DNA from: Chloroflexia bacterium
GTDB lineage: Bacteria > Chloroflexota > Chloroflexia > Thermomicrobiales > CFX8
Direction: 5' to 3'
NCBI GenBank assembly: GCA_030431755.1
Contig: JAUIIK010000024.1
Location: forward strand, 1 to 48,826
Length of the DNA: 48,826 nt
Shown here: one piece after another, positions 1 to 48,826 of the stretch
Layout of the letters: the number at the start of each line of letters is the position of its first letter
Numbering within the stretch: position 1 is the stretch's first letter
Notes under the pieces: model-generated
The model's database searches: none
Told to the model about the DNA's origin: nothing
The model's input: only the letters and a program-made list of their open reading frames with translations
Translations under genes and position numbers: made by a program

Positions 1-22
1 GGGGACATCACAGCTACAACCG

Positions 23-168
23 TGGCATTCCGACGCAGGAGGGATCTTGCTGCGAGCGTGTCACATGCCGGGTTGACAGCGCACTGACAATAGCGCTGTC
101 GCGCCGGGGCATGCTGCCCGCGGAGCACTGGCGTTGCGCTTGAAGATCCCTCGTGCCTCGGAATGCCA
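23..168. repeat. 146-bp inverted-repeat element, copy A (MITE/REP-like)
   Basis: The left end begins TGGCATTCCGACGCAGGAGG at 23. The right end, at 142-168, is close to its reverse complement, ending CCTCGGAATGCCA. A second copy of the same length lies at 32404-32549 in opposite orientation, and the ends and the inner GTTGCGCT block match. No open reading frame that looks real lies inside, so it is a non-coding dispersed palindromic element. The rest of the gene-free stretch 1-350 holds the pheA upstream region, with a TATACT hexamer at 304-309, and nothing else I recognise. Confidence 0.7.
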
Positions 169-303
169 ATTGCGGTGCGGGTTGCGCTGAACGACTGCTG
201 GTTTGATTCGAATCACGTAGGTCATAGGCTCGGCGCTTTGCCTCAGCTGCAACCGTGCTGCTGCGCCTAGCGCCTGGTTCCGATGGTTCCGCGACGGCTC
301 GGC

Positions 304-309
304 TATACT
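304..309 (+). promoter_or_regulatory. candidate -10 box for pheA
   Basis: TATACT lies 41 bases before the pheA ATG. It differs from the sigma-70 -10 consensus at one position. No convincing -35 hexamer is seen 16-18 bases upstream, so this is only a candidate. The same hexamer precedes mraZ and mreB in this window. Confidence 0.3.
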
Positions 310-350
310 CGCAACGGGCAGGCATTGGCCGACGACGCGAGGGAGATTGC

Positions 351-1193
351 ATGAAGATTGCCTATCTGGGACCAGCCGGGACATTCAGCGAGGAAGCAGC
401 CCACCGCTGCGCCAGCGACGGCGACGAGCTGATCCCCTTCAGTACTTTTCCTGCGCTCGTTTCCGCCGTGGAAACCTCGGTCGCGGACATCGCCGTGCTA
501 CCCATCGAGAACTCGCTCGAAGGCTCGGTCAGCACCACGCTTGACCTGCTGATTCATGAGACACGCCTGCAGATCCAGCGTGAGATCGTCGTGCCGGTCC
601 ACCATTGCCTCGTCGGCGTGCCCGGCGCGTCGATCACCGCGATCGAGCATGTGCATAGCCACCCCCAGGCGCTCGGCCAGTGCCGACGCTTTCTTGAGCG
701 CGTCCTACCGGAGGCGCACGAGCACGCCTCCCTCAGCACCGCCCTGGCCGTGCGGGAAGCCGTCGAAGGCGGCGATCCGACGCGCGCCGGGATCGGCACC
801 GCCCGCGCCGCCGAACGCTTCGGCGGCGAGATCCTGGCCCAGAATATCGAGGATTTCTCGAACAACGCCACCCGCTTCGTGGCTCTCGCTGAACGCGACC
901 ATGAGCCAACCGGGCGCGACAAGACATCAATGGCGATCAGCGTGCCGCAAAACGTGCCCGGTTCGCTCTACAACGTCCTCGACGAGCTGGCCGCCGACGG
1001 CATCCAGATGACGAAGCTGGAGAGCCGCCCGAACAAGAACGTGCTCGGCCAGTACTACTTCCTGGTCGATATCGAGGGCCACCGCCTCGACAACCAGATC
1101 TCGGCTGCGCTCGAACGCATCCGCGCCAAAGCCGACCACTTCCACGTCTGGGGCTCCTACCCGCAGTTCGTCGACGACAACGGCAGTGCATAG
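351..1193 (+). CDS. pheA: Prephenate dehydratase
   Basis: A 280-residue monofunctional prephenate dehydratase, which converts prephenate to phenylpyruvate in phenylalanine synthesis. The N-terminal catalytic part starts MKIAYLGPAGTFSEEAA and carries ENSLEGSV near residues 53-60 and the catalytic TRF motif at 174-176. A C-terminal ACT domain (about 193-270) contains the ESRP motif at 224-227, which in this family binds phenylalanine for feedback inhibition. The ATG at 351 is chosen because GAGGGAGA lies about 6 bases upstream and homology begins here; the longer frame to 255 adds only unrelated residues. No chorismate mutase domain is fused. It stands alone on the plus strand and converges on the BrkB-family gene. 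Confidence 0.93.
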   Translation: MKIAYLGPAGTFSEEAAHRCASDGDELIPFSTFPALVSAVETSVADIAVLPIENSLEGSVSTTLDLLIHETRLQIQREIVVPVHHCLVGVPGASITAIEHVHSHPQALGQCRRFLERVLPEAHEHASLSTALAVREAVEGGDPTRAGIGTARAAERFGGEILAQNIEDFSNNATRFVALAERDHEPTGRDKTSMAISVPQNVPGSLYNVLDELAADGIQMTKLESRPNKNVLGQYYFLVDIEGHRLDNQISAALERIRAKADHFHVWGSYPQFVDDNGSA

Positions 1194-1233
1194 GCGCGCT
1201 TTGGCGCCGCGGTCACGTCCGCGCAACCTCCGC

Positions 1234-2169
1234 TCATGAACCCAACGCGGCTGGTCGGGAGTTGCGCTCGCGCGCGCCGGAGGTGACGGCGTTGACCTCC
1301 GCGCCGATGACGATGATCTGGGCCGCCAGGTAGAGCCAGAACATGAAGAGCAAGACCAGCCCGAAAACAGCGCCATAGACGTTGTAACCGCCGGTAACGC
1401 TGATGTAGAGCGGATAGAGCTGCGACAGCAGGACGAACATGAGCCCTGCCACCAGCGCGCCCGGAATCGAACCACGCCAGCCCGAGCCATCGACCGGGAT
1501 GACGGCATAGGCCACGAGGCTCATCACAAAGCCGAGCAAGAACGCCACCAGGTAGACAGTCAGAAAGTCCTGCGCCTGGAAGTCCAGATCAACATAGCGC
1601 TGGAGCGATGTCGAGAGGAATCCGGTGGCTGTCGCGGATGCCGCCGTCGACAGAACCAGACCAATCGCGAACACCGGCGCGATGAGCAGCGCGAAGAGTT
1701 TGCGCTGCACATACCCCCGGCGCGGCGCGTTGTAGACGGTCGCGAATGCCCGGTCCAAAGCGGAATAGAGCCGGCTACCGCCATAGAGCAGCGCGATGAA
1801 GGTGATCAAGCCGCCGCTTTCGCGGTGGTTCGCGCCGGTGTCGACCGTTTCGACGACGGGATCGGCGAGCGATCCGGGCATCTCCTCAGTAAACAATGCT
1901 GATACGTCCTCGCGGAACGCCGGGCTCTGGACGATCATCCCAATGATCAAGCTAACCGCAGCCAGGATTGGCACGATGGAGAAGAGCGCGTTGTACGCCA
2001 GCATCCCCGCCAGCCCGTCGACATCATCATCCAGGTAGTTGCTCAACACACGGCCAGGGACCGAGCTTGCTACCCGACGCGCTAGCGGGTGGTCCACGAT
2101 CCTGGCGCGGGTGTTTGCAGACCACACATGCAAACGCTCCCGCCCAGTCCGACCTGGAGCCGGCGACAT
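1234..2169 (-). CDS. YihY/BrkB family multi-pass membrane protein
   Basis: A protein of about 311 residues of the YihY/virulence factor BrkB family, once misnamed ribonuclease BN. The segment DGLAGMLAYNALFSIVPIL is the typical first membrane region of the family, and later helices include AQDFLTVYLVAFLLGFVMSL and the C-terminal VFGLVLLFMFWLYLAAQIIV, about six membrane segments in all. Its biochemical role is unknown; transport has been suggested. The ATG at 2169 (MSPAPGRTGRE) is preferred over the longer frame because it clears the upstream HerA-like gene by 34 bases, but no strong ribosome binding site is visible. It is probably co-transcribed with the HerA-like gene. Confidence 0.85.
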   Translation of the reverse strand: MSPAPGRTGRERLHVWSANTRARIVDHPLARRVASSVPGRVLSNYLDDDVDGLAGMLAYNALFSIVPILAAVSLIIGMIVQSPAFREDVSALFTEEMPGSLADPVVETVDTGANHRESGGLITFIALLYGGSRLYSALDRAFATVYNAPRRGYVQRKLFALLIAPVFAIGLVLSTAASATATGFLSTSLQRYVDLDFQAQDFLTVYLVAFLLGFVMSLVAYAVIPVDGSGWRGSIPGALVAGLMFVLLSQLYPLYISVTGGYNVYGAVFGLVLLFMFWLYLAAQIIVIGAEVNAVTSGARERNSRPAALGS

Positions 2170-2203
2170 CGCACCGTCGCAAGCCCGTTCCTGGTCCTGG
2201 TCG

Positions 2204-3814
2204 CTAGGGCGAGACACGCGCCCAGGTGGACGGCACATCTGAACCGCCTTCTTCGGTCAGGCGCGCGCCGAAGCGCACGAAGGTCGGTGTCTGGACGACG
2301 TTGCCGGCGACCAGCGCCTCGCCAAGCCGGAAGTGCGACGCCTCATCGAGTAGATCACGCGGAACGAACGAGAAGAGATCGGCCAGATGGGCCAGGTCCG
2401 CGCTCGAGTTCATCCGCATCAGCAACAGGTTGTCACACTGTGAAAGGACATTCGGGTGCAGCTTCTGCGGCCGCTGCGAGGAGAGCAGCAGATACAGGCC
2501 GAACTTGCGGCCCTCGGCAGCGATACGGATGACATACTGTGTCAGCAGCTCCTGCAGCGGCGTCTCGGGTTCCGCCGGACAGATATTATGCGCCTCGTCG
2601 ATGACGATCATGATCGGCTCGCGCCGCTCTCTGCGCCGCCAGAGCTGGCTCAACAACGCCAGCGTCACGACCTGCTTCTCAGACTGCAAGCCGAGCGTGC
2701 CGATATCGAGGACCATCGCGCGCCACTCCTCGTCCAGCAGGCTGATGATTGACTGGTCGTCGCGATGCCGCCAGATCGTCCAGTCAGATACTCCCAGGTT
2801 CTGCACGCGCAGGCTGATCTGCCGCGACTCGACGGCGGTATCGCGCATGGCAGCGTCCAGTACCTCGCCCAGATCGACGTTCTCGCGCCCGATGTGGTCG
2901 ATGATGCGCCAGAAGCTGCTGTACTCCTCGCGGTCATCCAGCGGATCGAGCTGCAGGACGAGCGCCTGTTCATTTCTCGTCAGATCGCCAAACTCAATCA
3001 CTAGCGGCAGCGCAGCACCGGCTGGCGTCGGGCGCAGCACCCGAATCCCGCTTGCAACGGACTGAAAGCGCTCCCGGTCGGCCTCGCCGAAGGTTGACTC
3101 AGCGCCAGCGCGCATCTGCGCCAGGCGCACGAAATCGGAGTTTGGATCGACCACCAACATCCGCAGGTCGGTCCGGAGCAGCAGTCGCTCCAGCACGACG
3201 CCGAGCGAATAGGTCTTCCCTGAGCCCGACTGGCCACAGAGAAACGTATGCCGGTTGAAACCGCCTGCGCGCAGGGAAGCGACCGAATCTTCCGCGCCGT
3301 AGGTCGCCCGACCGATGTCCAGCCGCGTGGCCCCGGCTGCGCCGGCCAGGTGCGCGTCGATGAGCTCGCCGCCTGCGGGCCGCAATGTGGCGTCCTGGAA
3401 GATGTCGGAGTGCGCCGCTTCTACCAGCGTCGCATCGACGGCCTTCCCCAACAGGACGCCGTCACCCTCTAGATAGCGCAGGTTTGGCCGGATCGTTGCC
3501 TGCGATATTGACGTGCCTATCGCAGCGATGTCCATACGGTCACCGACATCGATTGCCAGCTCCGGCCCCTCGCGCATGTTGATTGCCTTCGAGATGATCT
3601 GGCCGAGATAGGTCACGCCGTCGACCGTCTCGATCTCGACATAGCTGCCGGCGGGGATCGGGTAGTCCAGCGGCGCTTCGTAGCCGAAGGTCATGCCGTC
3701 GACCGAGAATGCCAGCGGAGCCGCGGCGAACTGTGTCTGGAACTGCCGGCGAATCGCTCCCATCTCCTCGCGGGACAACGCGCCTCCCGCAGACGAACCC
3801 GATGTGCCTGACAT
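2204..3814 (-). CDS. HerA-like ATPase (DUF87/helicase HerA central domain)
   Basis: A 536-residue protein. Residues about 35-130 resemble the beta-barrel (HAS-barrel) that precedes the motor in HerA proteins. The RecA/FtsK-type ATPase core follows, with Walker A GQSGSGKT at 194-201, Walker B IMIVIDEAHN at 401-410, and a sensor-like SSQRPQKLHPNVLSQC stretch at about 445-460. HerA is a hexameric DNA translocase that works with the nuclease NurA in archaea and with varied effector genes in bacteria. No NurA, Sir2 or other nuclease is adjacent; the neighbours are an epimerase-like gene upstream and a BrkB-family gene downstream. The function here is therefore open: DNA repair, chromosome processing or defence are all possible. 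Confidence 0.85.
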   Translation of the reverse strand: MSGTSGSSAGGALSREEMGAIRRQFQTQFAAAPLAFSVDGMTFGYEAPLDYPIPAGSYVEIETVDGVTYLGQIISKAINMREGPELAIDVGDRMDIAAIGTSISQATIRPNLRYLEGDGVLLGKAVDATLVEAAHSDIFQDATLRPAGGELIDAHLAGAAGATRLDIGRATYGAEDSVASLRAGGFNRHTFLCGQSGSGKTYSLGVVLERLLLRTDLRMLVVDPNSDFVRLAQMRAGAESTFGEADRERFQSVASGIRVLRPTPAGAALPLVIEFGDLTRNEQALVLQLDPLDDREEYSSFWRIIDHIGRENVDLGEVLDAAMRDTAVESRQISLRVQNLGVSDWTIWRHRDDQSIISLLDEEWRAMVLDIGTLGLQSEKQVVTLALLSQLWRRRERREPIMIVIDEAHNICPAEPETPLQELLTQYVIRIAAEGRKFGLYLLLSSQRPQKLHPNVLSQCDNLLLMRMNSSADLAHLADLFSFVPRDLLDEASHFRLGEALVAGNVVQTPTFVRFGARLTEEGGSDVPSTWARVSP

Positions 3815-3896
3815 ACGTCATCCAATCGTAATACCCATGTTGCTTCGCGCACCGCAATACACTATCACGCTGGCGCGCGTGCCCGGCATCAGGTTG

Positions 3897-4877
3897 CTAT
3901 TGCGGCCCATACTCCCGGATCCAGGCGATGTACTCGGCGACGCCGTCATCGAGCGCCGTCGGCGGGGTCCAGCCGAAATCTTGCGCCATCCGCGCATTGC
4001 TCGGCACAGGACCGGGCGGATCACCGGAGACGCTGTAGTTAGCGTCATCTTCGGCAACCTCGCGGTACTCCAGACCCGGCCAGTGGCGCTGAAACGCCGC
4101 CAGCATGTCGCCAATCGGGTAGAGCTGTCCGCCGGTGATCGTGTAGACGTCGTGGGGCAGCTGCGGTGTAGCCCACGCCAGTTCGATGCCCTCGGCGATA
4201 TCCTCGACGTATGTCCAGTCGAGATATGGACCAGCCAGACTGTTGACCAGGATCGGCTCGCCCGCTGCCGCAATCCGCAGCATTTCCCGCAGCTCGGTCG
4301 CGCCGCTGTAGCCGGGCGTTACCCGCTCCATCGGCCCGTAGACGTTCGCTGGCCGCATCGCGACGACATCGATGTCGAAGAGCCTGGCGTAGCGCTGGCA
4401 AACCCGCTCGCAAGTGTGCTTCAAGATGCCGTAGAGCCCGTCGGCGCGGCTCGGGGCGTCCTCGTCAAGCGCTTCCACTTCGTGCCCCGACCCCCAAGCA
4501 GCCCCGGATGAGACGTAGACCATTCGCGCAATCTCCGGCATTGTCCGGGCAAGCTCAAGACAATGGACGGTGCTCATGAAGTTGACGTCGATGATCCGTG
4601 CCGGCTCGGCCATCTCGCGCTCCAGGCGCGGCGTGATCGCGGCGGCATGGATTAGCTTATCAACACTGTGCTGCTCGGCGACCTCGCGCAGCCGCCCGGC
4701 GTCGGTCACGTCGCCTTCCTCGAACACGACCTGCTCGATTGCGTCGCCCAGGTGCTCCCGTAGCGCCCGGTCGGGCGGCATCAGGTCGAACGAGATCACA
4801 CGTTCGCCGCGCCGGGCCAGGCGGCGCAGGACGAAGCTCGGTACCCAGCCATTGCCGCCAGTCAACAGCGTCGTCAC
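3897..4877 (-). CDS. NAD-dependent epimerase/dehydratase (extended SDR)
   Basis: A 326-residue extended short-chain dehydrogenase. The N-terminal Rossmann motif TGGNGWV starts at about residue 6, a conserved Asp (ISFDLMPP) ends the second strand, and YGILK provides the catalytic Tyr-x-x-x-Lys. A serine pair (VYVSSGAAWG) precedes it as in UDP-sugar epimerases. The substrate cannot be read from the sequence; a nucleotide sugar is the usual guess. The start is a GTG at 4877 with GGGGAG a few bases upstream. It is divergent from the MqnA-like gene across 69 bases, which must contain both promoters. Confidence 0.85.
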   Translation of the reverse strand: MTTLLTGGNGWVPSFVLRRLARRGERVISFDLMPPDRALREHLGDAIEQVVFEEGDVTDAGRLREVAEQHSVDKLIHAAAITPRLEREMAEPARIIDVNFMSTVHCLELARTMPEIARMVYVSSGAAWGSGHEVEALDEDAPSRADGLYGILKHTCERVCQRYARLFDIDVVAMRPANVYGPMERVTPGYSGATELREMLRIAAAGEPILVNSLAGPYLDWTYVEDIAEGIELAWATPQLPHDVYTITGGQLYPIGDMLAAFQRHWPGLEYREVAEDDANYSVSGDPPGPVPSNARMAQDFGWTPPTALDDGVAEYIAWIREYGPQ

Positions 4878-4946
4878 GATGCTCCCCTTTCATCAGCCGT
4901 CCATCCTTCCGGAGGCTCAGAGTACACTACGCCAGGAAGAGGGCAG

Positions 4947-5765
4947 GTGTCGCAGCGTATGACCATATTGATCGAGCGGAGTCTCGGAACCGCGCCATAC
5001 TGGATGCCGGTCGAGCGCGGCTGGGTCGAGCCGGAGTCCGAGGTCGTCATCTCCGACGCCCCGAGCGCCGCCGACCTCCGGGCGCATGTGGGCGTGATGC
5101 TAGTCGACACCCTGCTCGCCTCGACGGCGCTCGAATCGTCCGTTATTCTGACCAATCACGCAATCGCCTCTGAGTCGATCTCGTTGCTAACGATGGTGAC
5201 ATCGGAGCGGCCGGACGGCATCGAGAGTGCGGTCGTCGCCGCGCCGGGCGTGTCGCTCACGGGACGTGCTGTGGCAGAGATCGTCATCCCCGAGTTCTAC
5301 GGAATCAACATCTCCGGCTGGCTCGATACGGCCGCAACCGCCGGCCCGGAGTCGCTCGTCGTGACCGAGGGCGCGGAGGCGCTGCTGCCCTCAGGGACTG
5401 AGAGCGACTTCCACGAGGATCTGGGCCGGGCCTGGTTCCTGATGACCGAGACGCCGTTCATCTCGCATCTCTGTCTGGCTTCTGAACAGCTCTACAGCGA
5501 AGACCCCGACGGTGTCAGAACCCAGGTCGCTGACCTTGCCGCGATGCTGCGCGCTGCCGACGACCAGCGCCGCCTCCTGCGCCGCAATATCTCCCGCGAC
5601 CACGATATCGACCGCGAGCTTGTCGTCGATGTCTTCGACGGACTGCGCTTTCAACTCAGCAGTGACGGCGTAGAGGGACTCAAGACACTGTTCGGCCAGA
5701 CTGGCGTGCTGTCCAGATTCGGATCGATAGACGACCGCATCGTCTCGGTTGACAAACGTAGCTGA
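4947..5765 (+). CDS. MqnA-like periplasmic-binding-fold protein (possible chorismate dehydratase relative)
   Basis: A 272-residue protein without a signal peptide. Its layout resembles the MqnA/MqnD family of futalosine-pathway menaquinone enzymes: a short N-terminal strand, a central run with ILTNHAIASESISLLTM, and the block HEDLGRAWFLMTETPF at about 152-167, where MqnA proteins have a similar D-L-G-x-x-W...T-x-x-P-F pattern. A helical C-terminal half follows. The match is by eye and distant; the usual MqnA N-terminal motif is not obvious, so catalytic activity is uncertain. A GTG at 4947 is preceded by AGGAAGAGGG; an ATG at 4959 is the alternative. No other menaquinone gene is nearby. Confidence 0.45.
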   Translation: MSQRMTILIERSLGTAPYWMPVERGWVEPESEVVISDAPSAADLRAHVGVMLVDTLLASTALESSVILTNHAIASESISLLTMVTSERPDGIESAVVAAPGVSLTGRAVAEIVIPEFYGINISGWLDTAATAGPESLVVTEGAEALLPSGTESDFHEDLGRAWFLMTETPFISHLCLASEQLYSEDPDGVRTQVADLAAMLRAADDQRRLLRRNISRDHDIDRELVVDVFDGLRFQLSSDGVEGLKTLFGQTGVLSRFGSIDDRIVSVDKRS

Positions 5766-5783
5766 TGCGCCACTAGCGCTGCG

Positions 5784-6350
5784 TCAGTCGTCCTCCGGCA
5801 GTCGGGCACGGTAGGGGCGGCTGAGCGCGGCGTAGTGGTCAGCGCGCAGGTGGTGCAGCACCTGGCCGGCGTCAACTTCGACGAGCCAACGCTCCTGGAA
5901 GGCTTCTTCCTCGGCTTGTACCGCCAGCACCTCGCCGACGAAGAGGTCGTGATCGCCAAAGGTCATACGCTCGATGACGCCGCACTCGATATGTGCGACG
6001 CACTCTTCGACCAACGGCGCGTCAATCTCTTGCGCGTCGACCGGTGTCAACCCGGCGCGCGCGAACTTGTCGCCGTCGCGGCCGGACTCGATGCCACAGC
6101 AGTGGACCGCGGCCAGCAGATCCGCCGTCGGGATGTTCAACCCGAAGAACTCGCTGCGACCAACGTATTCGTGCGTCAACCGCCCAGGATGAATCGCCAC
6201 GGCAACGACGGCCGGGTCCATGCTCACGGTCATCAGCCAGCCCTGCGTCATCAGATTCTCCGCCGAGCGGAAGCGGGAGGTGAGCAGCGCCAGCGGGCCC
6301 GGCTCCAACAAGCGGGCGGCCATCGGCGGGTCGAGGTGCGCCTTGCTCAC
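5784..6350 (-). CDS. Flavin reductase-like FMN-binding split-barrel protein
   Basis: About 188 residues of the flavin reductase/DIM6-NTAB family, which bind FMN in a split barrel. Visible features are PGPLALLTSRF near the N-terminus, the QGWLMTVSMDPAVVAVAI block, HEYVGRSEFFGLNIP, and the CVAHIECGVIERMTFGDHDL segment typical of the FMN pocket. The GTG at 6350 is chosen because it begins 4 bases after the stop of the upstream glycosyltransferase; an ATG at 6323 is possible. The electron donor and substrate are not predictable. It is the last gene of a three-gene minus-strand unit with two GT4 glycosyltransferases and converges on the MqnA-like gene. Confidence 0.75.
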   Translation of the reverse strand: MSKAHLDPPMAARLLEPGPLALLTSRFRSAENLMTQGWLMTVSMDPAVVAVAIHPGRLTHEYVGRSEFFGLNIPTADLLAAVHCCGIESGRDGDKFARAGLTPVDAQEIDAPLVEECVAHIECGVIERMTFGDHDLFVGEVLAVQAEEEAFQERWLVEVDAGQVLHHLRADHYAALSRPYRARLPEDD

Positions 6351-6354
6351 GCGC

Positions 6355-7488
6355 TCAACGTTCCTGCCCGTTATTGGCCGGACTATCGAGGATATGCTGA
6401 TAGAGCTGCCAGGTCTGCCGGGCAACCTGACGTTGGGTGAACTGTTCGAGCACCCGTTGCCGTCCAGCGGCTTGCTTTGCGCGCAAGTAGTCAGCGTCGC
6501 TCGCTAGTCGGCGCAAGATAGCCGCAAGCGCATCGGCATCGTCCTCCGGGAAGATCAGCTCCGGATCGCCGATGACATTCGGGATCTCGCCCGAGTCCGA
6601 CCCGACGACGACCACCTGGCACGCCATCGCCTCGACTAGTATCCGCCCGAACTGCTCTTTCCAGTTGGAGCGGGTCCGCGACGGCAGCACGAGAATGTCA
6701 AGCTGCCGCAACACTTCGGGCACACGCTCCGGCGGCACCGCGCCCTCGAAGCGCACCCGGTCGCGAATGCCGAGCCGTTCCGCGCGCATCTCCAGCTCGA
6801 CGCGCTGGTCGCCGCCGCCAATGATCCGCAGCGTGGGTCGTGGCTGGATGCGAGCGAGGGCATCCACGATCAGGTCGACGCCTTTCTCCTCGACGACTCG
6901 GCCGACATAGCCGATGACTGGGCCGTGCAGTCCACTTCGGCGACTCTCGGGCGGACTGTAAATCTCCGGGTCCACACCGAACTGCGGGATGACCGCAATC
7001 GGCCCACGGTAGCGTTTGCGTCGCAGAACGAGGCCGGCGTCGCGGTTGCCGACAATCGCTGCCGAGGCGCGGCGGTAGTTGTAGAGCTCGAAAAGCCGGA
7101 ACGGCGGGGGATAGCGTCGGTAGAGATTCTGCCAGGCGAAGAAGACTGTCCGAGCACCGACGCGGTTCGCCAACCTGGTTGCCTGCGCCGCCACGTAGTT
7201 GTAGGGCTCCTCGTCGATATGCACGATATCCGGTTGGAACGCCTTGAGCCGCCTGGCCAAACCAGGGTAGTGGTGGACGTGATGGCGCCCGTTGAAGCGC
7301 ATCGGTTCAACGGCCAGCTCGTAGCCCTCGGTAAACATCTCCTGCAGCGGTTGGTCGCCAATGCGGTTTTCGTGCCAGTAGGGCGGTACAACAACGCATA
7401 GCTCGACATCCGGGAGCTTCGCGAGCTCCTCGACCTTCTTCTGGTAGACGCCACTGACCAGGGCCTTCGAGATCATCAGGACACGCAT
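6355..7488 (-). CDS. GT4-family glycosyltransferase
   Basis: A 377-residue retaining glycosyltransferase of GT-B fold. The N-terminal half has the acceptor domain with DIVHIDEEPYNYVA. The C-terminal half has GYVGRVVEEKGVDLIVDAL (donor-binding strand and Lys) and the E-x7-E element in KEQFGRILVEAMAC. This family builds polysaccharides, glycolipids or glycoproteins using nucleotide sugars; the acceptor is unknown. Its ATG at 7488 shares one base with the stop of the preceding glycosyltransferase (TGATG), so translation is coupled. A flavin reductase-like gene follows after 4 bases. Confidence 0.85.
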   Translation of the reverse strand: MRVLMISKALVSGVYQKKVEELAKLPDVELCVVVPPYWHENRIGDQPLQEMFTEGYELAVEPMRFNGRHHVHHYPGLARRLKAFQPDIVHIDEEPYNYVAAQATRLANRVGARTVFFAWQNLYRRYPPPFRLFELYNYRRASAAIVGNRDAGLVLRRKRYRGPIAVIPQFGVDPEIYSPPESRRSGLHGPVIGYVGRVVEEKGVDLIVDALARIQPRPTLRIIGGGDQRVELEMRAERLGIRDRVRFEGAVPPERVPEVLRQLDILVLPSRTRSNWKEQFGRILVEAMACQVVVVGSDSGEIPNVIGDPELIFPEDDADALAAILRRLASDADYLRAKQAAGRQRVLEQFTQRQVARQTWQLYQHILDSPANNGQER

Positions 7489-8663
7489 CAAACGCCTTCA
7501 TCCCGCAACGCATCGGCATACGCTTCCAGCGTCAGATCAGCAGTCTTCGCCCAGGCGTAAGTGGCGGCGCGCTCCAGTCCGCGCGCGGCCAGGTCGTCGC
7601 GCAACGCTGCATCTCTGGCGAGGGTCACGATGCCGCCCGCAACGCCACGCGGCGTCGGCTCAATGACCAGCCCGGCATCGCCGACGACCTCGGCCAGGCT
7701 CGTCCGGCCGGACGACACGACCGGCGTGCCGCAGGCCATCGCCTCGAGTGGCGTCAGGCCGAAGCCCTCGTAGGTCGAGGCGTAGACGAAGAAATCCGCG
7801 CCACGATAGAGCGCGACGAACTCGTCGTCATCGACTGCTCCGACGAACTTCACCCGGCCGGTCAGCCCAAGTCGCCGGACAAGCCGCGCCAGCGGCGGGT
7901 ACATGCGCGTATTGCCGGTGTGCGCCCGGCCGACGACGACGAGATCGTGCTCGGTCGGCGCAACGCCCTGGGCCAACGCAAACCCCTCGATAACCGCCGT
8001 CACGTTCTTGCGGACATCGAGACCGCCGGAGTTGATGATGTACGGTGTCTGGATGCCATAGCGCTCGCGTGTGCGTTCGATCATCTCCCGGTCGGCGTCG
8101 GTGAATGCTGGCGAGAACTGACCGTCTGCCGCCAACGGGATCGCTCGCACGCGCTCGGGTTCCACACCCAGCACACGGATGATCTCCTGCCGCGCATGTT
8201 CGGAGTCGGTCAGGACCAGCGCGGCTTTGCCGGCGGTGCGGCTGACGACCTGCATGTAGGCCCGCATCGAGCGCGAACCGGCATACTCCGGCACGACGAT
8301 CGGTATCAGGTCGTGAATCGTGACGACGTAGGGCGCGCGTTTAAGCGCCGGCGCCGAAAAGTAGGGCACATGCACCAGATCGAGGTCCGGCACGGCCGTC
8401 CGGACGGCGCGCGGCAGGCCGGTCTGCTCCCACCACAGCTTGCGGGCGCGGCCCCGCAGCGGTGGCATCGTGACGGCTGTCAGGTGACCGTTCGCCTGCT
8501 CTACGACCTCGTCACCAGCATCGGACGGAGCCAGCAGCGCAAGCTGCTCCGCTGGCAAACGCTTGCTTAGCTGCAGCCAGAGATTGACTGCGTAGCGGCC
8601 CGCGCCGGTCTTCGGTTGTTCGAGAAACAGAGCATCGAATCCGATGCGCGCCTGCTCAATCAT
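7488..8663 (-). CDS. GT4-family glycosyltransferase
   Basis: A 391-residue GT-B glycosyltransferase. It opens with IGFDALFLEQPKTGAGRYA, a glycine-rich acceptor-side loop common in mannosyltransferase-like GT4 enzymes, then VVTIHDLIP. The donor domain has SGGLDVRKNVTAVIEGF and the E-x7-E motif in YEGFGLTPLEAMACG. The ATG at 8663 is chosen over a longer frame whose first 26 residues are low-complexity. TACAAT lies only about 7 bases before this ATG, so the message may be nearly leaderless, and no Shine-Dalgarno sequence is seen. It heads a unit with a second GT4 gene and the flavin reductase-like gene, and is divergent from thioredoxin. Confidence 0.88.
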   Translation of the reverse strand: MIEQARIGFDALFLEQPKTGAGRYAVNLWLQLSKRLPAEQLALLAPSDAGDEVVEQANGHLTAVTMPPLRGRARKLWWEQTGLPRAVRTAVPDLDLVHVPYFSAPALKRAPYVVTIHDLIPIVVPEYAGSRSMRAYMQVVSRTAGKAALVLTDSEHARQEIIRVLGVEPERVRAIPLAADGQFSPAFTDADREMIERTRERYGIQTPYIINSGGLDVRKNVTAVIEGFALAQGVAPTEHDLVVVGRAHTGNTRMYPPLARLVRRLGLTGRVKFVGAVDDDEFVALYRGADFFVYASTYEGFGLTPLEAMACGTPVVSSGRTSLAEVVGDAGLVIEPTPRGVAGGIVTLARDAALRDDLAARGLERAATYAWAKTADLTLEAYADALRDEGV

Positions 8664-8839
8664 GGCTGAAATTGTACCGGAGCCCGGCGGGGCGGGCGTT
8701 GCGGTGCGCGGGCTTGGAGCGGGCGTCGCGCCGGAACGCAAGTCGCGATAGAATGGAATAGTTTGGTACGCGGCGCGTTATAGATATTGGTAGAACGCAA
8801 CGCGAACAACCGTCCATCTTACGAGGAGGCACAAGCCAC

Positions 8840-9166
8840 ATGTCCCAACCAGTAACCGTCAATGACGCCAGCTTCGACAGCGAAGTCGTCAATGCCGATA
8901 CCCCCGTACTTGTCGATTTCTGGGCGCCGTGGTGCGGCCCGTGCCGCGTCGTCGGCCCGATCCTCGATGAGATCGCGCAGGAGCAGAATGGTTCCCTCAA
9001 GGTCGTCAAGGTCAATGTCGATGAGAACCAGGGCGTTGCCAGCCAGCTCGGCATCAGCTCGATCCCGACGATGATCCTCTACAAGGACGGCCAGCCGGTC
9101 GAGAAGATCATCGGCGCGCAGCCGAAGAACCGCATCCTCGACACGATCTCCCAGCACGTCAGCTAG
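8840..9166 (+). CDS. trxA: Thioredoxin
   Basis: A 108-residue thioredoxin, full family length, with no signal peptide, so cytoplasmic. The redox-active WCGPC has its cysteines at 32 and 35. The buried Asp26 and the cis-proline loop (ISSIPTMIL) are in the usual places. It reduces protein disulfides and serves as a reductant for enzymes such as ribonucleotide reductase. GAGGAGG precedes the ATG by about 10 bases. The gene is monocistronic: it is divergent from a glycosyltransferase and closed by a strong intrinsic terminator. Confidence 0.96.
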   Translation: MSQPVTVNDASFDSEVVNADTPVLVDFWAPWCGPCRVVGPILDEIAQEQNGSLKVVKVNVDENQGVASQLGISSIPTMILYKDGQPVEKIIGAQPKNRILDTISQHVS

Positions 9167-9185
9167 TTTTCGCTGCGACTGTGAG

Positions 9186-9220
9186 AACACCCCGGCGCAC
9201 ATTGCCGCGCCGGGGTGTTT
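9186..9220 (+). terminator. Rho-independent terminator of trxA
   Basis: A perfect 13-bp stem, AACACCCCGGCGC at 9186-9198 paired with 9207-9219, has an 8-base loop and is followed by a T-rich stretch (TTTCATTT). It lies 20 bases after the trxA stop. It also lies just past the stop of the convergent gene at 9237, so it may stop transcription from both sides. Confidence 0.88.
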
Positions 9221-9236
9221 CATTTGCGTCAAGCAG

Positions 9237-10298
9237 CTACTCAGCAACGTCTGCGTCGCCCTTCCCTAGCCCCAACACAATCCAGATGAGCGAACCCAGC
9301 GTCGCAATAATCGCTGTGCCCTTGCGCGCATAGACCGCGTGCGGCACGGCGATGAGCCCGACGTCGTCCTCATCGAGGCTCACTTTGTTCCGGTAGGCGT
9401 AACGGCCGGTGTCCAGGTGGAACTCAATCGTATGTGACTCATGGCCGCGGTTAGGGTCGTAGCAATCAACGTAGGCCCGGGTCGGCGACGGCTGGCGGAT
9501 GCGGTACGGCACGATGGTGTGGCCTTCGCGGACGACAGCGGTAGCGATGTCCCGCCGCCACGGTTTGGGCACACCGACATCGAGCGCGCGTAGCGTCCGG
9601 CCCGTGCGCAGCGCGTCGTCGCGCACCGCGCGGTAGGCGGCGACCGGCGAGGCCCGGAGAAACCAGACGAGGCTCGCGAGCAAGGCGCGGTCGGTCAGCT
9701 GCCGGCCGTGCAGCCGCTTGATCTCGTGCAGCGCCGCATCTCGTTCAGGCAACCGGTCCTCGTTCTGCAACGCTCGCACACCGGCCCAACGGGCCATGCC
9801 GCTACACAACCCGCCGCGATGCGAGCCAGTCGGCCGGAGCTGGACGATATCTGCATACAGCCCGCGAAACAGGAGCCGCGCGACACGTCCCGAAAGCATT
9901 GTGAACGTCTCAACAAATGGCTCCTGCGTTGGACCAACCTCTCCGATGGCGCGGGCGCTGTTGCGTTCGGGCCAGGCATGCTTCTCGGGCGAGAAGGTTG
10001 TCTCAAGCTCCAGCACGATGTCGATGTTGCGCGCGTACCTGCGCCGCGAGCCGTCTTTGAGCTCGACGTCAAGCAGGATTGTCGCCGGGGCGTCGAAGTC
10101 CAGCCGGTCGATGTCGGCCGAAAGAAACCAGGAGAGCGGCGACGGTGATTCGATTCGCCAGCCCGCTGGAACCCGCAAGCGCCCGCGACGAATCGCGTGC
10201 CGCTCGACAACGCCGAACGATGCCGGCGTCAGGCGCATCGACTCGGGGAAGATACGTGGCGGGTCGAGCCCACGCCGGGACACGGTGACGGTCGCCAT
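9237..10298 (-). CDS. Unrecognised protein with papain-like/C39-like Cys-His-Asp pattern and C-terminal membrane segment
   Basis: A 353-residue protein I do not recognise by name. The N-terminal half (to about 110) is beta-rich. The second half has GGLCSGM with Cys at about 165, EGHTIVPYRI with His at about 260, and VDCYDPN with Asp at about 281 and Asn at 283; this spacing and order is that of papain-like and C39-like cysteine peptidases. The last part has one hydrophobic segment (GTAIIATLGSLIWIVLGLG) followed by a short charged tail, so it may be tail-anchored. The ATG at 10298 overlaps the nrdR stop by one base (TGATG), so it is co-translated with nrdR. Activity is inferred only from the residue pattern. 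Confidence 0.7.
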   Translation of the reverse strand: MATVTVSRRGLDPPRIFPESMRLTPASFGVVERHAIRRGRLRVPAGWRIESPSPLSWFLSADIDRLDFDAPATILLDVELKDGSRRRYARNIDIVLELETTFSPEKHAWPERNSARAIGEVGPTQEPFVETFTMLSGRVARLLFRGLYADIVQLRPTGSHRGGLCSGMARWAGVRALQNEDRLPERDAALHEIKRLHGRQLTDRALLASLVWFLRASPVAAYRAVRDDALRTGRTLRALDVGVPKPWRRDIATAVVREGHTIVPYRIRQPSPTRAYVDCYDPNRGHESHTIEFHLDTGRYAYRNKVSLDEDDVGLIAVPHAVYARKGTAIIATLGSLIWIVLGLGKGDADVAE

Positions 10299-10762
10299 CA
10301 GCTCTCCAGGGGCGGCGCGTCGAGCGTCTCCATCTCGCGCCGCCAATCATCGAGATCGCGAAATTCGCGGTAGACCGACGCAAAGCGAATGTAAGCCACT
10401 TGATCGAGCGCTTTGAGCTTGTCGAGAACGACTTCGCCGATGTCCGTGCTCGTGACTTCCGGCTGGTTGAGATCGAGTAGCTCGACCTCGGTCTCCCGCA
10501 CAATACGGTCGACTTCAGCCGTCGGCACGGCTCGTTTGGTCAAGGCGACCTGGAGCTTGTCACGCAGTTTGCGCGGGTCGAAGCGCTCACGCCGGCCATC
10601 GCGTTTGACGACGATCAACTCCGGCTGCTCGACGGTTTCATAGGTCGTAAACCGGCGCTTGCAGGCCTGGCATTCACGCCGCCGGCGCACGGACTCGCCG
10701 TCCCGCACATCGCGCGAATCAACGACCCGCGTATCGGACCCACGGCAAAACGGGCAGCGCAC
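10298..10762 (-). CDS. nrdR: Transcriptional repressor NrdR
   Basis: A 154-residue protein, the usual length. The N-terminal zinc ribbon has Cys at 3, 6, 31 and 34 (MRCPFCRGSD and ECQACKRRF), followed by an ATP-cone domain beginning near VVKRDGRRERFD. NrdR senses ATP/dATP and represses ribonucleotide reductase operons through paired NrdR boxes. The start is GTG with GGAGGAG about 10 bases upstream. It follows ftsZ by 46 bases in the same direction. No ribonucleotide reductase gene is in the window. Confidence 0.95.
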   Translation of the reverse strand: MRCPFCRGSDTRVVDSRDVRDGESVRRRRECQACKRRFTTYETVEQPELIVVKRDGRRERFDPRKLRDKLQVALTKRAVPTAEVDRIVRETEVELLDLNQPEVTSTDIGEVVLDKLKALDQVAYIRFASVYREFRDLDDWRREMETLDAPPLES

Positions 10763-10808
10763 CGCTCGTCAGCTCCTCCGCACAACGTCGAACCGGCGTG
10801 AAACGATT

Positions 10809-11939
10809 CTAACTCTCTCGCAGGAACCGCAAGATGGCCGGTTCGGCCCATTCCTCATCGTCAGACACCGGCGTGCGCTGTGTCGATGCCTCCTCGGCTG
10901 CGGCCACGCGCGGGGGCTGCTCCTGGGGGATGGCCGCCGCTGGCCGGCGGTCGACGCCGCGCTGCCGCGACGATGAGCGGTTGCCCTGGAAGCCGGTCGC
11001 GATGAGCGTAATTGCCACGTCGCGTCCAAGCGCTTCATCAACGCTCGTCCCGAAGATGATCTCGGCGTCGTCGTCGGCGGCGGTGCGGATGACCTCGGCC
11101 GCCTCGTTAATCTCGACCAGCGTCAGATCGGTACCGCCGGTGATGTTGTAGAGCACGCCGGTCGCGCCGTCGATGCTCATCTCAAGCAATGGGCTCTCGA
11201 TCGCCGCCCGGGCCGCGTCAACTGTGCGCGCTTCGCCAGTGCCCCGGCCAATCGCCATGAGCGCCGAGCCGGCGTCGCGCATGATCGACTTCACATCGGC
11301 GAAGTCGAGGTTGATCATGCCGGGCTGGATGATCAGATCGGAGATGCCCTGGATACCCTGCCGCAACACATCATCGGCAATCCTGAAGGCTTCCGAGAAT
11401 GGCGTCTTGGGGTCAACGATCTGGAGCAGCCGCTGGTTCGGAATCGTGATCAACGCATCGACATACTCTTTGAGGTTGGCTATCGACTCGTCGGCCACCC
11501 GCTTGCGGCGCGCGCCCTCGAAATCGAATGGGCGCGTCACAACTCCTATGGTCAACGCGCCGGTCTCACGCGCCAGCTTGGCGATCACCGGCGATGCGCC
11601 GCTGCCGGTCCCGCCGCCCATGCCGGCGGTGATGAACACCATATCGGAGCCGCGCAAGACCTCGGCCAGCGTGTCAACGCTCTCCTCAGCGGCGCGCTCA
11701 CCGATCTCCGGGCGTCCACCCGCTCCGAGACCCTTCGTCAGCTTGTCGCCCAAGCGCACGGCAACCGGCGCTTCGGAGGTCAGCAGTGCCTGAGCGTCGG
11801 TATTGACGCTGATGAACTCGACACCTTCGACGCTGGCCTCAATCATCCGGTTGACGGCGTTGCCGCCGCCGCCGCCAACGCCTACGACTTTGATTCGTGC
11901 GAAATTCGGAGTGAATTCGTCGTCAGCGAGTTCGAACAT
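10809..11939 (-). CDS. ftsZ: Cell division protein FtsZ
   Basis: A 376-residue tubulin-like GTPase that forms the division ring. It has the N-terminal [14 protein letters not shown] loop, the tubulin signature GGGTGSG at about residues 104-110, and the T7 catalytic loop [12 protein letters not shown] variable, Arg/Gln-rich linker follows from about residue 320, and the tail ends in an acidic-hydrophobic peptide ([11 protein letters not shown]) that takes the place of the conserved FtsA/ZipA-binding peptide. AGGAGA lies 6 bases before the ATG. It is 49 bases downstream of ftsA. Confidence 0.97.
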
Positions 11940-11988
11940 GGTGCTTCTCCTGCCTGCTCCGCTGTTAGGCCCAAACCCGGCCTGGAAG

Positions 11989-13314
11989 TCAGATCTCGGT
12001 ACGTGCTGGGATAAACCCGCGCATCCAGTCGCGCATCACGCGACCCCACTGGCGACCGGCATCCGTGCCATCGCCCTGCTCGTCGTCCTTGCCAGCACGC
12101 CACGGGAACTGCTGCTGCGGGACCTGCCGCGCCTGATCGTGCCGGACTCGGGCTGCGCCGCCGGTACGAGCGCGTGTACCGCAGTATCGCACAAGCCCGA
12201 TCGCTGCGCTTGCGGACGGGTCGCTGATGGCCGGAAAACCTTCTATTCGCAGAATATCCCCGCGATGTACTTCAAGTTGCAGCAACTCCCGCGTGACTTC
12301 CTCTACACCGGGCATACTTGCGCTACCACCAGTTATGACAACTCCAGCATGAAATTGCAAGCCCGCGATCGAAGAATTCAGACTTTTCCGCACATCGGAC
12401 AGCAGTTGCTGGTAGCGCGCTCCGGCAATCGCCCGCGGCACATCCCGCCGCAGCGAGCCTTCGCGCGCCTCGCGTTGCAGCCTTGCGATACCTCGCGGCG
12501 ACCATTCGATATCGAGATCCTTCATGACGCGCATGGAGCCAACGCCGTGCAGCTGCTTCAGACGCTCTGCCTGCGCCAACGGCACCCCGAGTACCGCCGC
12601 GAGATCCTGGGTGATCTGGTAGCCACCCTGGTCGAGCCCGCCGATATCGAACAACACGCCATCGAGGTAGATCGCAACATCGGTCAGCGTGCCACCAATA
12701 TCGAGCAGGATGACGCCACGCTCGCGCTCGTCTTGCCGCAACACAGCCTCGCCAGCGGCCACCGCTGCCGGCACCATGGCGTGAATCCGCGCATCAAACG
12801 CTGCCGCCGCTTGCTGCAAGCCCTCGGCCAGCGTCGTCGGAATGCTGAAGTCCCGCACCCAGACATTCAGGGTACGGCCTACCCGACCAAGCGGGTTCAG
12901 CAGCCGTTCGCCATTGACGGCGAAGCCCTGGACAGCCCGGTGGATCAGCTGAAAGTGCGCGTCGGCGTCATCCCGCGATTCCGCGATGACCCGGTCAATG
13001 TCAGGTTGGTAGATCGGATAGCCGGTGTCGATGCTGATCTGGCCTTGATTGGTGCGCGCGTCGACCATCCAGCTACTGAGACTCACGACGATGTCGGCGA
13101 CCGGCCGGCCGGCGATCGAGCGCGCAACCTTAATCGCCTCCCCAAACGACGCCGAGAACTCCGCCTGGTCGACGATCGCGCCGCGCCGGATGCCGGCAAC
13201 CGGCACGAGATCGTGTCCCAGGTAGGTCAACCCGCCCGCGGGATCGCCGGATGCAACGGCTACTCCGAGCTTGGTCGACCCGATATCTATCCCAATGAAG
13301 TGCTGCTCTGCCAT
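11989..13314 (-). CDS. ftsA: Cell division protein FtsA
   Basis: A 441-residue actin-fold protein that links FtsZ to the membrane. It begins [16 protein letters not shown] (phosphate-1 loop) and has the phosphate-2 motif [14 protein letters not shown] and the adenosine motif [12 protein letters not shown]. The C-terminus after about residue 385 is a basic linker ending in an amphipathic helix ([14 protein letters not shown]), as expected for a membrane-targeting sequence. The ATG at 13314 has GAGGAG 9 bases upstream. It is separated from ftsQ by a 525-base gap with palindromic repeats, so it probably has its own promoter. Confidence 0.9.
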
Positions 13315-13542
13315 GCGAACTGCTCCTCTACCCACAACGTCACTCGCGGCGTTACGAAGGCGAGTAGCACGAAGCGCCCGAGTGGTGACTCGCGGCCATC
13401 ATATCATACCTTGTACGTACACCGCGTCCGGCCATACCGTCAAGGTCGCATCGTGCTTCCTAGCAATGACATCGGTCCCGACCGGAGATACGGCGTGTAC
13501 TCGCTACAACACGCGCGGACGAAGGTAGATACACCACCGATT

Positions 13543-13620
13543 CGTAGGGATGAGACTCGTCCTCATCCGCTTCACGCGATCCGTCCAGCAAGCCGGATGA
13601 GGACGAGCCTCATCCCTACG
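13543..13620. repeat. Nested palindromic repeat in the ftsQ-ftsA gap
   Basis: Two 27-base arms, 13543-13569 and 13594-13620, are inverted copies with one mismatch. Each arm is itself nearly palindromic (GGATGAG...CTCATCC). This looks like a dispersed extragenic palindrome and has no T-tract expected of a terminator. It lies in the 13315-13839 gap, which otherwise has no gene I can support. Confidence 0.75.
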
Positions 13621-13707
13621 GGCGAACGCGGTACTCTGCGCCTGACAGAGGAACAAGGTCCACTTATACTGCTTCATTTTGTTGGTGGCATAGACCGACA
13701 GACATCG

Positions 13708-13807
13708 GTAGGGGCGTGATTCATCACGCCCGGTAGCCGCATACCTCGAACGTACGCATGGATCGCAGCGCTGGCGTGAGGGGCACCCCTTGGGTCCACG
13801 CCCCTAC
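13708..13807. repeat. Second palindromic repeat in the ftsQ-ftsA gap
   Basis: The outer arms GTAGGGGCGTG (13708-13718) and CACGCCCCTAC (13797-13807) are perfect inverted copies. Inside the left half is a further 9-bp palindrome, GGGCGTGAT/ATCACGCCC, at 13712-13731. A degenerate relative, with GGGCGTGA and CATCCCTAC blocks, is seen near 32613-32636. Confidence 0.65.
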
Positions 13808-13839
13808 ATCACTCGCGACAATCTCACCGTGAATCGGTG

Positions 13840-14580
13840 TTAGCGGTAAGCCGGGCGGGACGGCACTCGGATGTCGAGTTGTGACCAATCGTCGGAGAGC
13901 TGGCCCTCGACGGCAGCCAGGACTGCCAGCTTCGCGTCGATGTCAACCGGTTCGCCGAATATGACGACGCCGCCAGCGGGGTGGTCCAACGCAAGGCCGA
14001 TATTGGCGTCCCAGGTCAGACCTGCCTCCGGCCCATAGACGGCCGTAATGGAGACGGTTGCGGCAACGATCTCCTCGTCGATAGCGCCGACATCGGCGTC
14101 GGCCGCGACCTCGAGTACCGGCAAGCCAGTGATATGTTCCTCGGCGACCAGTGCGGCGTCCGCCGACAACAGGCGTGTTTCATCGCCGGCCTGGATGTTG
14201 ATCGCCGGGGCACGCTCGGTAATCATAATGATTGCTGCATCGGGAAAGCGAACATCGACGCGGACGTGCTCAATGTTTGGCAGCGCCGCGATACGCTCGG
14301 CGACCTCCTCCGGCGCGACCGTGAACAACGGCGCATCCAATAGCTGCGCCTGCTTCTCGACCGCCTGCGCATCGCCGTACTCCAGGCCACTGATGGTGAC
14401 GTGCTGAACGCGGTAATCGTCGGTGGCCAGAAAGCCCCACAACATCGCGCCGCAGATGATCGCCACCAGCAAGGCCGGCAGGCGACCAGTCGTGAGCGCG
14501 GCATCGGCCCAGTCGACCAGAGCGCGCAGACGCGGATACCTGGCGCGCGTGTTGCCGTGACTACCCGCCGCGGCGCTCAT
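13840..14580 (-). CDS. ftsQ: Cell division protein FtsQ (POTRA domain)
   Basis: A protein of about 246 residues, a single-pass division protein. A basic cytoplasmic N-terminus is followed by a membrane segment, LPALLVAIICGAMLWGFLA, at about 34-52. A POTRA domain then starts with VQHVTISGLEYGDAQAVEKQ and contains PNIEHVRVDVRFPDAAIIMITERAP. FtsQ joins FtsL and FtsB-like proteins in the division complex. The ATG at 14580 lies inside the end of ddl (20-base overlap); a longer frame to 14628 is possible but adds no recognisable sequence. It is the last gene of the tightly overlapped run from rsmH. Confidence 0.85.
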   Translation of the reverse strand: MSAAAGSHGNTRARYPRLRALVDWADAALTTGRLPALLVAIICGAMLWGFLATDDYRVQHVTISGLEYGDAQAVEKQAQLLDAPLFTVAPEEVAERIAALPNIEHVRVDVRFPDAAIIMITERAPAINIQAGDETRLLSADAALVAEEHITGLPVLEVAADADVGAIDEEIVAATVSITAVYGPEAGLTWDANIGLALDHPAGGVVIFGEPVDIDAKLAVLAAVEGQLSDDWSQLDIRVPSRPAYR

Positions 14581-15703
14581 CGGACCGTTCCAATGCAAGC
14601 TGGAGGAGCCGGTCGACGAGTTCCGCAAGCGGAACGCCGGTCGCCTCCCAGAGCTTTGGATACATGCTGATCGAGGTGAATCCGGGGATCGTGTTGAGCT
14701 CGTTGAGGTAGACGTCGTCGCTTACCCGGTCGACCAGGAAGTCAACGCGCGCGATGCCGGCGCAGTCGATCTCCTTGAATGCGGCAACCGCCAGTGACCG
14801 GATGGTATTCGACATTGGCTCGGGAATGTCGGCCGGGACGAGGAGGTCGGCATCGTCGTCGACATACTTCGCCTCGTAGTCGTAGAACTCGTGCGCATCG
14901 CCGGGCACGATTTCGCCGACAACCGAAGCAATCGGATCGTCGTTGCCCAGCACCGAGACCTCAAATTCGCGCGCGTCGATACCTTTCTCGACGACGAGCC
15001 GCCGGTCGTGGAGACAGGCCTCATCCATACCTTCAACGAACTCGGCGCGGATCGTCGCTTTCGTGATTCCAATGCTTGAGCCGAGGTTGGCAGGCTTGAT
15101 GAAGCATGGATAGCCGATCACTTCTTCGATAACGCGGGTGACTTCCTCCGGATCGCGCCGCCAGTCGCGCCGCCGGGTCGTCACCCACGGCGCTTGCGGA
15201 ATCCCTGCCTGGTCCAGCACCTGCTTACAGAGCGCCTTGTCCATCGCAACAGATGAAGCCAACACGCCAGCACCAACGTATGGCACACCAGCCAGCTCGA
15301 ACAAGCCCTGGATCGTCCCATCCTCGCCCATCGGCCCGTGGAGCGCCGGAAAGATGACGTCGATCTCGCCGGCCCAGCCGTCTGCCGGCACCAGACCACC
15401 GGTCCCGGAGCGGCGCGCCGCAAGCGCGAGCGATTCGACTTCCTGTTCTATCTGGCCGCGCCCGTGCTCGGTTGCACCCTCAAGTTGAAAGAGCGGCGAA
15501 CCGGCCTGCAACTCGGCCATTGGATCCCCACTGGTGAGCCACTGCCCTTCGCGTGTAATGCCAATCGGCACGACATCATGACCGGCCTCGATGAGCGCCC
15601 CCATAATCGTCAACGCGGAGCGGAGCGAGACATCATGCTCGGCGGAGCGGCCGCCAAAGACGACGCCGACGCGCTTGCGCGGCTGCGGATCCGAGCCACT
15701 CAT
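14561..15703 (-). CDS. ddl: D-alanine--D-alanine ligase
   Basis: A 380-residue ATP-grasp ligase making the D-Ala-D-Ala dipeptide for peptidoglycan. It begins with VGVVFGGRSAEHDVSLRSA, has the large ATP-binding loop KPANLGSSIGITKA, and ends with the metal-binding ELNTIPGFTSISMYPKLWE. The ATG at 15703 is chosen because it forms a 4-base ATGA overlap with the murB stop and has GGGAGAG upstream; an ATG 9 bases further up is possible. Length is usual for the VanA-type branch. Confidence 0.95.
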   Translation of the reverse strand: MSGSDPQPRKRVGVVFGGRSAEHDVSLRSALTIMGALIEAGHDVVPIGITREGQWLTSGDPMAELQAGSPLFQLEGATEHGRGQIEQEVESLALAARRSGTGGLVPADGWAGEIDVIFPALHGPMGEDGTIQGLFELAGVPYVGAGVLASSVAMDKALCKQVLDQAGIPQAPWVTTRRRDWRRDPEEVTRVIEEVIGYPCFIKPANLGSSIGITKATIRAEFVEGMDEACLHDRRLVVEKGIDAREFEVSVLGNDDPIASVVGEIVPGDAHEFYDYEAKYVDDDADLLVPADIPEPMSNTIRSLAVAAFKEIDCAGIARVDFLVDRVSDDVYLNELNTIPGFTSISMYPKLWEATGVPLAELVDRLLQLALERSDERRGG

Positions 15704-16668
15704 TGGTTCCACTCTCCCACACGTTCGATCTCAGTATGCAACTCGGTTCCGGTGGCCTCCGCAACCCGTGCCTGAACCAACTCAATCAACCCAACGATGT
15801 CGGCGGCGGTCGCGTCCTCCTCGTTGACAATGAAGTTGGCGTGGATCGGCGACACCTGCGCGCCGCCTACTCGCGTGCCCTTCAGGCCGAGCTCTTCGAT
15901 CAGCCGTCCCGAGAAATCGCCGGGCGGGTTCTTGAAGATCGACCCGGCGCACTTGCCGGTTGGCTGGGTCGCGTGCCGGTATTCGGCATGCTGCTCAGCC
16001 TCGGCTCGCAACGCATCGGCATCCCCACGCTCAAGCTGGAGCGTCACTCGCGTGACGACATCCCGCTTGGGATTTCCGCCAGCCTTCAGACGCGTCATGC
16101 GATATTCCGGCGACAGCCACTCGCGGTCGCGGTCGACAAGCCGGCGGCCATCTTCAATCAGGCGCAGGCCAACCAGCGCATCTTTGAACTCCGTGCCGTG
16201 CGCGCCAGCATTGTTGACCGTGGCCCCGCCGACGTTGCCCGGCAATCCGACGGCCCAGGTCATGCCCGCCCAGCCGCGTTGTGACGCTTCACGGCCAAGC
16301 CAGGTCAACGGTGCGGCTGCCGGCACGGAGATCGTTACCGCGTCGGAGTCCTCGTCGAGCAGTTCGAGTTCAGCGGCAACGTCGCGTCCTGGCTTGCGGA
16401 CGACAAGCACCAGGCCACGAATGCCGTGATCGGCAACGAGCATGTTCGAACCGCCGCCAAAAACCGTCACCGGCAGGTTGTGGTCGTCTGCCCACTGCAT
16501 TGCCAGTAGCACGTCGGACTCGTCAGCTACACGCACGAGAAAGTCGGCAGTCCCGCCAACACGAAATGTGCTGTAGAGGTCCATCCGCGCATCTGGCTGG
16601 ATCGAGATCGAACCGCTATCTCCCTCGACGACAATCGGCGCCGGCCTGCGCGCTCGCCGTGCAGTCAC
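15700..16668 (-). CDS. murB: UDP-N-acetylenolpyruvoylglucosamine reductase
   Basis: About 322 residues. MurB reduces the enolpyruvyl group to make UDP-MurNAc using FAD and NADPH. The FAD domain has NLPVTVFGGGSNMLVAD and GLPGNVGGATVNNAGAHG, and the catalytic serine lies in GKCAGSIFKNPPG. It is of the shorter type without the extra Tyr-loop. The GTG at 16668 gives a 4-base GTGA overlap with the murC stop and is preferred to the GTG 9 bases upstream. It sits between murC and ddl in the overlapped cluster. Confidence 0.95.
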   Translation of the reverse strand: MTARRARRPAPIVVEGDSGSISIQPDARMDLYSTFRVGGTADFLVRVADESDVLLAMQWADDHNLPVTVFGGGSNMLVADHGIRGLVLVVRKPGRDVAAELELLDEDSDAVTISVPAAAPLTWLGREASQRGWAGMTWAVGLPGNVGGATVNNAGAHGTEFKDALVGLRLIEDGRRLVDRDREWLSPEYRMTRLKAGGNPKRDVVTRVTLQLERGDADALRAEAEQHAEYRHATQPTGKCAGSIFKNPPGDFSGRLIEELGLKGTRVGGAQVSPIHANFIVNEEDATAADIVGLIELVQARVAEATGTELHTEIERVGEWNQ

Positions 16669-18059
16669 CTGGACCACCCCGCAATCACGCTGGCGGCGCT
16701 CACGATATCGCCGGCGCCGAGCACCAGGACAACGTCGCCCTGTTCGATCTGCTCTAGCGTCGACTGCGCAGCCGTGTACGGCACGCCGCCTAAGGCAGCC
16801 GGCGTCTGCATCGAGTCGGCAATCGAGCCTGACGATACGCCAAGGTCGTCAGTCTCACGCGCCGCGTAGATGTCGGCCAGAACGACACTATCGCCCATGT
16901 CCAGCGCCGCCGCGAAGCGGTCGAGCATGGCGTGCGTGCGTGAATATGTATGCGGTTGAAACAGAATGACGATCCTCCGGCCAGGGTAGTGTTCTCGGGC
17001 GGCTTCGACGGTGGCGGCAATCTCCGTCGGGTGGTGCGCGTAGTCGCTGACAACCGTCAGCTCCGGGTCGTCGCGCACAATCTCGAATCTGCGACCAACG
17101 CCACGGAAGCGCTCCAGCCCTTCAACGAGCGCCCTTGGCTCGATACCGAGCCCCTCGGCTGCCGCAAGCACAGCGAGCGCATTGAGCCGATTGTGCCTGC
17201 CGGGCACAGCCAGCGACAACTCGAACATCTGACCGTCCGGGGCACGAACGGTGTCGGCCTCCGCAAGCCGCCATTCCCCAGCGGTCTCGCCAAAGGTAAC
17301 AGTCGCGAACTCTGCAGTAGCGTCAATGTGCCGGAGCAACTTGGCGCAGCCTGGATCATCGGCCGACACTACGAGCGTCCCGCCCGGACGAATCCATCGG
17401 ACGAAGCGGCGAAACGCATCAAGCACGCTGGCGAAATCCGGGAAGATATCCGGGTGATCGTGCTCGATGTTGGTGATGATCGCGACATCGGGATCGAGCT
17501 GCAGGAATGAGTAGTCATACTCATCAGCCTCGACGACAAAGTGCTCACCGCCACTGGCGCGGGCGTTGGTTGCGAATGGTGGCACGACTGCGCCAACAGC
17601 GAAACCCGGCGCCAGCCCCGCCATGTCGAGGGCGACCGCCGCCATGCCAGAGGTCGTTGACTTGCCATGCGCGCCGGCGACTGCCAGCGTCCGAAAATCG
17701 CGCGCGAGCAACCCCAGCACGGCGGCTCGTTTCACAACCGGGATCCCACCCTCTGTCGCTGCCACGAGTTCAACGTTGTCGTCGCGGGCGGCAGCTGTTG
17801 TAATGACGAAATCAGCTCCCGCGACGTTCGCCCCCGAGTGCCCAATCGCGACCGTGATGCCCTCGCGGGCAAGTTCAGCCGTGACCTCCGAGGCGATCAT
17901 GTCCGAGCCAGTCACCTCATAGCCGCGTGCACGCAAGATCCTGGCGAGGCCGCTTACACCGATGCCACCGATGCCAACGAAGTGCAGCCGGGCCGGTGGG
18001 GCTGGGATCATTACATTGTCTGTGCGGCTGACCATATCGCTCACCAGTCCGCCGGCCAT
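16665..18059 (-). CDS. murC: UDP-N-acetylmuramate--L-alanine ligase
   Basis: A Mur ligase of up to 464 residues that adds L-Ala to UDP-MurNAc. The N-terminal Rossmann motif is FVGIGGIGVSGLA, the ATP P-loop is AGAHGKSTTSGM, and the central EADEYDYSFLQL and DYAHHPTEI motifs are typical of MurC. The start is uncertain: ATGs lie at 18059, 18035 and 18011, and the one at 18035 has the better Shine-Dalgarno (GGTGAG). It directly follows ftsW, where most clusters have murG between the two. Confidence 0.95.
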   Translation of the reverse strand: MAGGLVSDMVSRTDNVMIPAPPARLHFVGIGGIGVSGLARILRARGYEVTGSDMIASEVTAELAREGITVAIGHSGANVAGADFVITTAAARDDNVELVAATEGGIPVVKRAAVLGLLARDFRTLAVAGAHGKSTTSGMAAVALDMAGLAPGFAVGAVVPPFATNARASGGEHFVVEADEYDYSFLQLDPDVAIITNIEHDHPDIFPDFASVLDAFRRFVRWIRPGGTLVVSADDPGCAKLLRHIDATAEFATVTFGETAGEWRLAEADTVRAPDGQMFELSLAVPGRHNRLNALAVLAAAEGLGIEPRALVEGLERFRGVGRRFEIVRDDPELTVVSDYAHHPTEIAATVEAAREHYPGRRIVILFQPHTYSRTHAMLDRFAAALDMGDSVVLADIYAARETDDLGVSSGSIADSMQTPAALGGVPYTAAQSTLEQIEQGDVVLVLGAGDIVSAASVIAGWSR

Positions 18060-19315
18060 TCTCGCGTGCGCTGTTCCGGTGGGTGATCGACATGCGGATG
18101 GAGCGTATCCATCCCGAAAGATGGCTCGACCATCTGGGCGACTGCTCCTGCCGCAAGGACCTGCCGCGTCGGCGCGGTTGCCTGTTGCCGCTTCGGTAGG
18201 CTGACCGTTTGCCTGGAAACGTTCAGGAGAATCCCGATGGCTGCCAGACTGACCATCATCGACGAGCCGCCATAGGAGACGAATGGCATCGTGATGCCGG
18301 TAAAGGGGATGGCCGCGCTCACCCCTCCGATGTTGAAGAGCGCCTGAAAGATGATCCAGGTCGAGATGCCGACGGCCACGAGCATCCCGAAGCGGTCCGA
18401 CGCCCGGCTGGCGATGACCATGCCGCGATAGCCGAGCAGCCCAAAGAGCAGGATGACAAGCGCCGCCCCGATCATCCCAAGCTCTTCGCCAATCACGGCA
18501 AAGATCGCGTCATTGTGCGGCGCTGGAAGCCAGGTGAACTTCTGCCGGCTCGCCCCCAGCCCGACGCCGAATAGCCCACCATCACCGAGCGCCAAGCGTG
18601 CCTGGAGGAGATGCCAGCCGGTGTCACTCGTGTTGCTCTCCGGATCGAGGAACGCCAGAATCCGCTCGCGCCGGTACTCGGCCGAGAGCGCCAGCGCTAG
18701 GAAGATCACACCCCCGGATACGATGAGCCCTCCGGTATGGACACTACGGCCACCGGCCACAAAGAGCATGCCGATGCCAATCGTCGCGAGCACCAGCGAG
18801 GTGCCCATGTCCGGTTCCATCATGACCAGCAAGATCAACATGCCCAGGACGCAGCCAAACTGAAAAAGCCGGCCCCAACGCTGCAGCAAATCACCCTGCG
18901 GTCCCAGCCAGCCCGCCAGGTAGACGATCAATGCCGGTTTCGCAAGTTCACTTGGCTGGAGCTGGGTGACACCGAGATCGAACCAGCGCCGCGCGCCGTA
19001 GACCTCAGTCCCGACCAACAGCACGGCGATGAGCAACCCCAGCGTGATACAGATCGCCGGGAAGCTGAGCGTGCGCCAGATGTGATAATCGACGTTCATC
19101 AGCACAAGCATGGCGACGGCACCGGCCACGATGAAGATGAGGTGCCGCGTCAGGTAGCTGTTCGCGCCAAGCGTGCCCGGCTCCATCCCGGAGGTCGCCG
19201 AGAAGACCATGACAGTGCCGAGCATCACCAGCGTCGAAACGATCGCCAGCAACCACCAGTCGGGCTCGTGCTGCGACCGGCCCGCGCCGGTCAGCGACCT
19301 AAGCAGCCCTCTCAT
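18041..19315 (-). CDS. ftsW: FtsW/SEDS-family peptidoglycan glycosyltransferase
   Basis: A 424-residue polytopic SEDS protein, about ten membrane segments, that polymerises lipid II for the septum together with a class B PBP. The segment AAIPFTGITMPFVSYGGSSMM is the family signature near the C-terminus, and the large loop holds KFTWLPAPHNDAIFAVIGEE. The C-terminal tail of about 60 residues is polar and probably cytoplasmic. The start forms an ATGA overlap with the murD stop. FtsW rather than RodA is inferred from the division-cluster context. Confidence 0.92.
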   Translation of the reverse strand: MRGLLRSLTGAGRSQHEPDWWLLAIVSTLVMLGTVMVFSATSGMEPGTLGANSYLTRHLIFIVAGAVAMLVLMNVDYHIWRTLSFPAICITLGLLIAVLLVGTEVYGARRWFDLGVTQLQPSELAKPALIVYLAGWLGPQGDLLQRWGRLFQFGCVLGMLILLVMMEPDMGTSLVLATIGIGMLFVAGGRSVHTGGLIVSGGVIFLALALSAEYRRERILAFLDPESNTSDTGWHLLQARLALGDGGLFGVGLGASRQKFTWLPAPHNDAIFAVIGEELGMIGAALVILLFGLLGYRGMVIASRASDRFGMLVAVGISTWIIFQALFNIGGVSAAIPFTGITMPFVSYGGSSMMVSLAAIGILLNVSRQTVSLPKRQQATAPTRQVLAAGAVAQMVEPSFGMDTLHPHVDHPPEQRTREWPADW

Positions 19316-20715
19316 CGCGCCGCTCCGTCTCTAGCCATGAGTCCCTGGACGGCTGCCCTGAACTGCCGGCCCCGATCGAACTCGTTCTGGAACATCCCGA
19401 AGCTGGCGCAACCGGGCGAGAGCAGGACGACATCGCCTGGGCCGGCAAGCGCGTTGGCACACGCGACAGCCTCTGCCATCGACGCAAACGGCCCATGCAG
19501 CGCGCTGTGTCCGGCATCGCGCAGCAGCCGTTCAAGCTCCGGCGTCGCGCCGCCATCGAGCAAGACGACTGCGGCGGCGCGTTCGGCTAGTTCGGCCGCA
19601 AACTCGGCCAGGTCGATCTTCTTCTCGGAGCCGCCGGCGATGACAATCAATTGACGGTCTTCGAACGCTCGCAGCGCGGCGATTGCGGCGACCGGCACTG
19701 TTGCCGTCGTGTCATTGATATAGGTCACATCTTCGATTGTCGCGACCGGCTCCATGCGATCGGCAATCGGCGCGAGTTTCGGGATCGCTGCGGCGATTCG
19801 TTGCGCCGGTACTCCAACGACGGTCGCTGCTGCGATTGCCGCCAGCGCGTTGGCCCGCGCGTGGTCGCCTGGGATCTGGAGCGCCCCATCTTGTCCAAAA
19901 TCGAGCCGCTCGTTTCCAAGCCGCCCGGAGAACCGACCATTGTCAATCCAGAAGGCCGCCTCACCATCGAGAGCGTCCTCGCCAACAACCGCCCGTTGCG
20001 CCGGCATATCGTTGGTGTGGGCGTCCAGCAGTGCATTGCCTGTAACGCTAACGAGCCAATCACCCGCATTCTGGTACCGCGCCAAGCCCGCTTTGACCGC
20101 CGCATACTCGTCTAGGCTGTCATAGCGGTCGAGATGATCCTCGGCGATGTTGGTGATGACGGCGACGTGCGGTGACAGATGTTGCTCGATCAATCCCTCG
20201 ATCTGAAATGAGGAGATCTCGAGAACGACCGGCACATCCGGCTGCAAGTCCGCGAGTTCGAGCACGGCGCTGCGCCCCATGTTCCCGGCGATGCGGACAT
20301 CCGGCCACTGCTCGCGGAGCATCGCCGCGATCATCGTCGTTGTTGTCGTCTTGCCCTTCGTCCCGGTCACGCCGATGATCGGCGCGGAGCACGCCTGGAA
20401 GAAGAGCGTCATTTCCATCTCGATGCGCGCGCCCAGGCGGCGAGCCAGATCGAGCCACGGCGACTCTCGTGGTACCCCTGGATTCCGCACAACGAGGTCG
20501 GCCCAGGCAAATTCAGCCTCGTTATGCCGTCCAAGCGTGTACTGGATGGGCAAATCTGCCAGCGCGTCGAGCGACGGTTGCAGCCGCTCGGCGTCCTGCA
20601 TGTCTGTCACGCGCACCTCAGCGCCCTGCTCGACGAGATAGCGGGCGACACCTGCGCCGCCCTGATTGACGCCCAACCCGAACACCAGGGCGCGCTGTCC
20701 GCGCAGCTCAACCAT
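19312..20715 (-). CDS. murD: UDP-N-acetylmuramoylalanine--D-glutamate ligase
   Basis: A 467-residue Mur ligase adding D-Glu to UDP-MurNAc-L-Ala. Features are the N-terminal VFGLGVNQGGAGVARYL nucleotide-fold loop, the P-loop GVTGTKGKTTTTTM, the ENITEDH-type sequence TNIAEDHLDRYDS, and YINDTTATVP near the C-terminal domain. The ATG at 20715 shares a base with the mraY stop (TGATG). Confidence 0.95.
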   Translation of the reverse strand: MVELRGQRALVFGLGVNQGGAGVARYLVEQGAEVRVTDMQDAERLQPSLDALADLPIQYTLGRHNEAEFAWADLVVRNPGVPRESPWLDLARRLGARIEMEMTLFFQACSAPIIGVTGTKGKTTTTTMIAAMLREQWPDVRIAGNMGRSAVLELADLQPDVPVVLEISSFQIEGLIEQHLSPHVAVITNIAEDHLDRYDSLDEYAAVKAGLARYQNAGDWLVSVTGNALLDAHTNDMPAQRAVVGEDALDGEAAFWIDNGRFSGRLGNERLDFGQDGALQIPGDHARANALAAIAAATVVGVPAQRIAAAIPKLAPIADRMEPVATIEDVTYINDTTATVPVAAIAALRAFEDRQLIVIAGGSEKKIDLAEFAAELAERAAAVVLLDGGATPELERLLRDAGHSALHGPFASMAEAVACANALAGPGDVVLLSPGCASFGMFQNEFDRGRQFRAAVQGLMARDGAAR

Positions 20716-21740
20716 CAGACAAGCGCCAATGCAACGCCGAGCAATCCGGCCATCATGCCGCCCAGCCAGAAGCGCAGCGTGATGCGCGGCTCGGACCAGC
20801 CGACAACTTCGAAGTGGTGGTGGAGGGGCGTGATCCGGAAGATGCGCTTGCCGCCGGTCAGCTTGAAGTAGCCGACCTGGAGCATGACCGAGACAGCTTC
20901 AGCGACGAAGACAGCGCCGACGATTGGCAAGAGCAGCCATTGGCCGGTCATGAACGCCGCCGTCGCCAGCGACGCCCCGAGCGCAAGCGAGCCGGTATCG
21001 CCCATGAAGACATCGGCCGGGTGGGAGTTGTACCAGAGGAAGCCAAAGAGCGCCCCAACCATCGTGAAGCAAAAGGTCACGACCTGAATCTGCCCCTGCA
21101 AAAAGGCGATGATCCCGTAGGCGACGAACGCGACAGCCGCCGTGCCACCGGCGAGCGTATCGAGCCCGTCGGTCAGGTTCACCGCATTTGAGAATCCGAC
21201 GATCATTACGATGGCAATCGGGATGTAGATCAGCCCGATATCGACCTTGCCGTAGCCGGGAATAAAGGCGCTCCGCAGACCCAGCGGGAAATAGAGAATG
21301 ATCGCAGTGACGCCAGCGAACACTGTGAGCCAGATCATCTTGAAGCGTCCGGCCATCCCCGCCGACGTGCCGCCAACGAGGTTGAGCCGGTCGTCGACCG
21401 CGCCCAACACCGAGCAGCAGATCAGGACGCCGAGCAGGAGCAGCGCCGACTCGCGACCATAGACGTTGAAGATAAGCGTCAGAATGGCGACCGCAGCGTT
21501 GAAGAGTATGCCGCCCATCGTCGGCGTGCCCATCTTCTCCATGTGGCCTTCGGGGCCGTCGATGCGGATCTTCTTGCCGATGTTCTTACGCCGCAGCAGG
21601 TCGATGAATGGTCGCCCGGCAATCAACACGAGCAGAAACGCCAGTCCCGACAGCGCCAGCGACAACGCCAGGTTGTCGAGCGGATCGACTGGCATGATCG
21701 AGCCGTTGAGGTCGAAGAGATCGCTCAGCAGACGGCTCAC
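20715..21740 (-). CDS. mraY: Phospho-N-acetylmuramoyl-pentapeptide-transferase
   Basis: A 341-residue polytopic membrane enzyme that makes lipid I from UDP-MurNAc-pentapeptide and undecaprenyl phosphate. The motifs MEKMGTPTMGGILF, GAVDDRLNLVGG (catalytic Asp pair), NAVNLTDGLDTLAGG and PLHHHFEV (tri-histidine) are all present. The GTG start overlaps the murF stop (GTGA). A short N-terminal extension precedes the first helix, so an ATG 45 bases downstream (MPVDPLDN) is an alternative start. Confidence 0.96.
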   Translation of the reverse strand: MSRLLSDLFDLNGSIMPVDPLDNLALSLALSGLAFLLVLIAGRPFIDLLRRKNIGKKIRIDGPEGHMEKMGTPTMGGILFNAAVAILTLIFNVYGRESALLLLGVLICCSVLGAVDDRLNLVGGTSAGMAGRFKMIWLTVFAGVTAIILYFPLGLRSAFIPGYGKVDIGLIYIPIAIVMIVGFSNAVNLTDGLDTLAGGTAAVAFVAYGIIAFLQGQIQVVTFCFTMVGALFGFLWYNSHPADVFMGDTGSLALGASLATAAFMTGQWLLLPIVGAVFVAEAVSVMLQVGYFKLTGGKRIFRITPLHHHFEVVGWSEPRITLRFWLGGMMAGLLGVALALV

Positions 21741-23137
21741 GAGACCTCGTCCGGATCCGGCAGCCGCAGCGCCTCGATGACCGTCTCCATCTGCACCCCG
21801 CGTGAGCCTTTCACCAGCACGAGATCACCATCCCGCATCAGATCGCGTAGCGCGACCGTCAGCGTCTCCTTCGAGTCGAAGTGGCGGGCGATCCGCTCCG
21901 GCTGGAGCTCGACGAATTCCTCATAGATAAAGCGGGCACGCTCGCCGACGGTCAACAAGCCATCAGCGACCTCAGCGACACGCCGGCCGACGACGCGGTG
22001 CCCCTCTTCCTCGTACTCGCCCATCTCGAGCATGTCACCGAAGACGGCTATGCGCCGGGTCGCATCGAGCTCTTCGAGCAACGTCAAGGCGGCGTTGCTG
22101 GAGGCGGGATTGGCGTTGTAGTGGTCGTCGAGTATCGTCGCGCCGTTCACCGCCGGCGTCAGGATCAGCCGCAGTTGGACGTCGGGAGACTCGAACCCGC
22201 GCAGAATGTCCGCCAGATCCATGCCTAGCTCGAACCCAACCGCGATCCCAACGAGCGCCATGTGGACACTGTGCCTGCCGAGCAAGGGTACGGCGATGCG
22301 GTCGCTCTGATCGCCTCGCACGAGGGTGAACTGAATGCCTTCCAGGCCAAGCCCGGTGACGTCGGTTGCACGCAAGTCTGCGCCCTCGGCCAATCCATAA
22401 GTCTGAACCCGGCAGCTGGCATGCTCGGCCATCGCCAGCACACGCTCATCGTCGGCATTCAGCAGCGCCAGGCCGTGGTCGGGCAGCGCCTCGACCAGCT
22501 CGACCTTCGTCTGGGCGATGGCTTCGAGCGAGCCCATCCGCGATAGGTGCGAATAGGTCACGTTGGTGACGACGCCGATATCCGGCCGGGCGATCTCGGC
22601 AAGCTCAGTGATCTCGCCAAAGCGATAAGCGCCGCCCATCTCGAGCACGGCGACATCGGTATCCGGCGTCACCTGAAGCACGCTGACCGGCAAGCCGACC
22701 TCGTTGTTGTAGCTACCGGCGCTCTTGAGCACGTCGAACTGCGCTCCAGCAACAGCGGCGATGACCTCTTTCGTGCTCGACTTCCCGATGCTGCCGGTTA
22801 TCCCAACAAGCCGGATGTCGAACAAGCCGCGCCAATGTGCCGCCAGCTCGTGGAGCGCCGCGAGCGTGTCGTCAACGCCGATGACGGCATAGCCGGTGCT
22901 ACGACTGCCGTGTGCTTCGGCCCAGGCATTCCCGGCCAGCACGCCCGTCGCGCCGGCCTCGAGTGCGTTCTCAATAAACTGGTGGCCGTCCATTTCCTCG
23001 CCGGGCAAGGCCACAAAGAGATCCCCTGGTTCGACGAGGCGTGAATCGTGGATCACCTTGCCGAAGAGAGTGTCCGGCGCGGCTTCGCCATAGAGCGTTC
23101 CGCCGGTGCCCTCCAGCACGTCATGGAGACGGATCAT
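21737..23137 (-). CDS. murF: UDP-N-acetylmuramoyl-tripeptide--D-alanyl-D-alanine ligase
   Basis: A 466-residue Mur ligase that adds D-Ala-D-Ala. The P-loop reads GITGSIGKSSTKEV. The stretches AGSYNNEVGLPVSVL and DDHYNANPASSNAAL are diagnostic of MurF and not MurE, and the D-N-P-R motif of diaminopimelate-type MurE is absent. Its ATG overlaps the ftsI stop by 4 bases (ATGA). MurE is normally found between ftsI and murF, and there is no room for it here. Confidence 0.95.
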   Translation of the reverse strand: MIRLHDVLEGTGGTLYGEAAPDTLFGKVIHDSRLVEPGDLFVALPGEEMDGHQFIENALEAGATGVLAGNAWAEAHGSRSTGYAVIGVDDTLAALHELAAHWRGLFDIRLVGITGSIGKSSTKEVIAAVAGAQFDVLKSAGSYNNEVGLPVSVLQVTPDTDVAVLEMGGAYRFGEITELAEIARPDIGVVTNVTYSHLSRMGSLEAIAQTKVELVEALPDHGLALLNADDERVLAMAEHASCRVQTYGLAEGADLRATDVTGLGLEGIQFTLVRGDQSDRIAVPLLGRHSVHMALVGIAVGFELGMDLADILRGFESPDVQLRLILTPAVNGATILDDHYNANPASSNAALTLLEELDATRRIAVFGDMLEMGEYEEEGHRVVGRRVAEVADGLLTVGERARFIYEEFVELQPERIARHFDSKETLTVALRDLMRDGDLVLVKGSRGVQMETVIEALRLPDPDEVS

Positions 23138-24867
23138 CGCGACTCCTCCGGTTGAATGCCGTAGAGCAGGAACAGCTCACGCAGGATCTCGCCGAGCGCC
23201 GGCCCGGCGGCGGTCTCGCCCCAGGGCGTCTCTTGCGGTTCGTCGATCTTCACCAGGACAACAAACTGGGGTTCCTCAACCGGTCCAAAGCCGACGATCG
23301 ACGCGATCGTCGCGTCCTCGACGTAGCCGCCGTCGGGCGACGGAACCTGCGCCGTCCCGGTCTTTGCGCCAATCTCATAGCCCTCAACCTGTGGGTAGGC
23401 TTCATAGCGTCGTTCGACCACCTGATGGAGCATCTCCCGCATGACCGCCGAGGTTTCCTCCGAGATGATCTCCCGTGTCACCTCCGGCTCATGCCGGACG
23501 ACCTCGCCGTCCGGCCGGTGTTCCTCGGCGATGATGTGCGGCTCCATCAGATAGCCGCCATTGACGATGGCCGAGTAGGCGTTCACCATCTGGAGCGGCG
23601 TCACCGCGATACCCTGGCCAAACGCGTTGGTGAAGAAAAGGGTCTCGTTCCAATCGCGCTCCCACGGCTTCGTCAGGATGCCGCGCTCCTCGCCCTGGAG
23701 CTCGATGCCGCTGAGCTTGCCGATGCCGAACTGGGTAAGACGCTGGAAGAGCCGGTCCGCGCCGATCTTCTCGGCGACGTGGATCGCCCCGAGGTTCGAC
23801 GAGCGCACCAGCACCTCGGTCATCGTCTGGACGCCGTAGACATTGCCATTGTTGTTCGTGATTGGCGGGTGTCCCGGAATCTCCCGGTAGCCGGGCGCGT
23901 CATCGAATGTGCTGTCAGCGGTCACGACGCCGTCGTCAATCCCGATGGCCATGACAATCGACTTGAAGGTCGAGCCGGGCTCGTAAACTCGCGAGACAGC
24001 CGGATTGGCGAAGACGCTCAGGTCGTCGGCATTCTGATAGGAATTCGGGTCGTAGACCGGCCAGCTGGCCATACCGAGGATCGCGCCGGTGTTCGGGTCC
24101 TGAACGATGATCGTCCCGCCTTTGGCGCGCTGCTCCCGCACCGTCTCCTCGAGCACTCGCTCGATGAGTAGCTGCACGCCGCTATCGATGGTCAACACGA
24201 TGTCCGAGCCGTCGTCCGGCGGGTCCCAGTAGCTCGGCGTCAAGGCGATGACATTGCCTGCGCCATCGCGCTCGGCGATCAGCGAGCCGGCGTCGCCGCC
24301 GATCACGTCGTCATAGCCGCCCTCGACGCCGTAGTTGCCCTCGTGTTCGACATTCGTGAACCCGAGCACGTGGGCGACGAACTCGCCGTTGGGGTAATAG
24401 CGTAGCGGCTCCGGCTCCAGATAGATGCCGTCGAGCTTCAGCGCCTCGATGGCTTCAACTGCCGCGGGGTCAATCTGCCTGGCAAGCTGGAGCCACTCGA
24501 CATCCGGCGCTGTCAACTGCGCGTGCAGCTCATCAACCGGCCGGCCAAGCAACGGCCCGAGCAACTCGGCGGTATGCCGGGGATCTTCGATGTTGCCGAG
24601 AATCGCCCAGACACGCGCGGACGGCAAATCCGTGGCGAGCAATGTGCCGCGCGCATCATAGATATCGCCGCGGCGCGCCGGGACTGTATCAGCGACAAGC
24701 CGCTCGGCGACCGCCCGGCCAGCCAATTCGTGCGAGCGCACGAGCTGCACCTCGGCCACCCGGTATGCAACGTACCCGGCGAGAATGCCGAAGGCAGCCA
24801 GCAGGAGCAGCGATCGTTTGCGCGAAGGCTCACGCCAGGTGTTGATGCCGCCGGTCGCGTCAGTCAC
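23134..24867 (-). CDS. ftsI: Class B penicillin-binding protein (FtsI/PBP3-type transpeptidase)
   Basis: A 577-residue septal transpeptidase that cross-links peptidoglycan with FtsW. There is one N-terminal membrane anchor (LLLLAAFGILAGYVAYRVA, about 20-38), then a pedestal domain beginning with PARRGDIYDARG. The transpeptidase domain has STFK with the nucleophile at 299, SSN at 356-358 and KTG at 502-504. No PASTA domain follows. The GTG start overlaps the end of the FtsL-like gene by 8 bases. It passes directly into murF. Confidence 0.94.
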   Translation of the reverse strand: MTDATGGINTWREPSRKRSLLLLAAFGILAGYVAYRVAEVQLVRSHELAGRAVAERLVADTVPARRGDIYDARGTLLATDLPSARVWAILGNIEDPRHTAELLGPLLGRPVDELHAQLTAPDVEWLQLARQIDPAAVEAIEALKLDGIYLEPEPLRYYPNGEFVAHVLGFTNVEHEGNYGVEGGYDDVIGGDAGSLIAERDGAGNVIALTPSYWDPPDDGSDIVLTIDSGVQLLIERVLEETVREQRAKGGTIIVQDPNTGAILGMASWPVYDPNSYQNADDLSVFANPAVSRVYEPGSTFKSIVMAIGIDDGVVTADSTFDDAPGYREIPGHPPITNNNGNVYGVQTMTEVLVRSSNLGAIHVAEKIGADRLFQRLTQFGIGKLSGIELQGEERGILTKPWERDWNETLFFTNAFGQGIAVTPLQMVNAYSAIVNGGYLMEPHIIAEEHRPDGEVVRHEPEVTREIISEETSAVMREMLHQVVERRYEAYPQVEGYEIGAKTGTAQVPSPDGGYVEDATIASIVGFGPVEEPQFVVLVKIDEPQETPWGETAAGPALGEILRELFLLYGIQPEESR

Positions 24868-25345
24868 CGGCCGGCCCTTCCGCGTTGCCGGATGAGCCGG
24901 TCAAGCGGTTCCAGAAGCGCTGGAGCGTTGATGGACCTTCTTCCGGAGTCGACTCAGGCTCGGCCTCCACGACAGCCGGTGGTAGTTCGACATCGAGAAA
25001 GACGTAGTCGTCGACCGGCTGCATCCCAAGCTCGAAGCGGGCTGTTGAGTCAACTGCCGGTAGCGCTTGTTTGCCGGCGATCTGCGCCGATAGCCGCTGT
25101 TGCTCGACGAGGGCAGCCTCACGCTCACGCTGCAAAGCAGACATCTCATAGCCAAGGTTCGCTACGTGGTTCGTCTGGAGCAGGTAGAGCATACCCAACG
25201 CGCCGATCACAAGGACCGAGAGCAGTACAACGAGCGCGCCCGGCAACCGTCGCGGCCGCCCAGCCGGCGGCGAGTTCCAGAGATAGTCTGCCGCAGGCGC
25301 TTGGCCCTGGGCTTCCGCCGGTTTCTGGGTGCTTATGACCGTCAT
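24860..25345 (-). CDS. ftsL: FtsL-like septum protein
   Basis: A 161-residue bitopic protein. A proline-rich cytoplasmic N-terminus of about 35 residues is followed by a membrane segment (GALVVLLSVLVIGALGMLYL) and then a heptad-like coiled coil (ANLGYEMSALQREREAALVE). The extracellular tail after about residue 110 is long and rich in Glu and Pro, unlike compact FtsL proteins. Position between rsmH and ftsI, size and topology make it FtsL (or the FtsB/DivIC-like partner); sequence similarity alone would not. Its ATG overlaps the rsmH stop by 4 bases. Confidence 0.7.
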   Translation of the reverse strand: MTVISTQKPAEAQGQAPAADYLWNSPPAGRPRRLPGALVVLLSVLVIGALGMLYLLQTNHVANLGYEMSALQREREAALVEQQRLSAQIAGKQALPAVDSTARFELGMQPVDDYVFLDVELPPAVVEAEPESTPEEGPSTLQRFWNRLTGSSGNAEGPAGD

Positions 25346-26280
25346 GGAAGCCGCTCGGCGACGCGCATGATCGCGCTCCGGGCGCGCGAATTCCGCTCAA
25401 CCTCGGCGTCGCTGGGCCGCACGGGCCGTCCAGAGGAACGCAGGCGTGGCTCCCGGCCACAGGTGCATACTGGCTGGTCCGGCGGGCAGATACAGCCCTT
25501 GACCTCCCGCGCGATGAACTGCTTGACGATACGATCTTCGAGCGAGTGGAAGCTGATGACGACGAGGCGGCCTGCGGGACCGAGGATGCTCAACGCGGCT
25601 TCCAGTCCGCGCTCCAGCTCGGCCAGCTCGTCGTTGACCGCGATGCGTAGCGCCTGGAATGTGCGCGTGGCCGGGTGGATCCGTGCGCCGGGTGGCCGGC
25701 CAATCGTTGCCTCGACGATCTCCGCCAGCCGGGTCGTCGTCACGATTGGCCGGTTGGCGCGCTCACGGACAATCGCCCGCGCGATTCTGCGCGCCTGCCG
25801 CTCCTCGCCATAGTCGTAGAGCAGCTGGACAAGCTCGGCTTCGCTGAGCCGCGCGAGAAGCGCCGACGCGGGTTCGCCGCTGGCGCTGTCCATCCGCATA
25901 TCGAGTGGCCCTTCCCGCAGGAAGCTAAACCCGCGCTCGGCGTCGTCGAGCTGTAGCGACGAGAGACCGAGGTCGAGGAGCACGCCATCGACGGGGTCGA
26001 AATTGCGCGCCGCTGCCTCGGCGGCCATTTCCGAGAACGGAGCGTTGACAAAGATGATCTGCGCATCAACGCGAGTCGCCAGCGCCTCAGCGCGTAGAGC
26101 GGCGTCGGCATCGCGGTCAAAGGCGAGAATCGCGCCCGCGCTGCCGGCGCGTTCGGCGATGCCGGCGCAGTGTCCGCCCGCGCCGAAGGTGCCGTCAACG
26201 TAGAAGCCGCCCGACGATACGCGCAGCGCTTCGAGGGCTTCATCACGCAGGACCGGGATATGTCCAGGCTCGCCGGGCAT
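25342..26280 (-). CDS. rsmH: 16S rRNA (cytosine(1402)-N(4))-methyltransferase
   Basis: A 312-residue RsmH/MraW methyltransferase that modifies C1402 of 16S rRNA in the ribosomal P site. It starts GHIPVLRDEALEAL, has the S-adenosylmethionine loop DGTFGAGGHCAGI, and the C-terminal TRTFQALRIAVNDEL and VISFHSLEDRIVKQF family motifs. The ATG at 26280 is chosen because AGGAGGGA lies 6-8 bases upstream; the longer frame runs into mraZ. It is 89 bases downstream of mraZ, the only sizeable gap in this part of the cluster. Confidence 0.95.
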   Translation of the reverse strand: MPGEPGHIPVLRDEALEALRVSSGGFYVDGTFGAGGHCAGIAERAGSAGAILAFDRDADAALRAEALATRVDAQIIFVNAPFSEMAAEAAARNFDPVDGVLLDLGLSSLQLDDAERGFSFLREGPLDMRMDSASGEPASALLARLSEAELVQLLYDYGEERQARRIARAIVRERANRPIVTTTRLAEIVEATIGRPPGARIHPATRTFQALRIAVNDELAELERGLEAALSILGPAGRLVVISFHSLEDRIVKQFIAREVKGCICPPDQPVCTCGREPRLRSSGRPVRPSDAEVERNSRARSAIMRVAERLP

Positions 26281-26369
26281 CCTGGCTCCCTCCTGGCTGT
26301 CTAGCGTCAAAGCAGGCATGAACATCGCTGGTGTGTTGATCCCATATACGCCGCGCAACGTCTGTCGGA

Positions 26370-26798
26370 CTAGATCAGCTCCGCCAACCGTTCCGCGACC
26401 GCCTGTCCGTCGCGGTCGAGCGCCGAGCGCTCGGACAACCACTGCTCCGGACTCCAGATTTCGATAAATGTATGCATGCCGGTGACGACCGCATCACGAT
26501 CGAGGCCGGCATAGTCGCGGAGTCCCGAGGGGATCAGGATGCGGCCCTGTTTGTCGAGCTCAAGATCCGCCGCGTCGGCAAAGAGCAACCGCCGCAACGC
26601 GCGTACATCTGGATCGCCGATAGATAGCTCCGACACGCGCTTGGCCAGCGGTAGCCACTCGGCCATTGGATAGACGAGCAGACAAGCGTCGAAGCCGCGC
26701 GTTACAACGACTCCGTCAGAAAGCTGGTCGCGATACCGGGCAGGCAACGCCAAACGCCCTTTGGTGTCGACGGAATGATCGAATCGTCCAAGAAACAC
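26370..26798 (-). CDS. mraZ: Transcriptional regulator MraZ
   Basis: A 142-residue protein with two SpoVT/AbrB-type DNA-binding repeats: DTKGRLALPARYRD near residues 11-24 and LDKQGRILIPSGLRD near 80-94. MraZ forms large rings and represses its own dcw operon by binding tandem G-rich boxes upstream. The start is GTG at 26798. The gene heads the division cluster, and four boxes of the expected type and spacing lie just upstream at 26851-26890. Confidence 0.95.
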   Translation of the reverse strand: MFLGRFDHSVDTKGRLALPARYRDQLSDGVVVTRGFDACLLVYPMAEWLPLAKRVSELSIGDPDVRALRRLLFADAADLELDKQGRILIPSGLRDYAGLDRDAVVTGMHTFIEIWSPEQWLSERSALDRDGQAVAERLAELI

Positions 26799-26840
26799 CG
26801 GTCCGGCCCTGCCAGTTCGAGGTTGTCGAGACGCAGCATG

Positions 26841-26849
26841 TTATCCACA
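26841..26849 (+). promoter_or_regulatory. Perfect DnaA box (TTATCCACA) in the mraZ leader
   Basis: TTATCCACA matches the high-affinity DnaA box consensus exactly. It is directly next to the last GTGGGG box, between the -10 element and the mraZ start. Only one full box is seen, so this is not an origin. Regulation of the division cluster by DnaA is an inference. Confidence 0.5.
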
Positions 26850-26850
26850 T

Positions 26851-26890
26851 CGCGCCCCACTTTTCCCCACTCGACCCCACAACTGTCCAC
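26851..26890 (-). promoter_or_regulatory. MraZ operator: four GTGGGG-type direct repeats with 10-bp period
   Basis: Read on the minus strand the four consecutive decamers are GTGGACAGTT, GTGGGGTCGA, GTGGGGAAAA and GTGGGGCGCG. The 5-6 base core repeats exactly every 10 bp. Known MraZ sites are TGGG-type direct repeats spaced at one helical turn just upstream of mraZ, so these are very likely its operator. They lie immediately downstream of the -10 box, over the expected transcription start, where binding would block RNA polymerase. Confidence 0.8.
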
Positions 26891-26920
26891 AGTATAGCCA
26901 TTTGCGAAGTGTACGTACAA
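26891..26920 (-). promoter_or_regulatory. Promoter of mraZ and the dcw cluster
   Basis: TATACT at 26891-26896 (minus strand) matches the -10 consensus in five of six positions. TTGTAC at 26915-26920, with an 18-base spacer, is a weak -35 with the TTG core. The -10 directly abuts the MraZ boxes. The start would fall in the first box, giving a leader of about 80-90 bases before the mraZ GTG. Confidence 0.6.
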
Positions 26921-26990
26921 GGCAAAACGCCGGGCTATTCTCGTCGTACGGTGCTCTCAAACCTGGGATTTGGCACGTTCGCGGGCAGGA

Positions 26991-28724
26991 TCAGTCTTCG
27001 ATGACCGCGACGAGATCGCCGGTCCGGACTGTCGCGCCAGCCTCGACTGCCAGCGTGACGACGGTGCCACTCACCGGTGCGGTCAGCTCGTTCTCCATCT
27101 TCATCGCTTCGACCACGCAGATTAGATCGCCGGCCTCGACCGTGTCGCCGGTTTCCACGGCAACCGACAGTACCGTGCCCTGAATCGGGCTCATCAACTC
27201 GCCGCTCGATGCGGCCCGCGCACGGCCCGCACGACCACGCGAGCCAGCCCCCGGCGACGCTCTCCGGGCAGTCGCACCAGTGGCTGCAAGCGACTCAGGC
27301 AGCTTCACGCGGTAGCTGCGGCCATCAACCTCGACAACGATCGCATCGCCATCTTCGGGCTCGTCGGACGGCAGCTCAGTCGGAGTCAATCCATCGGCTA
27401 CCTTGGTCAGTTCCAAATAGCGCGTGTCATAGTCGCCGGCCTTGAAATCGGGGCGGCGCAGGATATGGCGGTAGAGCTCAATGGTCGTGGCGACGCCCGA
27501 CACCTCGAAATCGGCCAGCGCCCGGTCGAGACGGCTCAATGCCTCTGCTCGGTTGCGGCCGCGAACGACGAGCTTGGCGATCAGGTTGTCGAAGCGCGGA
27601 TCGACCTCGTCGCCCGCCTCGAAGCCGGTGTCGACGCGGATGCCAAACCCCGACGGCGGCGCGTAGCTCGCCAGCTTGCCCGGCGTCGGCGCGAAGTCCC
27701 GCGCCGGGTCCTCGGCATTGATCCGGCACTCGATCGCGTGGCCAAAGAGCCGCGGCGACCCGTCGAACGACAGCGGCTCACCACTCGCTACCCGCAACTG
27801 CTCGCGCACGAGGTCGATCCCGGTGATCTCCTCAGTGATCGGGTGCTCGACCTGAATACGTGTGTTCATTTCGAGGAAAAAGAAATCTCCGTCGCTGAAG
27901 AGGAACTCGACTGTGCCCGCTCCAACATAGTCAACCTCTTGCGCCAGCCGGACAGCCGTGGCGTTCATCCGCTCGCGCGTCGCGGCGTCGAGGGCCGGCG
28001 ACGGCGCTTCCTCGATCAGCTTCTGGTGGCGGCGCTGGATCGAGCAGTCGCGCTCGCCGAGTCCCACCGCGTTGCCATGCTGGTCGGCAAAGACCTGGAT
28101 CTCGATATGCCGTGGATGCTCCAAGTATTTCTCAACGTAGACTGCCGGATTACCAAAGTAGCGTTCGCCTTCGCCGCTCGCCTGCCGCCAGGCTTCCTCG
28201 ATCCCGGCCTCGTCCCAGGCGACTTTGAAGCCCCGGCCACCGCCGCCGGCGACCGCTTTCAGCGCCACCGGGTAGCCATGGTCCTGGCCAAACTCACGGG
28301 CTGCCTCGACATCGACTGGCTCGCCACTGCCGGGCACAATCGGCACCTCGGCGCGCTCGGCAACGGCACGGGCACGCACCTTGTCGCCCATCGCGTCGAT
28401 GGCATCAGCCGGCGGGCCGACAAAGATGAGCCCGGCAGCGGCGCAGGCTCGCGCGAACGCGGCGTTCTCGGCCAGGAAACCGTAGCCGGGATGAATTGCA
28501 TCTACGCCCGTTGACAGCGCGGCAGATAGCACAGCGTCTGCGTCTAGGTAGGGAATCGGGTTTGCGGAGACGATCTCGACAGCTTCGTCGGCATACCGCG
28601 TGTGGCGCGCATCCTGCTCGCCGTCGCTGTAGACGGCAACGCTGGCGATCCGTTCTTCACGGCAGGCCCGCATGACACGTAGCGCGATCTCGCCGCGGTT
28701 TGCGACCAGCACTTTCCGGATCAT
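26991..28724 (-). CDS. Acyl-CoA carboxylase alpha subunit (biotin carboxylase fused to biotin carrier)
   Basis: A 577-residue fusion. Residues 1 to about 450 are the biotin carboxylase: MIRKVLVANRGEIALRVMRA, the ATP-grasp glycine loop GGGGRGFKVA, and EMNTRIQVEHPITEEITG. After a linker rich in Arg, Gly and Ala comes the biotin carrier domain, with the biotinyl-lysine at about 542 in VEAMKMENEL. It carboxylates biotin with bicarbonate and ATP for an acetyl- or propionyl-CoA carboxylase; the partner carboxyltransferase lies two genes upstream. The ATG at 28724 is chosen from homology, with a GGGGTGG sequence upstream. The acyl substrate cannot be fixed from this subunit. Confidence 0.93.
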   Translation of the reverse strand: MIRKVLVANRGEIALRVMRACREERIASVAVYSDGEQDARHTRYADEAVEIVSANPIPYLDADAVLSAALSTGVDAIHPGYGFLAENAAFARACAAAGLIFVGPPADAIDAMGDKVRARAVAERAEVPIVPGSGEPVDVEAAREFGQDHGYPVALKAVAGGGGRGFKVAWDEAGIEEAWRQASGEGERYFGNPAVYVEKYLEHPRHIEIQVFADQHGNAVGLGERDCSIQRRHQKLIEEAPSPALDAATRERMNATAVRLAQEVDYVGAGTVEFLFSDGDFFFLEMNTRIQVEHPITEEITGIDLVREQLRVASGEPLSFDGSPRLFGHAIECRINAEDPARDFAPTPGKLASYAPPSGFGIRVDTGFEAGDEVDPRFDNLIAKLVVRGRNRAEALSRLDRALADFEVSGVATTIELYRHILRRPDFKAGDYDTRYLELTKVADGLTPTELPSDEPEDGDAIVVEVDGRSYRVKLPESLAATGATARRASPGAGSRGRAGRARAASSGELMSPIQGTVLSVAVETGDTVEAGDLICVVEAMKMENELTAPVSGTVVTLAVEAGATVRTGDLVAVIED

Positions 28725-28776
28725 TGTCCACCACCCCGCACTGCTGCCGGCACTCGCGGCCCCCAAGAACTACTCA

Positions 28777-28989
28777 TCAGAATCTCGATGTGGAACGCAG
28801 CCGCGCGCGGTCGAGCCAGCTCCGGCGCGTTGCCTGCCGTAGCTCACCGCCGGGTCTGGCCCGTTGTTTCCAGCGCGACGCAGGCTGGCCACCGTCATCG
28901 GCAGCAACAACGGCGCGGATCGCGGCCATGATCGCGGCGACGATCTCAGGCGTCGGCTCGTTGGCCTTTGGACCAAACCGCCTACTCAA
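28777..28989 (-). CDS. Small acyl-CoA carboxylase operon protein (epsilon-like)
   Basis: A 70-residue protein between the carboxyltransferase and biotin carboxylase genes. It has an N-terminal helix ([19 protein letters not shown]) and a basic Trp-containing C-terminal part ([22 protein letters not shown]). This layout resembles small accessory subunits of acyl-CoA carboxylases, such as the actinobacterial epsilon subunit, that help hold the complex together. The TTG start overlaps the stop of the carboxyltransferase by 4 bases (TTGA), which favours this frame over a competing 68-residue frame. The role is inferred from position and shape. Confidence 0.65.
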
Positions 28990-30551
28990 AGCGGCACGTT
29001 CCCATGCTTGCGAGCGGGCCGGATCTCCTGCTTCGTCTCCAGCAGATCGAGCGAGCGGATCAGAGCCGCGCGCGTGTCACGCGGCCAGATGACCGCTTCG
29101 ATGTGCCCGCGGCCGGCTGCCTGGAACGGGTTTGCGAACTCTTCGCGGTACTCCGCCGCCAGCTCGGTTTCCTTCGCCGCCGCGTCGTCGGCCTCGGCAA
29201 TCTCGCGCCGGTGGATCAAGCGCACCGCCGCTTCCGGCCCCATCACCGCGATCTCCGCCGTCGGCCAGGCGAACGAAGCGTCGGCCCGGATCGAGCGGGA
29301 CGACATGACGACGTATGCGCCGCCGTAGGCCTTGCGCGTGATGACGGTCAGCTTCGGCACCGTCGCTTCGCAGTAGGCATAGAGCAGCTTCGAGCCATGC
29401 CGGATAATGCCGCCATGCTCCTGGTCGACGCCGGGCAGAAACCCCGGCACGTCAACGAAGGTGATCAACGGGATGTTGAAGGCGTCACAGAAACGGACGA
29501 AGCGCGCCGCTTTCGTCGAGGCGTCGATGTCGAGCGTACCGGCCAGCACCTGCGGCTGGTTGGCGACGATGCCGACCGAGCGCCCGTCGATCCGGCCAAA
29601 GCCGACGATCATATTCTCCGCCCAGTGGGGCTGGACCTCAAGGAACTCGCCTTCGTCGACGATCCGTGAGATGACCTGGTGCATATCGTAGGAACGGGTC
29701 GGCTCCGGCGGGACGATGTCGTCAAGCTCGGCGTCAAGCGCCGGATCGCGTGGCGGTGCGCTGTAGCGCGGCGGGTCATCGACGTTGTTCGGTGGCAGGA
29801 AGGACATGAGGTAGCGCACCGACTCGAACATCTCGTCCTCGTCGGCCGAGGCAAAATGGGCGACGCCCGAGACGCCCGTATGGGTCGCCGCGCCGCCGAG
29901 CGCCTCGTGGGTCACATCCTCGCCGGTCACCGTCTTGACGACGTCCGGGCCGGTGATGAACATCTGGGATATGTCTTCGACCATGAAGACGAAGTCGGTC
30001 ATCGCCGGCGAATAGACCGCGCCGCCGGCGCACGGCCCGGCGATCAGCGAGATCTGCGGCACGACGCCGCTAGCCTGGACATTCCTCCAGAAAACCTCGC
30101 CGTATCCCGCCAACCCTTCGACACCCTCCTGAATACGCGCCCCGGCGGAGTCGTTGATGCCGATGATCGGGCACCCGACCTTCAACGCCAGGTCCATAAT
30201 CTTGGTGACCTTGAGCGCGAAGGCCTCGCCGAGCGAACCGCCGTAGGTCGTGAAATCGTGGGAGAAGACGGCCACCTTGCGGCCATCGATCGTGCCGAAG
30301 CCGGTGATGACCCCGTCGCCGTATGGCCTCCGACGCTCCATGCCGAAGCGCCGCGAGCGGTGCTGCACGAGCGCGTCGATCTCGTCGAAGCTGCCGGGAT
30401 CGAGCAAGCGCTCGACGCGCTCCAGCGCCGAAAGCTTCTCACGGCCATGCTGGCGCTCGGCGGCACCCTCGCGTTCGACATCCAGAGCCGTCAAGCGCTC
30501 TTGAAAACGCTCCTGCTCGTGCCGCAATTCGGACTCTGTCTCCGACGCCAT
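28986..30551 (-). CDS. pccB: Acyl-CoA carboxylase carboxyltransferase (beta) subunit, PccB family
   Basis: A 521-residue carboxyltransferase with two crotonase-fold halves, the usual size. N-half signs are [20 protein letters not shown], the oxyanion-type [12 protein letters not shown], and [15 protein letters not shown]-half signs are [21 protein letters not shown] and [12 protein letters not shown]. It moves the carboxyl group from biotin to an acyl-CoA, most likely propionyl-CoA or acetyl-CoA; the specificity residue was not assigned. GAGGGGGA lies about 5 bases before the ATG. It is first in an operon with the small subunit and the alpha subunit. Confidence 0.9.
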
Positions 30552-30727
30552 GCATCCCCCTCAACCAACAGCGGAGAACCCCACCCGCAGAACATCCTAC
30601 CCAATGTGACGGCATGTCAGTAGGGTCTCATGCACGTCCAGGCCCTGGCGCTGGCATGACAGGCGCAGCCATCGGCCTGATTCGGGATCAGTGGGTGTCC
30701 GACCGCGCGTTCAGCGATGAGCGCGGG

Positions 30728-31732
30728 CTAGACCTCTTCGAGGGAGTCGCGGAGGATGTCGAAGTACTCGAGCGCCAGGCCAGTGCCGATAGCGACGGCG
30801 GAAAGGGGATCGTCTGCGACATAGCACGGCACGCCGGTGACCTCGGTCAGCAGCGTCGGCAGATCGCGCAGGAGCGCGCCGCCGCCGGTCAGGATCATGC
30901 CCTTGTCGATGATGTCGGAGGATAGCTCCGGTGGCGTATCTTCGAGGACGGCTCGCACGACGCCGATGACAGCCTCAAGCGGCTCGGTGATCGACTCTAC
31001 GATCTCGTTCTGGTGGACGCGGACGGTGCGCGGCAGACCCGCAACCTCGTCGCGGCCCCGAATGTCCATCACAATGTCATCGTCGGTCGGCATCGCCGAA
31101 CCAATGGCGATCTTGACCTCTTCGGCTGTGCGTTCACCGATACGCAGGTTGTACTTGCGCTTGATGTAGTTCTGGATCGCCTCGTCGAATCTGCTGCCGC
31201 CAACGCGAATCGAGCGCGACACAACAGCGGCGTTGAGCGAGATGACGGCAACCTCAGTCGTGCCGCCACCGATGTCGATGACCATATTGCCGCTGGGATC
31301 GGCGACCGGCACCCGCGCGCCAATCGCTGCCGCGAGGGGCTCACTAATCAGATAGGCGCGCCGCGCTCCGGCAGCCAGCGCCGCGTCACGCACGGCCCGG
31401 CGCTCGACGCCGGTGACGCCGGCCGGTACGCAGAGCATAACGTCGGGCTTGGTCAACGAGAAGCGGCCGACGGACCGGATGATGAAGTAGCGCAGCATCT
31501 CCTGCGTCACAACATAGTCGGCAATGACGCCGTCGCGCATCGGACGGACGACCTCGATGGTCTCACGCGGTTCGCGCCCGAGCATGTTCCGGGCTTCGAG
31601 GCCGACAGCTTTGACCCGCCCGTCACGCGCTGAAATCGCGACGACCGACGGCTCGTTCATGACGATGCCGCGCCCACGTACGAAGACAAGGACATTGGCC
31701 GTCCCGAGGTCAATTCCTAGCTGTTTCGCCAA
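30728..31732 (-). CDS. mreB: MreB-family actin-like cell shape protein
   Basis: About 334 residues. The actin-fold nucleotide loops are [35 protein letters not shown] and [14 protein letters not shown]. MreB filaments guide lateral wall synthesis. No mreC, mreD, rodA or pbp2 is adjacent, so this is a solitary copy; an Mbl-like paralogue is possible. The TTG at 31732 is favoured by homology and by GGAG upstream; a GTG at 31765 would add 11 residues. It is flanked by the carboxylase operon and the cytosine deaminase gene. Confidence 0.92.
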
Positions 31733-31806
31733 GTTACCCGAATCTCCCGATACACGCCGATACACCGGACAGCGCTCTGCCCAGCAACAGATCTATCATC
31801 ACCCTG

Positions 31807-31812
31807 AGTATA
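31807..31812 (-). promoter_or_regulatory. candidate -10 box for mreB
   Basis: TATACT on the minus strand lies about 75 bases before the mreB start, in the gap after the deaminase gene. No good -35 is visible. It is the same hexamer as in the mraZ promoter. Confidence 0.35.
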
Positions 31813-31837
31813 AGCGGCGGCGGGCTGCTCGTGCCGG

Positions 31838-32293
31838 TTACTCCTCAGCGATATCTTCGTTCCAGAGCTCAGGGTTCTCATCGATGAAGCGGCGCATCAA
31901 CGCGGTGGCATCGGCATCGTCAGCCACGATGACCTCGACGCCGTTGCTGCGGAGAAACTCGACATTGCCGGCGAAGTTCTCGGCCTCGGCGATGACGACG
32001 CGCGGGATGCTGAATTGGACGATCGTCCCGGCGCACATCATGCAGGGGCTGAGCGAGGTGTAGAGCGTCGTGTCGCGGTAGCTGCGCTGCCTGCCGGCGC
32101 GTTGGAGACAGTCCATCTCGCCATGGGCGATCGGATCGCCATTCTGAACGCGCCGATTGCGTCCGCTCGCGATCACCTCATCGCCCCGCGCAAGCACCGA
32201 GCCAATGGGCACGCCGCCCTCGTCAAAGCCTGTCCTGGCTTCGTCGATTGCCATCCCGAGCAACCTCTGGTCAGTCGCGTTCAACGCCGCCAT
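31838..32293 (-). CDS. Cytosine deaminase, fungal FCY1-like
   Basis: A 151-residue zinc deaminase that converts cytosine to uracil. The zinc site is HGE (His57, Glu59) and PCMMC (Cys84, Cys87). The segments GGVPIGSVL, TLYTSLSPCMMCAGT and the C-terminal FIDENPELWNEDIAEE line up closely with yeast cytosine deaminase, including the C-terminal Trp and Asp that close its active site. TadA and guanine deaminases lack that ending, which supports cytosine as substrate; other small bases are possible. The ATG at 32293 has GGAGG 5 bases upstream and is preferred to the ATG at 32311. No cytosine permease is nearby. Confidence 0.8.
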   Translation of the reverse strand: MAALNATDQRLLGMAIDEARTGFDEGGVPIGSVLARGDEVIASGRNRRVQNGDPIAHGEMDCLQRAGRQRSYRDTTLYTSLSPCMMCAGTIVQFSIPRVVIAEAENFAGNVEFLRSNGVEVIVADDADATALMRRFIDENPELWNEDIAEE

Positions 32294-32403
32294 AGCTACC
32301 TCCAGACTCATGCTGATTCAGATCGTCACCGGCAGGAACCAATGACGGCAGCAGGTGCGTACAGTACCAACCACTGTTCCTTCAGAGCTACCCGCACCAC
32401 GTC

Positions 32404-32549
32404 TGGCATCCCGAGGAACGAGGGATCTGCGAGCGCAACGTCAGTGTTCCGGGGCACGAAACCTCATCGCTACGATGTTGCCGTCAGCGTGTCGGCTCAC
32501 CGACATATGGCGCGGTCGTTCCAAGATCCCTCCTGCATCGGGATGACCA
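32404..32549. repeat. 146-bp inverted-repeat element, copy B
   Basis: The left end TGGCATCCCGAGGAACGAGG and the right end AAGATCCCTCCTGCATCGGG mirror each other and match copy A at 23-168 in reverse orientation. Both copies are 146 bp. It lies in the 32294-32715 gap between the deaminase and murA, where I see no gene. A degenerate palindrome with GGGCGTGA and CATCCCTAC blocks lies near 32613-32636. Confidence 0.7.
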
Positions 32550-32715
32550 TGTTGTTGCTTTGGCGTCTGCTACATGGCGCTGAGTCCCAACGGCCTCACA
32601 TGAGGCATGAAGGGCGTGACAAATCACATCCCTACACGCAAACGGACTCCTGCATCGCTAGTCAGAATCGCCTACCGCGGCGTCCCTATGCCATCAAACG
32701 TGGCTGTGCGCGGAA

Positions 32716-34038
32716 TCAGATGTAGGCGATCTCCGCGCCGAGCGACTGGAACTTGGCGACGATGTCTTCGTAGCCCCGGCGCAGGTGGTGAATGTCGCGG
32801 ATCTTCGAGTCGCCCTCGGCAATCAACCCGGCCAGCACGAGGCATGCGCCGGCCCGAATATCGAGCGCTGTGACATCGGCGGCCGTCAGCTTCGTCGGGC
32901 CGTGGAAACGCGCCTCCTGGTTGTTGACAAGCTCGAAGCGGGCGTCCATCTTCTTCAGCTCATGAACGTACTTGAGGCGATCGTTGTAGACGCGGTCGAA
33001 GACTCTACTCGTGCCCTCGGCCTGGGTCAGCAACACGGCGAAGGCCGCCTGGAGATCGGTTGGGAAGCCTGGGAATGGCAGCGCCTGGACCTCCAGCGCT
33101 TCGAGCCGCTTCCCGGCCCGGACCAGCATCGACTGGTCGCTCCACCAGACCTCAGCCCCGGCCTCCCGCAGCTTCGAGGTGAGCGGGATCATATCCGGCT
33201 CACTAACCCGCTCGAGAACGACTTCGCCGCCGGTGATGACCGCGCCAATGGCGAAGGTCCCGGCTTCGAGACGGTCCGGCAGGATCGTCGCCTGGAAACC
33301 GCGCAGGCGCTCGACGCCCTCGATACGGATATGCGGCGTGCCGAGACCGTCGATCCGCGCGCCCATCTCGCGCAGGACGTTGCCGACGGCGGCGATCTCC
33401 GGCTCCGAGGCGGCGTTGACGATGGTCGTCACTCCGCGCGCCAATGTCGCAGCCATCAAGAGATTCTCCGTGCCGGTGTGGCTCGGGTAATCCATGTAAA
33501 TCTCCGCGCCTTCGAGCTTCGGCGAGGTGATCTTGAAACCATCGTCCTTCACCGCGATGGTTGCGCCCATGCGTCGAAAGCCGCGAACATCGACATCCAC
33601 CGGGCGGCTGCCGAGTTTGCAGCCACCAGGCGGCGTCGTCTCAATCCTGCCGGTGCGCGCCAGAATCGGTCCAGAGACCAGGAACGACGCCCGCATCCGG
33701 GCGACAAGCTCCTCCGGCGCGTAGTGCTGGACGATGTCCCGCGCATGAATCGAGACGCGATGGTTGGCTTCGTCGATCTCGACCGTTGCACCAAGGTGAC
33801 GCAACAGCTCCGCCATCACATAGATGTCCGCGAGAATCGGCACGTTGTCGATGATGCACGGTTCGTCGGTGAGTAGCGCCGCCGCCATGATCGGCAGGGT
33901 GGCGTTCTTGGCTCCACTGACTCTGATCGAGCCACTGAGCTGGTTGCCGCCGGTAACGCGAATGGTCTCACGCTCCCACTCGTTGCCGGGGAGCGCGGGA
34001 GCGAGGACGCCGGCCGGGGTTGTCGGTGATGCAGTCAC
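32716..34038 (-). CDS. murA: UDP-N-acetylglucosamine 1-carboxyvinyltransferase
   Basis: A 440-residue EPSP-synthase-fold enzyme that makes the first committed peptidoglycan precursor from UDP-GlcNAc and PEP. The active-site cysteine is Cys140 in PPGGCKLGSRPVD, so a fosfomycin-sensitive form is expected. SGAKNATLPIMAAALL and GTENLLMAATLA are family motifs. The GTG at 34038 is chosen because AAGGGA lies just upstream; the longer frame runs into atpC. It follows atpC by 61 bases and is probably the last gene of the ATP synthase operon. Confidence 0.95.
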   Translation of the reverse strand: MTASPTTPAGVLAPALPGNEWERETIRVTGGNQLSGSIRVSGAKNATLPIMAAALLTDEPCIIDNVPILADIYVMAELLRHLGATVEIDEANHRVSIHARDIVQHYAPEELVARMRASFLVSGPILARTGRIETTPPGGCKLGSRPVDVDVRGFRRMGATIAVKDDGFKITSPKLEGAEIYMDYPSHTGTENLLMAATLARGVTTIVNAASEPEIAAVGNVLREMGARIDGLGTPHIRIEGVERLRGFQATILPDRLEAGTFAIGAVITGGEVVLERVSEPDMIPLTSKLREAGAEVWWSDQSMLVRAGKRLEALEVQALPFPGFPTDLQAAFAVLLTQAEGTSRVFDRVYNDRLKYVHELKKMDARFELVNNQEARFHGPTKLTAADVTALDIRAGACLVLAGLIAEGDSKIRDIHHLRRGYEDIVAKFQSLGAEIAYI

Positions 34039-34099
34039 GAAGATTCCCTTCGTCGGATCGAGGACGCGGCCTGAATGTACTCTATTTTCGCGCGAGGTG

Positions 34100-34549
34100 T
34101 TACCCGGTCGGGCGCGAGACGTCGGCACGCGGTCCGCGCCGTCGACGGGCGAGGTTCGAGCGCACGCGGGCACGCCGGAGGGACGCCAGGGCAGCTTCGA
34201 TTTCGACTGCCGTCGTGGCCTCCTGCAAGGCGGCTTCCGCACGCTGGCGGGCGCGCTCCGCGCGTTCCTCGTCGATCTCCTCGATGCGCTCGGCAGTGTC
34301 CGCCAGGATCATGACGCGGTTGTTGACGACCTCGAGGAACCCGCCGAAGACGGCCAGCTCCTGCTCGTCTGTGCCCTTGCGGACAATCAACTCACCGGCC
34401 GAAAGCAGTGAGAAGAGCGCAGCGTGACGCGGGAGGATACCGAGAGCGCCATCAGCGCCCGGCGCCATGACCATGTCGACATCCTGCTCCTCGTAGACTA
34501 CGCGCTCACCGGTCACGATCTCTACCTGGAGCTTCGGGTTGGACGACAT
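34100..34549 (-). CDS. atpC: ATP synthase epsilon subunit
   Basis: 149 residues. An N-terminal beta-sandwich (KLQVEIVTGERVVYEEQDVDMVMAPGADGALGILPRH in outline) is followed by a two-helix C-terminal domain (residues about 85-130), which in this family can inhibit ATP hydrolysis. The last 20 residues are Arg-rich and extend past the usual end. GGAGGGGA precedes the ATG. It is the last of the ATP synthase subunits. Confidence 0.94.
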   Translation of the reverse strand: MSSNPKLQVEIVTGERVVYEEQDVDMVMAPGADGALGILPRHAALFSLLSAGELIVRKGTDEQELAVFGGFLEVVNNRVMILADTAERIEEIDEERAERARQRAEAALQEATTAVEIEAALASLRRARVRSNLARRRRGPRADVSRPTG

Positions 34550-34598
34550 CTATCCCCTCCTACATGCACGCCGCGCGGCCACTGAATCACGGGTGAAT

Positions 34599-36921
<2,323 letters not shown>

Positions 36922-36959
36922 TCAGACTCCCTGTCGCTTCCCCGTCGCCCGGGCCGACC

Positions 36960-38477
36960 TTACGCCGCCGGCGAGTAGGTCGACTTGAACTCTTCAACGG
37001 CCTTCCGCAGGGCCGCGTCCAGATCGTCATCGATGCGCCCCGCCTCGACAATCTGGCCGAGCAGGTTGCGGTGTGATGATTCCATGTACTCCAGGAACGC
37101 CGTTCGGAAATCCTGGATATTCTCGACCGCGATGTCGTCGACAAAGCCGTTCGAGGCGGCGAAGAGCGCAGCCACCTGATTCTCGACCGGGAACGGCTGG
37201 AACTGCGGCTGCTTGAGCATCTCGGTCATGCGCGAGCCGCGCTCAAGCTGCCGGCGTGTCGCGGCGTCGAGGTCCTCGGTGCCGAACTGGGCAAACGCCT
37301 CGAGCGAGCGGAACTGCGCCAGGTCGAGCCGCAGCTGACCGGCGACCTGTCGCATCGCCCGGATCTGGGCATCGCCACCAACGCGTGAAACTGAGATACC
37401 GACGTTCAACGCGGGCCGGACGCCGGCGTAGAAGAGATCAGATTCGAGGAACATCTGGCCGTCGGTGATCGAGATGACATTCGTCGGAATATAGGCCGAG
37501 ACGTCGTTGGCCTGTGTCTCGATGATCGGCAGCGCCGTCAGCGAGCCGCCGCCACGGTCGTCGGAGAGCTGAGCGGCACGCTCAAGCAGACGCGAGTGGA
37601 GGTAGAAGACGTCGCCCGGATAGGCTTCGCGGCCCGGCGGGCGCCGCATCAGCAGCGAGACCTGGCGGTAGGCCCAGGCGTGCTTGGAGAGGTCATCGTA
37701 AACGATCAGCGCGTGACCGCCGTTCTCCATGATCTCCTCACCCATCGCGCACCCGGCATAGGGCGCGATGAATTGCATCGGAGCCGGGTCCGACGCCGTG
37801 GCGGCGACGACGATGGTGTGGTCCATCGCGCCGTTCGCTTCGAGCGTCGCGACGAGCTGGGCAACCTGCGCGCGGCGCTGCCCAACGGCGACGTAGATGC
37901 AGATCACGTCATGACCGCGCTGGTTGATGATGCTGTCGACGGCGACGGCGGTCTTGCCGGTCTGGCGGTCGCCAATGATCAGCTCACGTTGGCCGCGGCC
38001 AATCGGGATCATCGCGTCTACGGCAATAACGCCGGTCTGTAGCGGCGTGTCGACGTTGCGGCGCTCGATGACGCCGGGCGCGATGCGTTCGACCGGCCGG
38101 GTCGATTCGGCGTTGATTGGGCCTTTGCCGTCAATCGGCTCGCCAAGGGCGTTGACGACGCGGCCAACCAGCGCGCTGCCGACCGGCACAGCCGCAATCT
38201 GCCCCGTGGTCCGGACCTCGTGGCCCTCTTCAATATCAACATACTCGCCCAGGATGATGACACCGACGGAGTCTTCCTGGAGGTTGAAGGCCATGCCCAT
38301 CGAACCGGTCTGGAACTCGACCAGCTCGTTAGCGCGCACGTCGCTCAGACCATAGACCGTCGCGATACCGTCACCGACCTCGATGACGTTGCCGACGTTG
38401 GTCATCCGCATGCTGGCATCGAAATCCTGGATCTGCGAGCGCAGGATGTCGCGAATTTCGGTTGCTCGAACTGACAT
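36960..38477 (-). CDS. atpA: ATP synthase alpha subunit
   Basis: A 505-residue regulatory nucleotide-binding subunit. The P-loop is GDRQTGKT, the catalytic arginine lies in [17 protein letters not shown], and the N-terminus starts [14 protein letters not shown]. The ATG at 38477 is chosen because GGAGG sits 6-8 bases upstream; the longer frame adds ten unrelated residues. Confidence 0.98.
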
Positions 38478-38543
38478 CTCTTCCTCCTGGTTTACCGCCG
38501 GCCGCAATGCCGGCAGGACACCGCTTCTATCGGTGATCGTTTA

Positions 38544-39080
38544 CTATCTGCGGCCCAGCGTCGAACGCAGGTCGCGTAGCTGTGTGCGCACACTTCCGTC
38601 GATGAGTTGATCGCCAATACGCGCGACGATGCCGCCGACGATCTCCGGGTCGACGTGCGACCGCACCTGGACATTCGAGCCCACGATCTGCGCCAGCTGT
38701 GTGCTGACGTACTGTTGCTCTTGCTCGGTTAGCTCGACCGCCGTCGTCACATCGGCAATCGCGATGCCTTGTGCGCGCAATGTCATCTCTTCAAATGCTT
38801 CGAGGATGCCCGGTAGATGGCCGAAGCGCTTGCGCTCGATGAGCAGCCGGACGAGGTTCTGGACTTCCTCCCCCGCGTCAGCCGGCATGATCGCCGCGAG
38901 CGCTGAGTGTTTCTGGGCATCCGGGATCGCGGGGTTCTCAAAGAACGCCCGCGCCTCGTCGTCAGCGGCTGCGCTGGCCAGCGCCTCAAGCGCCCGGAGC
39001 CACTCGGCAGTAGTTCCCGCTTCAGCTGCGATGTCGAAGACGGCTTCGGCGTAGCGCCTGCCGACCACCTGGACTGCCAT
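38544..39080 (-). CDS. atpH: ATP synthase delta subunit
   Basis: A 178-residue peripheral stalk protein that joins subunits b to alpha. It starts VGRRYAEAVFDIAAEAG, the typical first helix, and its C-terminus has VDPEIVGGIVARIGDQLIDGS, the conserved beta-strand and helix. It lies between atpF and atpA. Confidence 0.95.
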   Translation of the reverse strand: MAVQVVGRRYAEAVFDIAAEAGTTAEWLRALEALASAAADDEARAFFENPAIPDAQKHSALAAIMPADAGEEVQNLVRLLIERKRFGHLPGILEAFEEMTLRAQGIAIADVTTAVELTEQEQQYVSTQLAQIVGSNVQVRSHVDPEIVGGIVARIGDQLIDGSVRTQLRDLRSTLGRR

Positions 39081-39104
39081 ATCGGCCTCTACCCCTTGCC
39101 CGAC

Positions 39105-39611
39105 CTAATTCAACGACGTGTTGTCGCGCGCGGCTTCGGTGAGCGTCTCTTCGACCAGACGCGCCTGGGCGTCACGGTCCAGATTGGCGCGCACGATCTT
39201 CGACGCGGCCTCGATCGCCAGATCGGCGATCTCCTGCCGTAGCTCGGCGCGAGCCTGGCTTACCTCAGCTTGAACGACCTGCTGGGCCTGGGCGACGATG
39301 TCGTCTGCCTGCGCCTGGGCCGTCTCACGCGAGCGCGCGATGTTTTGATCAGATTGCTCGCGGGCATTCGCCAGGATCTGCTGCGCTTCGCGGCGCGCTT
39401 CCAGCAGGATCTCTTCGTTGCGGGCTTCCGCCGCCGCCATATCGCGGCGTACGCGCTCCGCTTCCTCAAGGCTTTCCCGGATGGTGGCTTGACGGCTTTC
39501 GAGCATGCGCGTGATCGGTCCAAGCGCATACTTCCAGAAGATTACGACGAACAGGATGAACGCGACCATCTGGACGATGAAGTTCGCCCCGGTGATTCCT
39601 AAAGCATCCAA
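39105..39611 (-). CDS. atpF: ATP synthase b subunit
   Basis: 168 residues. One N-terminal membrane helix (FIVQMVAFILFVVIFWKYALG) is followed by a long, charged, uninterrupted helix rich in Ala, Glu and Gln, which dimerises as the peripheral stalk. The start is TTG, with GGCGAGGG upstream, a weaker start than those of its neighbours. A 121-base gap with two hairpins separates it from atpE. Confidence 0.95.
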   Translation of the reverse strand: MDALGITGANFIVQMVAFILFVVIFWKYALGPITRMLESRQATIRESLEEAERVRRDMAAAEARNEEILLEARREAQQILANAREQSDQNIARSRETAQAQADDIVAQAQQVVQAEVSQARAELRQEIADLAIEAASKIVRANLDRDAQARLVEETLTEAARDNTSLN

Positions 39612-39653
39612 CGGTGCCCTCGCCTTCCTATGGTTACCCGACGCACTCCCCGC

Positions 39654-39726
39654 GCAGTGTTGTCACTGCACCGTGGAGTGACCTGGCCGGGGCTCGGGAC
39701 CGAAGTCCAGCGCCCCGGCTGCCAGG
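39654..39726 (-). promoter_or_regulatory. Intercistronic RNA hairpins between atpE and atpF
   Basis: The first hairpin, 39682-39726, starts 6 bases after the atpE stop. It has a 5-bp outer stem, a 3-base bulge, a 7-bp G+C stem and an inner GGAC/GUCC stem capped by UUCG, the very stable cUUCGg tetraloop. The second, 39654-39669, has a 6-bp stem GCAGTG/CACTGC with a 4-base loop. No U-tract follows, so neither looks like a terminator. They could protect upstream mRNA from 3' decay or lower atpF expression relative to atpE. Confidence 0.65.
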
Positions 39727-39732
39727 CGAGTA

Positions 39733-40018
<286 letters not shown>

Positions 40019-40099
40019 TCTTGCAGGGTTTATCCCCGCACATTCCAGTTTCATCAACCTCTCATTGCGAGAGGTATCCCCAAAGTTAGCGTGCTGCCG

Positions 40100-40945
40100 C
40101 TAGTGCGCGTGTTCCTCGTCGCCGTGGCCCCCGTCGGTTGCAAGAGCCAGGTAGATGAGGCTGAGCAGCGCAAAGACCAGCGCCTGGACAAACCCAAACA
40201 GCACTTCCAGATACAGGAAAACCGTCGTAAACGGTGTCAATACGTAGAGCGTCGCCGCTCCGAAGGCGATCATCACCGCCACCAGCACCTCGCCGGCGAA
40301 GATGTTGCCGAAGAGACGGAAGGCCAGCGAGACGATGCGGGCCAGCTCGCCGATCACCTCAAGCGGGAAAATCCACCAGGGATCGGCCATGTGCTTGATG
40401 CGTCCCCCGACGCCATGCGCCATGATGCCGGCGATCTGGACAATGATGACGACGAAGGTCGACATCGCGAGCGTCATGTTGAGATCGGCGCTCGGCGAGC
40501 GGAAGAACGGGACGAGCACTTCGCCGTGCCCCTCTTCTTCGTGCTCCCCGTCCTCCTGGAAGGCAGCCACCGCAGCGATCTGCGCGTGATCCTCTTCCTC
40601 TTCGTGATACACGCCAACCGTGCCGACGCCGGGCAACAACCCGGCGTAGTTCGCCACAATGATGAAGATAAAGAGGCTGCCGATCAACGGGAAGATCCGG
40701 CGTCCGACATTCTCGCCGGCCGCGCTCTGCACGAGGCCGAGCACAAATTCGACGGCCATCTCGAACATCGACTGGCCGTGCGTCGGCACTAGCGTCGCGC
40801 TACGGGCGACCCAGGCACCGGCCAAAATCAAACCGACCATGACGAGGATCATGGTCAGAAACGAGTTTGTGAATTCAAAGGTACCGAGAACAGGGATGTC
40901 GAACTCGAAAAGAGACTCAGGCTTGATAGAGACGTGGAGGTCCAT
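40100..40945 (-). CDS. atpB: ATP synthase a subunit
   Basis: A 281-residue polytopic proton-channel subunit. The essential arginine is Arg210 in SLAFRLFGNIFAGEVL, and DLNMTLAMSTFVV and FGFVQALVFALLSLIYLALA are family helices. Unusually, residues about 112-148 form a loop rich in Glu and His (HEEEEDHAQ, GEHEEEGHGE) between membrane segments, and the C-terminus ends in a second His/Asp/Glu-rich tail (DGGHGDEEHAH). GAGGGGA lies upstream of the ATG. Confidence 0.96.
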   Translation of the reverse strand: MDLHVSIKPESLFEFDIPVLGTFEFTNSFLTMILVMVGLILAGAWVARSATLVPTHGQSMFEMAVEFVLGLVQSAAGENVGRRIFPLIGSLFIFIIVANYAGLLPGVGTVGVYHEEEEDHAQIAAVAAFQEDGEHEEEGHGEVLVPFFRSPSADLNMTLAMSTFVVIIVQIAGIMAHGVGGRIKHMADPWWIFPLEVIGELARIVSLAFRLFGNIFAGEVLVAVMIAFGAATLYVLTPFTTVFLYLEVLFGFVQALVFALLSLIYLALATDGGHGDEEHAH

Positions 40946-40964
40946 GCAGTCCCCTCAGTGGCCG

Positions 40965-41273
40965 TCAGCGACCTTCGTCGCGTGACGGTCTTCCCCCAGA
41001 CAACTCGTCACCGTCCTGCTTCCTGACAGTGACAATCCCCCGGTCCGGGTCTCCCAGCATCGTCAGTTCATAGAGCGAGTATCCCGCAGCAGCCAGCCCC
41101 AGGGCAACCCCCGAAAGCACTCCGACCGGCGCGATCCCGAGCCACCGATCCAGGAAGACACCTCCCCCGATCGTCGCCAGCAGACTGATGACAACGGTGC
41201 AGCCAATCCCCGAGGCTGCGCCCACCATACGCCAGTCGCGCCGGCTATGTGACCCGAGCGGGTTTTTGTCCAT
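40965..41273 (-). CDS. AtpI/AtpZ-like small membrane protein
   Basis: A 102-residue protein with two membrane segments (GIGCTVVISLLATIGGGVFL and GVLSGVALGLAAAGYSLYEL). The GGGVFLDRWLG turn between them is typical of the AtpZ/AtpI family that precedes ATP synthase operons and helps c-ring assembly or Mg2+ uptake. The C-terminal 35 residues are polar. It is first in the ATP synthase operon. Confidence 0.8.
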   Translation of the reverse strand: MDKNPLGSHSRRDWRMVGAASGIGCTVVISLLATIGGGVFLDRWLGIAPVGVLSGVALGLAAAGYSLYELTMLGDPDRGIVTVRKQDGDELSGGRPSRDEGR

Positions 41274-41297
41274 CGACCCGCTCCCAAAACTCTGTGC

Positions 41298-41306
41298 AGT
41301 GTATCA
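41298..41306 (-). promoter_or_regulatory. Candidate extended -10 of the ATP synthase operon
   Basis: The minus strand reads TGATACACT, a TGN-type extended -10 with TACACT as hexamer, about 25 bases before the first ATG. No good -35 is seen. It lies in the 49-base gap after pyrG, so read-through from pyrG is also possible. Confidence 0.35.
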
Positions 41307-41322
41307 CAATCTCGGTCTGTGA

Positions 41323-43056
41323 CTACGCGTCGCCGCTGCTTCCAACGGTCGCCGCGACCTTGCCGCGCACCGCCCGCTCACCAGCATACTCCGGCTGGCG
41401 CTGGCCCGCGCCATCGGCGGCAATCGCCGGCAACGGCCACTGGTCGCCCTCGCGCAACGTCGTCCGGGCAACCCCGACAAAATCGCGAAAAAGCGGCTGC
41501 GGCCGCGTCGGCCGGGACTTGAATTCCGGGTGGAACTGCACGCCCACGAACCACGGGTGATCCTCGAACTCCATGATCTCGACCAGCCGGCCATCCGGCG
41601 ACGTGCCGGCGACGATCAACCCGGCCTCTGCCAGGCGGTCGCGGTAGTCGTTATTGACCTCCCAGCGGTGCCGGTGGCGCTCGTAGACGAGCTCCTGGCC
41701 ATATGCGGCGGCCGACTTGGTGCCGGGCACCAGCTTGCACGGGTAGCGCCCAAGCCGCATCGTGCCGCCGAGGTTGACGCCATGCTGATCCGGCATCAAG
41801 TCGATGACCGGATGCTGGCTCGCCTGGTCGTTCTCAGTCGAGTTGGCGTCCGACCAGCCCAGGATATGCCGGGCGATATCGATGACCGCCATGTGCAATC
41901 CATAGCAGAGGCCAAGGTACGGCACCTGGTTCTCACGGGCATAGCGCGCTGCCATGATCTTGCCGTCGGTCCCGCGCGCGCCGAAGCCGCCCGGCACGAC
42001 AATACCCTGGGCATGCCGCAGCAGCTCGTTCATCTCGGACGGCGTCGTCGTCTCCGAATTGATCCAGTTAATCATCGCCGAGACGCCGTGGTGCAACGCC
42101 GCGTGCTCCAGCGCCTCGGTCACGCTCTTGTAGGCATCGTGCAGTTCGACGTACTTGCCGACAAGCGCGATCTCGACCGGCTTGCGCGGCACCTTGATCC
42201 GGTCGACGAGGTTCGTCCAGTCCGACAGGTCGAGCTCGGCCGACGCTTCCTGAGACCAGCCAAAGTGCTCGGCCAGGTACTCGCCAAACCCCCACTCTTC
42301 AAGCTGGAGCGGCACTTCGTAGATCGTCTCAGCCGTGACCAGCGGGATGACGGCATCTTCGTCAACATCGGTAAAGAGCGAGATCTTCTGCAGCACCTCC
42401 TCGGAGGCTTCCTCATCGGAGCGGCAGAGGATCACATCCGGCTGAATGCCGATGCTCCGCAGTTCGGCGACTGAGTGCTGGGTTGGCTTCGTCTTCAGCT
42501 CGCCGGTTGCCGAGATGCTCGGCAGGAGCGTGACGTGGATATAGAGCACATTCTCGCGTCCGGCGTCGCTCCGCATCTGGCGGACGGCCTCATAGAAGGC
42601 CTGGCCCTCGATGTCGCCAACGGTGCCGCCGATCTCGGCGATCAACACGTCCGCGCCGCTCTCGTCGGCGACGGCGTGGATGCCGGCCTTGATCTCATTC
42701 GTGATGTGCGGGATGACCTGCACCGTGCCGCCGAGGTAGTCGCCGCGGCGTTCCTTCTCAATCACGCGCGCGTAGACCTGGCCGGTCGTGATGTTGGCCT
42801 GGCGGTGGACATTCTCGTCGGTGAAGCGCTCGTAGTGGCCGAGGTCGAGGTCGGTTTCCGCGCCATCTTCGGTCACGAAGACCTCGCCGTGCTGATAGGG
42901 CGACATCGTGCCGGGGTCGACATTCAGATAGGGATCGAGCTTCATCAGCGAGACGGTCTTGCCGCGGGCTTTGATCAGACGACCGATCGACGCGGTCGTG
43001 ATTCCCTTCCCGACCGAGGACGCCACCCCGCCAGTCACAAACACGAACTTCGTCAT
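41323..43056 (-). CDS. pyrG: CTP synthase
   Basis: A 577-residue amidoligase that makes CTP from UTP, ATP and glutamine. The synthase domain starts [20 protein letters not shown] (P-loop) and has the conserved [20 protein letters not shown] in outline. The class I glutaminase domain has the nucleophile in [11 protein letters not shown] and the His-Glu of [11 protein letters not shown]. The C-terminus runs about 30 residues past the usual end with a low-complexity tail. AGGAGG lies 8-9 bases before the ATG at 43056. Confidence 0.97.
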
Positions 43057-43095
43057 CGCCGCCTTCCTCCTGGTGGTCAGGGAATAGGTTCTAGC

Positions 43096-43160
43096 GGATA
43101 GGGGATAGCAGACAACTCGTGCCTCTCGCTCTGCCAACCCCTACAACCTATCACCTATCC
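43096..43160. repeat. Inverted repeat upstream of pyrG
   Basis: GGATAGGGGATAG (43096-43108) and CTATCACCTATCC (43148-43160) pair in 12 of 13 positions around a 39-base loop, and similar A/G-rich words extend on both flanks. It lies in the 111-base gap between the metallo-beta-lactamase-fold gene and pyrG. It lacks a T-tract and looks like an extragenic palindrome. Confidence 0.6.
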
Positions 43161-43167
43161 CCTACAT

Positions 43168-43821
43168 TCATCGTCCGCTCGCGCTACAGGCGAGGACGAC
43201 GACGCTCGTCTCCGGGGCATCCCCGGTCGAGCGTCGCACGTTGAGCTTCTCCAGGGGTTCGACGTCACTCGCGCCCATCTCCTGAAGGAACTTGTCGACA
43301 TCATCGAGTTCCTGGTCGCCTATCTCAGTCCTGTACTGGATCGGGATGACGACGCCCGGTTCAATCTGATTGACCATCGCAGCGGCCGCGGCCGCGTCCA
43401 TCCCCGGACCGCCGCCAACCGGCACCAGCAGCACATCGACGGACGAAATCGCCTCCTGCTGCTCGTCGGTCAGCTCATGACCAACGTCACCGAGATGGCA
43501 AATCGACGCGCCCTCGACCTCGACGACATAGACGGTGTTGCGGCCCTTGACCGCGCCGCGCTCGTTGTCGTGGTAGGTGCGCGTGCCGGTGATGAACACA
43601 TCGCTGATCTCGTACTCACCGGGGCCGTCGACGAGCTTGAACTCGGACGAAACCATCTCTGTTGCGTTGTGTCCGGGGTGGTCGTGGGAGAGGGTGACGA
43701 TGTCGGCCCGCTGTTTGTTGTAGCGGAACCCTTTGGAGCGGGGAACGGGATCCATCATGATCGTTGCTTCACGTGCGCGGATATGAACGCACGCATGACC
43801 GAACCATTTAATCTCAGCCAC
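43168..43821 (-). CDS. Metallo-beta-lactamase-fold hydrolase, UlaG-like
   Basis: A 217-residue compact MBL-fold protein. It begins IKWFGHACVHIRA, has the metal motif SHDHPGHN (His46, His48, His51), then GPGEYEI, and HLGDVGHELTDEQ with a further metal ligand. The usual motif is H-x-H-x-D-H; here a Gly stands in place of the Asp, so one metal site may be altered. The substrate is unknown. It lies upstream of pyrG, separated by an inverted repeat. Confidence 0.85.
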   Translation of the reverse strand: MAEIKWFGHACVHIRAREATIMMDPVPRSKGFRYNKQRADIVTLSHDHPGHNATEMVSSEFKLVDGPGEYEISDVFITGTRTYHDNERGAVKGRNTVYVVEVEGASICHLGDVGHELTDEQQEAISSVDVLLVPVGGGPGMDAAAAAAMVNQIEPGVVIPIQYRTEIGDQELDDVDKFLQEMGASDVEPLEKLNVRRSTGDAPETSVVVLACSASGR

Positions 43822-43968
43822 TGGACCTGCAATGCACTACGTTCGGTTGTCTCTTGGGCATGAATTGTGTGGATTTCCCACGGCCTAGACGAGCATACCA
43901 CTGAGCGAACGTACGTGCTAGTCCGGGAAGTGAGTTTGTAGGTTGTAGTGCGTAGTTTGTAGAGAAAC

Positions 43969-44097
43969 AGCCGCCCTCACCCCCCGACCCCCTCCCAATC
44001 CTTGGAGAGGGGAGAAAGACGATGCTACGCCGAAAACTCCTGAATCGGTTCCCCTTCTCCAAGAATTGGGAGAAGGGGCTAGGGGATGAGGGCGGCT
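43969..44097. repeat. 129-bp palindromic element between the MBL gene and recX
   Basis: The outer arms AGCCGCCCTCA (43969-43979) and TGAGGGCGGCT (44087-44097) are perfect inverted copies. An inner pair, 43992-44007 and 44057-44072, matches at 15 of 16 positions. Between them are C- and G-rich blocks that also pair. On the plus strand it is followed by TTTTT, but no plus-strand gene ends here. It starts 11 bases past the recX stop. Confidence 0.75.
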
Positions 44098-44107
44098 TTT
44101 TACAACC

Positions 44108-44776
44108 TCAGCCGTCCTTCAAGACGGCTTCCAGTACCGGCCGAATCACGTCCCAGCCGTAGCCGCGGCGGGCGAGGTATTGGGAGAGGCGGCGCTCGGC
44201 GGTCTGGGGATCGAGGTTGGCGAGACGCGGGGCGCGCTTGCGGGCGAGCTCGAGAGCTGCGTCATATTCGTTCAGCTCGGTCTCTTCGAGGACGGTCGCG
44301 ATCACGTCGCGGTCGACGCCCTTCTGGCGCAGCTCCTGGGCCAACAGGCGCTCGCCACGCGGGCGGTGCTGGACACGGTTATCGACCCAGAGGCGCGCGA
44401 ACTCGGCGTCGTCAAGGTAGCCCCAGTGGTGGACCTTCTCGATGGCGATCTCGATGGCCTCGTCGGAGTACTCGCGCTTTCGCAGGCGGTCGCGGACCTC
44501 GCGTTCGGAGCGTGGGCGGTAGGCGATGAACTGGACGGCCGCGTCGGTCGCCCGCGAACCTTCGTCAACGGCTGCCAGGATGACGGAGTCTTGCAAGGTC
44601 AGCTGCTGGCCGCGCTTCAGCCCACGGCTCACGACCTCGGTCGCCGGTAGTCCGAAGGCGAACTCGCCGTCGATGTAGATCGAGACACGCTCGGGATTCT
44701 TCTGCTGGTGGGCGATCCTAGTGATCTCGCCGGCGCGCGGCTCGCGCCCCTTGCCGGATGTCTCCTCGGCGCTCAA
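44108..44776 (-). CDS. recX: RecX family regulatory protein
   Basis: A 222-residue protein made of three-helix repeats. Family signs are RIAHQQKNPERVSIYIDGEF at the N-terminus, YRPRSEREVRDRLRKREYSDEAIEIAI, and the central LDDAEFARLWVDNRVQHRPRGE. RecX limits RecA filament growth. No recA is adjacent. The TTG start overlaps the stop of the DJ-1-like gene by 4 bases (TTGA). Confidence 0.9.
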   Translation of the reverse strand: MSAEETSGKGREPRAGEITRIAHQQKNPERVSIYIDGEFAFGLPATEVVSRGLKRGQQLTLQDSVILAAVDEGSRATDAAVQFIAYRPRSEREVRDRLRKREYSDEAIEIAIEKVHHWGYLDDAEFARLWVDNRVQHRPRGERLLAQELRQKGVDRDVIATVLEETELNEYDAALELARKRAPRLANLDPQTAERRLSQYLARRGYGWDVIRPVLEAVLKDG

Positions 44777-45396
44777 TCGGCCGCGACGGCCTCGGCGTTA
44801 CCGGGCCAGTAGTCGTACTCCATCAGACGCGCCGAGCTCGCGGCCGCGTCCCGGCCACAGAGCCGCTCAATGACGTGCAGCGACATGTCGATCCCGGCTG
44901 ATACGCCAGCCGAGCTAACCACGAAGCCGTCGTCGACAAAGCGCACCTGCTCCAGCACTTCGGTGTTCGGGAAGGTCTCGCGCATACGCTCGATACTGCC
45001 CCAGTGACTCGTCGCCTTCTTGCCGTCGAGCAGCCCGGCCTGCGCCATCAGGAAGCTGCCTGTGCAGACCGATGTCATTAGCTCGGCGTTCTCCGCAACG
45101 CTCTTGATCCAGTCGATGGCTACCGGGTTGTCGATCTCCACGCGTGTGCCCTGCCCACCGGGCACGACGAGGACATCGATATCCGGGGCATCGTCGAAGT
45201 CATAGTCAACGCCGCAGACCAGGCCGTTGTTGCTCGTGATGTCGCCCTTCTTCTCGCCGACGGTGAAGGTGTTGAAACACTTTGTTCCGTCCTCATAGCG
45301 GGCCGACGAGAAGGCCTCATAGGGACCGGCGAAATCAAGCAACTCAGCCTTCTCGAAGAGCATGATCGCGACGTTGCGGGCTTTCTGATCGGACAA
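44773..45396 (-). CDS. DJ-1/PfpI family protein, isonitrile hydratase-like
   Basis: About 207 residues, a single class I glutaminase-like domain. The nucleophile elbow has Cys111 in SVCTGSFLMAQAGLLDG, followed by KKATSHW, the pattern of isonitrile hydratase-like and AraC-linked DJ-1 proteins. There is no AraC helix-turn-helix domain. The TTG at 45396 is chosen because GAGAGG lies 8 bases upstream and homology starts at ARNVAIMLFEKAELLDF. It is coupled to recX by a 4-base overlap and follows the aminotransferase by 34 bases. Confidence 0.85.
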   Translation of the reverse strand: MSDQKARNVAIMLFEKAELLDFAGPYEAFSSARYEDGTKCFNTFTVGEKKGDITSNNGLVCGVDYDFDDAPDIDVLVVPGGQGTRVEIDNPVAIDWIKSVAENAELMTSVCTGSFLMAQAGLLDGKKATSHWGSIERMRETFPNTEVLEQVRFVDDGFVVSSAGVSAGIDMSLHVIERLCGRDAAASSARLMEYDYWPGNAEAVAAD

Positions 45397-45430
45397 TGGA
45401 CATACCTCTCCCAAACATGTGCTGACTTCT

Positions 45431-46579
45431 TCAGCTTCGCAATGGCACGCCCGAGGCTTCGAGGTCTCTGAAGCAGGCCGCAGCCCGCTCCAGCCCAGCC
45501 TCGAATGTGTCAGGACGCTGGCCAATCCCGACACGCAGATAGTGCTCGTAGTCGAAGGCCGCGCCCGGCGCGAGCATCACACTGTACTCCTCAGCCAGCC
45601 GGTTGGCCAGCGACTGTGATGGGATCTCCAGGTTATAGGCGAGCAACGCCAGCAGACCGCCGTGTGGCCGGGTCCAGCTGACGAAGCGGTCGTTCTCGTC
45701 GATCCAAAGATCTATCGTCTCGAGGTTCTGCGTGACAATTCGGCGGTTGCGTTCGAAGATGCGTTCCCGGTTGCGAAGCGCGTGGAGCGCCAGACGGTCG
45801 TTGAGCTTGCCGGGACTGAGCGAGATATAGTCGCGTAGCTCCCAGCAGCGTTGGACGATCTCCTCCGGGGCGATCATCCAGCCAATCCGCAGACCCGGCA
45901 GACCGAACGGCTTCGAGAACGTGCCGGTGCTGATCGCGCGCTCGCCCAGATTCCGGCCCGGCCCCGGCAACGCTTCCGCGCCGGGCAGCTCGAGCCAGCG
46001 ATAGGCTTCGTCGCAGAGCAGCCACAGATCGTGCGCCTCGGCCATCTCGTAGATCCGCCGCAGCTGCTTGTCGGTGAGCGCCGCGCCGGTCGGATTGTGC
46101 GGCGTATTGAGAACGATCATACGGGTCTCGGGACGCACCAGGTCTTCTAGCGCATTGAGATCGAAAGTGAACCCATTGTCCGGTGTCAAGCGCCAGAGAT
46201 CGACCTGGCAGCCAATGCCGCGCGGCACGCTGTAGAGCTGCTGGTAGGCGGGATGGACGGCCACCACATGATCCCCGGGCGTCAACAGGGTGTTGAAGAG
46301 CAGGAAGTTCGCCTCGATCGCCCCGGTCGTGATCAGCACGTTGTCGGCCGTCGAGTTCGCGTAGGTCGACGCCAGCTCGGCGCGGAGCTCGTGTGTACCA
46401 CGCGCCTCGCTATAGCCCAGGCGCGTGTCGAGCAGTTCGTCGAGCAGCGCATCGTCGTCTGACAGTTCGATCAACTCGCGTAGCGAGAGCGGATAGATGC
46501 CACTCTCGGTGATGTCGTAGTCGACGTCCAGCTCGTAGGTCGTCATCCAGCGTTCAAGCTGGAAGGTCTCGATCTGCAT
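45431..46579 (-). CDS. PLP-dependent class I/II aminotransferase
   Basis: A 382-residue fold-type I aminotransferase. The Schiff-base lysine is in STGTFSKPFGLPGLRIGW, the PLP phosphate region in LNTPHNPTGAALTD, and the pyridine-binding Asp in LLCDEAYRWLELPG. The N-terminal FQLERWMTTYELDVDYDITESG recalls the capreomycidine-synthase-like branch, but no biosynthetic partners are present, so the substrate is unknown. It lies between the site-2 protease gene and the DJ-1-like gene. Confidence 0.85.
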   Translation of the reverse strand: MQIETFQLERWMTTYELDVDYDITESGIYPLSLRELIELSDDDALLDELLDTRLGYSEARGTHELRAELASTYANSTADNVLITTGAIEANFLLFNTLLTPGDHVVAVHPAYQQLYSVPRGIGCQVDLWRLTPDNGFTFDLNALEDLVRPETRMIVLNTPHNPTGAALTDKQLRRIYEMAEAHDLWLLCDEAYRWLELPGAEALPGPGRNLGERAISTGTFSKPFGLPGLRIGWMIAPEEIVQRCWELRDYISLSPGKLNDRLALHALRNRERIFERNRRIVTQNLETIDLWIDENDRFVSWTRPHGGLLALLAYNLEIPSQSLANRLAEEYSVMLAPGAAFDYEHYLRVGIGQRPDTFEAGLERAAACFRDLEASGVPLRS

Positions 46580-46631
46580 ATCCAGCTTCCACTACAACTA
46601 CAACGCGGGGATGAGCCCCAATACAGCTCCG

Positions 46632-47489
46632 CTAGCTCGGACGGCCGTCGACCACCATCGGACCGAGATGGAACATAGCAAATCCGAGCAGGAAGACGAG
46701 CCCGAAGTAGGTAGCGCCAACCGCCAGGCGTTCGCGAATAGGCACCGTGTAGTACTCCTCATGCTCGACCGACTGGCGCTGCTTGAAACGCGCCCAGAGT
46801 TCCGGCGCGCCAAAGAGCAGGATCAGAATCAGAATTGGGCTGGGGAAGATGAACATCAGGCCAACCAACCCCAGCGCACCGATGGCCCAGAACCAACGCG
46901 AAAGCACGCCGACGATCCGGCCACCATCGAGCGGCAGCACCGGGAGGAGGTTGAAGAGGTTTAGGAAGATGCCGATATAGGTCATCACCAGGAAAATCGG
47001 ATGACCGTCAACCTCATAGAGGATCCAGGAAGCGAGCGCCCCGAGCGAACCGATCACCGGTCCGCCGAGACCGACGACGGCTTCCATCGTCGCGTTCTTC
47101 GGTAGCTGCTTCATGCCAATGAACGCGCCCATGAAGGGAATGAATATCGGCGCGGTAGCCCGCACTCCGTAGCGCTTGAGCGCCAGCACGTGGCCCATCT
47201 CATGGATGAAGAGCAGCACGACTAGCCCAATGCCGAACTGCCAGTTGAAGAGCAGCGCATATGAGCCCACGCTGATGAGCGCGGTGATGCCGGTGCCGAG
47301 AAACTTGACGCCTTTGAGCGCCGCGAAGACGAATTTGAACTTCGATGCCAGGAAGACAAGGATTGCCGCGCCCGGTCCGAGCGCCCGTCGCAACCAGCTT
47401 CGTTCCGGCTTGTTGCGGATGACTTCGCCGGTCTCGGAAACCCGGAAATCGGCGTCGATGACCTCCGGTTGTCTGTATTCTGCGTCCAT
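46632..47489 (-). CDS. Site-2 protease family (M50) membrane metalloprotease
   Basis: A 285-residue intramembrane zinc protease. The metal motif HEMGH lies in a membrane helix at about residue 96, and the second ligand is in NLFNLLPVLPLDGGRI. At least six hydrophobic segments are seen. The first 30 residues are soluble and polar. Such proteases cut membrane-bound anti-sigma factors or other regulators; no sigma or anti-sigma gene is adjacent. No Shine-Dalgarno is seen before the ATG. Confidence 0.85.
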   Translation of the reverse strand: MDAEYRQPEVIDADFRVSETGEVIRNKPERSWLRRALGPGAAILVFLASKFKFVFAALKGVKFLGTGITALISVGSYALLFNWQFGIGLVVLLFIHEMGHVLALKRYGVRATAPIFIPFMGAFIGMKQLPKNATMEAVVGLGGPVIGSLGALASWILYEVDGHPIFLVMTYIGIFLNLFNLLPVLPLDGGRIVGVLSRWFWAIGALGLVGLMFIFPSPILILILLFGAPELWARFKQRQSVEHEEYYTVPIRERLAVGATYFGLVFLLGFAMFHLGPMVVDGRPS

Positions 47490-47650
47490 GGTGTGTCGTC
47501 ACATTCAGTGGAGCCAGCGCCGTTGCTGGCCCGCGAAAACGGGGCTTCCCTACTTACAATAACAGCACAGTCGTTCGGGATATGCCCGCGCCTTGCGTCA
47601 GGTCGACTCAAGTCTATCATTCCGACGGTGGCCTCGGTCTGTGTTACCGG

Positions 47651-48373
47651 CTAGATCAGCAGCAGCGCCCCGGCGAGTATCAGCAGCACAGCCACCGCCA
47701 CGCGGAACACGGTGTCCGACACCTGGATCTGCATCCGGCCTCCGGCAAGCGATGCGACGACTGCAAACGGCAACAGGTAGATGCTCGGCCCAATCGCGCC
47801 CCGCCCGGCAACGCCGAGCGGCACATAGCTGACGAGTCGCACGACATCCAGCACGAGAAAATAGGTAAGCAGCGTCGAGTGCAGCGACGCCGAGCCGGGG
47901 AGAATCCGCTGGAGATAGGGCACGATGACCGGCCCACCTGTCCCGACCATACCCTGCAACAGACCCGCGACGAGGCCGGCAGCGCTGGTGTCGACCGTCC
48001 CGGCCGAGCGGACGACGAGCGCGCGCCGCGCCTGCATGAGAATGTGCGCTCCCGCGCCGACACTGAATACCCCAAGCGCCCGCGCGATCCAATGAACCGG
48101 CAGCGACGACAGCAGCACCGCGCCAACCGCCAACCCGACGAAGCTTGGGATCAGCACCCGCGCCAGCTCTGGACGGGCAATCGACCTGCGGCTGATGACC
48201 GCCAGCGCCCCGCCGGTCACCACCTGCACCGCCGCGACAACGACAATCGCCTGCTGTACATCCCAGATCAGGCTCAGCAACGGCACGGTCAGCAACGCCC
48301 CGCCAAACCCGGTGAACCCGCGCACGAACATCGCGAAGGAGACAATCAGGATTGCGAGGGTGACTTCGGTCAA
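47651..48373 (-). CDS. TauE/SafE family permease
   Basis: About 240 residues, with seven or eight membrane segments. GFTGFGGALLTVPLLSLI near the N-terminus and the mirrored GLLQGMVGTGGPVIVPYL mark the two halves of the family fold. These proteins export sulfite, sulfoacetate or other organic anions. The TTG at 48373 overlaps the stop of the GIY-YIG gene by 4 bases (TTGA) and is preferred over the longer frame. The 47490-47650 gap downstream holds the upstream region of the protease gene. Confidence 0.85.
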   Translation of the reverse strand: MTEVTLAILIVSFAMFVRGFTGFGGALLTVPLLSLIWDVQQAIVVVAAVQVVTGGALAVISRRSIARPELARVLIPSFVGLAVGAVLLSSLPVHWIARALGVFSVGAGAHILMQARRALVVRSAGTVDTSAAGLVAGLLQGMVGTGGPVIVPYLQRILPGSASLHSTLLTYFLVLDVVRLVSYVPLGVAGRGAIGPSIYLLPFAVVASLAGGRMQIQVSDTVFRVAVAVLLILAGALLLI

Positions 48374-48699
48374 CGTGGACGTGTGGGGGAAAGTGACTCG
48401 CCGTGAGTATCGGCATACCAACCGCTGGTCAAGTCGTCCCAGTCAGGATTGGAGGTATCGATCAGAGCGGTATTCTTCGAGCGTCGCCAGTTCTTGAGCT
48501 GTTTCTCGCGGTCAATCGCGTCGTGGATGCTTGTGAAGTCTTCGAAGTAGACGAGCTTCGTCAGACCGTAGCGCGCGGCGAACGATCTCGCATCTGATCG
48601 CGTGCTATGTTCCCAGACACGGCGCTCGATGTCACTCGTCACACCGATGTATGTCGTCCTGGCTTCGTTCGCTAGTATGTAGACGGTGTACGTCTTCAC
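48370..48699 (-). CDS. Single-domain GIY-YIG protein
   Basis: About 109 residues. TVYILANEARTTYIGVTSD is the GIY-YIG core in which the first motif is reduced to VYI; RRVWEHSTR supplies the catalytic Arg and the REKQLKNWRRSKN helix is typical of the short stand-alone members. These are usually treated as putative endonucleases of unknown role. The GTG at 48699 is chosen because homology begins at KTYTVYI. It is translationally coupled to the TauE/SafE gene. Confidence 0.85.
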   Translation of the reverse strand: MKTYTVYILANEARTTYIGVTSDIERRVWEHSTRSDARSFAARYGLTKLVYFEDFTSIHDAIDREKQLKNWRRSKNTALIDTSNPDWDDLTSGWYADTHGESLSPTRPR

Positions 48700-48763
48700 C
48701 CTGATCCCGATCCCATCTCCGGTCCCAAACAGGCCGCCAGTCAACATAGCGCACCTTTGTCAT

Positions 48764-48800
48764 TCCGAGCGGAGGTTTTGCGGAGTCGAGGAATCCCAAC
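48764..48800. repeat. Partial dispersed repeat at the right edge
   Basis: TGTCATTCCGAGCGGAGG followed by GTCGAGGAATCCC resembles the ends of the elements at 23-168 and 32404-32549 (CATTCCGA, GAGGGATC). It may be a third, diverged copy cut by the window edge. No gene is seen from 48700 to the end. Confidence 0.4.
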
Positions 48801-48826
48801 GAGGACTCTGGAAGATCGAGTACGGC

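Follow-up and report, generated by a model that had tools for sequence, protein, structure and literature searches.

The mraZ gene of a Chloroflexia bacterium (NCBI GenBank assembly GCA_030431755.1) heads a dcw cluster in the 48,826-nucleotide stretch of DNA analysed here (the window), and the repeats upstream of this gene raise the question of whether its promoter carries an MraZ operator only or an MraZ operator combined with sites for the replication initiator DnaA. Read from the sequence on the minus strand, positions 26890 down to 26851 are GTGGACAGTT GTGGGGTCGA GTGGGGAAAA GTGGGGCGCG, four decamers that all start with GTGG, and with GTGGGG in three cases, and that follow one another at exact 10-bp steps between the TATACT -10 element and mraZ. 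The initial annotation had described these decamers, how they are spaced and that they follow the -10 element, without giving a strand, and the description was exact for the minus strand. The complete minus-strand order is TATACT-GTGGACAGTT-GTGGGGTCGA-GTGGGGAAAA-GTGGGGCGCG-A-TGTGGATAAC, with the array directly behind the -10 element, and the transcription start is predicted to fall over the array. At least three GTGGG-type direct repeats at 10-bp steps are present, namely M1 to M3 (26880-26851, minus strand), together with an in-phase GTGG at 26890. We refer to the two elements that frame M1 to M3 as D1 and D2 herein (Table 1). D1 abuts the -10 element and keeps the 10-bp phase of the array, and D2 is out of phase, being set 12 bp after M3 and 42 bp after D1; TGTGGATAA at D2 is separated by 42 bases from the GTG start codon of mraZ (26798). 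The TTGTAC hexamer is also found 16-18 bp upstream of the -10 element in the three other relatives from family f1, and a consensus promoter scan returned no promoter at its threshold at the mraZ site.

Table 1. Elements of the mraZ promoter and genes of the dcw cluster, in window coordinates.
Feature	Position	Strand	Basis
Possible -35 hexamer TTGTAC	26915..26920	-	Sequence; 18-bp spacer to the -10
-10 element TATACT	26891..26896	-	Sequence; most relatives have a TATAMT-like hexamer there
D1, DnaA-box-like TGTGGACAG; doubles as the first in-phase GTGG box	26883..26891	-	One mismatch to TTRTCCACA
M1, MraZ box GTGGGGTCGA	26871..26880	-	Pattern count, sequence, relatives
M2, MraZ box GTGGGGAAAA	26861..26870	-	Pattern count, sequence, relatives
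M3, MraZ box GTGGGGCGCG	26851..26860	-	Pattern count, sequence, relatives
D2, DnaA box TGTGGATAA (TTATCCACA on the plus strand)	26841..26849	-	Exact 9-mer
mraZ (GTG start), heading the dcw cluster	26370..26798	-	TIGR00242 138.3 bits (cut-off 98.35); PF02381 twice over cut-off
rsmH (mraW) frame	25342..26442	-	TIGR00006 327.2 bits (cut-off 154.3)
FtsI/SpoVD-type penicillin-binding protein	23134..24867	-	TIGR02214 as top NCBIfam match, 410.2 bits (below cut-off of 688)

Since mraZ and rsmH both score over their family cut-offs, FtsA is encoded in the window too (TIGR01174, over cut-off) and the arrangement is conserved in relatives, the array lies upstream of an mraZ that heads a dcw cluster and encodes the cognate MraZ, a protein for which four distinct sequences have solved structures. 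As similarity to the rsmH family begins at residue 60, we place the true start of rsmH downstream of the first start codon of its frame. On the same strand, the genes for a carrier-domain-fused biotin carboxylase and an mmdA-type carboxyltransferase (26991-28766 and 28986-30551) end just before the dcw promoter. A terminator scan found none, which makes it conceivable that transcription reads through into mraZ.

The array is unique in its genome. The pattern GTGGN6GTGGN6GTGG was found at this place only within the window, with two matches that overlap (100 shuffles gave an expectation of 0.01), a four-box pattern was found in none of 150 simulated windows, and GTGGGN5GTGGGN5GTGG occurred once in the 5.1-Mb genome. 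Together with conservation in relatives, these counts ruled out a chance origin of the array. MraZ was present in 127 of the 158 genomes of the class, and the upstream region was read for 124 of them; G010, whose only copy (L132) was filed among the second copies, and G023 and G063, with a weak or partial match, were set aside, and the L009 and L041 regions were shorter than 400 bp because of contig ends. Upstream of mraZ, at least three in-phase TGG boxes were found in 120 of these 124 class members and two in the other four, which bore out the conservation expected of an operator. The proposal in the initial annotation that the array is an autoregulatory MraZ operator on the dcw promoter is therefore supported by position, cognate protein, genome uniqueness and conservation. 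Its further point, that the array is longer than the three-box sites of Escherichia coli, does not make the array unusual, because a four-repeat MraZ site over the start site has been published for Burkholderia cenocepacia: as described in the available part of that report, a direct repeat with a period of 10 nt (7 + 3) occurs four times behind the -10 element of the dcw operon, overlapping the transcription start, and a fragment carrying these repeats was bound by MraZ in a gel shift (PMC7761207).

Most sister families have three GTGGGG boxes, often joined in f6 by a fourth GTGG behind the -10 element. Several f6 genomes encode a second, more divergent MraZ (for example L128-L131, L133 and L134) with no in-phase boxes upstream, and no in-phase array was found upstream of any of the seven further or second MraZ copies whose upstream regions were read (L128-L134). 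In a Lachnospiraceae record (L004), GTGG repeats precede mraZ and a DnaA box is absent. In the mraZ leaders of f6 and f8 (for example L054, L062 and L091), a GAACN4GTTC palindrome resembling a LexA box begins 9-11 bp from where the last MraZ box starts; it is exact in 7/36 f6 and 3/6 f8 regions, and 19 and 6 regions, respectively, have it when one mismatch is allowed. In the window's order, GAACN4GTTC was found in 0/38 mraZ regions 5-40 bp behind the last box, and no LexA box was recognised there; upstream of lexA itself, the palindrome was present at 13/13 loci of the window's order, and its exact form was absent from the nine f6 and four f8 loci examined.

The distinguishing feature of the window's order, comprising families f1, f2, f4 and f5 with 38 mraZ regions, lies at the ends of the array. 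Counted without alignment, GTGGAYAA was present in 38/38 of these regions and in at least two copies in 24 of them, and in the same orientation it was found in none of the 78 mraZ regions of the five sister families f6-f10. Searching both strands for TGTGGAYAA revealed a copy in the opposite orientation in 4 of 23 f9 regions, and not one of the 247 array boxes in 79 sister mraZ regions was GTGGAYAA. In the aligned set of 37 regions (G101 did not fit), M1 was GTGGG in 35 and M2 in all 37, and D1 was GTGGAYAA in 32, with GTGGAYAAC the usual first box. D2 started with GTGGA in 37/37 aligned regions and was GTGGAYAA in 28, the other nine having different GTGGA forms, either GTGGAAAA-like or GTGGAGAA; the base preceding D2 was other than T in 11. 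These results divide the reading of four MraZ boxes in the initial annotation: it stood for the inner boxes, and did not hold for the outermost, which in this order is mostly other than a plain MraZ box and across relatives reads GTGGAYAAC, a DnaA-box sequence. Neither D2 nor the likeness of D1 to a DnaA box had been described in the initial annotation.

The spacing of the two outer elements was also conserved. The last MraZ box and D2 were 12 bp apart in 36 regions and 11 bp apart in one, and D1 and D2 were 42 bp apart in 37 pairs and 41 bp apart in two when f12-f14 were also covered and GTGGAAAA and GTGGAGAA were counted. As 42 bp is about four helical turns at 10.5 bp per turn, the 12-bp step, which is odd for an MraZ array, would bring both outer elements onto one face of the DNA. 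Direct GTGGAYAA pairs were rare: the 38 genomes of the order contained 52 altogether, of which 24 lay at mraZ, and for nine genomes the mraZ pair was the sole one. The window's own genome lacks the strict pair at this site, since its D1 is GTGGACAG.

D2 on the minus strand, TGTGGATAA, is the reverse complement of TTATCCACA, which we take to be the classical DnaA box, and is its sole exact copy within the window (0.09 expected). When matched against TTATCCACA or TTRTCCACA, D2 was exact, and D1, read as CTGTCCACA, had a single mismatch to the DnaA box. The T/C variation in GTGGAYAA equals the A/G variation in TTRTCCAC. The DnaA-box consensus given in the accessible part of a published account is TTWTNCACA (PMC7561715). 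The window's genome encodes a DnaA protein (TIGR00362, 534.9 bits against a cut-off of 343.9) with the helix-turn-helix segment NRDHSTIMHG, and TGTGGAYAA is scarce in it, with 27 sites versus 10 for the reversed control; one of these sites lies ~70 bp ahead of the position where the dnaA match starts, and another is D2. Within 500 bp upstream of dnaA, TTATCCACA was present at 14/16 sister-family loci, and the exact 9-mer was absent upstream of dnaA at 20 of 22 f1-f5 loci, being present only in G000 and G101. We considered whether the sister families had changed their DnaA box, making its absence from their mraZ regions an artefact; this was ruled out by the TTATCCACA copies upstream of their dnaA genes.

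The same 9-mers also occur in clusters. A mostly non-coding stretch of the window's own genome (G000:C236:31021-31813, L245) contains three exact DnaA boxes in 800 bp, near-boxes, an AT-rich segment and one TGTACGTACA; it does not adjoin dnaA and is a candidate replication origin. Counted over 6 kb, this cluster has 6 boxes against a shuffle mean of 1.7 and is weaker evidence, since 6 is within the shuffle maximum of 8. Clusters in G113, G118, G125 and G147 have 4, 5, 5 and 11 boxes, respectively, with at most one mismatch per box, in 2 kb, versus shuffle means of 0.4-0.6, and the box clusters in these five genomes of the order are candidate origins. The G147 cluster (f5) includes TTATCCACC twice; this is the variant seen at mraZ in f5, where D2 is preceded by G (GGTGGATAA type) in 8/15 regions.

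The palindrome TGTACGTACA occurs in the window at 26910-26919 in the mraZ promoter, where it overlaps the possible -35 hexamer, and at 13412-13421 upstream of ftsA. There are 31 exact copies in the genome versus one of the reversed control, plus five TGTACGTATA. The palindrome is specific to the order, with 1-45 copies per genome in 61 f1-f5 genomes and 0-9 in the other 97 (0-13 for their control), and its sites include dnaA, mraZ, ftsA and the origin candidate. Among 20 neighbouring frames scanned, matches were found to ThyX, HD phosphohydrolase, MutL, RecJ, UvrA (below cut-off), sigma-70 region 2, AlaS, FliP, MotA and a flagellar rod protein. Its distribution suggests that TGTACGTACA may mark a cell-cycle or housekeeping regulon of some regulator.

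The arrangement at mraZ recurs beyond the class. The composite pattern GTGGN6GTGGN8GTGGAYAA was found at 17 places in 16 of 400 genomes of the phylum, compared with 3 for the reversed control, and 13 of the 17 lie upstream of frames readable as MraZ by eye. Six of these 13 are in f34, f39 and f75, outside the class, and have two MraZ boxes between elements 32 bp apart, or ~three helical turns. Two further places, G191:C44:27082-27111 (L166) and G388:C51:123928-123957 (L165), each carry three successive DnaA-box sequences, GTGGATAA, spaced by 10 and 12 bp as in the mraZ composite; no MraZ frame was found within 700 bases downstream of either. The two remaining places look like chance matches.

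Taken as a whole, we consider it probable, on sequence and comparative grounds, that the site is a composite MraZ and DnaA operator that ties dcw expression to the replication state. Counting against this reading are the mismatch in the window's own D1, the D2 forms other than GTGGAYAA in some relatives, and the lack of an exact TTATCCACA upstream of most f1-f5 dnaA genes. The strongest competitor is a plain MraZ operator of four or five boxes, in which GTGGAYAAC is the form that the end boxes take in this order and is read by MraZ rather than DnaA. D1 sits in exact 10-bp phase and has GTGG in common with the array, so MraZ may read it, and four-repeat MraZ sites are known. In E. coli, moreover, the available text reports that MraZ binds a site overlapping the DnaA box of the mioC promoter (PMC4446571, citing Eraso et al. 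2014), and such a box may therefore be acceptable to MraZ. We nevertheless regard this explanation as rather unlikely, because D2 is out of phase by its 12-bp step and fixed at 42 bp from D1, ATAA with a T/C choice at one position fits the variation of DnaA boxes, the array boxes of the sister families include no GTGGAYAA, and the sister operators manage without such ends.

It is less likely still that the outer elements are sites of a third protein with a DnaA-box-like site, or RNA elements in the transcribed leader. D2 does lie within the presumed leader, and TGTACGTACA in this order and GAACN4GTTC in the sister families suggest that the promoter attracts other regulators; however, the 9-mer matches the consensus for DnaA and is found again in origin-like clusters and close to dnaA. 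That the resemblance arose by chance in a GC-rich region can be all but dismissed. A single TTATCCACA arose in 9 of 100 window shuffles and so is not very rare, but position and spacing are kept across the order and the simulated windows contained no four-box array.

For the composite operator, MraZ on M1-M3 (and possibly D1), immediately behind the -10 element, would block transcription of its own operon, as at other MraZ operators. DnaA on D1 and D2 could add to, compete with or relieve this repression, and could either link it to the nucleotide state of DnaA or exclude MraZ; expression of the dcw cluster would thereby sense the DnaA level or the replication state. Binding of MraZ, binding of DnaA and the sign of the DnaA effect are all predictions from the arrangement of the sites.

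Parts of this arrangement have precedents. The B. cenocepacia operator shares the four 10-nt repeats behind the -10 element, and differs in that DnaA boxes are not mentioned in the available part of that report, while the ends here are DnaA-box sequences. The MraZ site of Mollicutes, (AAAGTGKN3)3, likewise has GTG-core direct repeats with a 10-nt period at a dcw promoter with a cognate MraZ, but it comprises three repeats with AT-rich spacers, and framing elements are not mentioned in the accessible portions of the two reports (PMC5282649, PMC8475190). At the E. coli mioC promoter, too, a DnaA box and a site for MraZ share the promoter DNA; as far as the available source describes it, this is not a dcw promoter, and the two sites overlap there instead of one framing the other as they do here. 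Among division-gene promoters, of which the present site is also one, the ftsL promoter region of Bacillus subtilis and, in vitro, the Caulobacter ftsZ promoter are reported as sites of DnaA (PMC8203912), and an MraZ array is not mentioned for either in the part of that review at hand. The same part of the review states that no species has a demonstrated major impact of DnaA transcriptional activity on the timing of cytokinesis, and that DnaA boxes near E. coli ftsZ have no effect on ftsZ transcription (PMC8203912); the ftsZ case counts against the composite reading. Loss of mraZ in E. coli is described, in the literature excerpts available, as having no apparent phenotype. A search of the open-access literature on MraZ, ftsL or dcw with DnaA found no report of an MraZ array framed by DnaA boxes. 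The MraZ operator and its four-repeat form over the start site are therefore known, and the DnaA-framed form is apparently new.

Since the MraZ site is framed by DnaA-box-like sequences, the division genes may switch in step with replication. With confidence only a little above even, we propose that MraZ and DnaA jointly switch the dcw promoter throughout this order and in some further families of the Chloroflexota, with in-register DnaA boxes bracketing the array, the level or nucleotide state of the initiator directly controlling division-cluster expression, and the two proteins competing for the DNA or sharing it. Such a composite operator suggests a role for MraZ as a partner or competitor of DnaA. 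For the coupling of replication and division, a conserved DnaA-framed repressor site at fixed helical spacing would offer a compact test case.
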